NCBI GenBank assembly: GCA_011391865.1
Contig: JAABPV010000002.1
Coordinates: forward strand, 1 to 64,000
Reading direction: 5' to 3'
Length of the DNA: 64,000 nt
Source: Desulfobulbaceae bacterium
Lineage (GTDB): Bacteria; Desulfobacterota; Desulfobulbia; Desulfobulbales; Desulfobulbaceae
The notes beneath the pieces are model-generated. The model ran no database searches. It had not been told where the DNA came from and worked only from the letters and a program-made list of their open reading frames with translations. The first letter of the stretch is position 1. Each line of letters starts with the position of its first letter. This document shows, piece after piece, positions 1 to 64,000 of the stretch. A program made the position numbers and the translations under genes.

Positions 1-570
1 ATCTCTTGGCTTCAACACGCCAAAAAAGCTATTCTTGGGAACTTGCCAAAAAATTGCACTTGGAACTTGAATCCACGTGGCCAAACCGCCGGTCAGCGAG
101 AGCAGCTGCAAGCCGACTCCATGCGCAGTTGCCGTCAGCCACATGTTTTGCATCACATGCGCCAAGGACTGCTCTGCAACAGGAGGAAAGCCCTTCTTTT
201 CTGCGGCCACAATCAGCGAACCTTCGCGCAAACTTGGAATGCCTTTCTCCGCCGAAGCCTTAACCCGCCCGGCCAAGGTTTGCATCTTCTTGTTGAAGAC
301 CGCCGCCAGCCGCAGTTTAAACGCGCTGCGGCGGAGATGCTCCTGAATGATTTCCTGCGCCTGCGTCATTGCCGCCGTGCCCTGCCGGAAGATAAAAATT
401 CGCCTGATGTCCTTGAACGGAATGCCGGTTCCGGCGGCGTGGGGCGCATATAAAGCAGATTCAACGATTTTCTGTAAGGTTTCATCCGGGACTTGGTCGG
501 AAAAGCTGCGGACAGAGCGGCGGGCGCGGATGATGTGCTCAAGCGCGGCGATGTAGCAGGGATCGGTCAT
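1..570 (-). CDS. Nitroreductase-family protein (3' part cut off by window edge)
   Basis: Reading leftward from an ATG at 568-570, an open frame of 190 codons continues to the window edge without a stop, so the C-terminus is missing. The protein begins with MTDPCYIAALEHIIRARRSV, the typical nitroreductase start with an 'R-R-S-x-R-x-F' FMN-binding segment. It continues with a YAPHAAGTG-like substrate/flavin loop near residue 47 and 'GVGLQLLSL' near residue 161. Family members are FMN-dependent NAD(P)H oxidoreductases acting on nitro compounds, quinones or flavins; the substrate here is unknown. Its start overlaps the stop of the upstream gene by 4 bp (ATGA), so the two are probably co-transcribed. 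Confidence 0.8.
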   Translation of the reverse strand, partial: MTDPCYIAALEHIIRARRSVRSFSDQVPDETLQKIVESALYAPHAAGTGIPFKDIRRIFIFRQGTAAMTQAQEIIQEHLRRSAFKLRLAAVFNKKMQTLAGRVKASAEKGIPSLREGSLIVAAEKKGFPPVAEQSLAHVMQNMWLTATAHGVGLQLLSLTGGLATWIQVPSAIFWQVPKNSFFGVLKPRD

Positions 571-1166
571 GTCGCCAGCTCCATAAGACGATACACTGCG
601 CCAAAGACCTCGGCAACATCGTCAATCATGGCGCGGCGCAGATTTTTAGTGAAGCTGTTCTTTGTCAATCTGCCGAACTGCCAGACTTCCGCATCGGTGA
701 CAATGCCAAACACCGGCTGTTCCGTGTGGTTGTTCAGATTTTGCGCGGCCACCAGCTCGGCAAGGCATTGGCCCCAGCCTTTAGTGAAGTTGTTCTGCTT
801 GGCTTCCGCAATGAGAACAAGAGGAAAGCCGAGGACATTCTTGCCGAGTTCAGAGCGGCGGGCGATGATGTAATCCGGGATGCCGGAAAGCCGAGCATCT
901 GTGGCCACAGCAATGGCTTTGTGGCTCCAGAGCGCGTAATCCGCGACAAAGGCTTTGCAGGCTTCCCGCAGCAAAGGAAAAATCACGGCTTCACAGCGGG
1001 AGGCTTCAGAACTGAAAATATCAAAGTTAGTCCGGCTGAACTCAAAATCCTGAAGAAATGCGTCTGATGGCATTCTGGGCGTAGCGTGCAGAAATTCCTC
1101 TTCAACATACGTGATGCTGTATGCTTTCTGTACTTCATCGGGAGAGTTGAAGTCGGTGAAGGCCAT
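567..1166 (-). CDS. PD-(D/E)XK-like protein (restriction-endonuclease-fold, HsdR-N-like)
   Basis: About 199 aa. The motif series 'GIPDYIIARR' followed about 15 residues later by 'LVLIAEAKQN' fits the PD...(E)xK metal-binding core of the restriction-endonuclease fold, as in the N-terminal domain of type I restriction R subunits and many stand-alone proteins. No methylase, specificity or helicase gene is nearby, so this is not a complete restriction system. The start at 1166 (MAFTDFNSPDEV) was chosen because the longer frame, from 1235, runs further into the upstream gene. No strong ribosome-binding site is seen, so the start is uncertain. It ends in a 4-bp overlap with the nitroreductase gene. 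The nuclease-fold call is motif-based; activity is not established. Confidence 0.65.
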   Translation of the reverse strand: MAFTDFNSPDEVQKAYSITYVEEEFLHATPRMPSDAFLQDFEFSRTNFDIFSSEASRCEAVIFPLLREACKAFVADYALWSHKAIAVATDARLSGIPDYIIARRSELGKNVLGFPLVLIAEAKQNNFTKGWGQCLAELVAAQNLNNHTEQPVFGIVTDAEVWQFGRLTKNSFTKNLRRAMIDDVAEVFGAVYRLMELAT

Positions 1167-1554
1167 TTCTGTACCAATATTTTTTGATTGATTTTTCAGA
1201 CATTCCGAAATATACATTTGGATAATTATACTCAATTTTATAATTAAAACCTGAATATATAGCAGCAGCTATAAATACACCATTGGTAATATAACCTATT
1301 TCTTCCTCAGCTATATGCTTCAAACCATAACTGGAATGCCTCTTGTTTATAGTTTTGATCTTTTCTATTTTAGAAAGCCAAACGCATGTCCTTTCAAAGG
1401 CATCTGTACTATCAAGCAATTCTTCTTGTTGCCTGCTGAATTCCAATTTATATTCCTCCTTACTTAGCCCTCTTCCTCGTTCGTATAAGCCGATGCCGAA
1501 ATCTGTTAATTCTGGAACCTTGGTAAGCACAGATGCTATTTTCTCTCTTGTCAT
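1135..1554 (-). CDS. Conserved-looking hypothetical protein, AT-rich gene
   Basis: About 139 aa, beginning MTREKIASVLTKVPELTDFG. The central segment 'SSYGLKHIAEEEIGYITNG' followed by 'VFIAAAIYSGF' looks like a real folded core with a small hydrophobic helix rather than random translation. I cannot name the family with confidence. The second of two adjacent ATGs (1554) is preferred because GAGGAAG lies at the right distance. The gene is clearly AT-richer than its neighbours, suggesting recent acquisition. Its 3' end overlaps the proposed start of the PD-(D/E)XK-like gene by about 30 bp on the same strand, so the two may be translationally coupled. Confidence 0.55.
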   Translation of the reverse strand: MTREKIASVLTKVPELTDFGIGLYERGRGLSKEEYKLEFSRQQEELLDSTDAFERTCVWLSKIEKIKTINKRHSSYGLKHIAEEEIGYITNGVFIAAAIYSGFNYKIEYNYPNVYFGMSEKSIKKYWYRNGLHRLQLSR

Positions 1555-1753
1555 CATTCTTCCTCAAAGTGCATGTAATTTGGTGGCGTAGATGCCAACC
1601 AGCTTTTAAAAAACTGCCAGACTCTATCCAAACGTCCTCTATCCTGTCCACAATCACCGCCGCCCGCCGCAAACTCAGCTGCTTGCGCACCGCTGCCAGC
1701 ATCATGCGCCGCAAGCCGCGCACCGTCTGGCTGAAACCCCAGTTAAATCGTCC

Positions 1754-2047
1754 TGATTCACATTAGAATGGCAACTTTTCATGCTTAAATCAGCCCGATT
1801 TACACTGAAAACGGCTCGATTTCAATTTAAATCGAGGCAATTCACACTGAAATCGCTACGTTTCACACGTAAATCGGCCCGATTCACACTTGAATTGCTC
1901 TGATTTCAATTGAAATCGTTCCGATTCAAATGTAAATCACGACGATTTACGCGTGAAACGCCCTGATTCACACTTGAATCGGACTGATTCAAGTGTGAAT
2001 TGCCCCGATTTCAATGTGAATCGTCTTGATTTAAACGGCAAATTTCG
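1754..2047. repeat. Palindromic array A: 14 units of exactly 21 bp
   Basis: Fourteen consecutive units without a single indel, starting at 1754, 1775, 1796, 1817, 1838, 1859, 1880, 1901, 1922, 1943, 1964, 1985, 2006 and 2027. A fifteenth, half-decayed unit precedes them at 1733. Each has a GATTYA-like left half, a 4-bp centre, a TRAATC-like right half and about 5 variable bases. The unit at 1901 holds a perfect 16-bp palindrome, GATTTCAATTGAAATC. Differences between units are largely C/T and A/G transitions. One frame stays open locally because 21 is a multiple of three, but other units contain in-frame stops, so it is not coding. The same core family recurs at 45551-45802. Confidence 0.9.
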
Positions 2048-2361
2048 CGGAACAGGCAGCGGAAATCCTAATTAAACCGCCATGCTGTTCAGCCGCAGCC
2101 AGTTTGTCCACGATTGCCGCCGCCAGCAGCGGGAATCATCAGCCCGCAGGCCGCCGGAGCCGTGCTTGCACGCCTTCCGCATGAAAATGATGACTATAGC
2201 AAACCTTGTCCACGCTGTCCACTGCTGCGGCAGAAGCAATGGCGGGAAGCCGCAGGATTTCCGGGAAAGAATGAAGGAAAGGCAGGGCGCGAGGCGGGGG
2301 AAAGGCGGAGCCTTGGCCTGATCAGCGGGAGCGGTCAGGCCAAAGGCAGGCGGCGCGGCCC
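2048..2361. other. Intergenic stretch with one hairpin, no supported gene
   Basis: I find no convincing gene on either strand; open frames here lack coding character. A perfect 9-bp inverted repeat, TTGGCCTGA/TCAGGCCAA with a 13-nt loop, lies at 2313-2343. This is 19 bp past the stop codon of the SGNH hydrolase gene, so it may end that transcript, although no U-run follows. Confidence 0.5.
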
Positions 2362-3015
2362 TCAGCCGCCGCAGTAATAGAGGGCGTAATACCAATTCAG
2401 CCCCATGATCCAATAGCCGTAGTAATTAGGATGCAGCTTGTCGTAGTTGTAGCCGCTGTTCCAGTACGGGGCAATGGCCGCGTGCTGGTCGCTCAGGCAC
2501 ATCTGCGGTGTGCTGCCGACAAATTGTTTGATATAGCTGTTGGTCACGCCCACCTTTTTCCAGTCCCATCCGTAGCGGGTGTCTGGAATGATTGTGCCGA
2601 CAATCGGCTTCGCGCCCCACAGCATGGCTTTGTAGGCCGCCAGATATACATTGTAGGCCACGGTGAGCGGATCAATGTACAGCAGGCTGAGATCATTGGT
2701 GCCCTCCATGATCAGCACATGCTTAGGCCGCACTGCCGCCATCACGCTGTTAATCCGGTTCACGCCTTGAAAGACGAGATATTCTCCGGCAATGCCGTAG
2801 TTGTAAACCTTTCTTCCTTTGCCTTCCGAGTTAAGGAAATATTGCAGAAAGAGCTCGTAGCCGCCGCAGTTGGTGCAGCCGTTGCCCTGTCTCAAATAAG
2901 GATAACCGGCGGTGATGCTGTCGCCGAAAGCGACAATCTGGCCTGCTGCTGTTCCTGCAAGCAGCAGCAGGCCAAGAAACGCCGCTGCTGCTTTTGTCCA
3001 TAAAGAAATCCTCAT
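2362..3015 (-). CDS. Secreted SGNH/GDSL-type hydrolase
   Basis: 217 aa from ATG 3015. Residues 1-25 form a signal peptide (positive start, long Leu/Ala core, AGTAAGQ cleavage region). The SGNH blocks are present in order: FGDSIT with the nucleophile at Ser33, a glycine block near residue 74 (NYGIAGE), GTND at 105-108, and D192-x-x-H195 in DKLHPN. It is therefore probably an active periplasmic or extracellular esterase/lipase or polysaccharide deacetylase. The ATG overlaps the stop of the upstream lipoprotein gene by 4 bp, so both are likely one transcript and may act in the same compartment. Confidence 0.85.
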   Translation of the reverse strand: MRISLWTKAAAAFLGLLLLAGTAAGQIVAFGDSITAGYPYLRQGNGCTNCGGYELFLQYFLNSEGKGRKVYNYGIAGEYLVFQGVNRINSVMAAVRPKHVLIMEGTNDLSLLYIDPLTVAYNVYLAAYKAMLWGAKPIVGTIIPDTRYGWDWKKVGVTNSYIKQFVGSTPQMCLSDQHAAIAPYWNSGYNYDKLHPNYYGYWIMGLNWYYALYYCGG

Positions 3016-3833
3016 TTGCTGCCTCCTTCCTGCTGAAATGACGCGAACTGCTCGGACACGGACTGAATCTCGCAGTCCAATCCGGCAAAAAAAGCCCCGG
3101 TCAGCCATTGTCCGGCCTGCTTCGGGAACGGTTCAACTCTGCTTCTCTGGGCGACGAACGCCGCCACGTCCTCGGCAGGGCTTGGCTCGCCCGCCGCTGT
3201 CCATTTGCCGCCGCGCAGCTCGGCTGCATAACGGACATACATTCCCTGCTCCGGGCTGATGCCGAACCAAGACAGCCAGAGGTCTTTGCCCTCGCGCAGA
3301 CCAAGAATCGGCGTGATGTCCGGGGTCTGATTCGGCTCGTGCGCCCGCAGCGGCTCAGTCCAGCCGCCGCCGAGCCAGCTGCTGGTGTAAATGTCAGCCA
3401 TTTTGCCTTCCGTCACCCCGGACCAAGCGATCCACGGCGCATCCTGCTGGTCGATGACGATGGCCGGGGCGTAGCTTTGCTCCTTTTTTCCACCGTTCTT
3501 GCCTTTCAGAACCCGCCCAGCCTCTGTCTTGCCGCCGCGCAGCACGGCGTAGCGGAGGATGTTCTCCTCCTCTTTCTGCTCGGTCCAGACGATCCAGACC
3601 GCGCCTTTCCGGTCGGCGGCGATGACCGGGGTGAAATGCCGCCCTTGCTCGACAGCCAGTTCTTTCGGCTCGTCCCATTTGCCGCCGTGTTTCGCAGCAT
3701 AATGCAGCGTTGTGCGCTGATCAGGCTGCGGCTTGGCCCAGACAGCATAAACTGGCGGCCCCTCAGCGGAGGAAGAGCAGGCCGGGAGCAGGAAGATAGC
3801 CGCCAGAATAGCGGAGAATAAAAAGATGCGCAT
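3012..3833 (-). CDS. Lipoprotein with sialidase/beta-propeller-like repeats
   Basis: 273 aa. The N-terminus MRIFLFSAILAAIFLLPACS is a lipoprotein signal with the lipobox cysteine at residue 19. The body has repeated segments of the kind 'tPVIAADRKGAVWIVWTE', 'APAIVIDQQDAPWIAWSG' and 'DLWLSWFG', spaced about 55-60 residues. This pattern is typical of Asp-box/propeller blades in sialidase-like or exo-alginate-lyase-like folds. Catalytic residues cannot be assigned, so a binding or scaffold role is as likely as an enzyme. It is the first gene of a two-gene unit with the SGNH hydrolase and is divergent from the hdr operon. Confidence 0.7.
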   Translation of the reverse strand: MRIFLFSAILAAIFLLPACSSSAEGPPVYAVWAKPQPDQRTTLHYAAKHGGKWDEPKELAVEQGRHFTPVIAADRKGAVWIVWTEQKEEENILRYAVLRGGKTEAGRVLKGKNGGKKEQSYAPAIVIDQQDAPWIAWSGVTEGKMADIYTSSWLGGGWTEPLRAHEPNQTPDITPILGLREGKDLWLSWFGISPEQGMYVRYAAELRGGKWTAAGEPSPAEDVAAFVAQRSRVEPFPKQAGQWLTGAFFAGLDCEIQSVSEQFASFQQEGGSK

Positions 3834-3973
3834 TGCTTTTCTCTTTCGGATGCTTGCCCTCTTGGAATGGAGGGCATTTCAAACAAGAGTACAAAGCTGG
3901 AATTGAAAAGACAACAGTTTTTTGCCGCTCGGCTTCGGTGTTTTTCTGAGTGAAAAAACAGTCCAAGAAAAAG

Positions 3974-4002
3974 TTGCCGACAGCTTGCGCCGAAGGTATA
4001 AT
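3974..4002 (+). promoter_or_regulatory. Sigma-70-type promoter of the hdr-mvh operon
   Basis: TTGCCG (3974-3979), a 17-bp spacer and a consensus TATAAT (3997-4002) lie about 100 bp upstream of hdrC. Transcription would start near 4009. The match is good for the -10 box and partial for the -35 box. Confidence 0.65.
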
Positions 4003-4015
4003 TTCTTTTGAAGAT

Positions 4016-4032
4016 CAGCCACAATGTGGCTG
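4016..4032. promoter_or_regulatory. 17-bp palindrome in the hdr leader, possible operator
   Basis: CAGCCACAATGTGGCTG is a perfect inverted repeat with 8-bp arms around one base. It covers about +7 to +23 relative to the predicted start of the hdr-mvh transcript. The position suits a repressor site; as RNA it would be a tight hairpin with an impossibly short loop, so a DNA-level role is more likely. No cognate regulator can be named. Confidence 0.45.
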
Positions 4033-4106
4033 AAGAGCAGTTTCCTTGATCCGGCAGCGTCCGGTTTTTCTGTTTTCTACCGCCAGCGCAAAGAGTTGGA
4101 GGCCCT

Positions 4107-4703
4107 ATGTCCCAAATAACCGATGAACGAGTGAGGTCGCGGCTGCCCCGCACGGAAGATCTTTCCCTGTTGCATGAGGTCAGCATGAAGACCGCAGGGG
4201 TTTCGCGTCTGGAGATGTGCATCCAGTGCGGGAGCTGCGGCGGCTCCTGTCCGTCTGAGATGGATATGGATCACACGCCGCGCACGCTGTTCGCCATGCT
4301 GCGGGCCGGAATGCGCGACGAGGTGCTGCAAAGCAACACGCCGTGGATCTGCGTTTCTTGTTATCATTGCGTGGTGCGCTGTCCGCAGAATGTGCACATC
4401 ACCGACGTGATGTACACCCTGAAGGCGATGGCCATCCGCGAAAAGAAATACCGCGACGCGACGGCACCAGACTTTGCCGAGACCTTTGTCGAAATGGTGG
4501 AAAAATATGGCCGCAGCTATGAATTCGGGCTGGCGACCAGACATTATCTCAAGCACGCGCCTATGCGCATGGTCAGCATGGCGGCAATGGGCTTGGGCAT
4601 GTTGAAAAAAGGACGGATCAGCATGAAGCCGAGAACGATCAAGGGAATGGAGCAGCTGACAGCCATTCTCAACAAAGCCAAGGAAATGGAGTTGGCCGCA
4701 TGA
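4107..4703 (+). CDS. hdrC: Heterodisulfide reductase subunit C (HdrC), 2x[4Fe-4S]
   Basis: 198 aa cytoplasmic iron-sulfur protein. Two ferredoxin-like cysteine clusters, CIQCGSCGGSCP (near residue 38) and CVSCYHCVVRCP (near residue 82), are the HdrC signature. It relays electrons between HdrA and the catalytic HdrB. In bacteria without coenzyme M/B the disulfide substrate is not known; such complexes are thought to couple H2 oxidation to ferredoxin reduction plus a second acceptor. GGAGG lies just before the ATG. The last codons overlap hdrB by 4 bp. First gene of the six-gene hdrCBA-mvhDGA operon. Confidence 0.92.
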   Translation: MSQITDERVRSRLPRTEDLSLLHEVSMKTAGVSRLEMCIQCGSCGGSCPSEMDMDHTPRTLFAMLRAGMRDEVLQSNTPWICVSCYHCVVRCPQNVHITDVMYTLKAMAIREKKYRDATAPDFAETFVEMVEKYGRSYEFGLATRHYLKHAPMRMVSMAAMGLGMLKKGRISMKPRTIKGMEQLTAILNKAKEMELAA

Positions 4704-5695
4704 GCACCTACACCTTTTATCCGGGCTGCGCCATGGAGAGCAACGCCAAGGCGTACTATCTTTCCTTGATGGAAGTTGCCAAAACGCTGGGCATTGATCT
4801 TCAGGAAATTGAGGATTGGAACTGCTGCGGCGCGACTGAGTATGTGGGCATGAATTTGATTCCGGCGTATTCGCTCATCGCCCGCAATTTGGCTTTGGCC
4901 GCCAAAATGGGCAGCAAGACCTTGGTTTCGCCCTGCTCGGCCTGCTACCTCAATTTGGCCAAGGCCGATTACTACATGACCGAGCGGCCCTCTTTGGGCG
5001 AAACCGTCAACGAGGCTCTGGCAGCAGGCGGCCTGCATTATCAGCCCGGCTCCTTGGATGTCCGCCATTTCTTAGACGTGCTCATCAACGACATTGGCTT
5101 GGACGCGCTCAGGGCCAAGGTGGTGCAGCCACTCAAAGGTCTGCGCGTGGCCCCGTACATGGGCTGCATGATTCCTCGGCCTGATTACCACAAACGCTGG
5201 TCGGACACAGAGCACCCGACAGAGTTGGTTGATGTGCTGAAGGCGATTGGCGCGGAGGTGGTGGAATTTCCCAGCGCAGCCACCTGCTGCGGCGGCCACA
5301 TGACCCAAATCGGCCCGGAAACTGCTTACGAGCTGATCCGTCGGTTGATTTCTTCAGCAGAAGCTGCCCAAGCCGACATCATGGTGACGGTCTGCCCGAT
5401 GTGCCAAGTCAATATTGATGCCTATCAAGGGGAAACCAACCGGCATTTCGGCACCAATTATGAGATGCCCATCGTCTTCTTCACCCAGTTGGTCGGCTTG
5501 GCTTTAGGTTTTGCGCCGGAGAAGCTCGGTTTCGGCACCGAAATCACCAGCGCGGCAAAGGCCTTGGCGCGGATCGGCATGGATATTCCCAAATCTGCTG
5601 AGGAGGGCGGGCCGCGCAAAAAACAGGGCGGGTTGCCCATGCCGCCTTGTCTGCGGAAAAATGTCAAAGGCGCGGCGGAGGAGGCTAAAGCATGA
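4700..5695 (+). CDS. hdrB: Heterodisulfide reductase subunit B (HdrB), CCG-domain protein
   Basis: 331 aa. Two CCG modules are visible: 'NCCGATEYVG' (near residue 48) with 'SPCSACY' (near 81), and 'TCCGGHMTQIG' (near 198) with 'VCPMCQVN' (near 235). In the family, these cysteines bind the two noncubane [4Fe-4S] clusters that cleave the disulfide, so HdrB is the presumed catalytic subunit. The C-terminal tail (about residues 290-331) is rich in Gly/Lys/Ala and probably flexible. It overlaps hdrC and hdrA by 4 bp on both sides, which implies tight translational coupling and equal stoichiometry. Confidence 0.92.
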   Translation: MSTYTFYPGCAMESNAKAYYLSLMEVAKTLGIDLQEIEDWNCCGATEYVGMNLIPAYSLIARNLALAAKMGSKTLVSPCSACYLNLAKADYYMTERPSLGETVNEALAAGGLHYQPGSLDVRHFLDVLINDIGLDALRAKVVQPLKGLRVAPYMGCMIPRPDYHKRWSDTEHPTELVDVLKAIGAEVVEFPSAATCCGGHMTQIGPETAYELIRRLISSAEAAQADIMVTVCPMCQVNIDAYQGETNRHFGTNYEMPIVFFTQLVGLALGFAPEKLGFGTEITSAAKALARIGMDIPKSAEEGGPRKKQGGLPMPPCLRKNVKGAAEEAKA

Positions 5696-7719
5696 GCGCG
5701 AACAACGGCAAACCCAAAGTCGGGGTATATATCTGCCATTGCGGCACCAACATCTCGCACACCGTGGATGTGGAGCAGGTGCGCGACTGGGCGATGGAAA
5801 AGCTGGGCGCGGAAGGCGTGGTCATCGCCCGCGACTACAAATTCATGTGCTCCAGCCAAGGGCAGGATTTGATTGAACAGGACATCAAGGCACTGGGTTT
5901 GGAGCGGGTGGTGGTCGCGGCCTGTTCGCAGCATTTGCATGAGATGACTTTCCGCAATGCGGGCAAGCGGGCCGGGCTGAATCCCTATCTCACCAAATTG
6001 GCCTCGATCCGCGAGCAGGTTGCTTGGGTGCATGAGGACAGGGCTGCTGCCACGGAAAAGGCCAAGGCGGTGGTGGCCGGGGCGGTGCAGCGGGTGGTGA
6101 AAAATCAGCCGCTGGAGGAAATCGAGGTGCCGATTCATCCCGACACCTTGGTGGTGGGCGGCGGCATTGCGGGCATTCAAGCGGCTTTAGAGATCGCCAA
6201 CGCGGGCTACAAAGTGTATTTGGTGGAGCGCGAGCCGTCCATCGGCGGCCACATGGCCCAGTTTGACAAGACCTTCCCCACCTTGGACTGCGCAGCCTGC
6301 ATCCTCACTCCGCGCATGTTCGAGACCGGAATGCACCCGAACATCGAGCTGCTGACTTGGAGCGAAGTGACGCAGGTGGCGGGCTATGTCGGCAATTTCA
6401 AGGTCACGGTCAAGAAAAAGCCGCGCCACGTCAACGAGGTGCTGTGCACAGGCTGCGGCGCCTGCATGGAGAAATGCCCGAAGAAGGTAGTGGATCAAGT
6501 TTTTGAGGCAGGGATAGGTTATCGCAAGGCGATTTACACCAATTCGGCTCAAGCCATGCCGAAGTTTCCGGTCATTGACACCGCCAACTGCAATTTCTTC
6601 CAGAAAGGCACCTGCAAGGTCTGCGAGAAAACCTGCCCGACCAAGGCTATTGATTATGAGCAGAAGGAGGAGATGCTGACCATTGCTGTCGGCAACATCA
6701 TCCTCGCCACAGGCTATGATTTGTTTGATGCCCGCCGGGTCAGCAACTACGGCTACGGGCGGCTGGCCAATGTCTTCACCAGCATTGAGTTCGAGCGCAT
6801 GTGCAACGCCGCCGGGCCGACCTCCGGCAAGATTGTCCTCCGGGACGGGCAAACCCAACCTAAGACCGTGGGCATCGTCCACTGCGTCGGCTCCCGCGAC
6901 CGCAACTACAACAACTACTGCTCCAACATCTGCTGTATGCAGAGCCTCAAGTTCGCTCATCTCGTCAAAGAGCGCACCGGCGCGGCCGTGTATGAGTTCT
7001 ACATTGACATGCGCACGCCGATGAAGTCCTATGACGAATTTTATCAGCGGGTTTTGGAGGAAGGCACTTTGTTCGTGCGCGGCAAGGTGGCTCAAGTGAC
7101 CGATGCCGCCCGCAATGCGCAGGAAGAGGGCAAGCTGATCATTCAGGTGGAAGACACCTTGATCGGCAAGCAGCGGCGCATTCCGGTGGACATGGTGCTG
7201 CTGTCCATCGGGATGCAGCCCCGCCACGACGCGAAAGAGGTGGGCAGGCTCTTCGGCATCGGCTGCTCGACGGACGGCTGGTTCACCGAGAAGCACGCCA
7301 AGCTCGACCCGGTGGCCACCATGACCGAAGGCGTACTGGTCGCGGGCACAGCGAGCGGACCGAAGGATATTCCGGCTTCCGTGTCCCAAGGCAGCGCCGC
7401 CGCCGCCCGCGTGCTCAACCTGATCATGCGCCAGAAGATCGCCTTGGAGCCGATCAAGGCGGTGGTAAATCCTTGGCAATGCTCCGGCTGCCGCATCTGC
7501 AACGGCCTCTGCCCCTTCAACGCCATCTCGTTCAAGGCGGAACACAAGGTCAGCGAGATCAATCCGGCCCTCTGCCAAGGCTGCGGCGCCTGCGTGGCCG
7601 CCTGTCCGGCAGGGGCGATCAGAAGCCCCGGCTTCAGCAACGAGCAGATCTTCGCCCAGATTGACGGCCTGCTCAGGAATTTCAGCACGGCTGCGGTGCA
7701 AGAGGAGACAGAACAATGA
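5692..7719 (+). CDS. hdrA: Heterodisulfide reductase subunit A (HdrA), bifurcating flavoprotein
   Basis: 675 aa, about the usual length for HdrA without fused extra domains. In order: an N-terminal cysteine region (VYICHCGTN, FMCSSQG, AACSQH), an FAD/NAD fold beginning VVGGGIAGIQ (near residue 155), the LDCAACILTP segment, a ferredoxin-like domain (CTGCGACMEKCP, near 253), a second cysteine set (CKVCEKTCP), the flavin-binding C-half, and a C-terminal 2x[4Fe-4S] domain (CSGCRICNGLCP; CQGCGACVAACP). HdrA is the flavin site where electrons from hydrogenase are split between ferredoxin and HdrB. Its presence next to MvhDGA supports a complete H2-linked bifurcating complex. Confidence 0.93.
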   Translation: MSANNGKPKVGVYICHCGTNISHTVDVEQVRDWAMEKLGAEGVVIARDYKFMCSSQGQDLIEQDIKALGLERVVVAACSQHLHEMTFRNAGKRAGLNPYLTKLASIREQVAWVHEDRAAATEKAKAVVAGAVQRVVKNQPLEEIEVPIHPDTLVVGGGIAGIQAALEIANAGYKVYLVEREPSIGGHMAQFDKTFPTLDCAACILTPRMFETGMHPNIELLTWSEVTQVAGYVGNFKVTVKKKPRHVNEVLCTGCGACMEKCPKKVVDQVFEAGIGYRKAIYTNSAQAMPKFPVIDTANCNFFQKGTCKVCEKTCPTKAIDYEQKEEMLTIAVGNIILATGYDLFDARRVSNYGYGRLANVFTSIEFERMCNAAGPTSGKIVLRDGQTQPKTVGIVHCVGSRDRNYNNYCSNICCMQSLKFAHLVKERTGAAVYEFYIDMRTPMKSYDEFYQRVLEEGTLFVRGKVAQVTDAARNAQEEGKLIIQVEDTLIGKQRRIPVDMVLLSIGMQPRHDAKEVGRLFGIGCSTDGWFTEKHAKLDPVATMTEGVLVAGTASGPKDIPASVSQGSAAAARVLNLIMRQKIALEPIKAVVNPWQCSGCRICNGLCPFNAISFKAEHKVSEINPALCQGCGACVAACPAGAIRSPGFSNEQIFAQIDGLLRNFSTAAVQEETEQ

Positions 7720-8177
7720 GCGAACACTTTGAACCGGTCATCATCGGCTTCACCTGCAACTGGTGCTCCTACCGGGCTGCTGACTTGGCGGGCACAACCC
7801 GGCTGAAATACGCCCCCAACGTCCGTCTGGTGCGGCTGATGTGCTCAGGCCGCATTGATCCGACCTTTGTCATGAAAGCCCTGTCCGGCGGCGCGGACGG
7901 CGTGCTGATCACTGGCTGCCATCCGGGCGAATGCCATTACATCAAGCAGAATTACAAGGCACTGCGCCGTCATCTGTTCCTCCGAAGGCTGCTCAAAGGA
8001 TTGGGCATCGCCCCGGAGCGCATCCGGCTGGTTTGGGTGAGCGCCGCCGAGGGCACGAAATGGGCCAGCACGATCAACAGCTTTGTCGAGGAAATACGTG
8101 CCTTGGGGCCGCTGGGCTGGCAGAAGAAGCTGGCCACTGACTCCAAGCAGGATGCTGCGCAGGAGGTGCTGGCATGA
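7716..8177 (+). CDS. mvhD: Hydrogenase delta subunit MvhD, [2Fe-2S] electron-transfer protein
   Basis: 153 aa. MvhD motifs are complete: FTCNWCSY near residue 12, LMCSGR near 42 and ITGCHPGECHY near 68; the cysteines bind a [2Fe-2S] cluster. It carries electrons from the MvhGA hydrogenase to HdrA. The gene is stand-alone here, not fused to hdrA as in some bacteria. It overlaps hdrA and mvhG by 4 bp each. Confidence 0.92.
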   Translation: MSEHFEPVIIGFTCNWCSYRAADLAGTTRLKYAPNVRLVRLMCSGRIDPTFVMKALSGGADGVLITGCHPGECHYIKQNYKALRRHLFLRRLLKGLGIAPERIRLVWVSAAEGTKWASTINSFVEEIRALGPLGWQKKLATDSKQDAAQEVLA

Positions 8178-9157
8178 GCAAGCCGAAATTTGCAATGTAC
8201 TGGTCTGGTTCTTGCGGCGGCTGCGAGATTGCCGTTCTCAACATCCACGAGAAGATCTTGGAAGTGGACGCACACTTCGAGATCGCCTTCTGGCCGGTGG
8301 CGATGGATGCCAAGGTCAAAGACGTGGAGGCACTGGCGGACGGAGAGATTTTGCTCACCCTCTGGAACGGCTCCATCCGCAACGTGGAGAACGAGCACAT
8401 GGCCAGGCTGCTGCGCCGTAAGTCCAAGCTGCTGGTCTCGTTTGGCTCCTGCGCCACTGAGGGCTGCGTGCCCGGCCTGGCCAATCTGGCACCGCTGCAT
8501 GAGATCATCGACACGGCCTACACCACTCTGACCACAGACAATCCGAACAACATCCGTCCGCAGCCTGTGACCAAAGTGCCTGAAGGCGAGATCAGCATTC
8601 CGATGCTGACCGAGCGGGTGCATACTTTGGCCCAGGTGGTGGAGGTGGATTACTTCATGCCCGGATGCCCGCCGGAGAGCCACCAGATCGCTGCTGTCAT
8701 TGACTTAGTCATACAAGTCGTGCAGGGCAAAGCCGAGCTGCCGCGCAAGGGCGCGGTGATCGGCGCGGGCAAGTCTACGGTCTGCGAGGAATGCCCGCGC
8801 AAGCGCAATGTCAAGAGCATCAAAGCCTTCTGCCGCATTCAAGACGTTGCGCCGTTAGACCCGGAGCTGTGCATCTTGGAGCAGGGCATTCCCTGTAACG
8901 GCCCGGCCACCCGCAGCGGCTGCGATGCCCGCTGTCCTCGTGTGGGAGCGCAGTGCATCGGCTGCTACGGCCCGGCGGAGGGCGTGACGGATTACGGCGC
9001 ACGCCTGCTGAGTGCCTTTGCCTCGGTGATAGACGCGGACGAGCCGGAGGAGATCGAGCGCATCCTCGACGGCATCCCGGATCCGGCAGGGCAATTGTAT
9101 CGCTTCAGTCTGGCCGGCTCGCTTTTCCAGGCGGGCGCGGCGGCATTCAAGAATTAG
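8174..9157 (+). CDS. mvhG: [NiFe]-hydrogenase small subunit (MvhG, group 3c)
   Basis: 327 aa, with no twin-arginine signal, so it is cytoplasmic. Cluster-binding motifs: WSGSCGGCEIA at residues 11-21 (proximal cluster), GSCATEGCVPG near 93 and MPGCPPES near 162. A C-terminal cysteine-rich part (CEECPRKRN; CILEQGIPCNG; CPRVGAQCIGCYGP) binds the medial and distal clusters. This layout matches the F420-non-reducing/methyl-viologen-reducing small subunit. Nine bases separate it from mvhA. Confidence 0.92.
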   Translation: MSKPKFAMYWSGSCGGCEIAVLNIHEKILEVDAHFEIAFWPVAMDAKVKDVEALADGEILLTLWNGSIRNVENEHMARLLRRKSKLLVSFGSCATEGCVPGLANLAPLHEIIDTAYTTLTTDNPNNIRPQPVTKVPEGEISIPMLTERVHTLAQVVEVDYFMPGCPPESHQIAAVIDLVIQVVQGKAELPRKGAVIGAGKSTVCEECPRKRNVKSIKAFCRIQDVAPLDPELCILEQGIPCNGPATRSGCDARCPRVGAQCIGCYGPAEGVTDYGARLLSAFASVIDADEPEEIERILDGIPDPAGQLYRFSLAGSLFQAGAAAFKN

Positions 9158-9166
9158 GAGACAGGC

Positions 9167-10633
9167 ATGGAACGCATCACCATAGATCCGATCACCCGTC
9201 TGGAAGGGCATGGCAAAATAGACATCTTCTTGGACGCAAACGGCGATGTCGCCAACTCCTATTTCCAGATTCCTGAGCTGCGCGGCTTTGAACGCTTCTG
9301 CGTGGGCCGCCCGGTGGAGGAGATGCCGCTGCTCACCAACCGCATCTGCGGAGTCTGCCCTGAGGCGCACCACATGGCCAGCGCCAAGGCAGGCGATGCA
9401 GTCTATCAGGTTGACCCGCCGCGCACGGCCAAGCTGCTGCGCGAGCTGCTCTACATGGCCTTCTACTGCACCGACCACACCACCCATTTCTACGCTTTGG
9501 GCGGGCCGGACTTCATTGTCGGGCCGGACGCGCCCGTGTCCGAGCGCAACATCCTCGGCGTGATCCGCAAGGTGGGCTTGGAAATCGGCGGCAAGGTCAT
9601 CCAGATGCGCAAGTACGGCCATCAGACAGTGGAGATCATCGGCGGTCGCAAAGTGCATCCGGCCACAGCCATCCCCGGCGGTATGACGAAAATCCTCAGC
9701 GAAGAGGAGCGCAGGGAGATCGAGATGATGGGCCGCTGGGCAGTGGACTTTGCCCAGTTCAGCCTGCAAGCCTTCCACGACATCGTCTTGGCCAACAAGA
9801 CCTACCTCGACCTGATCGTCGGCGACATCTACTGCCACAAGACCTACTACATGGGCTTGGTGGACGCGAAGAACAAGGTCAACTTCTATGACGGCAAGGT
9901 GCGCGTGGTGGATCCCGACGGCCAGGAATACTGCAAGTACGAGCCGAAGGACTACATGCGGCATATCGCCGAGCACGTCGAGCCGTGGACCTACCTCAAG
10001 TTTCCCTACCTGAAGAACGTGGGCTGGAAGGGCTTTGTCGACGGCAAGGACAGCGGCGTGTACATGGCGACTCCGCTTTCCCGCCTCAACGCCGCAGACG
10101 GCATGGCCACGCCCTTGGCCCAAGAGCACTATGAAAAGATGTACGCCGCACTCGGCGGCAAGCCGGTGCATCAGCGGCTTGCCATTCACTGGGCGCGGCT
10201 GATCGAGCTGCTCTACGCCGCCGAACGCTGGGTGGAGTTAGTCACTGACCCGGACATCACCTCGCCCGATGTGCACCGCAGGCCCACAGCTGTTCCGACT
10301 GAAGGCGTGGGCATCGTTGAGGCACCGCGCGGCACGCTCACCCATCATTACTGGACAGACGAAAAGGGCCTGCTGACTCAGGTCAACCTGATTGTCGGCA
10401 CCACCAACAACTACGCGCCGATTCAGATGAGCACCAAAAAGGCGGCCCAGCATCTGATCAAGGGCGGCAAGGTCAGTGAAGGGCTGCTGAATATGGTCGA
10501 AATGGCCTTCCGCGCCTACGATCCCTGCTTTGGCTGCGCCACCCACTCGCTGCCCGGCCAGATGCCGCTGGAAGTGCGCCTGCACAACCAGCACGGCGAG
10601 CTGGTCGATGTGATCAAGCAGTTTGTCGAGTAA
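9167..10633 (+). CDS. mvhA: [NiFe]-hydrogenase large subunit (MvhA, group 3c)
   Basis: 488 aa. The nickel ligands are seen in RICGVC (residues 59-64) and DPCFGCATH (452-460). The 28 residues after His460 form the peptide normally removed by the maturation endopeptidase once Ni is inserted; a candidate protease gene lies 3 kb downstream. All four ligand positions are cysteine; there is no UGA/selenocysteine. With MvhG and MvhD it oxidises H2 in the cytoplasm for HdrABC. An ATG with AGGAGACAGGC upstream marks the start. Confidence 0.94.
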   Translation: MERITIDPITRLEGHGKIDIFLDANGDVANSYFQIPELRGFERFCVGRPVEEMPLLTNRICGVCPEAHHMASAKAGDAVYQVDPPRTAKLLRELLYMAFYCTDHTTHFYALGGPDFIVGPDAPVSERNILGVIRKVGLEIGGKVIQMRKYGHQTVEIIGGRKVHPATAIPGGMTKILSEEERREIEMMGRWAVDFAQFSLQAFHDIVLANKTYLDLIVGDIYCHKTYYMGLVDAKNKVNFYDGKVRVVDPDGQEYCKYEPKDYMRHIAEHVEPWTYLKFPYLKNVGWKGFVDGKDSGVYMATPLSRLNAADGMATPLAQEHYEKMYAALGGKPVHQRLAIHWARLIELLYAAERWVELVTDPDITSPDVHRRPTAVPTEGVGIVEAPRGTLTHHYWTDEKGLLTQVNLIVGTTNNYAPIQMSTKKAAQHLIKGGKVSEGLLNMVEMAFRAYDPCFGCATHSLPGQMPLEVRLHNQHGELVDVIKQFVE

Positions 10634-10648
10634 CAGCACAGGTTGCAG

Positions 10649-10676
10649 GGCCGGGGCGGCAGCTCATTCCCCGGCC
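10649..10676 (+). terminator. GC-rich hairpin after mvhA
   Basis: Inverted repeat GGCCGGGG/CCCCGGCC with a 12-nt loop, starting 16 bp past the mvhA stop. No clear U-run follows. It may limit read-through into vapBC or protect the 3' end of the hydrogenase mRNA. Confidence 0.5.
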
Positions 10677-10732
10677 TTGGCCATCACCCTGCACATGAGC
10701 ACCCGCTGGATGGGGTGCGGGGGCATATCCAG

Positions 10733-10760
10733 TTGACATATCCCTGTCATGCGCTATACT
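10733..10760 (+). promoter_or_regulatory. Near-consensus sigma-70 promoter of vapBC
   Basis: TTGACA (10733-10738), 16-bp spacer, TATACT (10755-10760), 44 bp before the vapB start. It is the strongest-looking promoter in the window and shows that vapBC is transcribed independently of the hydrogenase operon. VapB-type antitoxins usually autorepress such promoters. Confidence 0.75.
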
Positions 10761-10804
10761 GCAAAGTGAAGCTGAAACCACAAGGCTCACAAGGAGGAAG
10801 TCTA

Positions 10805-11041
10805 ATGATCTGCGCCCGCACCAAAATCTTCACCAGCAACAGAAGTCAGGCTGTTCGTCTGCCGAAAGCTGTTGCCTTTCCTGATTCCATCAAAGAAGTG
10901 GAAATCATCGCTGTCGGCGGAAGACGGATTATCGCTCCGGCTGATCAGTCGTGGGATGATTGGTTTGACGCGCAGGGCTGCTCCAGCGATTTCATGGAGC
11001 AGCGCGAGCAGCCGGAGGATCAGGAAAGGGAGATGCTGTGA
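10805..11041 (+). CDS. vapB: VapB-type antitoxin (AbrB/SpoVT-like)
   Basis: 78 aa from ATG 10805, which has an excellent AGGAGG seven bases upstream. The N-terminal 'AKIF..NRSQAVRLPKAVAFP'-type segment is the swapped-hairpin AbrB DNA-binding domain of VapB antitoxins. The acidic C-terminal half (DDWFDAQGCSSDFMEQREQ) would wrap around the toxin. A longer frame opening at 10643 would cross the promoter and is rejected. The stop overlaps the vapC ATG (TGATG). Confidence 0.85.
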   Translation: MICARTKIFTSNRSQAVRLPKAVAFPDSIKEVEIIAVGGRRIIAPADQSWDDWFDAQGCSSDFMEQREQPEDQEREML

Positions 11042-11442
11042 TGCTCAAATACATGCTTGACACCAACATGGTGATCTACACCATGAAGAACCGACCGGAG
11101 CAAGTCAGGCGGCATTTCAAGCAGCATCAGGGGCAGATGTGCATCTCTTCAGTGACGCTCGGCGAGCTGATTTACGGCGCGGAATGCTCGCAGCAGCCGG
11201 AGCGCAACCTTGCGGATATGGAAGCAATGGCCGCGCGGCTTGATGTGCTGCCGTTCGACAGCAGGGCCGCCAGTCATTTTGGTCAGGTGCGGGCAGAGCT
11301 GCGCCACGCTGGTCAGCCCATTGGCCCGTATGACATGATGATCGCCGGTCATGCCAGATCGCTGGGCCTGATTCTGGTGACGAACAATCTCAAAGAGTTC
11401 ATCCGAGTGCAAGGGCTTCGCCTTGAAAACTGGGCAGCGTGA
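11041..11442 (+). CDS. vapC: VapC-type toxin, PIN-domain ribonuclease
   Basis: 133 aa. The PIN acidic residues are visible: LDTNMVIY (Asp near residue 7), the glutamate in SVTLGELIYGAE (near 40), and 'GPYDMMIAGHA' (Asp near 98), followed by LILVTNN. VapC enzymes cut tRNAs or other RNAs when the antitoxin is lost. It is immediately coupled to vapB. A one-codon-earlier GTG (11038) is possible, but ATG 11041 is the normal arrangement. Confidence 0.88.
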   Translation: MLKYMLDTNMVIYTMKNRPEQVRRHFKQHQGQMCISSVTLGELIYGAECSQQPERNLADMEAMAARLDVLPFDSRAASHFGQVRAELRHAGQPIGPYDMMIAGHARSLGLILVTNNLKEFIRVQGLRLENWAA

Positions 11443-11511
11443 CTCCGATGTTCTGGAGAAGACTGCCGCTCACTTCCCCGCCTTGATCATTACTCGGCAC
11501 TCAATATAATT

Positions 11512-11541
11512 GATGGGCAAGCATAAAGACGCTTGCCCATC
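11512..11541. repeat. Dispersed hairpin element, copy 1 (11-bp arms, ATAAAG loop)
   Basis: Perfect arms GATGGGCAAGC/GCTTGCCCATC around the loop ATAAAGAC. A second copy with the same loop core (read on the other strand) is at 57531-57559. Located between vapC and the OLD-family gene, where it could terminate vapBC transcripts. Hairpins of this TGGGCAA...TTGCCCA type are widespread in bacterial intergenic DNA. Confidence 0.7.
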
Positions 11542-11601
11542 CTACGGTGCTGATGCCCTAAGTTGATAATCTCATATTAAATAGCCCCAAGAGGAAACGG
11601 A

Positions 11602-13557
11602 ATGATCACGCTCGTAAAAGCGCAGGTTTGGAAATATAAGTCAATAGAAGATTCCACTTCTGTCACGCTTGCTGACGGAGTTACTGTACTTGTCGGAAAA
11701 AACGAATCTGGCAAAACGGCCTTTTTAGAGGCACTGCACAAGGCAATGCCTTTGGGTACAGCAAAATTTGATTATGTTTCTGATTATCCGCGTAAAGATT
11801 TAGTGCGCTATCGTCCGCAGCATACGGAGGGAAACTATCAAAAGGTCGTTGAGTTGACGTTCAAAATTGAAAAAGAACTTGCTGACAAGGTCAATAGTGA
11901 AGTCTTTGAGCGTACAGAGATTGTTAAGTCAGGGACAATCTTCACGCGCACCACAACCATTGCTAATACCTCGACTATTGGTTTTTCTCTTGACGAAAAA
12001 AAAGCAATAGATGTTTTGAAAAGGCCGCTCGCTGATTTAGAGCATACAGAGGATGTATTTTCTAGTTCAGAAACACTGTATGACATCGTGACAAATATTG
12101 AAAATTTAGGTTTGCCACCTGACAATAAGCTGGCTAAATTTGCTCATAAATGGAGAGAAAGGGATAAAGGAAATGGCTGGGGCTTAATTGATGGATACAT
12201 TTGGCGCAGTTATCTTTCACCAGCATTGCCGAAATTTTTCTATTTTGATGATTACAAGATACTTAAAGGGAAAATTAATTTGCCTGCACTGCAACACCGT
12301 GAAGCAAATAACCAGTTAAATGATGCTGACGAAACGGCACAAGGCTTGCTGCAACTTGCTGGCACATCTCTGAAAGAATTGATGAGCGATGAAGGCTATG
12401 AAACAGCTAAGGCCAAGCTGGAAGCAATCGGCTTAGATATTACTCAGAAAATTTTTAATTTCTGGAAGCAGAATCAAGACCTTGACGTTGAATTTGATTT
12501 AAAGACCGATGCAAAAGATGTAGCTCCGTATAATAACGGCGTAAATTTATATATCCGCATAAAAAATCGGAGACACGGCGTTACAGTGCCATTTGATCAA
12601 CGCAGCAAAGGTTTTATCTGGTTCTTCAGCTTTTTGGTTTGGTTTGATGCTGTGCAGTCACGGGCCGGGACGAGAGATGCTTTGATTTTGCTGCTTGATG
12701 AGCCTGGACTTAATTTGCACGCATTGGCTCAAGCGGACCTTTTGGATTACATCCGTGAACTGTCCAAGAAACACCAGATAATTTACACCACGCATTCTCC
12801 TTTTATGGTTAACAGCGCACATCTGGAAAATGTGCGTGTTGTCGAAGATCGCATAAAGGAAGGCACTAAGATTACCGCTGAATTGGCTGGGTCATCAGAT
12901 GAAAGCGTTTTTCCATTACAAGCAGCTCTCGGCTATTCTATCGCGCAGAATCTATTTATTGCCAAGAAGAATATTTTGGTTGAAGGTCCAGCTGATTTGA
13001 TTTTGCTTCAACATATAGGAACACTGTTAGAAAGTATGGGCAAGCAAGGGATAGGCGAAGCAATCTTGGTGCCGGTTGGCGGGCTTGACAAGCTGGCAAC
13101 GTTTATTGCATTGCTCGGTTCAAACAAACTTAAAATTATCGTATTGCATGACCGTGCCAGCTCTCCTCATCAGAAACTCGAAGAAATGATTCAACAAAAA
13201 CTGATTGAACGAAAGAGGGTGCTCGATTTTTCAATGTTCTTTGATCATCCGGTAAGCGAAGCTGATATAGAAGATTTACTGCCTTCTGAAATATATATTG
13301 ATGCTTTTAATACGGCATACACAAAGGAGATGGCCAGCGTGATGCTGGCCGCGAATGATCTTGGCACACATCCGCGTATGGTGGAACGTATCAATCAATG
13401 GCTGAAAAAGAATAAGATTTCTCTTCTGCAACATGGTGGTTTCAATCATTATCGTGTTGCCCAAGCGGTTCTGCCTAAACTGACAGCTAATGCGTTAAAA
13501 CAAGACGATATTGCACGTTTCGAGAAACTCTTCAATCGTATAAACTCGGTTTTGTAG
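11602..13557 (+). CDS. OLD-family ATPase/TOPRIM nuclease, putative phage-defence protein
   Basis: 651 aa. Walker A GKNESGKT at residues 32-39, an ABC-like signature region 'DQRSKGFIWF' near 333, Walker B 'LILLLDEPG' near 365 and THSPFMV near 395 define the ATPase half. The C-terminal third begins NILVEGPADLIL, a TOPRIM glutamate motif, followed by PVGGLDK and IIVLHDR. OLD proteins are ATP-controlled DNA nucleases acting in anti-phage defence. No UvrD-like partner follows, so it is a stand-alone type rather than Gabija. The gene is clearly AT-richer than the hydrogenase genes on both sides, a sign of transfer. The ATG has GAGGAAACGG upstream. Confidence 0.85.
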   Translation: MITLVKAQVWKYKSIEDSTSVTLADGVTVLVGKNESGKTAFLEALHKAMPLGTAKFDYVSDYPRKDLVRYRPQHTEGNYQKVVELTFKIEKELADKVNSEVFERTEIVKSGTIFTRTTTIANTSTIGFSLDEKKAIDVLKRPLADLEHTEDVFSSSETLYDIVTNIENLGLPPDNKLAKFAHKWRERDKGNGWGLIDGYIWRSYLSPALPKFFYFDDYKILKGKINLPALQHREANNQLNDADETAQGLLQLAGTSLKELMSDEGYETAKAKLEAIGLDITQKIFNFWKQNQDLDVEFDLKTDAKDVAPYNNGVNLYIRIKNRRHGVTVPFDQRSKGFIWFFSFLVWFDAVQSRAGTRDALILLLDEPGLNLHALAQADLLDYIRELSKKHQIIYTTHSPFMVNSAHLENVRVVEDRIKEGTKITAELAGSSDESVFPLQAALGYSIAQNLFIAKKNILVEGPADLILLQHIGTLLESMGKQGIGEAILVPVGGLDKLATFIALLGSNKLKIIVLHDRASSPHQKLEEMIQQKLIERKRVLDFSMFFDHPVSEADIEDLLPSEIYIDAFNTAYTKEMASVMLAANDLGTHPRMVERINQWLKKNKISLLQHGGFNHYRVAQAVLPKLTANALKQDDIARFEKLFNRINSVL

Positions 13558-13578
13558 TTGCCTTATAAAAGCACAAGC

Positions 13579-14115
13579 ATGACCACCAACATTCCCCAGC
13601 GCACCCTCGTTGTCGGCCTTGGCAATCCCATTCTTGGCGATGACGGTGTCGGCTGGCGCATTGCTGAGGAAGTGAGCCGACGCAGCGGCATTCCTGTCGG
13701 CGATGCGCCGTTGCACAGCCCGCAGGCATCTCTCCGCGAGCCGGTGACGATTGAATGCTATTCGCTTGCCGGACTAAGCCTGATGGAGCGGCTCATCGGC
13801 TACGACCGCGTCATCCTCATCGATGCGCTCAACACCGGCCAGCACGAGCAGGGCGCGGTGGTCTGCTTCACCTTGGCGGAGATGGACGACCTCACCTGCG
13901 GCCACAGTGCTTCGGCGCATGATGTCTCGCTCAAACAGGCACTCCAGCTGGGCCGGAGCATGGGCGAGATATTGCCGGATGACGCGCAGGTGCATGTAGT
14001 CGCGGTGGAGGCTCGGCATGTCTATGATTTCCAAGAAAGCCTCAGCCCGGCCATCGCGGCAGCAGTGCCGCTGGCAGCGCAGAAGGCACTGGAGCTGCTT
14101 GCCACATCGGAATAA
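13579..14115 (+). CDS. Hydrogenase maturation endopeptidase (HyaD/HycI family)
   Basis: 178 aa from ATG 13579 (a TTG at 13558 would add seven residues directly at the end of the OLD gene). 'LVVGLGNPILGDDGVGW' is the family's N-terminal nickel-site motif (conserved Glu/Asp), and 'VILIDALNTG' carries the second acidic ligand. The usual C-terminal histidine falls in the 'VVAVEARHVYDF' region. It should remove the C-terminal peptide of MvhA after nickel insertion. It heads the maturation cluster and is 3 bp from hypA. Confidence 0.88.
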   Translation: MTTNIPQRTLVVGLGNPILGDDGVGWRIAEEVSRRSGIPVGDAPLHSPQASLREPVTIECYSLAGLSLMERLIGYDRVILIDALNTGQHEQGAVVCFTLAEMDDLTCGHSASAHDVSLKQALQLGRSMGEILPDDAQVHVVAVEARHVYDFQESLSPAIAAAVPLAAQKALELLATSE

Positions 14116-14118
14116 GTC

Positions 14119-14451
14119 ATGCACGAGCTGGCTGTCACCCAAAGCATTTTGGACATCGCCCTGAAGCACGCCGGAGGCAGGGCCGTGCGGCAGATACATC
14201 TGGTGATCGGTCAGTTTTCCTCCATTGTTGATGACTCGGTGCAGTTCTACTGGGACATCATCGCTCAAGGCACCTTGGCTGAAGGGGCGCAGCTGTGCTT
14301 TGAGCGCATTCCCGGCGAGATGCGCTGCTCCGGCTGCGGCCATGTCTTCCGTCCGAGCGGTGAGAGCTTCATCTGCCCTGCCTGCGGTGGCAGCGCGGTG
14401 CAGGTCAGCAAGGGCCGTGAATTTTATATGGACAGCATTGACGTTGCATAA
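14119..14451 (+). CDS. hypA: HypA, hydrogenase nickel-insertion protein
   Basis: 110 aa. The N-terminal MHEL carries the nickel-binding His2, and a zinc loop is formed by CSGCGH (near residue 73) and CPACGG (near 90). HypA delivers nickel to the hydrogenase large subunit together with HypB. Length and motifs are standard. Translation probably follows from the maturation protease gene just upstream. Confidence 0.93.
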   Translation: MHELAVTQSILDIALKHAGGRAVRQIHLVIGQFSSIVDDSVQFYWDIIAQGTLAEGAQLCFERIPGEMRCSGCGHVFRPSGESFICPACGGSAVQVSKGREFYMDSIDVA

Positions 14452-14471
14452 CCTCTGCTTGGAGAACAGTT

Positions 14472-15161
14472 ATGTGCAGCAGCGCAGCCCCGACGCGGGT
14501 GCAGGTCGTCGAGAATATCCTCTCCGCCAATGACATGATAGCCGCTGGCAACCGCCAGCTGCTGGATCATGCGGGCGTGTTCGGCATCAACATCATGGCC
14601 TCGCCTGGCGCGGGCAAGACCAGCTGCATCCTCAAGACCCTTGAGGCATTGCAGGGCCGCCTGCGCTTTGGCGTGGTTGAGGGCGACTTGGCCTCCTCAA
14701 TTGACACCGACAAGGCGCGGGCTGCCGGGCTGCCCGCAGTGCAGATCAACACTGGCGGCGAATGCCATTTGGACGCGGTGATGCTGGCTAAGGCGCTGCC
14801 GTCCCTGCCGCTGCACGACCTGGACTTAGTACTGGTTGAGAACGTAGGCAACTTGGTCTGTCCGGTCAATTTCCAGCTCGGCACCCACCTGAACGTGCTC
14901 ATCGCCTCCATCCCGGAGGGTGACGATAAGCCGTACAAGTACCCTGGCATGTACATGGGGATGCAGGCACTGATCATCAACAAGACCGACTTGCTGCCCT
15001 ATGTGCCGTTCAATATGGACTACTTCCGCCAAGGCGTAGAGACACTCAATCCCGGCCTGAACGTGTTCCAGGTCTCATGCAAAACGGGCGAAGGCATGGC
15101 CGCATGGGCTGACTGGCTGGTGGAGCAGGTGCGGGCGCGGGGACAGAGCCGCAGCCGATGA
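14472..15161 (+). CDS. hypB: HypB, GTPase for nickel insertion
   Basis: 229 aa. G1 loop ASPGAGKTS near residue 43, Switch/metal region GGECHLDA near 95, 'VENVGNLVCPV' near 123 and NKTDLLPY near 172 (NKxD) are all present. The N-terminus lacks the high-affinity CxxCGC nickel motif and the His-rich stretch found in some HypBs, so only the G-domain metal site seems available. It overlaps hypF by 4 bp. Confidence 0.93.
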   Translation: MCSSAAPTRVQVVENILSANDMIAAGNRQLLDHAGVFGINIMASPGAGKTSCILKTLEALQGRLRFGVVEGDLASSIDTDKARAAGLPAVQINTGGECHLDAVMLAKALPSLPLHDLDLVLVENVGNLVCPVNFQLGTHLNVLIASIPEGDDKPYKYPGMYMGMQALIINKTDLLPYVPFNMDYFRQGVETLNPGLNVFQVSCKTGEGMAAWADWLVEQVRARGQSRSR

Positions 15162-17473
15162 CAGCTGCGCGGCGCGTCTTTGTGCGCGGCGTGGTGCAAG
15201 GGGTCGGATTCCGGCCCTTTGTCTATGGATTGGCCACAAAGCTGGGCCTACGCGGCTGGGTGCGCAACACATCGGGCGGCGTGGAGATTGCCCTTCAAGG
15301 GCCAGCAGCGGCTGTCGAGCAGTTCCTGCACCGTCTGCGCAGTGAAGCCCCTCCCTTAGCACGGTTGGATGCAGTGGATGCGCACGAGGACGCGGCTCCT
15401 GTTGATTGCATCGGCTTTGCCATCCTGCCTTCCGCAGAGCAGTCCGGCACCAGCCAAGCTCTGCCGCCGGACGCGGCTATCTGTCCGGCCTGCGAGCGCG
15501 AGTTGTTCGATCCCTCTAACCGCCGCTATCTTTATCCCTTCATCAGTTGCACCGCCTGCGGCCCGCGCTTCACCATCATCAGCAAGCTGCCCTGCGACCG
15601 CGAGCGCACGGTCATGGCCGCCTTCCCCTTCTGCCCGGCCTGCGCCACCGAATACGAGAATCCGCTTGACCGCCGCTTTCACGCCCAAGCCTCGGCCTGT
15701 CCGGTTTGCGGCCCGCGCCTCGCCTTGCGCGAAGGCGCAGTAGAAACCAGCGGCTTGGCAGCCGTTCTGCGGGCGCGGCGGCTTCTGCGTGAAGGGCGCA
15801 TCGTGGCAATCAAAGGCATCGGCGGCTTTCATCTCGCCTGCGATGCGGGCAACGCTGCTGCGCTTGCCGAGCTGCGCCGCCGCAAGCATCGGCCAGACAA
15901 ACCCTTCGCCCTGATGGCGGTGGACTTGGCAGCAATTCAGGCGGCCTGTCAATGCAGCGATGCTGAAGCGGAGCTGCTGCGCAGTCCGGCGCGTCCCATC
16001 GTGCTGCTGGAGCGCAGGCAGCCGGAATCTTTTCCCGGCCTTGCCCCGCGTCTGAACCGTCTTGGCTTTCTCCTGCCTTACACGCCGCTGCACCTGCTGC
16101 TGCTCGCGCAGAACGAGCCTGTCCTGAACCAAGAGCCAAGCCCTGCGGTGCTGGTGATGACCAGCGGCAACCGCAGCGGCGAGCCGTTGGCGGCGGACAA
16201 TGACGAGGCATTGTCCCGCTTGGGCCTGCTGGCGGATGCCTTCCTCCTCCATGACCGGCCCATTCTCGCCCGCTGCGATGATTCGGTTGTCTGCGTCAGT
16301 CAGGCTCGGCACGCGCCCATCTCCCTCCGCCGCAGCCGTGGCTATGCGCCCGCGCCGCTGCGCCTGCCCTTTGCTGTGAGCAAGCCGCTGCTGGCTGTGG
16401 GCGGTGAATTGAAAAACACCTTTTGCCTTGCCCAAGGCGGGCAGGCCTTCCTCAGTCAGCACATAGGCGGCCTGACGAATGCCGAAACCTGCGCCGCCTT
16501 TGAGCGGAGTATTGCGCAACTCTCCCAGCTCTTTCATATTCAGCCGGAGCTGGTTGTTCACGATCTGCATCCTCAGTATTTCAGCACCCGCTCTGCGCAG
16601 AGGCTCGGCATTCCGTGTGTCGCTGTGCAGCATCACCACGCTCATATTGCCGCCTGCATGGCAGACAACGGCCTGAGCGAGCGGAAATTGATCGGACTTG
16701 CCTTTGACGGCACTGGCTATGGCTCGGACGGAAAAATCTGGGGCGGCGAGGTGCTGTTAGCGTCCTATGCTGGTTTTGAACGCTTCACCCATTTGGAATA
16801 TCTGCCCTTGCCCGGCGGCGACGCAGCCATACGCAAGCCTTGGCGCATTGCTGTGGGCTATGCGCAGGCACTTGGCCTTGACATAGAAGGACTGCCTTTC
16901 TTGCAGCACATCAACAGGCAGGCTGTGGCCATAGTCCAGCAGCAGGTGAAGAAGCGTCTGAATGCGCCGTTCAGTTCTTCCATGGGACGGCTCTTTGATG
17001 CAGTCGCCAGCCTGCTCGGCATCTGTCATGAAGTCTCTTATGAAGGGCAGGCCGCGATTGAATTGGAGACGCTCTCCCAGCCGTTCATGGCTTCAGCAGC
17101 GGCGTATGCTATCAATTGGGAGGATATGCGCGGTGCTCTTGGCATCTCGTTGAAGCCCTTGCTTCAGGCTGTCATTGACGATGTGCGGGCTGTAACGCCT
17201 GCGGGCCTGATTGGCGCGCGTTTCCATCGCGCAATTGCCAGCCTTGCCGTTGCCTTATGCGAGCAGGCCCGCCGCGCCGCTGGTCTGCATGAGGCAGCTT
17301 TGTCCGGCGGAGTGTGGCAGAACCAGCTTTTGCGGCAGTTGACCTGCGCTGGCCTTGCCGAAGCAGGCTTTATCGTATATGTTCACAAGCAGGTTCCGGC
17401 CAATGACGGCGGCTTGGCCTTGGGACAGGCGGCAGTGGCGCAGGCTGCTTTGTTTCAGGATTTTCCTTGGTGA
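15158..17473 (+). CDS. hypF: HypF, carbamoyltransferase for CN ligand synthesis
   Basis: 771 aa, full length. An acylphosphatase domain (GVVQGVGFRPFVYG near residue 10) is followed by two zinc fingers (CPACERELF; CTACGPRF; CPACATEY; CPVCGP, residues 109-185) and a YrdC-like domain (around 200-380). A Kae1-like domain follows, with the metal motif QHHHAHIAACMAD near 490. HypF makes a carbamoyl-adenylate from carbamoyl phosphate and passes it to HypE for Fe(CN)2CO assembly. It is the last gene before an insertion (membrane protein and HigA-like gene) that separates it from hypCDE. Confidence 0.93.
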   Translation: MTAARRVFVRGVVQGVGFRPFVYGLATKLGLRGWVRNTSGGVEIALQGPAAAVEQFLHRLRSEAPPLARLDAVDAHEDAAPVDCIGFAILPSAEQSGTSQALPPDAAICPACERELFDPSNRRYLYPFISCTACGPRFTIISKLPCDRERTVMAAFPFCPACATEYENPLDRRFHAQASACPVCGPRLALREGAVETSGLAAVLRARRLLREGRIVAIKGIGGFHLACDAGNAAALAELRRRKHRPDKPFALMAVDLAAIQAACQCSDAEAELLRSPARPIVLLERRQPESFPGLAPRLNRLGFLLPYTPLHLLLLAQNEPVLNQEPSPAVLVMTSGNRSGEPLAADNDEALSRLGLLADAFLLHDRPILARCDDSVVCVSQARHAPISLRRSRGYAPAPLRLPFAVSKPLLAVGGELKNTFCLAQGGQAFLSQHIGGLTNAETCAAFERSIAQLSQLFHIQPELVVHDLHPQYFSTRSAQRLGIPCVAVQHHHAHIAACMADNGLSERKLIGLAFDGTGYGSDGKIWGGEVLLASYAGFERFTHLEYLPLPGGDAAIRKPWRIAVGYAQALGLDIEGLPFLQHINRQAVAIVQQQVKKRLNAPFSSSMGRLFDAVASLLGICHEVSYEGQAAIELETLSQPFMASAAAYAINWEDMRGALGISLKPLLQAVIDDVRAVTPAGLIGARFHRAIASLAVALCEQARRAAGLHEAALSGGVWQNQLLRQLTCAGLAEAGFIVYVHKQVPANDGGLALGQAAVAQAALFQDFPW

Positions 17474-17481
17474 TATTCGCT

Positions 17482-18273
17482 ATGCACTGGCTCAACACTA
17501 CACTTGAACTGCTGTCACCCGGCTGGGTGGGAACCATTGCCAGTCTTCTTGGTCTCATTGTCGGTCTCATCGTTGCGGTCGTGACCCGGCAGCGCACCCG
17601 TCTTGCCTATTGCTATGCGGGAAAACGTCTGCTTGGTCTTGCAACAGATGGCCTGCCCGAAGGCATTACTGTCCATTATCGTGGGCAAGACATTCCCAGG
17701 CTGACGCGAACGCTTGTTGTTTTATGGAATGCCGGGGAGAAGACAATCCTTGGGGATGATCTCGTGACAAAAGACCCGCTCCGGCTGAAGCTGCGTGGCG
17801 ATGGCCGTGTGCTTGCTGCAACTGTGCTAAAGACAAAACGCGATGTCTGCCAAATTGAGGCGTTATCAGATGCGTCATGCCCAAACGAGACACATATCCG
17901 CTTTGACTTCTTGGATGCTGGAGATGGTGCCGTCATTGAAGTCCTGCATACAAGCGAAGAAAGAGGTGTGGATGTATTAGGCACTGTCAGAGGTCTTCCA
18001 CAGGGTTTACACGATATTGGCCAAATTAATGCAGTCAAAACGTTTTCCCTTCCATCGCCTTGGATCATTCTTGCAATAGGCGCGGTCACAACTCTGGCAG
18101 GATTAGCATTTCCTGAAAAGATAAACTATTTATTAATAGATAAAAGTTTTATCGGAGTTTTCGTCGGGGCAACCTATACTTTAGCTGCAATTGCAATTAT
18201 TTACAAAAATCGTAGACGGCATCCAAAATACCTTCATATCGAAGAGCTTGACCAAGAAACTACGTCACGGTAG
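17482..18273 (+). CDS. Uncharacterised membrane protein between hypF and hypC
   Basis: 263 aa from ATG 17482 (a TTG at 17467 overlaps the hypF stop). One hydrophobic helix near the N-terminus (WVGTIASLLGLIVGLIVAVV) and two near the C-terminus (about 190-235) enclose a soluble domain with 'IPRLTRTLVVLWNAGEKTI' and 'DPLRLKLRGDGRVL'. It is not a hydrogenase maturation protein known to me. The coding sequence is AT-richer toward the 3' end. It is followed 5 bp later by a HigA-like gene, so the pair may be one acquired module. Function unknown. Confidence 0.7.
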   Translation: MHWLNTTLELLSPGWVGTIASLLGLIVGLIVAVVTRQRTRLAYCYAGKRLLGLATDGLPEGITVHYRGQDIPRLTRTLVVLWNAGEKTILGDDLVTKDPLRLKLRGDGRVLAATVLKTKRDVCQIEALSDASCPNETHIRFDFLDAGDGAVIEVLHTSEERGVDVLGTVRGLPQGLHDIGQINAVKTFSLPSPWIILAIGAVTTLAGLAFPEKINYLLIDKSFIGVFVGATYTLAAIAIIYKNRRRHPKYLHIEELDQETTSR

Positions 18274-18278
18274 CTGTC

Positions 18279-18635
18279 ATGAAAAGTACTGCTGTCTCAG
18301 ACAGAGCATTGAGTGTGGACAGGCTGCCTACGCACCGTCCGCCGACTCATCCCGGCGAGATGCTGGAAGAAGAGTTCCGCAAGCCGCTGGACATCAGCAA
18401 AGCGGAGCTGGCGCGGCATTTGGACATTCCCTATGCCCGCCTGAACAAGATCATTAAGGGACGCTCTCCGGTCACGCCGGACACAGCCCTGCGGCTGTCG
18501 CAGGTGCTCGGCATGTCGGCTGATTTCTGGCTGGGCTTGCAGCAGGACTGGGATTTATGGCAGGCCCTGCACAGCCCTGAAGCGCGTGCCATCTTCCGAC
18601 TGAAGCCCATAGCTGCAACAAGCATTGCCGCTTAA
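18279..18635 (+). CDS. higA: HigA/VapI-type antitoxin (XRE family) without adjacent HigB
   Basis: 118 aa. 'THPGEMLEEEF' then 'LDISKAELARHLDIPYARL' is the HigA helix-turn-helix, and 'VTPDTALRLSQVLG' and 'FWLGLQQDWDL' are the conserved C-terminal pieces. Normally a HigB RelE-fold toxin gene precedes it; here the upstream neighbour is a membrane protein and the downstream gene is hypC. It may be an orphan regulator or a remnant of a toxin-antitoxin pair, or the membrane protein could be a non-standard partner. Confidence 0.85.
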   Translation: MKSTAVSDRALSVDRLPTHRPPTHPGEMLEEEFRKPLDISKAELARHLDIPYARLNKIIKGRSPVTPDTALRLSQVLGMSADFWLGLQQDWDLWQALHSPEARAIFRLKPIAATSIAA

Positions 18636-18662
18636 CCTCTTGCCTCATCAAACAGGTGAACC

Positions 18663-18905
18663 ATGTGCCTCGCCGTTCCCGGCAGACTGACCGAGATTTA
18701 CAAAAAAGACAGCCTCCGCATGGCCAAGATTGACTTTGGCGGCCTTGCCAGAGAAATCTGCCTTGCCTACACGCCGGAAGCCAAGGTCGGCGATTACGCC
18801 TTGGTGCATGTCGGCTTTGCCATCAGCCTGATGGACGAGCGCGAGGCGCAGGAGACCTTGAAGCTGCTCAAAGATGTTGCGGATGCGGGCCATGAAATAT
18901 CTTGA
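18663..18905 (+). CDS. hypC: HypC, hydrogenase maturation chaperone
   Basis: 80 aa beginning MCLAVPGRL; Cys2 is the residue that binds the Fe(CN)2CO unit and the large-subunit precursor. A typical HypC/HupF OB-like core, '[18 protein letters not shown]', follows. The stop lies 14 bp inside hypD, so the two are translationally coupled, as expected for proteins that form a complex. Confidence 0.93.
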
Positions 18906-19986
18906 GGAATACCGCAGCCCGGCCAAGACGCAGGCTTTGCTCCGGGAGATCAGCTCGCTCATCACGAAGCCTTGGGTGATCATGGAGATATGCGGCGGCC
19001 AGACCCATGCCTTCCTGCGGCACGGGCTGGATGCCCTGCTGCCGCCGCAGATTGAGCTGGTGCATGGGCCGGGCTGCCCGGTTTGTGTCACGCCGCTGGA
19101 GCAGATTGACAAGGCCATAGCCATTGCCTCGCGGCCAGAGGTGATTTTCACCTCCTACGGCGACATGCTGCGGGTGCCCGGTTCGACTAAGGATTTATTC
19201 GCAGTGCGGGCGGACGGCGGCGATGTGCGGGTGATCTGGTCGCCCTTGGAGGCGGTGCAGCTCGCCGAGGCCAACCCGGACAAAGAGGTGGTCTTCTTCG
19301 CCATCGGCTTTGAGACCACGGCCCCGGCCAATGCAATGGCGGCACTCCACGCCCGGCAGAAGCGGCTGCGCAATTTTTCGCTGCTTGTTGCCCAAGTGCG
19401 AGTTCCGCCTGCGCTGGAAGCAATACTTTCCAGCGTAGGCAATCGCACGCAGGCCTTTCTCGCTGCCGGGCATGTCTGTGCGGTGATGGGCTTTCATGAA
19501 TATCTGCCGTTAGCCAAGAAGTATCAGGCACCGATAGTCGTCACTGGTTTTGAGCCGGTTGATCTGCTCAACGGCCTTTACGCGGCAGTGCGGCAATTAG
19601 AACAAGGCCGATGTGAGGTGGAGAATCAGTACCAGCGCATGGTCACGCTGACCGGCAACGAGGCGGCCCAACGCAGCATTGCGGCGGTGTTCCAGCCGGT
19701 TGACCGCAAATGGCGCGGCATCGGCGTGATCCCGCAGAGCGGCTGGGGTTTGCGGCCTGAATTCGCCGACTTTGACGCGGAGCTGAAGTTTGAGGTAAAT
19801 ACGATGACTGCGCCGGAATCGCCGCTCTGCATTGCCGGTGAAATCTTGCAGGGCAAGAAGAAAACCAGCCAGTGCCCTGCCTTCCGCAAACAATGCACGC
19901 CACAGACTCCGCTCGGTGCACCGATGGTCTCGGCGGAAGGAGCCTGCGCCGCCTATTATACATATCAGGAGTTCCGCCATGACTGA
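18892..19986 (+). CDS. hypD: HypD, Fe-S scaffold for NiFe cofactor assembly
   Basis: 364 aa from [10 protein letters not shown]. Conserved blocks: '[15 protein letters not shown]' near residue 35, '[11 protein letters not shown]' near 58, '[11 protein letters not shown]' near 88, '[11 protein letters not shown]' near 140 and the C-terminal [4Fe-4S] cysteines in '[15 protein letters not shown]' and 'CTPQTPLGA'. HypD holds the iron while CN and CO are added. It overlaps hypC at its start and hypE at its end. Confidence 0.93.
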
Positions 19987-21031
19987 GCTGCGTTTGGAAG
20001 GAGTCGCCTGCCCTGCGCCGCTGCGGCCAGAGGAACGAGTCATTCTTGGGCATGGTTCCGGCGGTGTGTTGAGCCGTGACTTGCTCAAGCGGCTCTTTCT
20101 GCCCGGCTTGGGCGAAGCTGCGCCAAGCTCGCTGGATGACGCGGCGGTACTGGAAACGGGCGGGCAGCGGCTGGCCATGACCACAGATTCCCATGTGGTC
20201 ACACCGCTCTTCTTTCCCGGCGGCGATATCGGGCGGCTGGCCGTCTGCGGCACAGTCAACGATCTGGCAATGGTCGGCGCGCAGCCGCTCGCCCTCACTT
20301 GCGGCTTTGTTCTGGAAGAGGGCTTGCCCTTTGAGACCCTGCGGCGTGTGGTCGCCTCCATGCAGGCAGCGGCGCAGGAAGCAGGCGTGCGCATTGTCGC
20401 GGGTGACACCAAGGTGGTGCCGCGCGGCAGCGCGGATCAGCTCTTCATCAATACCTCCGGCTTGGGCGTTCTTGCCGCTGGCGTGTGCATTTCCGGCGCA
20501 AACGCCCAGCTAGGCGATGTGGTCATCGTCTCCGGCACCATTGGCGATCACGGCATTGCCGTCTTAGCCGCCCGCGAGGAACTCGGCTTTGAAACCCTGC
20601 TGGAAAGCGATGTCGCGCCGCTCAATCATTTAGTGGCAGCCATGCTGGCCGCTGGCGAAGTGCATGTTTTACGTGACCCAACGCGCGGCGGTCTGGCCAC
20701 CTCGCTGGCGGAGATTGCCGAACAGTCGCAGGCAACAATTGAGCTGGATGAGGAGCGGCTGCCCTTCAAGCCTGCGGTCAAGGCGGCCTGCGAGCTGCTC
20801 GGCTTTGATCCGCTCTTTGTCGCCAATGAGGGCAAGCTGGTCGCGCTTGTCAAAGCGGGTGATGCTGAAGCTGTTTTGGCGGCGATGCGGCAAACGAAAT
20901 ATGGCGAAGATGCCGCCATAATAGGCAGAGTGACGGGCAGCGGGAAGGCGCAGGTGCTCCTGCGCACGGCCATAGGCGGCGCGCGGCTGGTGGACATGCT
21001 GCCGGGCGAGCTGCTGCCGAGGATTTGCTGA
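19979..21031 (+). CDS. hypE: HypE, cyanide-ligand synthesis protein
   Basis: 350 aa from ATG 19979, which overlaps the hypD stop. PurM-like ATPase motifs are seen in '[14 protein letters not shown]' (near residue 25), 'LDDAAVLE' and '[17 protein letters not shown]'. The C-terminus ends in PRIC, where the terminal cysteine receives the carbamoyl group from HypF and is dehydrated to the thiocyanate. Last gene of the maturation cluster; about 90 bp separate it from the acyltransferase gene. Confidence 0.94.
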
Positions 21032-21121
21032 ACGTGCCATAGACTTGGTGTTTTGCTGGACAAAGCGCGTCGGATTGCGTAAACAAGGAGCAACCTTCAA
21101 CCCTCGCTTTGCGCAAAGACC

Positions 21122-23065
21122 ATGCTTCAGCGGCAGTACCGGCCCGACATTGACGGCCTGCGGGCAGCGGCAGTCCTCGCTGTCCTGCTCTATCATTTTG
21201 ACTTCAAAGCCTTCTCCGGCGGCTTCACCGGAGTAGACATCTTCTTTGTCATCTCCGGCTTTCTGATCACCCAGAACATCATGGCCGACCTCAGCGGCGG
21301 CACGTTCTCCTTCGCCCGCTTCTACGCCCGGCGGGTGAAGCGGCTCTTCCCGGCCTTGTACGCGACGCTGCTTCTCAGCCTGCTGGCCAGCCATCTGCTC
21401 TTCACCCCGGAACATCACCTTCAGTTCGGCAAGTCGCTGCTGGCCAGCCTGCTTTCGGTCTCGAACATTCTCTTCTGGAAGGAGGCAGGGTATTTCGACA
21501 CGGCGGCGGACTTCAAGCCCCTGCTGCACACGTGGTCGCTGGCCGTGGAGGAGCAGTTCTATTTTATCTGGCCTGCCATGCTCCTGCTCCTTGCCAAGCT
21601 GGGGAGGAAATGGCTGCTGGCCGCCCTGCTGCTCGGCAGCGCGGCATCACTGTACTGCGCGGAACGCTGGCTGCGCAGCGATCCTTCCGGTGCCTTCTTC
21701 CTCACTCCGTTCCGGCTGGCGGAATTCGCCTGCGGCGCAGCCTTGGTCTGGCTGCCTGCTCCCCGGAGGAAATGGCTGGCCGAACTGGCTTTGGCCGCTG
21801 GGCTGCTCGGCATTAGCTGGGGCATCTTCCGCTTCAGCAAGCAGACCCCGTTCCCCGGTCTGCATTCCTTGGTGCCCGGCCTTGGTGCCGCGCTGATCAT
21901 CTGGAGCGGTCAAGCCCCGCTGCTCGGCTGGCTGCTGCGCAACCGGCTGGCCGCCGGCATCGGTCTGATCTCCTACTCGCTCTATCTCATCCACTGGCCG
22001 CTGCTGATTTTCTACAAGTATTGGAAGTACAGCGAGCTGACTTTGCGCGAACGGCAGGGCCTGCTTCTGCTCTGCTTTATCTTGGCCGGGCTGTCGTGGC
22101 GGCTCATTGAGCAGCCTTTCCGCAAGGGCCGCCTTATGCCGCAGCGGCTGTTCTTTGTTCTCTGCGGCCTGACCGCCGCCTTGCTGCTTGCCGCCGGAAC
22201 CGAGCTGATCCGACAGAACGGCTTCCCAAGCCGCATCAACAGCACCTTCGTTCAAGCGCGGAACGCAGAGCAGTTTCACGTCGAGCAGTTCGGCGGCAAG
22301 GGCTACTCATTCACCGGCATCATTGGCATGAAGAAGCCGGGCAGCGACCTGATCATCACTGGCGACAGCTTTGTCCTGCAATACGCTGCCGGTCTGGATC
22401 AGCTCTTCCAGCAGCACGGCCTCACCGCCAAGCTGGCGACTGACTACGCCTGCATCATCGGCCCGGACATCACCTTGTACTACCAAGGCCATACAGACGA
22501 GAGCTGCACCGCGCAGTCACGCCGCTTTTTCAAGCTGGCCGAAGGCAACAGCAAGCCGGTCATCTTCTCCTTGGCTTGGGCTTGGTATCCGCAAGGCATC
22601 AGCGATCTGCAAGGGCAGCAGATCAAGTTCGCCGACAACAGCTCTTATGAGGACTTCTTAGTGGACAACCTGCGCAAGATCCGCGAGAGAATCGGCATGG
22701 AACGCCCTTTCCTCATCATCGGCAACCCGCCCGGCAGCGGCAACCGCAACGGCATCATCTCCTGCCTGAACCGCCCGAACTTCCTGCCCAACAACTGCCT
22801 TGAGAAAATGGTTTTCCCCCGGACGCATGGAGTCGGCCTGCGCCTGAACAAGAAACTGCGCGCCTACGCAGAGTCTGATCCGCATGTCTGGTTCTTTGAT
22901 CCCTTCGATGTCTTTTGCGGCACGGCAACCTGCGCCGCTCTTGATGTCCAGCAGAACGCCATCTGGTATTCGGACGGCGGGCATCTCTCCATTGACGGCT
23001 CGCGCAAGGCGGTTGCATTCTTCAGCCCAGAGCTGCTCCGCGCGCTGCGGCAGCCAACGCAATGA
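21122..23065 (+). CDS. OafA-type acyltransferase fused to SGNH domain
   Basis: 647 aa. The N-terminal half is an acyltransferase-3 membrane domain: 'YRPDIDGLRAAAVLAVLLYH' (catalytic His), 'GGFTGVDIFFVISGFLI', 'RRVKRLFPALY' and about ten membrane helices to residue 365. The C-terminal periplasmic part carries SGNH motifs ('ITGDSFVLQY' near 416; 'SDGGHLSID' near 620). Such proteins O-acetylate LPS, peptidoglycan or capsule, moving acetyl across the membrane and transferring it in the periplasm. The target is unknown. No good ribosome-binding site precedes the ATG. Confidence 0.88.
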   Translation: MLQRQYRPDIDGLRAAAVLAVLLYHFDFKAFSGGFTGVDIFFVISGFLITQNIMADLSGGTFSFARFYARRVKRLFPALYATLLLSLLASHLLFTPEHHLQFGKSLLASLLSVSNILFWKEAGYFDTAADFKPLLHTWSLAVEEQFYFIWPAMLLLLAKLGRKWLLAALLLGSAASLYCAERWLRSDPSGAFFLTPFRLAEFACGAALVWLPAPRRKWLAELALAAGLLGISWGIFRFSKQTPFPGLHSLVPGLGAALIIWSGQAPLLGWLLRNRLAAGIGLISYSLYLIHWPLLIFYKYWKYSELTLRERQGLLLLCFILAGLSWRLIEQPFRKGRLMPQRLFFVLCGLTAALLLAAGTELIRQNGFPSRINSTFVQARNAEQFHVEQFGGKGYSFTGIIGMKKPGSDLIITGDSFVLQYAAGLDQLFQQHGLTAKLATDYACIIGPDITLYYQGHTDESCTAQSRRFFKLAEGNSKPVIFSLAWAWYPQGISDLQGQQIKFADNSSYEDFLVDNLRKIRERIGMERPFLIIGNPPGSGNRNGIISCLNRPNFLPNNCLEKMVFPRTHGVGLRLNKKLRAYAESDPHVWFFDPFDVFCGTATCAALDVQQNAIWYSDGGHLSIDGSRKAVAFFSPELLRALRQPTQ

Positions 23066-23100
23066 GCCGCGCCGTTTGCTGTCCTGCTCTAAAAAAGCGG

Positions 23101-23787
23101 CTACCTGCCCGCCTCTTCGCCCGCCTCCGCCGCTGACCAGTTCGGGTCATACACGGACGGCGCGGCTTTGCTGCCCCCCGCGATCATGAAGATGCCGTAG
23201 GTGCTGCGCCAGTTAGGCAAGCGGCTGACAACCGCTCCCTTGGTCTCGTGGTGGTGGCTGCTGATCGCCACTTTCTTGAGGATGACTCCGTGGATCCTAC
23301 GGACAAAGATGCGGAAGTCCTTGAGGGTGATGATGCGGATGTTCGGCGTGTTGTGCCACTCGTAGGGAAACTGCTCGTTGCGCGGCGCGGCCCCGGTGAG
23401 GAGCAGCTGAAGCCGCACGCGCCAATGGCTGAAGTTAGGGAAGCTGACGATCACTTTGCTGCCCACTGTCAGCAGCACTTGCAGCAGTTTTTCAGGATCG
23501 TAAACCTGCTGGAGGGTCTGGCTGAGGACAATATAGTCGAAGTGATTTTCCGGGTAGTCGGAAACCTCCTCAATAAAGTCGCCGTGCAGCACAGACAAGC
23601 CCTGGCTGATGCAGAAGGCCGCTTTGTCCTCATCCAGCTCGATGCCCACGCCGCGCACCTGCTTCCCGTGCTGCAAATGCAGGAGCAAGTCGCCGCGCCC
23701 GCAGCCAAGATCGAGCACGCGGCTGCCCGGCTCAATCCAAGAGGAAATGACTTGCAGGTCAAAGCGCATTTCACTCGCCTCACGCAT
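23101..23787 (-). CDS. metW: MetW, methyltransferase-fold partner of MetX
   Basis: 228 aa. SAM-fold motif I 'VLDLGCGRGDLLLHL' near residue 24, then 'GVGIELDE', 'LSQTLQQVYDP' and 'FPNFSHWRVRLQLLLTG' are hallmarks of MetW. It works with homoserine O-acetyltransferase in methionine synthesis in many proteobacteria. The ATG has AAGGAG at a good distance. Usually metX and metW overlap; here a 300-bp gap with a palindromic array separates them. Confidence 0.9.
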   Translation of the reverse strand: MREASEMRFDLQVISSWIEPGSRVLDLGCGRGDLLLHLQHGKQVRGVGIELDEDKAAFCISQGLSVLHGDFIEEVSDYPENHFDYIVLSQTLQQVYDPEKLLQVLLTVGSKVIVSFPNFSHWRVRLQLLLTGAAPRNEQFPYEWHNTPNIRIITLKDFRIFVRRIHGVILKKVAISSHHHETKGAVVSRLPNWRSTYGIFMIAGGSKAAPSVYDPNWSAAEAGEEAGR

Positions 23788-23843
23788 GGCAATGCTCCTT
23801 CAAAGTGTTCTGGTGTATTTCTGAGATACGCTCTGCTCTCCCG

Positions 23844-24087
23844 GAGCATAAGCTATGTTTGGCGCAGAGCATAAGCTATGCTTTGTCCGAGCATAAGCTA
23901 TGCTTGGTGCAAAACATAAGCTATGCTCCGGGAGAGCATAACGTTATGCTCTGTGCGAGCATAGTACTATGCTCCATCCGAGCATAAGCTATGTTTGACA
24001 AGAGCATAGGCTATGTTTTACCGAAAGCATAAGCTATGTTTTGTGCGAGCATAAGCTATGCTCGCCGGGAGGCAAGCGTTATGCTCC
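23844..24087. repeat. Palindromic array B: 11 units of 22-23 bp between metX and metW
   Basis: Units start near 23844, 23867, 23889, 23912, 23934, 23957, 23980, 24002, 24025, 24047 and 24070, giving steps of 22 or 23 bp. The core is GAGCATA-(3-4 bp)-TATGCTC. Two units are perfect 18-bp palindromes with different centres: GAGCATAACGTTATGCTC and GAGCATAGTACTATGCTC. Spacers of about 5 bp are variable. The array fills almost the whole gap between the metX stop and the metW ribosome-binding site, so it is transcribed if the two genes form an operon. Confidence 0.92.
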
Positions 24088-24095
24088 CTTCAGCC

Positions 24096-25226
24096 TCAGC
24101 GGCGTTCTTCTTCAGAGCGAGCAGCGAGGAACCCGGCGAGCAGGCCGGTCAGGCGTTTGCTGGGAATGAGGAAGCCGTCATGGCCGCTGTCTGCTTGGAT
24201 CTCGCAGAAGCTGACGTTGATGCTGTTCTTTTTCAGCAGCCTGACCAGCTCCTTGGACTGATACGTGGGATAGAGCCAGTCTGAGGAAAAGGAAGTGACA
24301 AGGACATGCACGCCAGCGTCGGCCATGCGGGTCAGCGTGCCGCTGTCCACGGCGGTGAAGTCGAAGTAGTCGGCGGCTTTGGTGATGTAGAGCAGTGAGT
24401 TTGCGTCAAAGCGACGGACGAACTTTTCTCCCTGATAGTGCAGGTAGCTCTCGACCTCGAAGTTAGCGTTGAAGTCATAGGAAAACGAGCAGCGGCCTTG
24501 CAGTCTCCTACCGAATTTGCGGCGCATCGCCTCATCGGACAGATAGGTGACATGACCGATCATCCGCGCCACCGCCAAACCCAGTTCCGGTGCTTCTCCG
24601 TCGTAGTATCGTCCCTGCCGCCACTTGGGATCTGTCATGATCGCCTGCCGGGCTATCTCGTTGAAAGCAATAGCCAGAGCGGAATGCCGGGCAGTGGTTG
24701 CCAGCAGCACTGCCGAAGCCACGGCCTCCGGGTAGCTGGCGCACCATTGCAGGGCCTGCATCCCGCCCATCGAGCCGCCGACCACGGCCAGCACTCGGCT
24801 GATGCCAAGATGGTCGAGGAGCATCTTCTGCGCCCGCACCATGTCTTTGATCGTGACCACGGGAAAGTCCATGCCGTAAGGCTGGCCGGTAGCCGGATTA
24901 ACGGACGACGGCCCAGTGCTGCCCATGCAGCCGCCGATGATGTTACTGCATAGGACGAAATACTTGCGCGTGTCTATGCCCTTGCCTGGCCCGATCATGA
25001 ATTCCCACCAGCCAGCCTCTTGGGCCTTGCTGTCGCCGCCCGTATGGCTGGCAACGTGCGAGTCGCCGGAAAAGGCATGGAGAACAAGGATGACGTTGTC
25101 CTTCTGCGGACTCAGCTCGCCCCAGGTCTCGTAGGCCAGCGTGATCGGGCCAAGCCCTGCGCCGCACTCGACCGGCATCAGTCCGGGCGGTTCAGCAAAG
25201 GTGAAGTCTTGCTTGGAGCCGTTCAC
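24096..25226 (-). CDS. metX: Homoserine O-acetyltransferase
   Basis: About 376 aa. Alpha/beta-hydrolase with the nucleophile elbow 'VVGGSMGGMQALQW' (catalytic Ser), the catalytic Asp in 'FSSDWLYP' and His in 'DSGHDGFL'; also 'SGDSHVASH', 'NIIGGCMGSTGP' and 'RVARMIGHVTYLS'-like segments of MetX. It acetylates homoserine with acetyl-CoA, the first committed step to methionine. I prefer the GTG at 25226 because GGAGG lies 8 bases upstream; an in-frame GTG at 25241 would add five residues. Confidence 0.92.
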   Translation of the reverse strand: MNGSKQDFTFAEPPGLMPVECGAGLGPITLAYETWGELSPQKDNVILVLHAFSGDSHVASHTGGDSKAQEAGWWEFMIGPGKGIDTRKYFVLCSNIIGGCMGSTGPSSVNPATGQPYGMDFPVVTIKDMVRAQKMLLDHLGISRVLAVVGGSMGGMQALQWCASYPEAVASAVLLATTARHSALAIAFNEIARQAIMTDPKWRQGRYYDGEAPELGLAVARMIGHVTYLSDEAMRRKFGRRLQGRCSFSYDFNANFEVESYLHYQGEKFVRRFDANSLLYITKAADYFDFTAVDSGTLTRMADAGVHVLVTSFSSDWLYPTYQSKELVRLLKKNSINVSFCEIQADSGHDGFLIPSKRLTGLLAGFLAARSEEERR

Positions 25227-25335
25227 AGCAGCCGCCTCCACATTTTTTGTTTACTTCTGCACTGCAACATGATAAGAGAAAGGGCAGCCCGGCAGCCTGC
25301 CGGAACATGATTATTACTTAAAAAAGGAAGGAAGC

Positions 25336-25584
25336 ATGAAGATCAGAACGTTTCACCGCACCTGCGCCATCATCTTTTCACCGCTGTTTCTGTTCTCATC
25401 CCTCGGCGGCGCGTTTCTGCTGTTCAGAAAAGCAGGGCTGTACGAGAAAGAAATCAAAGAGCTTGCCGTCTCGTTCCACACATGGGAGGTACTCCCAGTG
25501 CCTTACATCGGCCTGATCCTTGCCCTCGGCCTGTTTGCTGTGACGCTCAGCGGCATCATTCTCTTCTTCAACAGACGAGCCTGA
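25336..25584 (+). CDS. Small membrane protein, PepSY-TM-like
   Basis: 82 aa with two predicted membrane helices (about residues 9-28 and 55-76). 'FHRTCAIIFSPLFLFSSLGG' and 'LLFRKAGLYEKEIKEL...HTWE' resemble the short PepSY-associated TM proteins often found next to respiratory or metal-uptake genes. The start has GGAAGGAAGC upstream. No partner genes are nearby, so a function cannot be assigned. Confidence 0.75.
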   Translation: MKIRTFHRTCAIIFSPLFLFSSLGGAFLLFRKAGLYEKEIKELAVSFHTWEVLPVPYIGLILALGLFAVTLSGIILFFNRRA

Positions 25585-25742
25585 TCCGACAGGATGGCAC
25601 TCCCTCTTCATGGGGGGATGTAGGGCATCGTCTTAAACTATGCGCCCTCATGTCCAGCCTGTCAAGCGCAAGCGGACAGCGGCGCAGCGATTCCCCTTGC
25701 TGCGGCTGCTTGAAGCACCGCCCGCTGCTGGACAGCCTCAGG

Positions 25743-25855
25743 GCGCAAGTGCTTGCTCATCACGCGAGCAAGTACTTGCCCGTTATGCGAGCAACTACTT
25801 GCTCATGATACGAGCAAGCGCTTGCTCGTTCTACGGGCAAGTGCTTGCTGATGTG
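25743..25855. repeat. Palindromic array C: 5 units of 23 bp
   Basis: The CAAG core bases fall at 25746, 25769, 25792, 25815 and 25838, exactly 23 bp apart. The core is GAGCAAGTACTTGCTC; one unit is the perfect 16-bp palindrome GAGCAAGCGCTTGCTC. Spacers are about 7 bp and variable. It lies between the convergent small membrane protein gene and the DUF4340 gene, and its hairpins could terminate both. Confidence 0.9.
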
Positions 25856-25921
25856 CTGTAGATGAGGGAGGTGCCGGGGCGACCACAAGGATCGCACCGG
25901 CGATGGAGGGCAGTTACACGA

Positions 25922-26839
25922 TCAGGGGGCTACAGCCTTGGTCAGCAGCTCCGCCCGCTTCAGCTTGAGCAGCTCTTCGGCCTGCCAGCTACCGATCTTG
26001 AAGTGCAGCTCGCTGGAGGACATCTTCAGCACGTACTGCTTCTCATCCTGCTTGGCCAAGGCGAAGCTCAGTGCTGCGCCGTCGTTCTTGGTGGCTGTGA
26101 ACTGAAGGGCCGGAGCCTGCTGGAAAAGCGGCGCGGCCTTGGCTGGATCGAGCACGCCCTGCACGTTCAGGCCGGTGAGCTGATCAAGGGCCTTGGCTAA
26201 CTTGGCCGGATCAGCCTCGCCGCCCTCCAGCTTCCAGTCCTTGTCCTGCCGGACCAGCACGATGTCCGCCAGCGTGATCTTGGCCAGCTCGTCACGCTTG
26301 AGGCGGCCAAGGCTCTTGTCTAACCACTTGTCCGCGTCAGCCTCTGCCTCATAGCCGCTGAGAGGGATGCTGAAGACCTCGTCTTTACCAGCCAGCCGGG
26401 CGTAGCTCTGGCGAAAGCCTGCCGCGCCGCCGAGGTAGAACTCAGCGGCAGCAGTCCCACCCGCTTTGAAGACAATGCGCCGCTCGAATTGATCATCAGC
26501 GGTCTTGAAGCGGCGGGCCGCCTCTTTAGTCGCTGCCACAGCCAGTCCCTGCTTGGCTCCGGCGGCCTTGCGCAGCAGCTCCTCCACCTGGCCGCTCTCT
26601 GCTGGGGCGGAATAGGCTTCGCGCAGCAGCCAGGCCGCGCCATCCTTCTCGATGGTCAGGGTCTTGCCGTCGCCCGTGCTGATGACAACAGCGGTGATCT
26701 TGGCCGGATCAAAGCTCAGGAAGGGAGCCTCCGGCGGGGCCGCGTTCAGGCCGGAGCCGCTGCGGAGCTGGACAAAGACCGCCAGAGCAATCTGCGCCGC
26801 CAGCAGCGCGGTAGCAATGATGATAACACGTTTCAGCAT
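25922..26839 (-). CDS. DUF4340-domain envelope protein of the Gld-like ABC set
   Basis: 305 aa. One N-terminal membrane anchor (about residues 4-24) precedes a soluble domain with 'KTLTIEKDGAAWLLREAYSA' and repeated 'WKLEGGEADPAKLAKALDQL' elements, typical of DUF4340. These proteins occur downstream of GldG-type genes. The start overlaps the end of the GldFG gene by 7 bp, so this is one operon with the transporter. The domain probably sits on the outer face of the membrane; its precise role is unknown. Confidence 0.82.
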   Translation of the reverse strand: MLKRVIIIATALLAAQIALAVFVQLRSGSGLNAAPPEAPFLSFDPAKITAVVISTGDGKTLTIEKDGAAWLLREAYSAPAESGQVEELLRKAAGAKQGLAVAATKEAARRFKTADDQFERRIVFKAGGTAAAEFYLGGAAGFRQSYARLAGKDEVFSIPLSGYEAEADADKWLDKSLGRLKRDELAKITLADIVLVRQDKDWKLEGGEADPAKLAKALDQLTGLNVQGVLDPAKAAPLFQQAPALQFTATKNDGAALSFALAKQDEKQYVLKMSSSELHFKIGSWQAEELLKLKRAELLTKAVAP

Positions 26840-29748
26840 GATGCAGTCCTCCTTGCCAGCGGCCCCAGCAGCTCCAGCTCCGCCCGCCTGCTGCGCCGCC
26901 GCCAGCTCATTTTGATCAGCCAGACCGCTGCCAAGCCAAGCAGGGCCAAGCCGTAGTTGAGATATTCCACGAACTGCTGCCCCTGCTTGCTGATCGGGTG
27001 GAGCGGGCGGGAAAAGTGGCTCCGGCCTCGAATGGCAAGCAGGCCCCGGTCTTCCAGCGACCAGTCCACGGCGTTGGCCGCAAGCTGCACCGGCGCAAGG
27101 TAGTTAGTGCGCGTCACGCTGGAGCTGATGCCGAGGATGGTATCACTAAGGAAGCTGTCCGAGGCGAAGAGGATGATCCGGGCACTGTCCGGCGATTTGT
27201 CGATCTGGCGGATGATCACCCGTTCCTCTTTCTCCTTCTTGTCTTCTGCGCCGTCCTCTGGCTTCGGCTCTTCCTTCTCCTCCTGCTTGAGCAGGGGCGA
27301 GGGCTTGCCTGTGAAGTAGGAGGAGAAACTGCCTTCCACCGCTGCGGCCAAGAGCTGGCGGCCCTGCTTGCTCTCATCCGTCGGGAAGCCCAGTCGAGGA
27401 TGCAGAACGAAGTCCGGCTGAATGCCTGTGGCAGCGGAGACCCAGCTTTTGGCCGAGCTTTCGAGCAGACGGACGACCTTGCGGCCCTTGCTCTTCTCCG
27501 CGTTGATCTCTATAGGCGAGGCCCAGTTCATGGTCAGCTGATTGAGGCCGCCGGTCAGGCCGCTCTCTTGGTTCATGCCGTCCGGGCGGATGTCAACAAA
27601 GTAAGGGTACTTGACTAACCGGATTTCCTGCACAGTGAAGCCGCCGAGATTGCGTTCGGCAGGCACCGGGAAGGGGCTGTTCTGCGGATCAAGCACCAGC
27701 TCTTGGCGCAAGCTAAGGCCGTGATGCGCCAGCCAGTCCTCCAAGCCAGTCTTGCGCGGGTTAAGGGACAGCTCGCCCTCGAAGCTGACCTTGTAGGGCG
27801 AGGCCGCGATCAGCACCGTGCCGCCCTGCATCAGAAACTGATCCACGGCGAAGAGCCGCTTCTCATCCAGCTCCTCCGGCCCAGCGAGCACCAGCAGATC
27901 GGCCTCTGTCGGCACCTGGCCTTTGCTCAGGTCTGCGTCCTTGACCACATGATCTTGCGAGAGCACGTCGCGCAGGGCGGAGAACTGAAGGCCTTGGCCC
28001 GGCATCCCGAACTGCGGCATAGGCGGTGCGCCTTCCGGCACGCTCAGAGCCAGAGTCTTGGCAAAGCCGCTGGCGAAGCGCTTGATGCCTGCCTGCAAAG
28101 ACTGCTTCAGGCTCTCCTTGTTCATATCCTCAGGCAGCGGGATCTCAATGATTTGCTCGCCGCTGGCTAAGGTGATGTAGAACCAGAAGGTGTTCTGATC
28201 GAACAGGCTGGCGGTCATGGGCCGGAAGCCGTACTCGTCACGGATGGTCTTGGCGACCTTGCCGCCGTCCGCCTCTGGGTCAAGCAGGCTGGAGCGGAAG
28301 CGTCCCTTGCCCTGCCCTTCCAGCTCGTTGGTTAAGGCAAGCAGCTCGGCCTTCAGCGTGCGCAGCTCTTCCGGCAGCAGTTCGTCCGGGGAGACATAGC
28401 CGGTCAGGGTCAGCGGTTTGCTGATCGAGCTGAAGAGATCGCCGCCGCCTTGGTAGCTGTAGAGCACCTTCTTGATCGCCCGCGTGATGTCGTATTCAGG
28501 ATTGCGCAGCTCAACCTCCAAGCTCTGCTCGTGCTGGGCCTTGACCTCAATCAGATCGCGGAAGCCAAGGGTCTCAAACTGATCGCCATAGCGCACGAGG
28601 ATGTCAAAGTAGGAGTTGGTGACAGCGGCCTGATACTTGCTCGCGGTCTGGAAGGGCACAGGCTTGATGCCGTACTGCTGCCCGGCCTCCTGCTCCAGCG
28701 AGGCGTTCTCTGCCGGATCAACGAACTCCACCCGCACCTTGCCGTTGCCAGCCACGGCGTATTCCTCCAGCAGGTCGCGTAGGCGCGGCACTAACGGGGC
28801 TAAAAGCGGATGCGTCTGGGCGGAGAAATAGCCCCGGATCAGCAGCGGCTCGCGGAGCTGGCCAAGATAGCTGCGGGTCGCGTCCGAGATGGAGTAGATG
28901 CTGCCCTCGGTCATGTCAGCGCGGAGACTACCGAGCGGGGCCAGCCAGAAGTTGGCGGCGAGGAAGTTCGCTGTCAGCAGACCGCAGGCAAGCTGCCAGC
29001 TGCGGTGGCGGCTGCTGGACGGATTGCCTGCCCAGCGGACTTTCTCCAAACCGTAGATGTTCAGGCTGAGGAAGATGCCGGTCAGGCAGAGGTAGTAGTA
29101 GATGTCGCGCAGGTCTATCACGCCGCGAGTGATGGAGCGGAAACGCGAGCCGGAGCCGAGCAGCTGGAGCAGCTCCGCGCCCCGGTTGCCGGTCAGGGCG
29201 GTGAGGGTGTCTGAGCCGATGAGGTAGAGCAGGCCGCAGATCAGGGTGGTGACAATCAGGCTGACGATCTGGCTCTCTGATTTGATACTGACAAAGAGGC
29301 CCACCGCGATGTAGGCCGAAGCCAAGCAGAGCGCGGCCACATAGCCGCCAAAGACCGGCCCCCAGTCTAACGGGCCAAGCAGGCTGACGGTGATGGTCAG
29401 CGGCAGGGTCAGCAGCAAGGCTAAAGCGGCCAAGGCGAGGCAGGCGAGGAACTTGCCCAGCACCAGCACGGCAGGCTGCACCGGCGCAGTAAGCAGGAAT
29501 TCCAAGGTGCCTGCACGCCGCTCCTCAGCCCAAATCCGCATGGTGACAGCGGCGGCTAAGAAAATGAGCAGCACCGGCATCCACTCGAAGAGCGGACGCA
29601 GCTCAGTGATGTTGCGGACAAAGAATGTCTCCACCCAGAAAAAGGCGAAGAGCGCGGCGGCAAGGAAGGCTCCAAGCACGACAAAGGCCGCCGGGCTACT
29701 GAAAAAAGCCCCGAATTCCTTCCGGGCGATGCGGATCAACGTGTTCAT
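26833..29748 (-). CDS. ABC-2 permease fused to GldG-like auxiliary protein
   Basis: 971 aa from MNTLIRIARKEFGAFFSSPA. The first 270 residues are an ABC-2 permease with six helices ('EERRAGTLEFLLTAPV' is the typical cytoplasmic loop), corresponding to GldF. The rest is a GldG-type extracytoplasmic domain ('LREPLLIRGYFSAQTHPLLA', 'LVLAGPEELDEKRLFAVDQF', 'ILFASDSFLSDTILG') ending in a C-terminal helix at about 940. An acidic/lysine-rich linker lies near residue 860. Elsewhere GldF and GldG are separate proteins; here they are one chain. The longer frame from 29844 has no support. Confidence 0.88.
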   Translation of the reverse strand: MNTLIRIARKEFGAFFSSPAAFVVLGAFLAAALFAFFWVETFFVRNITELRPLFEWMPVLLIFLAAAVTMRIWAEERRAGTLEFLLTAPVQPAVLVLGKFLACLALAALALLLTLPLTITVSLLGPLDWGPVFGGYVAALCLASAYIAVGLFVSIKSESQIVSLIVTTLICGLLYLIGSDTLTALTGNRGAELLQLLGSGSRFRSITRGVIDLRDIYYYLCLTGIFLSLNIYGLEKVRWAGNPSSSRHRSWQLACGLLTANFLAANFWLAPLGSLRADMTEGSIYSISDATRSYLGQLREPLLIRGYFSAQTHPLLAPLVPRLRDLLEEYAVAGNGKVRVEFVDPAENASLEQEAGQQYGIKPVPFQTASKYQAAVTNSYFDILVRYGDQFETLGFRDLIEVKAQHEQSLEVELRNPEYDITRAIKKVLYSYQGGGDLFSSISKPLTLTGYVSPDELLPEELRTLKAELLALTNELEGQGKGRFRSSLLDPEADGGKVAKTIRDEYGFRPMTASLFDQNTFWFYITLASGEQIIEIPLPEDMNKESLKQSLQAGIKRFASGFAKTLALSVPEGAPPMPQFGMPGQGLQFSALRDVLSQDHVVKDADLSKGQVPTEADLLVLAGPEELDEKRLFAVDQFLMQGGTVLIAASPYKVSFEGELSLNPRKTGLEDWLAHHGLSLRQELVLDPQNSPFPVPAERNLGGFTVQEIRLVKYPYFVDIRPDGMNQESGLTGGLNQLTMNWASPIEINAEKSKGRKVVRLLESSAKSWVSAATGIQPDFVLHPRLGFPTDESKQGRQLLAAAVEGSFSSYFTGKPSPLLKQEEKEEPKPEDGAEDKKEKEERVIIRQIDKSPDSARIILFASDSFLSDTILGISSSVTRTNYLAPVQLAANAVDWSLEDRGLLAIRGRSHFSRPLHPISKQGQQFVEYLNYGLALLGLAAVWLIKMSWRRRSRRAELELLGPLARRTASC

Positions 29749-29767
29749 TTCGTAGTCTTCCTCCGGT

Positions 29768-30682
29768 TCAGCGGCTGATCTCAGCAAACACTGTTTCCAG
29801 CGTTCTAGTCTCGAAATGCAGGCCATAGAGCGGCCAGCCTTCACGGCAGACCGCTTGCGCAGCAGCTGCGGCTGCCTTGCGGCTGTCCGCGCCCGGCTTC
29901 AGCTCCAGCTCGAAGCGTTCCGGCCCGGTTTGTTCGGCCTTGGCGGTCAGCGGTAGTGAGCTGAGCTGCTGCGTCGCCTTGCTTGGCTCGGCCTTGCAGT
30001 TCACGATCAGTCGCCCGCTGCTCCGCCGCAGCTCGTCCAAGCGGGAGTCCAAGGCCACCTTGCCGTTCTTAATGATGATCACCCGCCCGCAGACAGCCTG
30101 CACCTCCTGCAAGATATGAGTGGAGATGATCACTGTGGCGGTCTTGGCCAGCTCGGCGATTAGGCCGCGCATCTGGAGGATTTGGGTGGGATCAAGGCCG
30201 TTGGTCGGCTCGTCAAGAATGAGGATTTCCGGTTTGTGCAGAATGGCTTGAGCCACGCCGACCCGCTGCCGCCAGCCACGCGAGAGGGTGGAGATCAGCT
30301 CTGTAGCCTTTTCAGCCAAAGCCGTGCGCTCCACTGCCTCGCGGATCAGGCTAGGCCGTTCGCGTTCTGGCACGCCATGCAAAGCCGCGCAGTAGTCGAG
30401 ATAGCCAAGGATGGTCATCTCAGGATAGACCGGACAGTTTTCCGGCAGATAGCCGATCTTGCCCTGCGCCGCCTGTCGCTCGGCAGCGATGTCCAGCCCG
30501 CCAATGCGCACCCAGCCCGCGCTGGCCTCAAGGTAGCCGGTCATCATTTTCATGATCGTGGTCTTGCCCGCGCCGTTGTGGCCGAGCAGACCGACGATCT
30601 CTCCGGGCGTGATCTCAAAGGAGACCCCGTCCACTGCCGTGAAGTCGCCGTATTTTCTGGTCAGATTTGCAACATAGATCAT
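29768..30682 (-). CDS. ABC transporter ATPase (GldA-like)
   Basis: 304 aa from MIYVANLTRKYGDFTAVDGV. Walker A GHNGAGKTT near residue 37, signature 'LSRGWRQRVGVAQA' near 133, Walker B 'ILILDEPTNGLDP' near 154 and the switch 'STHILQEV' near 188. A C-terminal 80-residue domain is of the type seen in NosF/GldA ATPases. With the permease-GldG fusion and DUF4340 protein downstream it completes a Gld-like exporter. The family is linked to gliding in Bacteroidetes, but it is widespread in non-gliding bacteria. Confidence 0.9.
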   Translation of the reverse strand: MIYVANLTRKYGDFTAVDGVSFEITPGEIVGLLGHNGAGKTTIMKMMTGYLEASAGWVRIGGLDIAAERQAAQGKIGYLPENCPVYPEMTILGYLDYCAALHGVPERERPSLIREAVERTALAEKATELISTLSRGWRQRVGVAQAILHKPEILILDEPTNGLDPTQILQMRGLIAELAKTATVIISTHILQEVQAVCGRVIIIKNGKVALDSRLDELRRSSGRLIVNCKAEPSKATQQLSSLPLTAKAEQTGPERFELELKPGADSRKAAAAAAQAVCREGWPLYGLHFETRTLETVFAEISR

Positions 30683-30981
30683 TGTAGTTCCGCTGGCTGA
30701 GGTTGATGAAATGCAAGCCGGAGACACAATAAACTCAGCGGAGGAAAAATCAAGAGGGGATGGGGCGAGTTTTTAGGTGTTCATGCTCCTGCCAAAGAGT
30801 GCGACAAGCTGCGAATCGCCGGAGGTGAGGGATGGGATCATTCTCTGCTGGATGATCAGCGTCATTGCCAAAAACAGGAACGTCCACGCTGGTGTTTTCC
30901 TGCGTCGTGCCGTTGTCGTCAGCAGCAGCGGGTTGTCTTCAGTGGCATCATAGTCATTGTCCTGCCCTTTGGTTTTTAAGA
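30683..30981. other. Intergenic stretch, no supported feature
   Basis: 300 bp between the start of the GldA-like gene and the stop of the first HU-like gene, both on the minus strand. It should hold the promoter of the ABC operon, but I cannot pick a convincing -35/-10 pair. A minus-strand frame reading 'TARRRKTPAWTFLFLAMTL' has no acceptable start codon and is not called. Confidence 0.4.
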
Positions 30982-32028
30982 TCAGGCACCGCCGAACTGA
31001 GCCATATTGCAGACCTCCAGAACATATCGTCCATGTGCCAGCAGAAAATTACGCAGAGCAGCATAAGCTGCGGCATTGGCAACATGCAGTCTGACATCAA
31101 CAGAAAGGCCGGGCAGGACAATGTTTCCGCCTTCGGGAGGCACAGTGACCGGAGGCCCCATTTCACCGATGTACGGGCCGATTGCCAATGTGATCGTATT
31201 GTCCGGCTTCAATATTGCCTCAACGCGGCAATCCTCAGCTGGCGCATTGTGCTTCACAGCCTGGACAGTACCTGTCGCGTCAGCACCGGCAACAAACATC
31301 TCAAGCTGATCAGCCGCGATAAAATTCATGCTTCTCACGTACTCATAAGATCCCTCCCGGATGGTGCCGTTCGGGGTGTATCTGTTCCGGCAGAGGATGG
31401 TCTTCTCGACATTCGGAGACGCAGCAGGTGCTTCGCCGAAATCAGCAGTGATGATCACGTTTGACGGGTCATTGAGAGCAATCTTGTCCTGCTCGATCTC
31501 ATTGTCATTGGCATCAACCAAGAAGATTCCTAAATCCTCGTCATCAGCATCAAAACCAAGAAATTTCCCAGACAGGCGGAACGGATAGTCCTGACGGATA
31601 TAACGTGGGTATTGCGTGTTTGTCTCATATCCTGTGACTATTTGAGGGGATTTTGCAGGATAACCGAGCCGTTTGTACGTCGCGATGTCTTGGACAGCCC
31701 GGTTTAACTGCCTCGATATTTTGGCCGCCACTGTCACCGCATCAGGCGGAATGTCATCGGTCGGAAGGTCCAAACGCACTTGGAGGCGCGGCATGAAGGA
31801 GACGAAATTCTTTAATTTGACGAACTTGCCGTCGGCAACCTGCTCCGTGACAACCTGCTGCAAGTTCTGTAGAACTGTCTTGGCCTGCGCAGCGGTGATT
31901 GACGGATTCAGAAGGTGAATAAATTCAGCGATCTCATCATCGCCAAGTGTGTCTTCCGCAGTTGTCTGACAGCTGTATGAAGGGGGCGTGGTGAGTTTGT
32001 TCTCTCTGACATAGTATCCAACCGGCAT
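30982..32028 (-). CDS. HU/IHF-like domain protein, paralogue 1
   Basis: 348 aa. The N-terminal ~130 residues look like a histone-like HU fold: 'ITAAQAKTVLQNLQQVVTEQ' (helices) and 'DGKFVKLKNFVSFMPRLQVR' (beta-strand and arm). The rest consists of two beta-rich domains, with 'PFRLSGKFLGFDADDEDLGI' in the middle and 'GNIVLPGLSVDVRL' near the end. It resembles the DUF4469/HU fusions of some bacteria, though I am not certain of the family name. The gene at 54803 has the same order of elements and a similar C-terminus, so they are paralogues. AGGAGGT precedes the ATG; palindromic array D lies just upstream. Confidence 0.7.
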   Translation of the reverse strand: MPVGYYVRENKLTTPPSYSCQTTAEDTLGDDEIAEFIHLLNPSITAAQAKTVLQNLQQVVTEQVADGKFVKLKNFVSFMPRLQVRLDLPTDDIPPDAVTVAAKISRQLNRAVQDIATYKRLGYPAKSPQIVTGYETNTQYPRYIRQDYPFRLSGKFLGFDADDEDLGIFLVDANDNEIEQDKIALNDPSNVIITADFGEAPAASPNVEKTILCRNRYTPNGTIREGSYEYVRSMNFIAADQLEMFVAGADATGTVQAVKHNAPAEDCRVEAILKPDNTITLAIGPYIGEMGPPVTVPPEGGNIVLPGLSVDVRLHVANAAAYAALRNFLLAHGRYVLEVCNMAQFGGA

Positions 32029-32121
32029 GGGGAACCTCCTGATAAGAAATGATTATTCTTTACGGAAAGAGATGAATACATGCATTGACACATGCGGATT
32101 TTTTGCGAATCAAAAGCCTGC

Positions 32122-32320
32122 CCTTCTATGTACTAAAAAGTCTCCCTTTTGAGATATAAGAACCTCCTTTTTGAGATATAGAATGGAGGTTTCTTGATAG
32201 GTAGAAGCCAGGGCTTTTGATAGGAAAAGCCGATGCCTTCTGACAGGCAAAATCTACGCCTTTTGACAGGCAAAACCTACGCCTTTTGGAAGGCAAAATC
32301 TCTGCTGTTTGTCAGCTCAT
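32122..32320. repeat. Imperfect palindromic array D: about 8 units of 22-23 bp
   Basis: Phased cores begin near 32144, 32166, 32189, 32212, 32235, 32258, 32281 and 32304. The best-preserved units read TGCCTTNTGACAGGCAAAA, with 5-bp arms TGCCT/AGGCA; leftward units drift to CCTTTTGAGATA. Spacing stays at 22-23 bp despite this drift. The array lies about 100-290 bp upstream of the HU-like gene, between it and the tRNA-Leu gene. From there to the tRNA terminator (32321-32565) I see no further feature. Confidence 0.75.
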
Positions 32321-32565
32321 ACATAGGTTGCGGGTGAGCGGAACGAACCCCACCTGTCCGACTCGCCTTATTCTCGTTCGGTTTTGCGGCCCAAGAAAAG
32401 GCGGCAAGGACTTGCAGCAGCGTTTTCATTGCTTGTATTGCTGCTTCAATGAAGCATTAAAATTTACAGGCTCTTAATCATCCTGTCAACAAAAAAAGTA
32501 TTCATATCAGCCTAATCAGTAACAGTTATTCTTCCTGTGCAAGACGAGAGCATAGGAAGAAAAGA

Positions 32566-32600
32566 CAAAGAAAAACCCGCTAACCTGTTAAGGTTGCGGG
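32566..32600 (-). terminator. Intrinsic terminator of tRNA-Leu
   Basis: On the minus strand the stem CCCGCAACC/GGTTaGCGGG (one bulged base) is followed by TTTTTCTTT. It begins about 40 bp past the 3' end of the tRNA gene and has all the elements of a rho-independent terminator. Confidence 0.85.
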
Positions 32601-32638
32601 CTTTATCGGACAATCGCGGAAGCGAATGGACTGCTTTA

Positions 32639-32727
32639 TGGTGCCCGGAACGAGAATCGAACTCGTACAGCTGCGAAGAGCCGAGGGATTTTAAGTCCCT
32701 TGCGTCTACCTGTTCCGCCATCCGGGC
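32639..32727 (-). tRNA. tRNA-Leu (anticodon UAA), CCA encoded
   Basis: Reading the minus strand: acceptor stem GCCCGGA/TCCGGGC, D-arm, an anticodon arm with GGGACT-TAA-AATCCC, a long class-II variable arm, and a T-arm with GTTCGATTC. The gene ends in an encoded CCA. The long variable arm and TAA anticodon identify leucine. It reads UUA codons (and UUG by wobble). Confidence 0.96.
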
Positions 32728-32800
32728 GGTGAAGAACTTTGCCGCAGAGCTTACCGCCTGTCCGCCCTTTTGTCAAGAGAGCGGACAGGCGCGGCGGGCA

Positions 32801-35080
32801 TCAGAGCAAAAAATCAATCTTCTGATCGTTGGGCTTCATCTCCGGGCAGAGGCGGATTTCAATCGCCGCCTGATGCTTGGCCTCCAGCTCGGCGATGTCC
32901 TCCCGCTTCTTGTTGAGCAGATACTGGCCGACTTCGAGCGGCAGATGCACCTCAACTCGCCGCACCCTCCTGCGGCTGACTCCGGTCTGAATCCGGCGCA
33001 GGTAATGCAGAGCCAGCGTCTCAACCGAACGGAGCACACCGCGCCCGCCGCAGTATTCGCAGACGTGATAGCTGCCCTTCTCAATTGGCGCGCCCATCTT
33101 CTGGCGTGATATCTGCATCAGGCCGAAGCGCGAGATGCGGCTGATATCGACCTTGGCCTTGTCCCGCCGCATGGCATTCTTGACCTGCCGCTCCACCTCC
33201 TTGATGTGGGAAATGTTGCGCATGTCAATGAAATCCACGACAATCAGGCCGCCGAGGTCGCGCAGGCGGAGCTGGCGGGCCAGCTCGTCCGCCGCCTCCA
33301 TGTTGGCGAGAAAGATGGACTGATCGAAATCGCCCCGCTGCGAGGTGCGGCCTGAGTTGACATCAATGGCCACCAGCGCTTCGGTGGGGTTGATGACAAT
33401 CGAGCCGCCAGAGGGCAGCTGCACCTGCGGCTGGTAGATGGACTCAATCTGCTCCTCGATGCTGTGCTGGTTGAAGACCGGCTTCACGCCCCGGTGCAGC
33501 TTGACCTGGATTTTCCGCTGCTGCTCCGGCAGACCGGCGACAAAGCGGGTCGCCTGATCGCAGGCATCTTGGGTGTCCGCGATGATCTCCTGAATTTCCG
33601 GGATGAAATGGTCGCGGAGAAAGCGGACGATAGTGTCTTGATCCTCATAGACCATTGCGGGAGAGGGCATGGTCTGGCCGCGCCGCTTGATCTCCTCCCA
33701 AAGCGTGAGCAGCTGGCTGAGATCTTCCTCCAGCGCGACTGGGGTGATCTCCGCGCTGGCTGTGCGGATGATGTAGCCGATGCCCTCCGGCAGACTGAGG
33801 TTGCCTATCATCTGCCGCAGCTCGCTGCGCCGCTCTTCGCCGGAGATTTTGCGCGAGATGCCGGTGCTGTCGCTGCCCGGCATGAGCACGAGGCAGCGGC
33901 CCGGCAGCGACAGATACGTGGTCATGTTCGCGCCTTTGTTGCCGGTGATTTCCTTGACCACCTGCACCAAGACTTCCTGCCCTTTGTTGACCACATCCTC
34001 GATCTTCAGCTTCCGCCACTGCTGCTGGCGGATGAGCGTGCGGGTCTGCTCGCTGATGTCCTCTTTGTAGTATTCCGGGTGAATGTCGCAGAAAGGCAGG
34101 AAGCCGTTGCGCCCGGTGCCGATCTCAACAAAAGCGGCTTGCAAGTTTGGCTCGATGGAGACAATCCGGCCTTTGTAGATGTTGTTCTTGGTGCGCTCGC
34201 TGACCGTGGTCGAGACATGGAAGGTCTCCAGCCGCCCGTCCTCGACAATGGCGATGCGGCATTCCTCCGGCTCCTCGGCGTTGATCAGCAGCTTGGCGCA
34301 AACCTTTTTGCCGCCGCGCTCCTGCGGCTCCTCGTCGCGGATCAGATCGTCTTCATCATCGTCCTCCGACCGGCTCCGCTGCGGCTGCCGCTCAGGCCGC
34401 TTCTTTTTCCGCTGGCCTTTCTCCTCGGCAGGCGGCGCAGGCGCAGCCTCAGTGACAGCAGCGGCCCCACCCTGATCTGTCTGCGGCTCGACCTTTTTCT
34501 TGCCCCGCCTGCGCGAACGCTTCTTCTTTGCGGGTGGCACTGCGTCCGCTGCGGTTGCCGCTGCTGCGCCGGATTCAGCCGACGGCTGCTCTTCAGCGGG
34601 AATCACCTCAGCAGCTGCAAGCGGTGGCGTAACTTCCTCTGCCACAGGAGTGGCGGCTTCTGCCGTCACTGGCTGCTCTTCGCTTTTCTTTTTACGAGGA
34701 GCGCGTTTCTTCGGCGCCTTCTTTTCCGACATAGCATCGGACGGCACTGCCGCTTCAGCCGGAGTTTCTGGCTGTACTGCCTCCGCCGGTGTTTCCGCTG
34801 TAGCCGTCTCGTCGCTCTTCTTTTTGCGAGGAGCGCGTTTCTTCGGTGCCTTCTTTTCCGGTGCCGCATCAGCAAGCGCGGTTTCCTCTCCAGCGGCAGG
34901 AGCGGCAGCTGGTTCCGCCGCCGCCGTCTCTTCGCTTTTCTTTTTGCGAGGAGCGCGCTTCTTCGGCGCAGGCGGTGTCACCTCTTCTGCCGCTGCTTCC
35001 GGCACGTCCTTTTTCACTGACGCTTTGCGCGCCTTTTTTTCCTGCTGCTCTTCAGCGGGCTTCTCCGCTTCATCGGTCAT
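32801..35080 (-). CDS. rne: Ribonuclease E/G family protein with N-terminal basic repeat extension
   Basis: 759 aa. The catalytic part (about 270-759) has the S1-like domain 'NIYKGRIVSIEPNLQAAFVE', the DNase I-like site 'VAIDVNSGRTSQRGDF' and 'GGLIVVDFIDMRN', and the Zn-link 'CEYCGGRG'. It should process rRNA and tRNA and degrade mRNA. Unlike E. coli RNase E, the non-catalytic region lies at the N-terminus: about 270 low-complexity residues with three copies of APKKRAPRKKKS(E/D)E separated by acidic, Ala/Pro-rich linkers, plus further Arg/Lys blocks. This tail probably binds RNA or partner proteins. The start has weak Shine-Dalgarno support. Confidence 0.9.
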   Translation of the reverse strand: MTDEAEKPAEEQQEKKARKASVKKDVPEAAAEEVTPPAPKKRAPRKKKSEETAAAEPAAAPAAGEETALADAAPEKKAPKKRAPRKKKSDETATAETPAEAVQPETPAEAAVPSDAMSEKKAPKKRAPRKKKSEEQPVTAEAATPVAEEVTPPLAAAEVIPAEEQPSAESGAAAATAADAVPPAKKKRSRRRGKKKVEPQTDQGGAAAVTEAAPAPPAEEKGQRKKKRPERQPQRSRSEDDDEDDLIRDEEPQERGGKKVCAKLLINAEEPEECRIAIVEDGRLETFHVSTTVSERTKNNIYKGRIVSIEPNLQAAFVEIGTGRNGFLPFCDIHPEYYKEDISEQTRTLIRQQQWRKLKIEDVVNKGQEVLVQVVKEITGNKGANMTTYLSLPGRCLVLMPGSDSTGISRKISGEERRSELRQMIGNLSLPEGIGYIIRTASAEITPVALEEDLSQLLTLWEEIKRRGQTMPSPAMVYEDQDTIVRFLRDHFIPEIQEIIADTQDACDQATRFVAGLPEQQRKIQVKLHRGVKPVFNQHSIEEQIESIYQPQVQLPSGGSIVINPTEALVAIDVNSGRTSQRGDFDQSIFLANMEAADELARQLRLRDLGGLIVVDFIDMRNISHIKEVERQVKNAMRRDKAKVDISRISRFGLMQISRQKMGAPIEKGSYHVCEYCGGRGVLRSVETLALHYLRRIQTGVSRRRVRRVEVHLPLEVGQYLLNKKREDIAELEAKHQAAIEIRLCPEMKPNDQKIDFLL

Positions 35081-35126
35081 AATTCAACATCCTGAATAAA
35101 AAAGTAAACAATCTAAGCAGCCGCGC

Positions 35127-36134
35127 TCATTCCGAATGCGCCTCGTCCGGGCCTGTCTGATAATAGAGCCTGCCGTTGTGCGTCCGCTTGTGCAGCAGAC
35201 CGTCCCGGATCAGCGCGTCAAGCAGCTGCTCAACCCTGTCCGCCCCTCCCGCATGGAAGACGCGGTTTATGTCGGCAGCCGTGCAAGGCCGCCGTTTCAG
35301 CATTTCCACAATCTCAGCCTGCAAGGCCAGCCGGTCCGCAGTCTTGCCGAGATCAATTGTTCTTTGCCCGTCTGCTCCGTTTTCCTCCTGCGTCGCGCCG
35401 CCGGAAAGAATGTCCACAGGCCGGGCCGGGTCATGGCGGAGAAACTCCGCTGCAACCGCCGCCATCCGCGCTTGTTCCACAGGCCGGGCGAACGGCTCCA
35501 GCGGAGGCCGGATCACCGTGTTCAGCTGGATGCGGTCAAGCCGCATCTGCGCTGCCGCTTGGCAGAGGGCCGCCACTTCCTCATCCGTGTCGTTGATGCC
35601 TTGGGCGAGCAGGATTTCCAGCCAGATCTGGCCGTGAAACTCATGCGAAAACACCGTCAGGCCCTCAATAATCCGCGCCAAATCAAGGCAGCGGGCCGGG
35701 CGATCAATCTTCCTGAATCCGACAGGTAAGGCGGAATCCAGCGATGGAATAACCACATCCGCTGCGGACAGCTCGCGCCGCACCTGCGCGTCCCAGAGTA
35801 AGGTGCCGTTGGTCAGCACCGCAACCGGCTTCGCCGCCCGCCGCTTCAGGTGGGCAAGTATCTCGCCCAAGCCAGAATGCAGAGTCGGCTCACCGCTGGC
35901 CGTGACAGTGACGAAATCCACTGCCGCCGCCCGCTCCTGATCAGCGAAAAAGGCATCTATTTCCGCCTTGATCGCCGCTGCCGGGGCGTACTCCGCCCGC
36001 TCGCAGGTCAGACGGGTGGTCGCTCCCACCTCGCAGTAGATGCAGTTGAGGGAGCAGATCTTTTCCCTGAAGAGGTCAATGCCCAGCGAGCGTCCGAGCC
36101 GCCGCGAGTTGACCGGGCCAAATATGTAGTTCAT
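35127..36134 (-). CDS. Radical SAM protein with C-terminal winged-helix-like domain
   Basis: 335 aa from MNYIFGPVNSRRLGRSLGID. The radical SAM cysteines are in CSLNCIYC near residue 27, followed by 'TASGEPTLH' and 'AVLTNGTLL'. The type with 'YIFGPVxSRRLGxSLG' is common in anaerobes (COG0731-like, related to wyosine synthesis Fe-S oxidoreductases), but its reaction is unknown. The last 90 residues ('LQAEIVEMLKRRPCTAADIN...LLHKRTHNGRLYY') look like a winged helix. It lies 46 bp after the RNase E start in the same direction and upstream of it. Confidence 0.82.
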   Translation of the reverse strand: MNYIFGPVNSRRLGRSLGIDLFREKICSLNCIYCEVGATTRLTCERAEYAPAAAIKAEIDAFFADQERAAAVDFVTVTASGEPTLHSGLGEILAHLKRRAAKPVAVLTNGTLLWDAQVRRELSAADVVIPSLDSALPVGFRKIDRPARCLDLARIIEGLTVFSHEFHGQIWLEILLAQGINDTDEEVAALCQAAAQMRLDRIQLNTVIRPPLEPFARPVEQARMAAVAAEFLRHDPARPVDILSGGATQEENGADGQRTIDLGKTADRLALQAEIVEMLKRRPCTAADINRVFHAGGADRVEQLLDALIRDGLLHKRTHNGRLYYQTGPDEAHSE

Positions 36135-36392
36135 AGGAAGACTGCGGAGATGCGGAGACCGCTGCCGCCGGAGGAATTCACTTTGGCAAGGATGAGGTTG
36201 AATGGCCAAAAACTTGACTGCGCAATACCTTGCTGTATAAAAGAAAATTCCGCTTTGCGCAAGGACAAACTGCGCCGCCTCCTGCGCCTTTTCCCTTGAC
36301 ACAGGCAGGGCGGGAGCGTAAGTTTGAGGCTGAACCAGCCGTTTGCAAGCTGTTCTTTTCCTTTTCCGAACACATCACAGGAGCGCGCCACT

Positions 36393-38750
36393 GTGCATTC
36401 CCAGAGATATTTTTTCCCGGCGGCAGCTCTGGTCTGCTGCGCCGTCTCCGTCTTGCGTCCTGCCGCTGCTGAGGCGGAGTCTGTCAAGGCCATGCAATGG
36501 GAGATCAACGCCGACAAACTGATCCGCATGGAGAACCCGGCCCGGATTGCGGCGGAAGGCAATGTTGAGCTGACCAGAATTGAAAAAACCACTGGCCAGA
36601 AAAAAAAGGGGAAGAAGAGCGGCTGGGACGACCTGCTTGGCAGCACTGCGGAAGCTGCGCCCGAAAAACAGGAGTCTCCGGCTGAAGGCGGCGACATGCT
36701 GGCCGTGTCCAAGGCGGTGCCGGAAATCAGCGGCAACATCGCCGAAGCCGAGACCGTGACGGTCTCAAAGGTGATGACCACGGTCAAGGCCGACCGGATG
36801 CTCTACAATATGGACGATGGCACTGTGCGGGCAGACGGCAGCGTCTTCATCGAAATCGGTGCTGACCAGCTCAAGGCGACCGGCGGCACAGTCAATCTCA
36901 AGCAGGAGACCGGCTCCTTTGAGAACGCGGCCATCATCCGCCAGTACAAGGACATGCACCTTGAAGGTCGGAAAATCGAGAAGACCGGCGAGCTGACCTA
37001 TCACATCGAGGACGGCTGGATCATCACCTGTAAGCTCCAAGACGGAGAAACGCCGCCGTGGAGCTTTAATGCGGTGGAGGTGGACATCACCGACGGCGGC
37101 TACGCGTATCTCAAGCACGCCACGTTCCGCATCAAAGACGTGCCGGTGCTCTACACGCCGATCATGATTCTGCCCGCCAAGCGTAACCGCCAGACCGGCT
37201 TTCTCTTCCCGCTGGCATCGATGTCTGACCGCAACGGCTTCGGCATGGAGCTGCCTTTCTTCATCAATCTCTCGCCGAGCGCGGATATCACCCTGTATCC
37301 GCATTACATCGCCAACCGGGGCTTCATGGCCGGTGCTGAAGGGCGCTACGCCTTAGATCAGGGCGACAAGGGTGCGCTCATGGCCAACTTCCTTTCGGAC
37401 GATCTGGAGGCTGAGGGCCGCTACACCTACACCGATCAGGAGCGCTACTGGCTGCGCGGCAAGGCGGATCAGCAGCTCGGCGATTGGACGGCCCGCGTGG
37501 ATTTTGACTTGATTTCCGACCGCGATTATCTGACCGAGTTTGATTTCGGACGCACCGGCCTGACTGCGAACAACCGCTATTTTCTGGAGCAGTTTGGCCG
37601 CAGTGTGCAGGACAGGACTGTGGATCAGCGCACCAACAGCCTGCGCACCCTGCGTTCTTGGGGCAACGGCATGTCGCTGCAAGCCAGCCTGACCGGCATT
37701 GACGATCTTGCCGAAGGCGAAAACGGCTCCACCGCCCTTTGGAAGCTGCCGGAGGTCAAGCACAATGGCCGCCTGAAGATCTACGACGAGATCAAGACTG
37801 ACCTCCTTTGGGACACGGACTACGTTCACTACTGGCGGGAAGAGGGCGTGGGCGCGCAGCGGATTGATCTCTTCCCCAAGGTGACAACAGCGGTGCCGTT
37901 TTTTGAGCAGCGCATGGAAACCACATTCACCGCCGGTCTCCGCAACACGGCCTATGCCATTGACGGCAACGGCAGCGAGGCTTGGGCGGACAGCGACACG
38001 GAAAACCGGATTCTCGGCTCTTTCGAGTCTGAGCTGTCCACGCTGCTGCGCAAGGACTTTGGAGAAACGGGCGACGGCTGGAGCCATGCCCTCCGTCCCT
38101 TCCTCAAGCACACCTATGTCACCGATGATGACAAAGAGCTGCCTCAGTTTGACGGCGTGGACAGTTTCGGCGACCAGAACAGAATCACCTACGGTGCCAA
38201 CAACTTTTTCACCGTTTCCGGACTCAAGCGTAACAAGGAGGAGTTTGAGCGCGACTACGGCTATGTCAAGCTCCAGCAGAGCTATGACCTGCGCAGCGAC
38301 GCAGGCGACGAGCCGTTCCTGCCGATTGAGCTGCGCACCGCTTGGTATCCGACCAACAGCATGACTTTCCGCTATGAGACCGACCTCAGCGTTTACGACA
38401 ACGGCTTCCTCCGCCATTTCGCCGAAGGCGACTACCGGAGCTGGCGGGGCGACATCTTCTCCTTGGATTATCTCTATTACAAGAACATCTACAAGGACAT
38501 CTGGGGCGGCAGCGACACCAGCTCAGTACGGTTCTCGGCCTTGGTCAACCTGATGTATGATTTCTCCGCAGGCTACATCTTGGAGAAATCCTTGGAAGAC
38601 TCCATCACCATCCGAGAAAAGGTGCGGTTGATCTATCGCCCCTCCTGCTGGGCCGTGGAGCTGGGCGCAGAGACTACCCCGGACAACGAGCAGATCACCA
38701 TCATGTTCCAGCTCGCCAACATCGGCGCGCCCTTTGGCGTGGATTTCTAA
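36393..38750 (+). CDS. lptD: LPS assembly protein LptD (OstA/Imp)
   Basis: 785 aa from GTG 36393, which has CAGGAG upstream and opens directly into a signal peptide (RYFFPAAALVCCAVSVLRPA). A periplasmic OstA-like jellyroll (about residues 30-210: 'ADKLIRMENPARIAAEGNVE', 'ADGSVFIEIGADQLKATGG') is followed by a long beta-barrel region ('YTPIMILPAKRNRQTGFLFP', 'DRDYLTEFDF'), ending in a C-terminal aromatic residue. LptD places LPS in the outer leaflet with LptE. A Lys/Gly insertion near residue 70 is unusual. A longer frame from 36324 lacks a signal at its start. Confidence 0.9.
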   Translation: MHSQRYFFPAAALVCCAVSVLRPAAAEAESVKAMQWEINADKLIRMENPARIAAEGNVELTRIEKTTGQKKKGKKSGWDDLLGSTAEAAPEKQESPAEGGDMLAVSKAVPEISGNIAEAETVTVSKVMTTVKADRMLYNMDDGTVRADGSVFIEIGADQLKATGGTVNLKQETGSFENAAIIRQYKDMHLEGRKIEKTGELTYHIEDGWIITCKLQDGETPPWSFNAVEVDITDGGYAYLKHATFRIKDVPVLYTPIMILPAKRNRQTGFLFPLASMSDRNGFGMELPFFINLSPSADITLYPHYIANRGFMAGAEGRYALDQGDKGALMANFLSDDLEAEGRYTYTDQERYWLRGKADQQLGDWTARVDFDLISDRDYLTEFDFGRTGLTANNRYFLEQFGRSVQDRTVDQRTNSLRTLRSWGNGMSLQASLTGIDDLAEGENGSTALWKLPEVKHNGRLKIYDEIKTDLLWDTDYVHYWREEGVGAQRIDLFPKVTTAVPFFEQRMETTFTAGLRNTAYAIDGNGSEAWADSDTENRILGSFESELSTLLRKDFGETGDGWSHALRPFLKHTYVTDDDKELPQFDGVDSFGDQNRITYGANNFFTVSGLKRNKEEFERDYGYVKLQQSYDLRSDAGDEPFLPIELRTAWYPTNSMTFRYETDLSVYDNGFLRHFAEGDYRSWRGDIFSLDYLYYKNIYKDIWGGSDTSSVRFSALVNLMYDFSAGYILEKSLEDSITIREKVRLIYRPSCWAVELGAETTPDNEQITIMFQLANIGAPFGVDF

Positions 38751-38754
38751 GGCT

Positions 38755-39726
38755 ATGAAGACGACAGATGTTTTCAACGGCGACGCGGACGGCATCTGCG
38801 CCCTGCACCAGCTCCGGCTGGCGCGGCCGCAGCCGGAAGCCCGCCTGATCACTGGCGTGAAGCGGGACATCGCCCTGCTTCAGCAGATTGAGGAGGAGCG
38901 CGGCGGCCAGATCACTGTGCTGGACATCTCCTTGGGCAAAAACCGCGCCAGCCTGCTCAAACTGCTCGAAAACGGCTGCACGGTCTTGTACATCGACCAC
39001 CATTACGCAGGCGAGGTGCCGGTTTCCGAGCGGCTGACCGTGCATATCGACCCGGAGCCGCTGCTCTGCACCTCGCTGATTGTCAACTGGCTGCTGGAGG
39101 ACAGGCACGCGCTTTGGGCGGTGGCTGGAGCTTTCGGCGACAACTTGGACGAATCCGCCTTGCAGCTTGCCCGGCGGCTGGGTCTCAGCCAGGACGACGC
39201 GGAGCGGCTGCGCGAGATCGGCATTTTGCTCAACTACAACGGTTACGGCGCGGCCTTGGACGATCTCTATTTTCATCCTGCCGAACTGTACCGCCTTGTC
39301 CGTCCCTATGAGAACCCGCTGGCCTTTCATGCCGAATCCCCGGCCCTGCGCACTTTGCGCGAGGGCTACCAGAACGACATGGACAAGGCATTGTCCTTCA
39401 AGCCGCTGTATGAGGACGAAGCAGGCCGGGTCTTCCGCCTGCCTGCGGAGCCGTGGGCGCGGCGGGTTTCCGGGGTCTGCGCCAACGCCTTTGCCAATCA
39501 GCGGCCCGCGCAGGCGCACGCCCTGCTGACGGACAACAGCGACGGCTCGCTCTTGGTCAGTGTCCGTTCTCCATTAAGCGACAGGAACGGCGCGGACATC
39601 CTCTGCCGCCAGTTCCCGACCGGCGGCGGGCGGGCAGCAGCAGCAGGCATTAACGCCCTGCCCGCCGCCCAGCTTGACGACTTCCTCCAAGCCTTCAGCC
39701 GCCAGTTCGGGCGGCAGGCTGTCTGA
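38755..39726 (+). CDS. DHH-family phosphoesterase
   Basis: 323 aa from MKTTDVFNGDADGICALHQL. Motifs: 'NGDADG' (metal-binding), 'VLDISLG', 'YIDHHYAG' (DHH) and a C-terminal DHHA1-like 'GGGRAAAAGI'. Related enzymes hydrolyse oligoribonucleotides or cyclic dinucleotide products; the exact substrate is not predictable. It starts 5 bp after the lptD stop, so it is co-transcribed with it. Confidence 0.85.
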   Translation: MKTTDVFNGDADGICALHQLRLARPQPEARLITGVKRDIALLQQIEEERGGQITVLDISLGKNRASLLKLLENGCTVLYIDHHYAGEVPVSERLTVHIDPEPLLCTSLIVNWLLEDRHALWAVAGAFGDNLDESALQLARRLGLSQDDAERLREIGILLNYNGYGAALDDLYFHPAELYRLVRPYENPLAFHAESPALRTLREGYQNDMDKALSFKPLYEDEAGRVFRLPAEPWARRVSGVCANAFANQRPAQAHALLTDNSDGSLLVSVRSPLSDRNGADILCRQFPTGGGRAAAAGINALPAAQLDDFLQAFSRQFGRQAV

Positions 39727-39752
39727 TCAACCTGAAACTCCCGGCTTTTCTC

Positions 39753-40817
39753 ATGCGCATTGCCTCTCTTTCCTGCTCCGCTTTGCTTTTCGCCGCCCTT
39801 CAGCTCGCCGTGCCGCCTGCCCCGCTGTTCGCGCAGACAGACAAGGCCCCCAAGGCTGCCGACTTGGTCCAAGACGGCCAGCTCATCGACCTTCAGCAGC
39901 CGAAGTACCGTCAGCTCTTCCGCGAGCTGGAGCAGAAGCACGGCTTCAGCCAAGACGAGCTGCGCCAGATTTTCAAAGGCCAGCAAATCTCCAAGAAGGT
40001 GCTGGAGCTGATGGACCGGCCTTGGGAGGCCAAGCCCTATTACAAATATTCCCCGCTCTTCGTCACTGAACAGAACATCCGCACGGGCAAGGCCAAGCTG
40101 CGCGAGCACAAAGCGCTGCTCGACCGGGTTGAAGGACAGTTCGGCGTGAATCGGGAAACCATTGTCGCCATCTGGGCGGTGGAGACCAAATACGGCAGCA
40201 ATCAGGGCAGCTTCGATGTTCTCAAAACACTCAACACCCTCTTTGACGCATACCCGCGCCGCTCGGACTTCTTCCGGGGCCAGCTGATTGATTTCCTCCG
40301 TCTCTGCAAGGAGAACGGCATTGATCCGCACGGCATCAAAGGCTCCTATGCCGGGGCGTTCGGCCAGACGCAGTTCATTCCCTCTTCCTTCCGCTCCTTC
40401 GCGGTCAGCTTTGACGGCGACCGCAAGCGCGATGTCTGGAACTCGGTGCCGGATGTGCTCGCTTCTATTGCCAATTACATCAGCAAGCACGGCTGGGTGC
40501 TGGACGCGCCGGTTTACGCCGAGCTGGGGCCGGAGCTGAAGGACAAACGGCTGCGCGAGGCGATGGAGAAAGGCTGGCAGAAAGGCCGGGTGCCGGTCGA
40601 GGCTGTCCGCGCCGCCGCGCTTGGCCGGACGATTCCGCCCTCGCCGGGCAACCGGCCTCTGTCCATTGTCGGGCTGGAATTGGATCCGCAGCAGTCAGCG
40701 CAGGCCTTCCGCTACATCGCGGGCTATCCCAACTTTCAGGCCATCACCCACTGGAACCACTCCAACCGCTACGCCATGGCCGTGACTGAGCTGGCCGAGG
40801 CGTTCAAGAAGCCCTGA
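39753..40817 (+). CDS. mltB: Lytic murein transglycosylase B
   Basis: 354 aa with an N-terminal signal peptide (MRIASLSCSALLFAALQLAV, cleavage near FAQ). The catalytic glutamate is in 'VAIWAVETKYGSNQGSF' (near residue 148). 'GSYAGAFGQTQFIPSSF' and 'DVWNSVPDVLASIANYISKH' are classic MltB segments. It cleaves peptidoglycan glycan chains to anhydromuropeptides. The signal lacks a clear lipobox, so it may be a soluble periplasmic form. It lies 26 bp after the DHH gene. Confidence 0.92.
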   Translation: MRIASLSCSALLFAALQLAVPPAPLFAQTDKAPKAADLVQDGQLIDLQQPKYRQLFRELEQKHGFSQDELRQIFKGQQISKKVLELMDRPWEAKPYYKYSPLFVTEQNIRTGKAKLREHKALLDRVEGQFGVNRETIVAIWAVETKYGSNQGSFDVLKTLNTLFDAYPRRSDFFRGQLIDFLRLCKENGIDPHGIKGSYAGAFGQTQFIPSSFRSFAVSFDGDRKRDVWNSVPDVLASIANYISKHGWVLDAPVYAELGPELKDKRLREAMEKGWQKGRVPVEAVRAAALGRTIPPSPGNRPLSIVGLELDPQQSAQAFRYIAGYPNFQAITHWNHSNRYAMAVTELAEAFKKP

Positions 40818-40871
40818 CGCGCGCCCCTTCGGCTCCGCTCAGGGGCCGTTCCCTGCTGCTCCTGCAAAAAC

Positions 40872-41045
40872 ATCGAGCGAGGTTTTTATAAACCCTCGCT
40901 CGACCTGTCGGCACGCCCTCGCTCGATCTCAGAACACGGCATCGCTCGATCCCGTATAATTCCCTCGCTCGATCTCGTGCTGCGAGATCGAGCGAGGGTT
41001 TCTTTTGACATCGGGCGATGGTTTCTGATGAGCACGGGCGAGGTG
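40872..41045. repeat. Array E: 8 units of about 23 bp with both orientations
   Basis: The CCCTCGCTCGATC core (centres near 40899, 40922, 40945 and 40968) appears four times at 23-bp steps. Related units in opposite orientation (GATCGAGCGAGGG and decayed forms) lie at about 40878, 40992, 41015 and 41038. Single units are not palindromic, but the orientation switch makes one long hairpin. The array fills the convergent gap between mltB and the metallophosphoesterase gene. Confidence 0.88.
40962..40998 (+). terminator. 16-bp hairpin with U-run formed by inverted array units
   Basis: Perfect arms CCCTCGCTCGATCTCG/CGAGATCGAGCGAGGG with loop TGCTG, followed on the plus strand by TTTCTTTT. It is built from two neighbouring units of array E in opposite orientation. 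As a very strong rho-independent terminator it would serve the lptD-DHH-mltB transcript. Confidence 0.8.
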
Positions 41046-42212
41046 CTACTTGAGGATCAGCTCGGTGATTTCTTTCTCTGTGCCAACCCGCATCGGCGGC
41101 CCCCATGTGGCCGTGCCCTGATTGACATAGAGCTGCGTTCCGCCTTCGCGGTACAGGCCCCGGATGTAGGGCTGCTGGAGGAGGACGAAGTATTTGAAAG
41201 GCCAGATCTGGCCGCCGTGCATGTGGCCAGACAGCACCAAGTCCGGCTGCCAGACGGCAGCCTTCTGGGCGGCGGCAGGCTGATGCGCGAGCAGGATCAC
41301 CGTGCGGCCCGGCGCAATCCCGCCCAAGGCCCGCTCGTAGTCAGGCGCATCGCCGAAGCGGCCCGCCTTGTGGTCGTTGACTCCGGCGATGACCACGCTG
41401 TCGCCGCCGCGCCGCAGCTCCGTCCGCTCATTGCGGAGAATCCGCACGCCCAGCCGCTCGATTTCCGGCAGCCAGTCCTCCGCGCCGCTGTAGTACTCGT
41501 GGTTGCCAGTGACAAAGAACACGCCCTCCTTCGCCCGCAAGCCTCCCAGTGGAGCCAGCTCGCCGCGCAGCTGCGCCGCATGGCCGTCCACCAAATCGCC
41601 AGTGATGGCGACCATGTCCGGCTGAAGGCGGTTGACGATGGCCACGATCTCGGCCAGACCGGCGGCAGTGGTCATCTCGCCGATGTGGACATCGGAAATC
41701 TGCACAATCTTGAAGCCTTTGAAGGCGGCGGGCAGTTGGTTCAGGCTGATCTCAACTCTGTGCACAGCAGGCGGCTCGGCTCCCTTTTTCACTCCGAAGG
41801 CAGTTGCGGTCAGCACGACGAGCAGCCCGGCGGCGGCAGTGAGGCGCGAAAGCTGCTGCCAGCAGGCCGGATCCGGCTTTGCGCAGCCTCTCAGCAGCAA
41901 GCGGCCTGCCAAGGCAAGGATTTTCAGGGCATCAGCGCAGAGGAAAAAGACGAAAAAGAGCAGGAGCATCCCCAGCCAGAGGTAGCCCAGCCAGGAGATG
42001 TGGAAGGTGTATGCATAAGGCAGATGCCGCTCCAGCAGGCGGGGAAGCAGCGGCAGGAAAAAGAGGGTGACGAGGGCCGCCGTGCCTGCGCTTCTGGCTC
42101 TGCCGCTGAGGCCGGTGTCCTTGACCAAGCGCCGCCAGAGGTAATAATGCGCCCCAGCCAGCACCAAGCTGACCACGGCGATGAAGCGGAGGAAGAAGAC
42201 GGCTGCGGACAT
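41046..42212 (-). CDS. Membrane-bound metallophosphoesterase (YkuE-like)
   Basis: 388 aa. Four membrane helices in the first 150 residues precede a calcineurin-like domain with all metal motifs: 'ISDVHIGE', 'ITGDLVDGH', 'VTGNHEYY' and 'LSGHMHGGQ'. Family members such as YkuE/LpxH relatives act on phosphate esters of lipids or nucleotides; the substrate here is unknown. The N-terminal membrane part keeps the domain at the membrane. It lies 21 bp after the hybrid kinase gene and probably shares its transcript. Confidence 0.85.
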   Translation of the reverse strand: MSAAVFFLRFIAVVSLVLAGAHYYLWRRLVKDTGLSGRARSAGTAALVTLFFLPLLPRLLERHLPYAYTFHISWLGYLWLGMLLLFFVFFLCADALKILALAGRLLLRGCAKPDPACWQQLSRLTAAAGLLVVLTATAFGVKKGAEPPAVHRVEISLNQLPAAFKGFKIVQISDVHIGEMTTAAGLAEIVAIVNRLQPDMVAITGDLVDGHAAQLRGELAPLGGLRAKEGVFFVTGNHEYYSGAEDWLPEIERLGVRILRNERTELRRGGDSVVIAGVNDHKAGRFGDAPDYERALGGIAPGRTVILLAHQPAAAQKAAVWQPDLVLSGHMHGGQIWPFKYFVLLQQPYIRGLYREGGTQLYVNQGTATWGPPMRVGTEKEITELILK

Positions 42213-42233
42213 GAGCGAGAAGGATGCTGCGTT

Positions 42234-43865
42234 TCAGCTTTGAGGCAGCCAGCGTTTCAAGGTCGCGGCAAGCTGCTCCTTGTCGATAGGCTTGGTGAGA
42301 TAATCGTCCATGCCAGCGGCGAAGCATTTCTCTTGGTCGCCGCTCATGGCGTTGGCGGTCATGGCGATGATCAGCCGGTGCCTGCCGCGCAGACGGCGGC
42401 GCAGGCGTTCCACCAAACCGGTTTCCAGCTGCTCTGAGGTGTCGATGTCTATGTCCTCATCCTGCTCGCAGAAGCGGATGATCCGAGTCAGACTGTAGCC
42501 GTCCAAGCGAGGCATCTGCACATCCGAAAGAATCAGGTCAAAGCGGTCGTCCTCCAGCAGGATGTGCAGTGCCTCCACGCCGTCCACGGCCTCTGTCACC
42601 TGATGCTGAAACTTTTCCAGCACCACCCGGAGCAGGAAGCGGTTGGCCGGATTGTCCTCCACCAAGAGAACGCGCACCGGCTGGAGCCGGACATCCTCCA
42701 GCACCGCAGCAGCGGCTTTCTTCTTCTGCATCGGCTCTTCAGCAGTGCGGCCAAAGACGACAATGAAAATGAAGGTCGATCCTTTGCCCTCCTCGCTTTC
42801 CACCCAAACGCGGCCGTCCATCAGCTCGCAGAGCTGGCGGCAGATAGCTAAACCAAGGCCAGTGCCACCGAATCTGCGCGAGACAGAGCTGTCCGCCTGC
42901 GAGAAGGCGCTGAAGACTGTGCCGATCTTGTCCGCACGAATGCCGATGCCACGGTCAATCACCGAGACCCGCACCGAGACGCTCTCCGGCCCGGATTTCT
43001 CCTGTCTGATCACAATGCGGACAGGGCCTTGCTCAGAAAACTTGATCGCATTGCTGAGGAGATTGAGGATGATCTGGCGGAAGCGGAGACTGTCGCCTTC
43101 AACCGCTCTGGGCAGCTCCGGCGAGATCTCCGTGATGATGTCCAGCCCCTTTTCCCTTGAAAGCACCGAGACCGTGCGGACAGCCGCCTCCACCGCATCG
43201 GCAAGCAGGAAAGGATGCTCGTCCAGCTCCATCTGCCCGGCCTCAATCTTGGAAAAATCAAGAATGTCGTTGATCAGCGAAAGCAGCGAGTCCGCCGAGA
43301 ACTTGACCGTCTCTAAATAGCTGCGCTGCTGCGGGTCTGCCGCCTTTTCCAAGGCCAGATCGGTCATGCCCATGATCGCGCTCATCGGCGTGCGGATCTC
43401 ATGGCTCATGTTAGCAAGGAAAACGGATTTGGACTGCGAGGCCGCCTCGGCTCGCAGTCGCGCCTCTTGGAGCTGTTGCCGCATTCGCAACAGCTCGATC
43501 TGGGTGCTGATGCGGGCGCGGACGATCTCCAGCTTAAAGGGTTTGGTAATGAAATCCACCGCGCCTGCGTCCAAGCCTTGCAGCTCATCGCTCTCCTTGT
43601 CCAGTGCGCTGAGAAAGATCACCGGAATATGCTTGCTCCGGCTGTCAGCCTTCAAGCGGCGGCAGACCTCGTAGCCGTCCATGCCCGGCATCATAATATC
43701 CAGCAGGATCAAGTCCGGCAGCGGCTCTTGCACGGCCAGCTCCAGCCCCTGCGCGCCGTGAGTGGCAACCTTGATTTTGTACTCCGGCGACATGGCTTCG
43801 CCCAGAAGCATCAGGTTGTCGATGATGTCGTCGATGATGAGGAGGGTGTGTTTGTTTTCGCTCAT
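42234..43865 (-). CDS. Hybrid sensor histidine kinase: REC-HisKA-HATPase-REC
   Basis: 543 aa, soluble, with no sensor or membrane segment. An N-terminal receiver ('LLIIDDIIDN', 'LILLDIMMPGMDG' with the phospho-Asp, 'DFITKPF') is followed by a HisKA H-box 'MSHEIRTPMSAIMGM', the ATPase N-box 'NLLSNAIKFS', the G-boxes 'DRGIGI' and 'GGTGLGLAIC', and a second receiver ('LLVEDNPANRFLL', 'LILSDVQMPRLDG', 'DYLTKPI'). Input must come from another kinase acting on the first receiver. No output domain is present and no partner lies nearby. Confidence 0.92.
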   Translation of the reverse strand: MSENKHTLLIIDDIIDNLMLLGEAMSPEYKIKVATHGAQGLELAVQEPLPDLILLDIMMPGMDGYEVCRRLKADSRSKHIPVIFLSALDKESDELQGLDAGAVDFITKPFKLEIVRARISTQIELLRMRQQLQEARLRAEAASQSKSVFLANMSHEIRTPMSAIMGMTDLALEKAADPQQRSYLETVKFSADSLLSLINDILDFSKIEAGQMELDEHPFLLADAVEAAVRTVSVLSREKGLDIITEISPELPRAVEGDSLRFRQIILNLLSNAIKFSEQGPVRIVIRQEKSGPESVSVRVSVIDRGIGIRADKIGTVFSAFSQADSSVSRRFGGTGLGLAICRQLCELMDGRVWVESEEGKGSTFIFIVVFGRTAEEPMQKKKAAAAVLEDVRLQPVRVLLVEDNPANRFLLRVVLEKFQHQVTEAVDGVEALHILLEDDRFDLILSDVQMPRLDGYSLTRIIRFCEQDEDIDIDTSEQLETGLVERLRRRLRGRHRLIIAMTANAMSGDQEKCFAAGMDDYLTKPIDKEQLAATLKRWLPQS

Positions 43866-43992
43866 ATTCCGCAGGGCGGCGACTGTCTGGGTTCAAGTTC
43901 GAGGCATGATGACAAATAAGTCAGCGCAGTCTCTGTCTATCGTATATCCTGCTCTTTGGCAATTTTTTTCTGCGCCCGGAGAAGAAACCGGC

Positions 43993-45222
43993 TTATTTTC
44001 CGCGATACTCCTCAGCCCGGCGGACAATGAACTCCTTCCACGACGGGTCATTAAAGGCGTGGGCGATGGTGAAAATATCCTTGTCGCCCCGGCCTGACAT
44101 GTTGATGATAATCGCCTGCTCGCGAGACATCTGCGGAGCCTCTTTGATCGCTTGGGCAAAGGCATGGGCTGACTCCAAGGCCGGAATGATGCCTTCTGTC
44201 TTCATGGTCAGCTGAAGGGCCGCAAGCACCTCATCATCCGTGGCCGCCTCGAAGCGCACCCGGCCCTTTTCACCGAGATCAGCGAGTATCGGTGAAATGC
44301 CGACATAATCCAAGCCAGCGGAAATCGAATGCGTGTCGAGCATCTGGCCGTCGCTGTCTTGCAGGAACTTAGTTTTATAACCCTGCGCCACGCCTGCGGC
44401 GGCCCGGTCGCTCAACATGCGGGAAGCGTGCTTGCCCGTGTCTAATCCTTTGCCGCCTGCTTCAACGCCGATCAGCTCCACCTCTGGCTGATCAAGAAAA
44501 CCTTGAAAGATGCCCATCGCATTCGAGCCGCCGCCGACGCAGGCATAAACCCTGTCCGGCATTGCGCCGCGCTGTTCGAGGATCTGCCGCCGCGCCTCTT
44601 GGCCGATGATGGACTGAAACCACGCCACCATCTCCGGGAAGGGATGCGGCCCGCAGGCCGTGCCGAGCACGTAATGCGTCGTGTCCATGCTTGCCACCCA
44701 GTCGCGGAATGCCTCGTTGATCGCGTCTTTCAAGGTGCGCGAGCCGTCTTTCACCGGCACCACGGTCGCGCCGAGCTTCTCCATCCAGAAGACATTGGGC
44801 CGCTGCCGGGCAACGTCCTCTTCGCCCATGTAAATCGTGCAGGCAAAGCCGAAGCGGGCGGCCATCGTCGCCGTGGCCACGCCATGCTGGCCCGCGCCTG
44901 TCTCGGCGATGACCCGTTTTTTGCCCATCCGCCGCACCAGCAGCCCTTGGCCCATGACGTTGTTGGCTTTGTGCGCGCCAGTGTGGTTGAGGTCTTCCCG
45001 CTTGATGTAAATCCGCGCCCCGCCGAGCTGATTGGAGAGGTTTTCCGCAAAGGTCAGCGGCGTGGGCCTGCCGGAATAATTGGCCATCAGGTCAACATAC
45101 TCCTGCCAAAAGCTGGCATCAGCCCGCGCCGCCTCATAGGCCGCGTTCAGCTCGGCAAAAGTTTGATGCAGCACTTCCGGGATGAACGCCCCGCCCCATT
45201 GTCCGAAGTATCCTTTTTTCAT
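43993..45222 (-). CDS. trpB: Tryptophan synthase beta chain
   Basis: 409 aa. The PLP lysine is in 'REDLNHTGAHKANN' (near residue 90), the phosphate-binding loop is 'CVGGGSNAMG' near 230, and 'ETGAGQHGVATA' near 113. Standard TrpB1 length and motifs. It condenses indole with serine. trpA and the other trp genes are not adjacent, so the gene stands alone; an unlinked trpA is expected elsewhere in the genome. Ends in the usual 'NMSGRGDKDIFTIAHA' segment. Confidence 0.94.
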   Translation of the reverse strand: MKKGYFGQWGGAFIPEVLHQTFAELNAAYEAARADASFWQEYVDLMANYSGRPTPLTFAENLSNQLGGARIYIKREDLNHTGAHKANNVMGQGLLVRRMGKKRVIAETGAGQHGVATATMAARFGFACTIYMGEEDVARQRPNVFWMEKLGATVVPVKDGSRTLKDAINEAFRDWVASMDTTHYVLGTACGPHPFPEMVAWFQSIIGQEARRQILEQRGAMPDRVYACVGGGSNAMGIFQGFLDQPEVELIGVEAGGKGLDTGKHASRMLSDRAAAGVAQGYKTKFLQDSDGQMLDTHSISAGLDYVGISPILADLGEKGRVRFEAATDDEVLAALQLTMKTEGIIPALESAHAFAQAIKEAPQMSREQAIIINMSGRGDKDIFTIAHAFNDPSWKEFIVRRAEEYRGK

Positions 45223-45291
45223 GGTGTGTTATTTTTTTGCAGCAAGGGCAGATTGCCCCATCTTGTTCAGTTGATTGAGACCGCTTGACAG

Positions 45292-45477
45292 TTACTCACT
45301 CCAGACCTCTTTGTGCGACAGAAATTTAAGCTGCCCGGCAGCGTTCCGTTCTTGCAGCTCAAGCATATCCTTGTACATATCCTCGCGCAATTCATACTCG
45401 CCTTGGTCGCCGCGTTCAATTGGATCATCCCGCAGGCATCCGTATGTTTCTCTTTCCAGCAAGTGCCTTGTGATCAT
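45292..45477 (-). CDS. Small acidic hypothetical protein (tentative)
   Basis: 61 aa, 'LLERETYGCLRDDPIERGD' then 'YKDMLELQERNAAGQ'. Composition and helix-like periodicity suggest a real protein, but there is no strong ribosome-binding site and I do not recognise a family. It lies upstream of trpB on the same strand. Confidence 0.4.
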   Translation of the reverse strand: MITRHLLERETYGCLRDDPIERGDQGEYELREDMYKDMLELQERNAAGQLKFLSHKEVWSE

Positions 45478-45550
45478 ATCGCACCATTTTTTGTTACGAT
45501 TTTAGGCGTATCCGTCACTGTGACCGTCGCATCCGCCGATTAAACCGCCC

Positions 45551-45802
45551 TGATTCACGCTTGAAACGAGGCGATTCACGCTTCAATCATCGTGCTTCAC
45601 CCTTCAACCAAGGCGTTTCACGCGTAATTCGGCTCATTTTAAGCGTGAAGCATGACGGTTTACGTGTGAACCAGAGCAGTTCACGCGTGAATCATGTTGC
45701 TTCACGCTTAAAACGGGATGCTTCACGCGTGAATCGTCTCGCTTGAAGCGTGATATGCGACGATTCAAGCGTGAAACGTGGCAAACGAAGTGAGACGTTC
45801 TC
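45551..45802. repeat. Palindromic array F: 12 units of exactly 21 bp, same family as array A
   Basis: Units start at 45551, 45572, 45593, 45614, 45635, 45656, 45677, 45698, 45719, 45740, 45761 and 45782, with no indels. The core is GNTTCACGCGTGAATC; TTCACGCGTGAA (12-bp perfect palindrome) appears in the units at 45677 and 45719. It shares arm sequence and the exact 21-bp step with array A, 43 kb away; the centre is mostly CGCG/CGCT here, against CACT there. Located between the small hypothetical gene and the gene at 45814. Confidence 0.92.
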
Positions 45803-45813
45803 CCGCTTCATCT

Positions 45814-46359
45814 TTATAGTTTCCGGCTCACCTGAACCGTGACTGTCCTGCTGTCCCAATCCACATTCAGGACGTGGACAAGGAAAACTCCTGTTGATGA
45901 AGCAAACTCCTGGCTGCCGATGCCAACGCTTGGAAGAACGATTGAGTCCTTGCCAGCAGGCGAGATGGTAATTTTGGCTGTTATCTCTCCAGTATCATCA
46001 TGGAACGAAACAGACAATCTTGCCTTCGCCTCTTTGACGAACTCGCTTTTGTTCTCGCCGATGATGTATTCCTGCGGATCAGCAGGTTCCTGCACCGCTT
46101 GATGAATCACCGGCGGCTTTGGTTTTGGCACTGCTGCTGGTTTCACAGGTGGCGTTTCAATCTTCGGCGGAATTGTTTTCGATTCCGGCTGCGGTGTCGG
46201 TGCTGGAAGCACTGGCGCAGGCGTATTGCCGTCTTTCAGGCCGAAAAAGTTCCGCAGCTCAGGCGTAGTGATTGTAACCACCACGGCTATCACCGCAATA
46301 ATGAAACTCAGCAGAGCAATAATGAAATTTTTGTCCCAACTTCTGCCGTTGTTGCCCAT
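45814..46359 (-). CDS. Membrane-anchored protein with proline-rich linker
   Basis: 181 aa. A single N-terminal helix (about residues 13-30, FIIALLSFIIAVIAVVVTI) is followed by a Pro/Lys-rich linker (about 46-92) that could span the periplasm. A C-terminal beta-rich domain ('SVSFHDDTGEITAKITI', 'VFLVHVLNVDWDSRTVTVQV') follows. Family not recognised. It lies 12 bp downstream of the FlgO-like gene, so the two are probably co-transcribed and may both act at the envelope. Confidence 0.7.
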   Translation of the reverse strand: MGNNGRSWDKNFIIALLSFIIAVIAVVVTITTPELRNFFGLKDGNTPAPVLPAPTPQPESKTIPPKIETPPVKPAAVPKPKPPVIHQAVQEPADPQEYIIGENKSEFVKEAKARLSVSFHDDTGEITAKITISPAGKDSIVLPSVGIGSQEFASSTGVFLVHVLNVDWDSRTVTVQVSRKL

Positions 46360-46371
46360 TCTGCCAGCTTT

Positions 46372-47328
46372 TTATTTGGAAATAGGGACATTGCGAAACT
46401 GCACCGCAAAACGTTCATCTTCAGCACGACATGTTATTTCAAATAATGCCACCATGTTGGCGGATTGATTGATTCCTTTAAATTCAAAAGAAGCGATTGT
46501 TGGGACACCAGCAACTAAACGTCTTGATAAACTCTGTTCATCCCACTGTTCGCCAAGGACAATCTTGCTTGCTGTATATTCATTTCCTATATCATCGTAC
46601 AGCACAGTCCGTCCAGCATAATTATTTGCCCATATTCCAATTTCTTTATCCTTATTATTGCTTGTTGCAGATACGCTGCATGTGAGAAATTCCCCCGACT
46701 TCTTGCACTCTTTCACGTTAAAGGTAAAACCCTTAACTTCTTGAGTAGCATATCCTCTATCAGTTTTCTTCGTAGCAGTTGCAGAGCGTTCAGTCGCAGG
46801 CTTCTCTTGCGCTACCTCTTTTCCCAGCAGCTCATCAATCGCCTGCGTCTTCGCGAAATTACTTTTTGCCGAATCAATGATATCAGCCGTCTCTGAATCC
46901 AATACCTTGACCGTCAGCCGCACGTTGTCGCCAAACGGTGTCAGCGTTCCTATCACCAGCGCATCAACTCCGGCAATCTTTCCCAGCTTGCTTGCTGTTG
47001 CCAGATCAATCAGGCCTGTTGCTGCGAGCTTGTTTTCCTTGATAATGCTCTTCAGACGGGTTCTGTCAATCACCCGAAATCCTTTGCCCGCACTCGCCAG
47101 CGCAACGGAAAACTCTTCAGCAATAAACTGATCAAGCTGCGTCACATTGCCTTCCAAATCGGTGAAATCCACCACCGCAACCGTCTTCTTGCCTTTCCCA
47201 GTAATCTTCTCCGCCATTTGCGCGGAGAGCTGCTCAATCTCCTTCTCATAGCCAAACGCCGAAGACACCAGCAGCGAAAGAAACATCGCCGCGCCGCAAA
47301 CTGAAAGAGAACGAATTTTCTTGCTCAT
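46372..47328 (-). CDS. Secreted FlgO/CsgG-like domain protein
   Basis: 318 aa with a signal peptide (MSKKIRSLSVCGAAMFLSLL, cleavage near AFG). Residues 40-165 match the FlgO/CsgG-type fold: 'KTVAVVDFTDLEGNVTQLDQ', 'FRVIDRTRLKSIIKEN', 'ATASKLGKIAGVDALVIGTL'. The C-terminal part is a beta-domain with two cysteines. Such proteins assemble at the outer membrane or periplasm, but the role of this one is unknown. The coding region is AT-richer than its neighbours. Confidence 0.78.
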   Translation of the reverse strand: MSKKIRSLSVCGAAMFLSLLVSSAFGYEKEIEQLSAQMAEKITGKGKKTVAVVDFTDLEGNVTQLDQFIAEEFSVALASAGKGFRVIDRTRLKSIIKENKLAATGLIDLATASKLGKIAGVDALVIGTLTPFGDNVRLTVKVLDSETADIIDSAKSNFAKTQAIDELLGKEVAQEKPATERSATATKKTDRGYATQEVKGFTFNVKECKKSGEFLTCSVSATSNNKDKEIGIWANNYAGRTVLYDDIGNEYTASKIVLGEQWDEQSLSRRLVAGVPTIASFEFKGINQSANMVALFEITCRAEDERFAVQFRNVPISK

Positions 47329-47377
47329 GGAAGTATCCTCCTTGAAATTGTAAATAGTTTTATTGTATCACCGAAAC

Positions 47378-48967
47378 TTAAATCTGCCTTCTGCATGCCA
47401 CGGCAAAATCCTCTGGGAAATGACTGCTGATATACCGGTGCTGCGCTTCGCTGAACGCGCCCATTGACCACGGCAGCTTAGGCAGGAAGGCATAAAGCAG
47501 CCGCTGGTCGTTGCGAATACCAACTCGCTTGGAATATTCCAGTGACGTGACCATTCTTGCCCCTAACTGGGCCAAAATATGCTGGGCCAGCAATATTCCC
47601 CGGTCGATTGACTTGCGCACCGCCGCGTCTGCCTCCAGCACATTACCAACCGGCTGGCCGTTTGCATCAGCAATAACCATGAGCTGCAATTCCCATTGCG
47701 AGGTCTGCGCTTTAGGGACAAAGAGCAGCACATTCTCATCCTCATGGACAATCAGACTGCGCTCTTGCTGCTGGCCGTTGTCCGTGCGCACGTTCTCGCG
47801 GATGCAGCGCAGATAATCGCGGAAGAAATCGCCGCCATACTGCGCGACCACCTCCGCCACTTGATCGCCGCAACTGTAGCTCGGCATTGCGCCGCCGTCT
47901 GTCAGCTCGACTGTCTCTGGTGTTGTAGCGTACTGCTGATGAATCATCTGATGCGAAGCGTGCAGACGATACCCGGAGCCGGAGAAATCATAACCGAAAT
48001 TCCAGCCCCAAAGCGTGGCTGGATGCTGACCGCTTGCTTCGATTGTTGCCAGCACCTGTTGCCGCAACGATTCCAATTCATCTTCCGTCAGGCTGCGCTT
48101 GGACAGATCAAGAGGAAGGCCGAACCGCTCGGCCAGAGTAACGACCATTCGTTGATAATAAAGATGGCGCAGGCCGCGCATGTCCGCCAGCGTTAAATCA
48201 GACGTGCGGTAGCGGACAGCATCATGAGCCATGTTGGCGGCATAATGCCCCCACGGAATATAGGAATTACGGCGCAGATATTCAAAAACATGGCTGCCGT
48301 TCTCCGCAAACCGCCCGACAATCTCGCTGTTGCCCTGCACACCGGGCCGCAGCACCATGATCTCTTTATATTGATCAGGCAGATACGGATTGTTGGCGAT
48401 GGTCTCGAACAGCTCGAAATCATCAATATCCGCTTTGCCAGGCCGCAAATATTTCAGGCCGATTGGCTGACCTTCTGCGTCAAAGTCCATCCGACAGCAG
48501 TCCTGTGCCAGCAGGATCAGCTCTTCTGAGTCCGTGGAGTTGGCAGCCAAGGCATACTTCAGCGGCACGGGCAGACGATGAAGCACACGCCGCTGCTCTT
48601 GATCCGTTAAACCGAGCGACTGGGAAAGCGAGCAAGCTGAAGACGGCTCCAAGCAGATCATGCTCGGATTCTCAGCCCGCGCCGCCGCCCAGACCGAATC
48701 AATATACGTCGCGCCGTGACAAGGAAAGGCGTTGGGAATTTCGTAAATCCAGCGGCCTTCCGGTTCGTGAACATCGCCGGACGGGAAGTTGGCCTGATTG
48801 TCCACCGCTGATCCGTCGGGCAATGAGCCGAGGCGGAGAAGGAAATCTTGATCACGCAGATTGCGGACAGCATAGCTGGGCCGGTGCAGGCCGACCCGGA
48901 ATGTGCCTGTGGGGCTGACGCAGGTTCTCAGCATGGCGGTCACTTGGCGGCTGCCGGAAAGAAACAT
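47378..48967 (-). CDS. Uncharacterised protein, possible HIT/GalT-like fold
   Basis: About 529 aa. The C-terminal third, 'SLIVHEDENVLLFVPKAQTS', 'LQLMVIADANGQPVGNVLEA', 'LGARMVTSLEYSKRVG', resembles galactose-1-phosphate uridylyltransferase/HIT-like folds, but I do not see an HxHxH catalytic motif. The remainder has no family I can name. The start is uncertain: ATG 48967 was chosen; GTG 49021 and ATG 48934 are alternatives, none with a good ribosome-binding site. Transcribed divergently from the cNMP-binding gene. Confidence 0.6.
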   Translation of the reverse strand: MFLSGSRQVTAMLRTCVSPTGTFRVGLHRPSYAVRNLRDQDFLLRLGSLPDGSAVDNQANFPSGDVHEPEGRWIYEIPNAFPCHGATYIDSVWAAARAENPSMICLEPSSACSLSQSLGLTDQEQRRVLHRLPVPLKYALAANSTDSEELILLAQDCCRMDFDAEGQPIGLKYLRPGKADIDDFELFETIANNPYLPDQYKEIMVLRPGVQGNSEIVGRFAENGSHVFEYLRRNSYIPWGHYAANMAHDAVRYRTSDLTLADMRGLRHLYYQRMVVTLAERFGLPLDLSKRSLTEDELESLRQQVLATIEASGQHPATLWGWNFGYDFSGSGYRLHASHQMIHQQYATTPETVELTDGGAMPSYSCGDQVAEVVAQYGGDFFRDYLRCIRENVRTDNGQQQERSLIVHEDENVLLFVPKAQTSQWELQLMVIADANGQPVGNVLEADAAVRKSIDRGILLAQHILAQLGARMVTSLEYSKRVGIRNDQRLLYAFLPKLPWSMGAFSEAQHRYISSHFPEDFAVACRRQI

Positions 48968-49076
48968 CTTTTTAGACAAAAACGTTGCGCTACCGAAAAG
49001 TTTCCTGTCATAATAGACCACACGGCATGATTTTTCACCTCATTTTCGGAGAGACCGGCAGGACAGGACAGCAACG

Positions 49077-50228
49077 ATGGGAGTTCCACGAGTCATCTTT
49101 CGGGTGTGCGAAAACCTGAACTGCCCCAAATTTCAGTACGGCGACTCATTCACTGTTTCCGGCGTGGCGGTGATGATGCGCACCAACGGCGACAGTTCCT
49201 TTGTCAGCAGTGCCGCTGTTCATGCCAACCAACCCCGCGAGAACTGCGAAATTCTTTACGGCGATTTTGTCAAAATCATCATAAAATATGAGCGGGCTGA
49301 CCAGATTCCTGACTGTCTGATCTCCTGCACTGGCTGCACCGGTTCGCTCCGCTTGGAGCACATCCGCAACAGAAAGAACGCGCCGGAGCAGGAGGCTCTG
49401 CTGCAAAGCAACAAAGAGCTGGCGGCCTTGCTGGAGGAACTGAGCCGCTTCCCTTTTTTTCAGATAATCAGCCCTGAGAGCTTGGCCGAGCTGCTGCGCA
49501 ACGCCGAGCTGGAGGTCTTCAAGAAGGACGACATCATCATCCGCCAAGGCGAGCCGGGCACCAAACTCTACATCGTCGCTGAGGGCAAAGTAAGCATCCT
49601 TAACGACACCGGCATTTCCATCTCCACCTTAGAGCAGGGTGAAATTTTTGGCGAAATGAGCCTGATCTGCGACGAAAACATCGGAGCTACCGTGCAAGCG
49701 GCGGCAGACTGCAAAATCCTCAGCGTCCATCACCGCCATTTCCAGCTGGTGCTGGACCGCTACCCGGCCATGCAGCGCTATTTCACCAAGCTGATGGCCC
49801 AGCGCCTGAGCCGCTCCAATAAAATCCGCTTTGACGACTACGCCTCCGGCATGATCGGCAGGCTGGAGGAGATTCCGCCGGAAGCCTTGTTCCAGACCCT
49901 GCACACCAATGCCAAGACCGGCATCCTCACCGTCACCGAGGTATCCAAGGGCACGGCCCGCTTCTCCATCCGCCAAGGCGCGCTGATCAAGGCCTCCTAC
50001 GCAGGCCAGAAGGGCAAGGAAGCCTTCTTTCTCATCCTCCGCGAGAAAAAAGGCCGCTTCAAGTTCAATCCCGGCCTGCCGAAAGAAGATTTTGACGTGC
50101 CGGAAATCGGCTATTTCATGAAGCTGCTGATGGAGGGGCTGCAACAATTAGACGAGGACCGCTCCGCACGGAAACGGCCGCCGGGCAGCGGGGAAGGAGA
50201 CGGGAACCCGCCTCTGGTTTCCCCTTAG
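49077..50228 (+). CDS. cNMP-binding domain plus DUF4388 (PATAN) regulator
   Basis: 383 aa, soluble. An N-terminal segment with 'VCENLNCPKFQYGD' and 'CTGCTGSLRLEH' could bind a metal. Residues 120-245 form a cyclic-nucleotide-binding barrel ('IIRQGEPGTKLYIVAEGKVS', 'GEIFGEMSLI'). Residues 265-365 form a DUF4388 domain ('EALFQTLHTNAKTGILTVTE'). There is no DNA-binding domain, so it probably works by protein-protein contact in a signalling pathway, as DUF4388 proteins do in gliding or type IV pilus systems. It ends 4 bp inside the convergent cobO gene. Confidence 0.82.
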   Translation: MGVPRVIFRVCENLNCPKFQYGDSFTVSGVAVMMRTNGDSSFVSSAAVHANQPRENCEILYGDFVKIIIKYERADQIPDCLISCTGCTGSLRLEHIRNRKNAPEQEALLQSNKELAALLEELSRFPFFQIISPESLAELLRNAELEVFKKDDIIIRQGEPGTKLYIVAEGKVSILNDTGISISTLEQGEIFGEMSLICDENIGATVQAAADCKILSVHHRHFQLVLDRYPAMQRYFTKLMAQRLSRSNKIRFDDYASGMIGRLEEIPPEALFQTLHTNAKTGILTVTEVSKGTARFSIRQGALIKASYAGQKGKEAFFLILREKKGRFKFNPGLPKEDFDVPEIGYFMKLLMEGLQQLDEDRSARKRPPGSGEGDGNPPLVSP

Positions 50229-50806
50229 AACTCAATGCCCTGCTGCGCTCGGACACCCTGTTTGTACGGATGCTTGACCTCCCGCAGCTCGGTGACTAAA
50301 TCAGCGGCCCGCAGCAGGCCGTCTCCGGCCCCCCGGCCAGTGATCACCACATGCACCTGCGGCCCGCGCCGGGCCAGCGCGTCCAGCACCTCGTCTTCGG
50401 TCAGCATCTGATATTTGATCAGGTAGGTCAGCTCGTCCAGCACCACCAGCCGGTGTCGGCCATCGGCCATGATCTGCCGGGCAAAGTCCCAGCCCTCGCG
50501 GGCTGCGGCGGCATCTTTGGCCAGATCGTCGGATTTCCACGTGAAGCCCCGGCCCATGACATGAAAGTCGAGCAGGTCGCTGAAGCGGGCGGCAGCGGTC
50601 AGCTCGCCGTATTTCCAGCTGCCTTTGATGAACTGAATGAAGCAGACCCGCCAGCTGTGGCCGAGGGCGCGCAGGGTCAGGCCGAGGGCGGCGGTGGTCT
50701 TGCCCTTGCCGTTGCCGGTGTAAACGATCAGCAGCCCGGCCTCTGAGGGCTGGCGCGGCGGCGTTTCTCCGCCCGAAAGCCGTATCTTCGGAAAAAGATT
50801 CTGCAT
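50225..50806 (-). CDS. cobO: Cob(I)alamin adenosyltransferase (CobO/BtuR type)
   Basis: 193 aa from MQNLFPKIRLSGG. P-loop GNGKGKTTAALG near residue 31, 'FIQFIKGSWKYGE' near 57 and 'VVLDELTYLIKY' near 118 define the CobA/CobO/BtuR family. It adenosylates the cobalt of corrinoids to make adenosylcobalamin. The longer frame from 50863 has no signal for its start. Tail-to-tail 4-bp overlap with the cNMP/DUF4388 gene. Confidence 0.9.
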   Translation of the reverse strand: MQNLFPKIRLSGGETPPRQPSEAGLLIVYTGNGKGKTTAALGLTLRALGHSWRVCFIQFIKGSWKYGELTAAARFSDLLDFHVMGRGFTWKSDDLAKDAAAAREGWDFARQIMADGRHRLVVLDELTYLIKYQMLTEDEVLDALARRGPQVHVVITGRGAGDGLLRAADLVTELREVKHPYKQGVRAQQGIEF

Positions 50807-50995
50807 GACGTTTTTTGGCAGGAAAGCAGCGGGATATGCGGCGGGGAAAGGCGGCCTGCTCATTGACCGCCACCGGAATGCGTGGTATTCTTTTTTGAAA
50901 CGGCGGCGGGCGGCTGCTAGGCCCTCCGCCTCTCAGGCTGATGCTGACGGCAGCGGCGCATACAGTAAATCTTTTCCTCTTCCGATGCAATATCT

Positions 50996-53506
50996 ATGAT
51001 TCTCTTCTGTGAGGAATGCGGACAGCGGAACAGCATCACCCTGACTCCGGCTTTGATTGAGACCAACAGCTTCACCTGCCAATTCTGCCGCTTCAAAAGT
51101 CCGTTCCCCTTCCTCGACAAAAGCAGGAACAGCACCAGTGTCAGCGCGGTCATCCGCTGGCAGCCGGAGGAGCTGCGCCTGCCCGCCGACATCGACCGTC
51201 AGGCAAGCAGTTTCCAGCTTGTGTTCCAAGTGGACGGATTTCAAGAGCCGCAGCTGACCGTGGAGCCGTTCCGTCAGTTCGCCAAATTGATCACGGTGGA
51301 GAAAAACAGCCCGAACAGCTTCACGGTCACAGTCAGAATGCCGGAGCAGGGCAAGGGCCTGCCGCCGGGCCGCCGCGTTCCTGTTCTGATTTTCTGCGAA
51401 GAGAACATCATGAGCTGGGGCACTATTCCCGTTATTCGCGAACGGCGGGAGACAGCCGCCGCCGCTGATGTCGGCCCGCAGGAGAAACCAAAGGATGCGG
51501 AGCCTCCAGCAGCCAGTCCAGAGCCTGCGCCCGCCTTGAATTTGACGGCAAAGGAAGAGGACAGCCCTGACGAGCCGCTGCCGGAGGCAGACGCGGTTTC
51601 GGCATCTTTGAAGATCCCTGACGTGGAGACGCTGCGGCAGCAGCTCATCCAGCACAAAGCCCAACTCCATCAGGCGAAAACCACTTCGTTCAGGATGCAG
51701 AAGGAGCTGTCCATCCGGCGGCAGGTTATGGACAGCCAAAATTGCGGCATCCTCTTTGTCAGCCCGGATCAGCAGATTCTGTACGCCAATCCGGTGTTGC
51801 TCAACCGCTGCGCCTGCACTTTGAAGTCGATGCAGGACCGACGGCTTGACCAGCTACTTGAGTTGACCGGGACAGAGCAGAGCTTGGCTGACGCTCTGAC
51901 GGAGGCGGAGGAGCAGGGCAGCTGGCATGGCAAGGCGGTGCTGCTGCAAGGCTCGCATGAAGAGAATGAATGCGAGCTTCAGCCTTCCGCCATTTCCATC
52001 ACCCGCAGCGAGGACGACGGCGAGAACAAGGAAAAAGGGTTCATCTGTCTGCTCTTGCCCCAAGAAAATGACTCCCGCTTTCAGCACTGCCTTGGTGCTG
52101 CGCCGCTGGCCGCAGCCAAGGACAGCCAACTCGGCTCAGAGCTTGGCGTGGACGCGCTGACCGGTCTGGCGGACCGGCCCTCGTTTCAGCAGTATCTTGA
52201 GGACTCCATCGCCCTGCTGGGCAAGCAGTCGGAAAGCGGCATCGCCCTGATTTATGTGGATCTGGATCATTTCAAGCGCATCAACCGCATTTTCGGCCCC
52301 GGCTTTGGCGATAAGATTTTATGTAGCGTGGCCACGATCCTGCGTAGCTGCGCCGAGGAGGCCGGGGCGGATCTGGTCGCCCGCCTGAGCGGGGATGAAT
52401 TTGCCATTGTCCTACCGCCGCCCGCCAACCGGGAGCGGGCGAAGAAGCTGGCGGAAAAGATCATGCAGCGCTTCCGCACCCCTTTGGACAACGAGTCTCG
52501 CTCCATTCTCATCCGGCCCAGCATCGGTTTTAGCCTCTATCCTGACGACGGGGCCACGCCGCTGGAAATCCTGCGCAACGCGGACACGGCTATGGAAGCG
52601 GCCAAGGGCGACGGCGGCAATCGCATCTGCTCGTGGGACAGCGGGATGAAGATTCAGGCGGCTGATAGCCTGTATTTGGAGAACGACCTGCGCAAGGCGG
52701 TGGCGGACAACGAGCTGATCAACTACTACCAGCCGCAGGTCAGCCTGACCAACGGCTCCATCTGCGGCATGGAGGCCTTGGCCCGCTGGATTCATCCGAT
52801 GAAAGGGATGATTTCGCCTGTCGCCTTCATTCCCATCGCTGAAAACACCGGCCTGATTGAGAAGCTCGGCCTTGACCTGATGCGCAAAGCCTGCGAGCAG
52901 GGCAAGAAATGGCGGGACATGGGCTTCCGCAAGTTCATCATGGCGGTGAATCTCTCCGGGCGGCTGCTGCGGCGGCGCGATCTGTATCACCAGATCATGA
53001 GCTGCCTTGAGACCAGCGGCTATCCCCCTGAGGCACTGGAGGTGGAGTTCACCGAGGGCGTGCTGATTGAGAACATGGAGTTCACCGTTGAGCTGATCAA
53101 CAAGCTGCGGGAGAAAGGCGTGAAGACAGCCATTGACGACTTCGGCACCGGCTACTCCTCCTTCAGCTATCTCCAGCACCTGCGGGTGGACAAGATCAAG
53201 ATCGACCGCTCCTTCATCACCAACGTCACCACCAACAAGACCGACGCGGCCATCACCTTGGGTATCATCTCTATCGCCAAGAATCTTGGCTTCCGGGTCA
53301 TTGCCGAGGGCATCGAGACCGAAGAGCACCTCTTCTTTCTGCAAAGAAGCAAGTGCGACGAAGGCCAAGGCTATCTCTTCAGCACGCCTATTTCAGAGAA
53401 AGACATGACCGGCCTGCTGCTGCGCGACTCCAGCGTCGCCCTCAGCCACAAGCGGATGATCGACAAGTTCTACTCCGTGCTGGCCACGGACAAGCGGAAG
53501 TACTGA
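50996..53506 (+). CDS. Zn-ribbon/PAS-like/GGDEF/EAL cyclic-di-GMP enzyme
   Basis: 836 aa, no membrane segment. The N-terminal ribbon 'CEECGQRN...CQFC' (residues 5-31) is followed by a PilZ-like or sandwich region to about 150, an acidic linker, a coiled coil near 205-235, and a PAS-like sensor ('NCGILFVSPDQQILYANPVL') around 250-350. The GGDEF domain has 'RLSGDEFAIV' with the variant SGDEF at 465-469, which is compatible with cyclase activity. The EAL domain has 'MEALARW' (Glu593), 'DDFGTGYSS' and 'KIDRSF', so the phosphodiesterase looks intact. It probably controls motility or attachment through c-di-GMP. Confidence 0.9.
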   Translation: MILFCEECGQRNSITLTPALIETNSFTCQFCRFKSPFPFLDKSRNSTSVSAVIRWQPEELRLPADIDRQASSFQLVFQVDGFQEPQLTVEPFRQFAKLITVEKNSPNSFTVTVRMPEQGKGLPPGRRVPVLIFCEENIMSWGTIPVIRERRETAAAADVGPQEKPKDAEPPAASPEPAPALNLTAKEEDSPDEPLPEADAVSASLKIPDVETLRQQLIQHKAQLHQAKTTSFRMQKELSIRRQVMDSQNCGILFVSPDQQILYANPVLLNRCACTLKSMQDRRLDQLLELTGTEQSLADALTEAEEQGSWHGKAVLLQGSHEENECELQPSAISITRSEDDGENKEKGFICLLLPQENDSRFQHCLGAAPLAAAKDSQLGSELGVDALTGLADRPSFQQYLEDSIALLGKQSESGIALIYVDLDHFKRINRIFGPGFGDKILCSVATILRSCAEEAGADLVARLSGDEFAIVLPPPANRERAKKLAEKIMQRFRTPLDNESRSILIRPSIGFSLYPDDGATPLEILRNADTAMEAAKGDGGNRICSWDSGMKIQAADSLYLENDLRKAVADNELINYYQPQVSLTNGSICGMEALARWIHPMKGMISPVAFIPIAENTGLIEKLGLDLMRKACEQGKKWRDMGFRKFIMAVNLSGRLLRRRDLYHQIMSCLETSGYPPEALEVEFTEGVLIENMEFTVELINKLREKGVKTAIDDFGTGYSSFSYLQHLRVDKIKIDRSFITNVTTNKTDAAITLGIISIAKNLGFRVIAEGIETEEHLFFLQRSKCDEGQGYLFSTPISEKDMTGLLLRDSSVALSHKRMIDKFYSVLATDKRKY

Positions 53507-54242
53507 TCTCCGTCATCTCCCGCAGCAGCTGAAGCTGGCCGAGCAGCACGGCTGCGGCAGTGTCCACATGCAGGATTCTGCCGCCCATGTTGAAGGCGGC
53601 AAAGCCCTGCTCTGTCAGGCAGCTCACCTCGTGCTCATTCCAGCCGCCTTCAGGGCCGATGGCCAGCAGCACCCCTCCCCCTCCCTCTCTTGGAAAGACC
53701 TCAGACAGCCCTGCGCTCACGCCGGGATGGGCGAGCAGACGGCAGCCGTCCAGCTCCGGCAGGACATCGCGGACAAATGCGCTGAAGAGCGGGTGAATGA
53801 GCACCTCCGGCAGGCGGGTGTCCACGGCGGCCTGCGTCAGGCCCTCCAGCAGCCGCTCGCGTATCTTCTCCGGCAGCAGGGCGGGCGAGTGGAAGAAGGA
53901 TTTCTCCACCTTGGCCGAGCGGATGAGGTGGATGCGTCGCACTCCCAGCGTCGCTGCCTGCTTGAGGATGCGCTGGAGCATGATCGGGCGGGGCAGAGCG
54001 AGGATCAGCTCTGTCAGCGGCGGCGGTGGCGGCTCGCGCTCAAGCTGCACAGCCAGCGTCACGCTCTCCGCATCCATGCCGCGCACAATTCCCCTACCCA
54101 GCTTGCCATTGATCATGCCGAGACGCAGGCTGTCTCCTTCGGCAAGGCCCAGCACTTTGCGGATATGCTCCGCCCGGACATCATGCAGGAGCAGCAGCCC
54201 GTCGGCCCGCAGCTCCTGCTCTTCAAAGAGAATCAGATTCAT
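53442..54242 (-). CDS. rsmE: 16S rRNA m3U1498 methyltransferase RsmE
   Basis: 266 aa. SPOUT-fold features: 'HIRKVLGLAEGDSLRL' in the PUA-like part, 'QRILKQAATLGVRRIHLIRS', 'LLAIGPEGGWNEHEV' and 'GGRILHVDTAAAVLLGQLQL' (knot). It methylates U1498 of 16S rRNA. The last ~22 residues (TEISTSACPWPARSRTCRSS) are not family-like; they arise because the gene reads 65 bp into the convergent GGDEF-EAL gene. Upstream (54243-54480) no other firm gene is seen. Confidence 0.9.
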   Translation of the reverse strand: MNLILFEEQELRADGLLLLHDVRAEHIRKVLGLAEGDSLRLGMINGKLGRGIVRGMDAESVTLAVQLEREPPPPPLTELILALPRPIMLQRILKQAATLGVRRIHLIRSAKVEKSFFHSPALLPEKIRERLLEGLTQAAVDTRLPEVLIHPLFSAFVRDVLPELDGCRLLAHPGVSAGLSEVFPREGGGGVLLAIGPEGGWNEHEVSCLTEQGFAAFNMGGRILHVDTAAAVLLGQLQLLREMTEISTSACPWPARSRTCRSSACG

Positions 54243-54387
54243 GCAGCGGAAGAGGAATATAGTAGTTCAGGCACCTAATGCGCAACTCTTTATACAGCAA
54301 CCAGCCCATCCAGATCAAGCGAAGGACGATTGCAGGAGAAGCTCAGGAAAACTATCCGTCATCCTGCTCAAGGAGGTCAAACCAGCC

Positions 54388-54474
54388 ATGAGCCTACCCA
54401 GAACCGCCCGTCCCAACTGTCCTTTTGTCACTGTCGGAACAATTGAAGACCCCCTTCCTCCGCCCGCGCCCTGA
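54388..54474 (+). CDS. Possible 28-aa peptide (tentative)
   Basis: An ATG at 54388 sits nine bases after AAGGAGGT and opens 28 codons beginning MSLPRTARPNCPFVTVG and ending PLPPPAP. The ribosome-binding site is very good but the peptide resembles nothing I know. It could be a leader peptide for the downstream gene, or chance. Confidence 0.22.
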   Translation: MSLPRTARPNCPFVTVGTIEDPLPPPAP

Positions 54475-54493
54475 AAGTGCTCCAGCGCAGTCC

Positions 54494-54617
54494 GCCGTTG
54501 ATCGAGAGAAGTACGCACCGTTGATCGAGAGAAGTACGCTCCATTGATCGAGAGAAGTACGAACCGTTGATCGAGAGAACTACGCATCGTTGATCGAGAG
54601 AAGTACGAACCGTTGAT
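54494..54617. repeat. Array G: 6 units of exactly 23 bp
   Basis: TTGATC starts at 54498, 54521, 54544, 54567, 54590 and 54613, exactly 23 bp apart. The unit is GTTGATCGAGAGAAGTACG plus about 4 variable bases. Conservation between units is the highest of all arrays, suggesting recent expansion. Palindromy is weak (GATC and GTAC only). The last unit switches to GATCTCTCTTGC, giving a GAGAG/CTCTC pair. It lies in the divergent gap between rsmE and the second HU-like gene. Confidence 0.92.
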
Positions 54618-54715
54618 CTCTCTTGCAATGCACAGTCGCACGGGAGTGCAATCACCATAAGCACGCCCGCAGTCCATTGTTTTGCATTCTTCAGCCCGGC
54701 TGCGTCATATTTTGC

Positions 54716-54744
54716 TTGACAGACATGCGGCACCGCTGTATTTT
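54716..54744 (+). promoter_or_regulatory. Sigma-70 promoter of the second HU-like gene
   Basis: TTGACA (54716-54721), 17-bp spacer, TATTTT (54739-54744), about 60 bp before the ATG at 54803 and about 100 bp after array G. Confidence 0.7.
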
Positions 54745-54802
54745 GCGCGGAAGCAGCAGCGTCCAACCTTGCTTATCCCGCCTTTTTCACAGGAGAATAC
54801 TC

Positions 54803-55876
54803 ATGTCCACTCTGCAATGGCGACCAGCAGTCAACGCGCTCACCAAACCTGTTTCCTACCGCATCCAGATCATTCCCCGAAACATCGCGGGCTATGAGGA
54901 AATGGCCGCTGACATTTCCTCGGCAAATCCTGTTTACAACGATGATCTGGTGCGCTCGCTCGCGCCGCTGATGATGGAGTGGATTCAAGGGCGGATGATC
55001 AACGGCGATCAGGTCACGCTGCCCAATGCCTTTATCTTCCGCGTTTCCGCCCAAGGGCGTTTGGACAGCCCTGACGCGCCCCTGCCTGATGACGAGGACA
55101 TGCTTCAGGTGAGCATCGTCGGCACCCGTGACTTCATGCGCAGGCTGCGCTCGGAAGCCCAGCTGGAACGCCTGTCCATGAACAAGAAGATCCCGCTCAT
55201 CACTTCGGCTGAAGACACCAAGCTCAAGCTGGCTGACGTGCTCAACCCGGCTGGTCTGCTGCGCCTGACCGGCAGCAATCTGTACTTTGACGAGGACGAC
55301 CCGGACTGCGGCTGCGTGATCCGGGGCACGGAGAGCGGCGAGACCAAGCAGAGCACGTTCGGCACGATCTCCAACTCCGAGATCCTGCTTGCGCCTGACA
55401 TCCCGGCTCAGGCCCACTCGTGGAATAACGAGTACATCCTGAGCCTCACGACGCAGTACACGGAGCACGGCACGCCGCGCACCGGCATCTATGAGCGCAG
55501 GCTGCGTACTCCGCTCACAGTTCTCGGCCTCGGTGCTCCCAATCCACCAGCGACCGGCATTCTGACAGATGATTACATCACGTCGTATGTCAGCATCAAC
55601 GGAGGCTCGACTTCGGCCAATGAACGCCTGCGCATTCAGGTGATTCAAGACTTGGTGGAAGAGCGGCTGATCTTCTCGCTCATCGACATGAAGGAGGATG
55701 GCACCAGCGGTGCGGAAATCCTCGTGCCGCAGGACGGAGAATACATTCTGCCGGGCTTTGCTGGTTCAGCTGTGAGCAGCATAGAGATTACCGTGAATAA
55801 TTACGCCGCGCTCTGGGAGATGATCCGTAATTACTACAACGGCAGGCTGGTGGATGTGCTGGATGTGATGGTGTAG
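54803..55876 (+). CDS. HU/IHF-like domain protein, paralogue 2
   Basis: 357 aa from MSTLQWRPAVNALTKPVSYR; ACAGGAGAA lies upstream. The N-terminal ~130 residues again look HU-like ('YNDDLVRSLAPLMMEWIQGR', 'GDQVTLPNAFIFRVSAQGRL', 'LQVSIVGTRDFMRRLR'). A middle beta-domain ('LRLTGSNLYFDEDDPDCGCV') and a C-terminal domain ('GEYILPGFAGSAVSSIEITV', 'NYAALWEMIRNYYNGRL') follow the same order as the protein at 30982. DNA binding is plausible but not shown. Array G lies about 190 bp upstream. Confidence 0.7.
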   Translation: MSTLQWRPAVNALTKPVSYRIQIIPRNIAGYEEMAADISSANPVYNDDLVRSLAPLMMEWIQGRMINGDQVTLPNAFIFRVSAQGRLDSPDAPLPDDEDMLQVSIVGTRDFMRRLRSEAQLERLSMNKKIPLITSAEDTKLKLADVLNPAGLLRLTGSNLYFDEDDPDCGCVIRGTESGETKQSTFGTISNSEILLAPDIPAQAHSWNNEYILSLTTQYTEHGTPRTGIYERRLRTPLTVLGLGAPNPPATGILTDDYITSYVSINGGSTSANERLRIQVIQDLVEERLIFSLIDMKEDGTSGAEILVPQDGEYILPGFAGSAVSSIEITVNNYAALWEMIRNYYNGRLVDVLDVMV

Positions 55877-56007
55877 GAGCGATTTTTGTGCCCGCGTCAA
55901 TGCGTGGGCTGGAAAAGTTTAAGGTGAGGTTAAGCACACTGCTTGCAACTTGGCGGTTTGCCTTAGGGCAACACTGCAATAACAATCAATTTTACGGAGG
56001 AAGGAAG

Positions 56008-57480
56008 ATGGAATTAAAAAAGTGGGTTCTGGCGTTTTCGGCAGCATTGGCAATGCTGCCTGCAGGCATGCTGTCTGCTCAGGAACAAGTTGAATCTCCT
56101 GGCAACTATCAAGGCGAGGTCAACGGAGAGATTGCCCGGAGCGCAGGAAAAGCAGTTTCCCTTAAAGAGCAGGGGGCAACAGCTGCTACTGATGGATCGT
56201 CCGTTTCTTATGCTCGAGTTTGGCTTTCTTCTGAGCATGGCAGCTTAGTGGCCAAGACTTCTTTCTGGGCAGGAGACCGAGTCTGCGGAAATCATATCAA
56301 CCGAGTGCTGTATGGCGGCGCAACATACAGCAGCATCTATGGAGTGCACGGGGCCATATTCGCTTCAGATAAGCTGTTTAACAATACCGAATCTGGTCCA
56401 GGGGATTATCGGTATTCTTGGTGCCTTGACCTGCCTTTGGATAAGGCTGAACGTGGGCCAGCAGCATTCAACCTGCGTTCGTATCGTAATGAGCAGAACA
56501 GTGCTTTGTCTGTCAACCTTCCATTCAATGTGCTGAGGTATGGATATGTGAATTCGAATCGGCGATATATGCCTCCGATTAGTGCTGCTACTTCCACGCT
56601 GATTTATAACAGCACACTGTCTGTATGGAGATATTTGACTTCTTCAACCTTGAAGTATAGCACGATTCTCAGAGCATACTCAGCGAATGCCCTTTCATTT
56701 CTCAATGACCTGAAAATATACAGACCTTCAGCGGCATTGATTCACTCTCATGGCAGCAGCACTGGCGGAGGACGCATCTATCTAAAAGATGAATCATATG
56801 TCTATGCTAATAGCAGCACCGGAAAGCCTGCTCCTTCTTCGGGCACGCCGCCGGCGGTCAGCGTGCCCGGCGGTCTTTTCTATGCGGCAGTGTGCGAAGG
56901 CGCGACTGCCCCTACATTGGGAAATGCCTTCCTTGCCGCTGGCTACAATGCCTACATTGGGTATACCGTCAGTGTATACACTGACAGAAACGCTCAATTC
57001 TATACGCGTTTCTTCGCTGAGGCTGAAAAGCCGAATGTGACGGTCTCGACAGCGCTTGCAAACACTGTTGCATGGGCGACAGGCCAAGGATGGTCAGATG
57101 TTGCCACTGCAACAATTATTGGCGATGGTTCCAGTCTGTATCTTGGCGGGAGATATACGCCTGTCCTTGTGCCAAGGAGCGAAGCTGTGAAGAGTGTGGA
57201 GTCATCGACTGAAGTTGTCCGGCATTGGACAGACATCAGCACCATTCAGCTGACTGAAGATGAAAGGAAAGCTGTTGCCACAGCAATGGCCATCAAGGAT
57301 ATGCGGGACACTGTCAGCAACGCCAAGAACAATACTGATGGAGGAAGCGATGCGGTGACAGGCATAGAGCAGTTTGGCAATATATATCGGGTAACTGTCA
57401 AAGTCGGCGGCAAGTTTGTCAGAGGAGTGGATATTGACACGGCAAGCGGCGCGATAGTGGCCGAAGGCGCAATGGATTAA
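56008..57480 (+). CDS. Secreted CHAT/caspase-like (clan CD) protein
   Basis: 490 aa from ATG 56008 with GGAGGAAGGAAG upstream. A signal peptide (about residues 1-24, WVLAFSAALAMLPAGMLSAQ) is followed by a beta-rich region. A module then carries 'ALIHSHGSS' (His248) and 'FYAAVCEGATAPTLGNAFLA' (Cys296), 48 residues apart. The order H-G ... A-x-C-E and the following 'AGYNAYIGYT' strand match the CHAT/caspase catalytic dyad ('SACETG...LARAFLAAGA'). The C-terminus ('YRVTVKVGGKFVRGVDIDTA') is PepSY-like. A secreted cysteine peptidase is likely; the substrate is unknown. Codon use is less GC-biased than its neighbours. Confidence 0.7.
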   Translation: MELKKWVLAFSAALAMLPAGMLSAQEQVESPGNYQGEVNGEIARSAGKAVSLKEQGATAATDGSSVSYARVWLSSEHGSLVAKTSFWAGDRVCGNHINRVLYGGATYSSIYGVHGAIFASDKLFNNTESGPGDYRYSWCLDLPLDKAERGPAAFNLRSYRNEQNSALSVNLPFNVLRYGYVNSNRRYMPPISAATSTLIYNSTLSVWRYLTSSTLKYSTILRAYSANALSFLNDLKIYRPSAALIHSHGSSTGGGRIYLKDESYVYANSSTGKPAPSSGTPPAVSVPGGLFYAAVCEGATAPTLGNAFLAAGYNAYIGYTVSVYTDRNAQFYTRFFAEAEKPNVTVSTALANTVAWATGQGWSDVATATIIGDGSSLYLGGRYTPVLVPRSEAVKSVESSTEVVRHWTDISTIQLTEDERKAVATAMAIKDMRDTVSNAKNNTDGGSDAVTGIEQFGNIYRVTVKVGGKFVRGVDIDTASGAIVAEGAMD

Positions 57481-57530
57481 TCTTTAGACAGAGGGGGCAG
57501 CTTCGTCAGCAGAAGCAAGTAGTGAGTAGA

Positions 57531-57559
57531 GTGGGCAAACGGCTTTATCGTTTGCCCAC
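57531..57559. repeat. Dispersed hairpin element, copy 2
   Basis: Arms GTGGGCAAACG/CGTTTGCCCAC, loop GCTTTAT (ATAAAGC on the other strand). It shares loop and stem sequence with the element at 11512-11541. It lies 50 bp after the CHAT-like gene and could terminate it. Confidence 0.7.
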
Positions 57560-57712
57560 GCAAGCCGACATACATGCTTGGCTCTGGCAAGGAGGGAATG
57601 CGTCACGCCGGATATGACAGCAGCCGCGCCTGTCTTGGTTCGCAAGGAAATCCTTGCGCAAGAGCAGGGCGGCTGCGCCTTCAAGGTGCCGCTGCTGGGG
57701 AGGTGGATTCAG

Positions 57713-57750
57713 GGGAGGTAGGGGCAATTCATGAATTGCCCTTACCTCCC
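57713..57750. terminator. 38-bp near-perfect palindrome in convergent gap
   Basis: A perfect 20-bp palindrome, GGGCAATTCATGAATTGCCC (57722-57741), is extended by GGGAGGTA-like arms on both sides with one mismatch. It is placed just before the glnK stop on the opposite strand, a suitable position for a bidirectional terminator. The remaining gap (57560-57712) holds one small inverted repeat, GCAAGGA-AA-TCCTTGC, and no gene. Confidence 0.65.
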
Positions 57751-57756
57751 GAAGGG

Positions 57757-59468
<1,712 letters not shown>

Positions 59469-59544
59469 GTCTCCCTCCTCGTGCCTGATAAGTTTTTCCA
59501 GAATGGAATGGGTAGCGAACGCCGTGTTCTTTTGCTGTGTATAT

Positions 59545-59560
59545 AGCAAAGAGTATGCCA
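59545..59560 (-). promoter_or_regulatory. Sigma-54 (-24/-12) promoter of amtB-glnK
   Basis: On the minus strand TGGCATACTCTTTGCT matches the TGGCAYRNNNNTTGCW consensus in every fixed position, about 77 bp upstream of the amtB start. It implies NtrC- or NifA-type activation under nitrogen limitation. Confidence 0.85.
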
Positions 59561-59716
59561 TTTTTGCACCATTTTTTATTTTTTGATCAACTTCAGCAGG
59601 TTGCCGCCAGCGGAAGTTCTTCTTTTCATTGTGGGCGCAAGCGTTTGATACATTTTTGCGTGGTAAAGCTGAAATTGCCATACGAAAATGTATTGAATCT
59701 GCCTCGAATAAAAATA

Positions 59717-59743
59717 CGCCGAACCCTGCCGCAAGGTTCGGCG
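59717..59743 (-). terminator. Intrinsic terminator of the nif-associated operon
   Basis: Stem CGCCGAACC/GGTTCGGCG (9 bp, 9-nt loop), followed on the minus strand by TATTTTTATT. It lies 26 bp after the stop of the Nif11-like gene and insulates amtB from upstream transcription. Confidence 0.8.
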
Positions 59744-59769
59744 CAACAAGCTGCGGCACTGCGTTCAGG

Positions 59770-59991
59770 CTACGTCCACCAGATCGACCGCTTAGGCGGG
59801 TTGCCGTACTTCTCAAAGACATCCCCCGACTCCTTCAGCACCGCCTCCAGCTCCTCGACCGTGAAGCTGTAGCCGTCTTCGGCGGCCAGCGCGACAAACT
59901 CCTCCTTGGTCGCCGGAACATCGTATTTCGCCTTAATCTTCTTATCCTTGCCGCCTGCTGTCAGCAGCTTTTCCACGTCCGCTTTTGCCAT
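59770..59991 (-). CDS. Nif11-like small protein
   Basis: 73 aa from ATG 59991 with GAGAGG upstream (a TTG at 59997 is also in frame). 'PATKEEFVALAAEDGYSFTV' followed by 'EELEAVLKESGD' is the Nif11 domain, known both from proteins in nitrogen-fixation loci and from leader peptides of some natural products. The C-terminus (GNPPKRSIWWT) lacks the GG cleavage site and Cys-rich core of a precursor peptide, so a nif-linked role is more likely. Last gene of its operon. Confidence 0.78.
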   Translation of the reverse strand: MAKADVEKLLTAGGKDKKIKAKYDVPATKEEFVALAAEDGYSFTVEELEAVLKESGDVFEKYGNPPKRSIWWT

Positions 59992-60015
59992 GATCAAACC
60001 TCTCGATGCTTGTTG

Positions 60016-60321
60016 TTATTGATGAGGGAAAAATTCAATCCGCACGCTGTCTTCGCCGTCCTCCGCTAAAGCGTAGCGGCTACCGTCATCGAAGCGCATT
60101 TCCTGCTCCTGCGCCGCCTGTTTGAGCAGGCCGATCTGCCCTTGCGCCAGCTCCTCCTCCGCGTCGCGGTTGAGATGGAGCAGCAGCCGGCTGCTGTCCC
60201 CGGTGAACTGAATTAAGAAGGCGTTGTGGTTGAGGAAAACCAAGTCCTCATAGACATGGGCGATGCCCATGCCCGCCGCTTCGACGATATCCTTGACCAC
60301 ACCGAGTTTTCGTTCTGACAT
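60016..60321 (-). CDS. Small uncharacterised protein in the nif-associated operon
   Basis: 101 aa, beginning MSERKLGVVKDIVEAAGMGI and with 'VYEDLVFLNHNAFLIQFTGD' and 'RLLLHLNRDAEEELAQGQIG'. A mixed alpha/beta protein without cysteines or membrane segments. I do not recognise the family. It is 7 bp from the HEPN-like gene upstream and 24 bp from the Nif11-like gene downstream, so it is surely part of the same transcript. Confidence 0.72.
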   Translation of the reverse strand: MSERKLGVVKDIVEAAGMGIAHVYEDLVFLNHNAFLIQFTGDSSRLLLHLNRDAEEELAQGQIGLLKQAAQEQEMRFDDGSRYALAEDGEDSVRIEFFPHQ

Positions 60322-60328
60322 TGGTACG

Positions 60329-60757
60329 TTATATAGTGAGAAGTTGCTCCTGCACCAACCGCCGCAACCGTTCCGCCAGCTCCAGCATGGCCGGGATTTC
60401 CTCCATCATCGGCGGGCTGATTTTGAAGCCATCCAGCGAGCAGATGTCCTGATACTGATCCATCTTCAGCAGGCCCTCGCCAATATCCCCCATCTTGCCC
60501 GGAAAGACCTGTTCCATTGCCGCGACTAAATCAGCCATCGTATGGTTGTACGGCAGCTCGCCGTGGCGCATCAGCGCGGCCATGACGAACTTCTCTATGG
60601 CCATAGCGATGAGATTGTAAAGGATTTCCGGGGTGAAGGCCTGCACGCTCTTGCGCTGCGCCTGCGCCGCCGTGTTCAGGAAGCCCTCGCCGTGGCGGAA
60701 ATACTCCTCCCAGCCTTTGACTGGGCGCAACTCATGCAGCGGCTGTATTTTTATCAT
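60329..60757 (-). CDS. HEPN-like protein in the nif-associated operon
   Basis: 142 aa, mainly helical. 'YNLIAMAIEKFVMAALMRHG' followed by 'YNHTMADLVAAMEQVFP' resembles HEPN-domain helical bundles, which carry an RxxxxH RNase motif in toxins; that motif is not clearly present. Its placement in a sigma-54-driven operon points to a housekeeping role in nitrogen fixation or its regulation. 185 bp containing array H separate it from the GNAT gene. Confidence 0.68.
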   Translation of the reverse strand: MIKIQPLHELRPVKGWEEYFRHGEGFLNTAAQAQRKSVQAFTPEILYNLIAMAIEKFVMAALMRHGELPYNHTMADLVAAMEQVFPGKMGDIGEGLLKMDQYQDICSLDGFKISPPMMEEIPAMLELAERLRRLVQEQLLTI

Positions 60758-60844
60758 GCTGAGGTGCTCAGTAAAATGATGCTGCCGTCTGTCTCGCTTC
60801 GGCAGGGGTGAACCTTGTGTTCGCCCATGAAACTTTCGCAGCGC

Positions 60845-60935
60845 ACGAATGCATGGTCAGCGTCGGATCAAATGCATGGTTTCGATCCGATCAAATGCAT
60901 GGTTTCGATTGGATCGAAACCATGGTTTCGTCCTG
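60845..60935. repeat. Palindromic array H: 4 units of 23 bp inside the nif-associated operon
   Basis: Cores at about 60848, 60871, 60894 and 60917, 23 bp apart. The first three share AATGCATGG with GATC flanks, and the fourth is the perfect 16-bp palindrome CGAAACCATGGTTTCG. It lies between two co-directional genes that appear to be in one transcription unit. Confidence 0.85.
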
Positions 60936-60941
60936 CTCCAT

Positions 60942-61388
60942 TCACAGCATCTTGCGCAGGCAGATCATGGCGGTGCGCTGCAAGCCTGTCTTGTGATAAA
61001 AGGCCAAAGCTGGGGCGTTGTTCCGGTCCGCCAGCAGCTGCATACGGCTCGCTCCTTGACTGACGGCCCAGGCCTCGGCAGCAGCCACAAGCTGCCTGCC
61101 TATACCTTTGCCCTGCTGCGCGGTCTGCACGGCCACATCTTCCACCAACGCAGACAGCCCGCCTTGCGCCGTGGAGATCAGCAGTTGCCCCGTACACATG
61201 CCGATCACCTCGCCGTCCTGCTGCGCTGCGAAAACCGCCGCCTGCGCATTAGCCAAGAGCAGCCGCAGGCCGCGCTCCTGCTTATCCGCATTGAAAACAA
61301 AGTCTTTCTCTATGCTGAAGAGCAGCCGCAGCAGGTCAAGTAAGGCCGGTATATCCTCCTGCCCGGCCCGGCGAATAACCGTGTTCAT
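60942..61388 (-). CDS. GNAT-family N-acetyltransferase
   Basis: 148 aa. Acetyl-CoA binding motif 'QQGKGIGRQLVAAAEAWA' near residue 92 and 'NNAPALAFYHKTGLQ' near 125 define GNAT. The substrate is not predictable. It overlaps the ferredoxin gene by 4 bp (ATGA). GNAT genes are often seen beside nifB-type genes, but their role there is not known to me. Confidence 0.88.
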   Translation of the reverse strand: MNTVIRRAGQEDIPALLDLLRLLFSIEKDFVFNADKQERGLRLLLANAQAAVFAAQQDGEVIGMCTGQLLISTAQGGLSALVEDVAVQTAQQGKGIGRQLVAAAEAWAVSQGASRMQLLADRNNAPALAFYHKTGLQRTAMICLRKML

Positions 61389-61690
61389 TCGGAAATCAGA
61401 TGCTTGGCCGCTGGCTCGCCTTCCTCAAGGCCGTCGAGGATGGCATCAACCGCCTCCTCGCTGTTCACACGGCCGAACCACCAGTTCTCCGGCTGCACCA
61501 CCATGACCGGCCCCTTCTCACATTGCTTGAGACAGGATGTGGCGGTGATCAGGCAGTCCAAGCCGCGATCCAGCACTTCCTCCTCGATGTATTGCAGCAG
61601 CCCTTCGCTCTGCTTGTGGCAAAGCCCTTTCTTGTCGCCTGCGGCGCGGAAACTCTGGCAGAGCAATATCTGCCGCTTTGGTATGGCCAT
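61385..61690 (-). CDS. Thioredoxin-fold [2Fe-2S] ferredoxin, nif-associated type
   Basis: 101 aa. Four cysteines in the thioredoxin-like ferredoxin arrangement: 'LLCQSFRAAGDKKGLC' (two) and 'ATSCLKQCEKGP' (two). 'VMVVQPENWWFGRV' is typical of the Shethna-like ferredoxins found in nif loci. It probably supplies electrons for nitrogenase or cofactor assembly, or protects nitrogenase. Preceded by GGAAGGAAGGGAAG; 24 bp after the NifB-like gene. Confidence 0.88.
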   Translation of the reverse strand: MAIPKRQILLCQSFRAAGDKKGLCHKQSEGLLQYIEEEVLDRGLDCLITATSCLKQCEKGPVMVVQPENWWFGRVNSEEAVDAILDGLEEGEPAAKHLISE

Positions 61691-61714
61691 GTCTTCCCTT
61701 CCTTCCTGATGAGA

Positions 61715-62854
61715 TTATTTCTTGCACTTTTGTTTCTTGCCGCCGCCGTAGAGCACGTCCACCAGACCTTCAATGCTGTCTTCAGCCAGCAACACCTTGA
61801 TGCCCTGCTCCGCCAGCACCTTCTGCGGATTCTCGCCCGCTTTGGCCGCCAGCAGGGCGAAGCAGTCAAAGAGGCATTCGCGGGCCAGCGTCTCCCAGCG
61901 GGAGCTGCCTGCGCCTGCCTGCGGCGCGTTGCGCACTGTGAGCAGCGAGGGCAGCTCGTCGCCGCAGCGCGGGCCGTAGATGAGAATCTTCTCCGCTTGG
62001 CCGAGGTGCAGATCCACCTCCATGCCGCTGCTGCTGACCACGGCCACGTTGGGCCGCGCCTGCGTCGGCTTGGGCAGCAGAGTTCCGGCAAAGGCCGTGC
62101 CGCTGCTCGGCGGACTGAGCAAAGTTGCTCCGTATTCGGCCAGTTCCAGATGCGCCGCCGCTGCTGCTTTAACCTGCGCCAGAAGGGCCGCGTCGCAGCT
62201 CGGCGGGCCGCCTTCTTCCTCTGCGGCCGCAAAGGGCAGCAGGGTCATGGATGCCGCGCCGAGCTTGGCCATTTTCTCCGCAATCACAGCCACGTGCTGG
62301 TCGTTGATGCCCGGATAAACCGTGGTCTGAATGTTCACTTTCAGTCCGGCCTGCGCCAGAGCCGCGACCGCCTGTTCCTGCTCGCTGATCAGCAGCACCG
62401 CCGCCTCGGCCAGCGGGAGCGTCCGCTTGCCCGGACGGATCCATTTGTAAATCTTTTCCGCAATGTCTGCGGCAACCGCCTCCACTTGCAAGCTGATCTG
62501 GGCAAGGCCCCGCTCCGCCAGCTTTGGCGCAAGGGCCGCCGCGCCCAATCCGGCAGCGGTCAGATGCAGGCTGAAATCAGGATGCTGGGCGCGGATCAGG
62601 TCGAGCGTGGCGAAGAGAATTTCCGGCACGGCCAAGGCATCGCCCGGCCCGCAGACCGTCACGCCGCCGATGCTTTTGCCGCCTTTGATCAGCTCGTCAA
62701 GCCACGCGGCTGCCTCTGCTGGCGGCAGGGCCGCAGCCGCTTTACCGCCGCCGAAACGCCTGCCGCAGACCGCCTGCGGCGCAATCGGCAGGATCAGGCT
62801 GTCAATCCGCATTGAGCGGGGGCAGGCGCATTGTTCTTGGGGAAATTGCAGCAT
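61715..62854 (-). CDS. NifB/NifX-family protein with degenerate radical SAM site
   Basis: 379 aa. The TIM-barrel-like N-terminal part follows NifB in outline ('SLILPIAPQAVCGRRF', 'GGVTVCGPGDALAVPE', 'LKVNIQTTVYPGINDQHV', 'AASMTLLPF'), but the CxxxCxxC radical SAM motif expected near residue 25 is missing: only one Cys remains in that window. The C-terminal ~115 residues ('NVAVVSSSGMEVDLHLGQAE', 'FDCFALLAAKAGENPQKVLA') form a NifX/NafY-type FeMo-cofactor-binding domain. It is probably a cofactor carrier or scaffold rather than a NifB enzyme. First gene behind a consensus sigma-54 promoter. Confidence 0.82.
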   Translation of the reverse strand: MLQFPQEQCACPRSMRIDSLILPIAPQAVCGRRFGGGKAAAALPPAEAAAWLDELIKGGKSIGGVTVCGPGDALAVPEILFATLDLIRAQHPDFSLHLTAAGLGAAALAPKLAERGLAQISLQVEAVAADIAEKIYKWIRPGKRTLPLAEAAVLLISEQEQAVAALAQAGLKVNIQTTVYPGINDQHVAVIAEKMAKLGAASMTLLPFAAAEEEGGPPSCDAALLAQVKAAAAAHLELAEYGATLLSPPSSGTAFAGTLLPKPTQARPNVAVVSSSGMEVDLHLGQAEKILIYGPRCGDELPSLLTVRNAPQAGAGSSRWETLARECLFDCFALLAAKAGENPQKVLAEQGIKVLLAEDSIEGLVDVLYGGGKKQKCKK

Positions 62855-62909
62855 GGTGTCATCCTCAGCAGCGGGCAGCGTTTGTCGTCGCCCTTCTGCT
62901 GTATATCAA

Positions 62910-62925
62910 AGCAAAGGCCGTGCCA
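62910..62925 (-). promoter_or_regulatory. Consensus sigma-54 promoter of the nif-associated operon
   Basis: On the minus strand TGGCACGGCCTTTGCT is a perfect TGGCACGNNNNTTGCW, about 56 bp before the NifB-like start. NifA/NtrC control is expected. I could not find an unambiguous upstream activator site (TGT-N10-ACA) in the next 200 bp. Confidence 0.9.
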
Positions 62926-62934
62926 AGAGGAGGA

Positions 62935-63135
62935 ATGCTGCATTTCTGCTGTGAAACCGTCTTGATGGAGGGAGAGAGCCTGTTGGATCGGGCTGTTCGT
63001 TTTTGCAGGATGGATGACAAAAAAGGAGATAAGAGGCGTTTTTGTCGGATTCTAAGAGAATGCATTCTGCGCAATTATAAACCGGAAGGACAGCGCAACG
63101 ACTTTCTCATTGACATCCTTCTTGCAACGCAATAA
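62935..63135 (+). CDS. Possible 66-aa protein beside the CRISPR array (tentative)
   Basis: Begins MLHFCCETVLMEGESLL and ends DFLIDILLATQ; basic and helical-looking. The purine-rich GAGGAGGA directly abuts the ATG, so spacing is poor, and the region overlaps the expected CRISPR leader and the sigma-54 upstream region. It may be chance. Confidence 0.22.
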   Translation: MLHFCCETVLMEGESLLDRAVRFCRMDDKKGDKRRFCRILRECILRNYKPEGQRNDFLIDILLATQ

Positions 63136-63152
63136 GCTGGCACATCCTACTT

Positions 63153-63908
<756 letters not shown>

Positions 63909-63913
63909 AAAGC

Positions 63914-63959
63914 GTGTCAAAGTCCTTGGACTTTGACACACAAAGTCCAAGGACTTTGT
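63914..63959. repeat. Palindromic pair I: 2 units 23 bp apart, after the CRISPR array
   Basis: GTGTCAAAGTCC-TT-GGACTTTGACAC (12-bp arms) at 63914-63939 is followed by ACAAAGTCC-AA-GGACTTTGT (9-bp arms) at 63940-63959. Their centres are 23 bp apart, the same step as the other arrays. It begins 5 bp after the last CRISPR repeat. No gene is visible from here to the window end. Confidence 0.85.
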
Positions 63960-64000
63960 CGCCCATTTTAGCAGGTGTAAAACAAAGAAGCAAAACAAGC

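Follow-up and report, generated by a model that had tools for sequence, protein, structure and literature searches.

Palindromic arrays paired with HU-like/DUF4469 proteins in Candidatus Electronema: a probable reading of the 11-unit array between metX and metW

The metX-metW interval of a Candidatus Electronema genome is occupied by an 11-unit palindromic array which, in our best reading of the sequence, is an unlinked and species-specific copy of the array type found upstream of the HU-like/DUF4469 paralog gene C3:53711 (C numbers denote contigs). The array probably consists of binding sites for the putative DNA-binding protein encoded by this paralog rather than of an RNA element, each paralog of the family reading its own array. 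We favour a pairing of protein and address over an RNA switch because the genome contains dozens of arrays, several types of which are tied to single family members. The features that carry this reading can be observed directly: the anatomy of the arrays, their linkage to the family genes, the units that unlinked arrays have in common with linked ones, the conservation of a palindrome beside orthologous genes and the way in which palindromes follow the HU-like domain.

The metX-metW locus

The array lies in a window of 64,000 nucleotides, the whole stretch of DNA that was analysed (contig JAABPV010000002.1, positions 1 to 64,000), whose relevant features are collected in Table 1.

Table 1. Arrays, genes and promoter-like site of the window discussed in the text
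Feature	Position	Strand	Remarks
metW	23101..23787	-	Pfam PF07021, E 1.1e-64
GAGCATA-family array	23844..24086	.	11 units of 17-18 bp each, ~5-bp spacers
metX	24096..25241	-	homoserine O-acetyltransferase-like, alpha/beta hydrolase
Promoter-like site 5' of metX	25637..25665	-	TTGACA-17-CATAGT; consensus match only
Second 23-bp array, CGAGCAAGTGCTTGCTCG family	25745..25853	.	lies 5' of the promoter-like site above; further arrays of this family at C13:18759 and C9:53116
Divergent HU-like/DUF4469 member	30982..32028	-	PF14848, PF14734 and PF18291 matches; family profile
23-bp array	32214..32301	.	186 bp upstream of the 30982..32028 gene; related arrays C4:59431 and C6:1306
23-bp array GTTGATCGAGAGAAGTAC	54495..54618	.	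upstream of the 54803..55876 gene; related array C5:23617
HU-like/DUF4469 protein	54803..55876	+	own array type GTTGATCGAGAG, unlike that of the C3 paralog
Divergent HU-like/DUF4469 frame, 5' end	63937..64000, on to C2:65052	+	immediately follows the CRISPR array

An earlier note on this DNA had described metX and metW as a normally tight operon opened here by some 300 bp, mostly array, and our results agree on each point. Most of about 100 relatives have overlapping metX and metW, by 14 bp in the commonest case, and the gap of 308 bp, mostly filled by 11 GAGCATA..TATGCTC units, is unusual among them. Comparison of the gap in related genomes, as that note had suggested, gave -4, i.e. an overlap, in the closest relative UBA5173 (90% MetX identity); in Ca. 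Electronema aureum the gap is 118 bp and holds no array. The array copy is absent from both congeners whose metX locus was read and is therefore either recent or lost there.

Tandem Repeats Finder (TRF) assigns the array a period of 23 with scores up to 201, and the spacing of its units alternates between 22 and 23. Perfect 18-bp palindromes, which had been claimed for the array, hold for two of the 11 units (GAGCATAACGTTATGCTC and GAGCATAGTACTATGCTC); the remaining nine are 17 nt long, mostly with 7-bp arms and an odd 3-nt centre. Consensus matching revealed no promoter between the array and metW, and a separate metW promoter was rejected as no candidate was found. In an Rfam scan of the window, tRNA was the sole match and no known RNA family appeared at the array.

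Arrays of two periods across the genome

The genome comprises 2.80 Mb in 87 contigs, of which 1.27 Mb (45%) were read. TRF detected 153 merged arrays in this portion, compared with 8 of any kind after a Markov shuffle, which confirms that such arrays exceed chance; their periods peak sharply at 21 and 23 bp. According to simple, home-made gene calls, which underlie all intergenic and linkage counts given here, 94 of the 113 arrays of the two classes and their multiples are intergenic, and the 1.27 Mb hold about 58 intergenic 23-bp arrays built on many different palindromes. In the 23-bp class, each unit joins an imperfect palindrome of 18 bp to a 5-bp spacer, and the 21-bp class follows a 16 + 5 pattern. 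Palindromes vary between loci: with a strict threshold, 50 arrays form 31 groups. Across about 850 kb of sequence sampled from Desulfobulbales loci, this genome's included, 21-/23-bp arrays are few, and those of the palindromic form described here come from the window's own locus. The main texts of three cable-bacterium genome papers (PMC10580974, PMC10926707, PMC10030654) make no mention of arrays of this kind.

Several individual arrays deserve description. At C4:49938-50583, a 31-unit 21-bp array free of indels contains repeated multi-unit blocks, a satellite-like higher-order repeat. At C9:31970-32112 and C30:14482-14570, two palindromes, CGGGAT..ATCCCG and TTCATC..GATGAA, alternate every 23 bp, an arrangement that would suit a heterodimer or a pair of binders. 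Two arrays, at C13:11194 and C18:13905, are built on one palindrome (GAGACACTATGGTGTCTC), and each stands just past the stop codon of one of a pair of related genes whose products share MSYVN.DD..HENG..TQFREHLS..VR.QTGE.F.IFQDRKDIAW.

Such features raise the question of a passive satellite, multiplied by slippage or recombination, which would do nothing at metX-metW although the copy beside the paralog's own promoter might work. The species-specific occurrence of the metX-metW site, its irregular 22/23 spacing, the higher-order repeats within other arrays and two more array sites where the gap is far shorter in genome G001 all speak for this explanation. Passive copying, however, does not account for spacers that diverge much faster than the palindromes they separate (within-array column identity in the 23-bp class is ~0.40 for the spacer and ~0.68 for the palindrome), and it is further opposed by a period of exactly 23 (or 21) that is kept across many copies, free of indels in most arrays, and by the near restriction of the tested motifs to arrays, with almost none outside. 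On balance we regard a purely passive origin as unlikely.

The arrays adjoin genes of an HU-like/DUF4469 family

The protein family came to light by BLAST, when the GAGCATA array region of another Electronema species (L251) matched multicopy genes adjoining arrays. Sixteen members lie in the 1.27 Mb read, the whole genome gives 35 matches, and cable bacteria carry 15-35 such genes. In their products of ~360 aa, an HU/IHF-like domain at the N-terminus is combined with an Ig-like DUF4469 domain and a C-terminal part. Among 15 members, the HU-like domain matches PF14848 in 8, PF18291 in 7 and PF00216 in 3 (E<=0.01), several of these matches falling below the curated cut-off, and DUF4469 (PF14734) is recognised in 11. 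With the family profile, the Bacteroides-type structure 4fmr is matched at E 7e-8 and chains of HU/IHF at E 0.01-0.6; structure prediction for two window sequences gave a mean pLDDT of 33. The family is present in all five Electronema genomes and in two genomes of g14, a genus that we take to be Electrothrix, and was not found in the 47 other Desulfobulbales genomes searched. None of the papers searched contains the term DUF4469. Between the CRISPR array and the divergent frame at the end of the window there is no 23-bp array.

Arrays and family genes are linked. A 23-bp array lies within 400 bp upstream of 10 of the 16 family genes, compared with 32 of 899 other genes (Fisher P 9e-11); an eleventh case, C23:16983, was recognised by eye, and five family genes lack an upstream array. 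Twelve genes have a match to a TTGACA-(16/17)-box promoter, with an array adjoining in eight, mostly just upstream of the -35 box. In addition, units of a linked array recur in 16 of the 48 unlinked 23-bp arrays, a count that rests on the 16 of ~35 family genes read. Among them is the metX-metW array, which matches the C3 array at E 5e-12.

Besides metX-metW, the GAGCATA palindrome occurs at three loci of the 1.27 Mb and in each of the four other Electronema genomes, including E. aureum, where its arrays were found by whole-genome search. The three loci are the upstream region of paralog C3:53711, C30:9457, and C19:3577, which precedes a leucine-rich-repeat/GTPase gene and has a counterpart beside that gene in both G001 and G003. 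Upstream 23-bp arrays accompany four of the seven leucine-rich-repeat/GTPase (ROCO-like) genes in the sample (C10:25447, C19:3577, C21:29663 and C21:31467). The C8:20619 array, when searched against congeners, yielded no informative matches. Relic genes beside unlinked arrays were considered and rejected, since tblastn found no gene fragments nearby.

The palindrome follows the HU-like domain

The GAGCATA palindrome stays with the C3 gene across species. An array of this type stands directly upstream of the C3 ortholog in G001 (C34:22221, 77% identity; array C34:21985-22108), in G003, which is E. aureum GS (C8:79123, 74%; array C8:78889-79008), and in G004 (C43:974, 73%; array C43 ~769-881), and a GAGCATA match lies 138 bp upstream of the g14 relative G021:C187:6660-7763 (64%). 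Other genes of the family, on C85 in G001 and on C1 and C69 in G003, are preceded by arrays of another type, ACATAC.

Within the genome, the window paralog 54803-55876 and the C3 paralog (C3:53606-54718) are 77% identical overall. They share 88-89% across the DUF4469 and C-terminal parts (88% for the latter) and 59% in the HU-like domain, and their palindromes differ; between the C3 paralog and its G004 ortholog, which have the same palindrome, identity is 81% in the HU-like domain and 58% in the C-terminal part. The first of these contrasts suggests gene conversion of the rear of the two paralogs together with divergence of the presumed reader domain. Across 12 gene-linked arrays, the Mantel r between unit similarity and identity of the HU-like domain is 0.34 (P 0.012), compared with 0.07 (P 0.30) for DUF4469 and 0.03 (P 0.41) for the C-terminal part. 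The correlation is carried mainly by two protein pairs and is for that reason suggestive rather than conclusive, and one counter-case is formed by two paralogs with different palindromes that are 67% identical in the HU-like domain. These comparisons are thus suggestive of array sequences that track the N-terminal HU-like domain and not the rest of the protein.

DNA sites rather than RNA hairpins

The earlier note had proposed that a chain of hairpins in the metX-metW transcript tunes the MetX/MetW ratio by attenuation or processing, to which an effect on stability may be added. The position of the array inside a normally overlapping operon is in keeping with this idea, as are one terminator-like stem on each strand of the array and the location of 23-bp arrays in general, a median of 67 bp from the upstream stop codon versus 142 bp to the next start. 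The transcript could indeed fold as foreseen, the 308-nt RNA reaching -134.5 kcal/mol, a strong folding energy of the kind expected for any inverted-repeat array.

Compensatory change around the palindrome axis, on which the proposal had drawn, was not borne out over 50 arrays of the same kind when real arm pairs were compared with arms dealt at random within each array. Arm complementarity was no better than random, within the unit or across the spacer (12 tests, z between -2.9 and +1.1), and an apparent excess in the spacer-centred register vanished under permutation. Both the unit-centred and the spacer-centred hairpin were rejected on these grounds. RNA hairpins are expected to favour G-T over A-C mismatches, and sense-strand ratios in the 23-bp class were 66:54 and 50:46, which is no clear preference. 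Since neither unit-by-unit covariation of the arms nor a sense-strand preference for G-T is seen, a role as RNA hairpin is left without support; moreover, the palindrome is not specific to metX and metW, but precedes the promoter of HU-like genes in several species. We therefore judge an RNA function very unlikely. Strand symmetry without covariation between arms fits DNA half-sites, and the palindrome would then be a property of the half-site consensus, as in DNA sites read by a symmetric protein.

Spread as a REP/BIME-type element by a RAYT (Y1) transposase could be invoked for arrays that are intergenic, palindromic, clustered and slightly biased to gene 3' ends, yet the whole genome has one weak, incomplete Y1 match against dozens of unrelated palindromes and the arrays are tied instead to HU-like genes, which makes this origin, rejected for lack of a matching RAYT expansion, extremely improbable. 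A phage or plasmid origin was likewise rejected, since searches of phages, plasmids and viral contigs found nothing that matched.

A second pairing

The two array classes seem to have different protein partners. In the sample, 21-bp repeats, detected by TRF or by eye, precede all six members of a ~116-aa protein family; in G000, for example, an array at C5:1552-1769 stands upstream of C5:1846-2199, the five other members being on C9, C10, C14, C23 and C24. These proteins share a conserved C-terminus, SxEYEMxGGTRxSE, have no match in Pfam or NCBIfam, and are likewise nearly confined to Electronema and g14.

Model and implications

The findings allow us to propose a model in which each paralog has its own palindrome, present in many copies at 23-bp spacing directly upstream of its promoter, with more arrays of the same type placed in other intergenic regions. 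A dimer of each HU-like paralog would bind the palindrome through its HU-like domain, and adjacent dimers would be spaced by about two helical turns. The promoter-proximal array could thereby serve autoregulation of the paralog gene, and the unlinked arrays would recruit the protein to other loci for local regulation or chromosome organisation.

At metX-metW itself, an effect of the array on the expression of metX or metW is doubtful. As no promoter lies between the array and metW, any effect would have to arise from a roadblock or local structure, and, given the irregular spacing and the absence of an adjoining promoter, this particular copy may be passive.

On a larger scale, we tentatively raise the possibility that 15-35 private pairs of protein and address form a nucleoid-wide addressing or regulatory network, paralleled by the 21-bp set with its unrelated ~116-aa protein. 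HU proteins are usually DNA benders of low sequence specificity, a point against the model; if it holds, they would have become, in one lineage, a large set of sequence-specific readers whose recognised sites stand beside each reader's gene. Such a collection would offer a natural set for learning how the HU fold reads sequence, assign a function to part of the uncharacterised HU-HIG/DUF4469 proteins and point to a possible system of chromosome organisation or gene control in multicellular cable bacteria.

Comparison with known systems

Like CRISPR, the arrays combine palindromic repeats with variable spacers, but here the spacers are 5 bp long, the repeats vary and there is no link to cas genes; the true CRISPR array of the window is separate (63152-63907). 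REP/BIME elements are likewise clustered intergenic palindromes, often after stop codons, and differ from the regular 23-/21-bp tandem arrays on many unrelated palindromes described here, which have no matching RAYT expansion.

Plasmid iterons and multi-site operators, which are bound by an initiator or by a repressor controlling its own gene, resemble the arrays in design: short sites recur about every two helical turns beside the gene of the presumed binder, and the present arrays, too, adjoin the promoter of their putative binder's gene. In contrast to those systems, one chromosome here bears dozens of site types that are unrelated to one another, each also represented at unlinked genes; the 23-bp period does not amount to a whole number of turns, and there is no sign of a role in replication. 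On the protein side, the nearest likeness is with the HU-HIG/DUF4469 proteins (PF18291, PF14848, PF14734), which share the HU/IHF-like N-terminus followed by the Ig-like DUF4469 domain, in agreement with the profile match to 4fmr. To our knowledge, no such arrays accompany the described members; the family considered here differs in being linked to arrays, in its 15-35 copies and in its restriction to two genera among the relatives searched.
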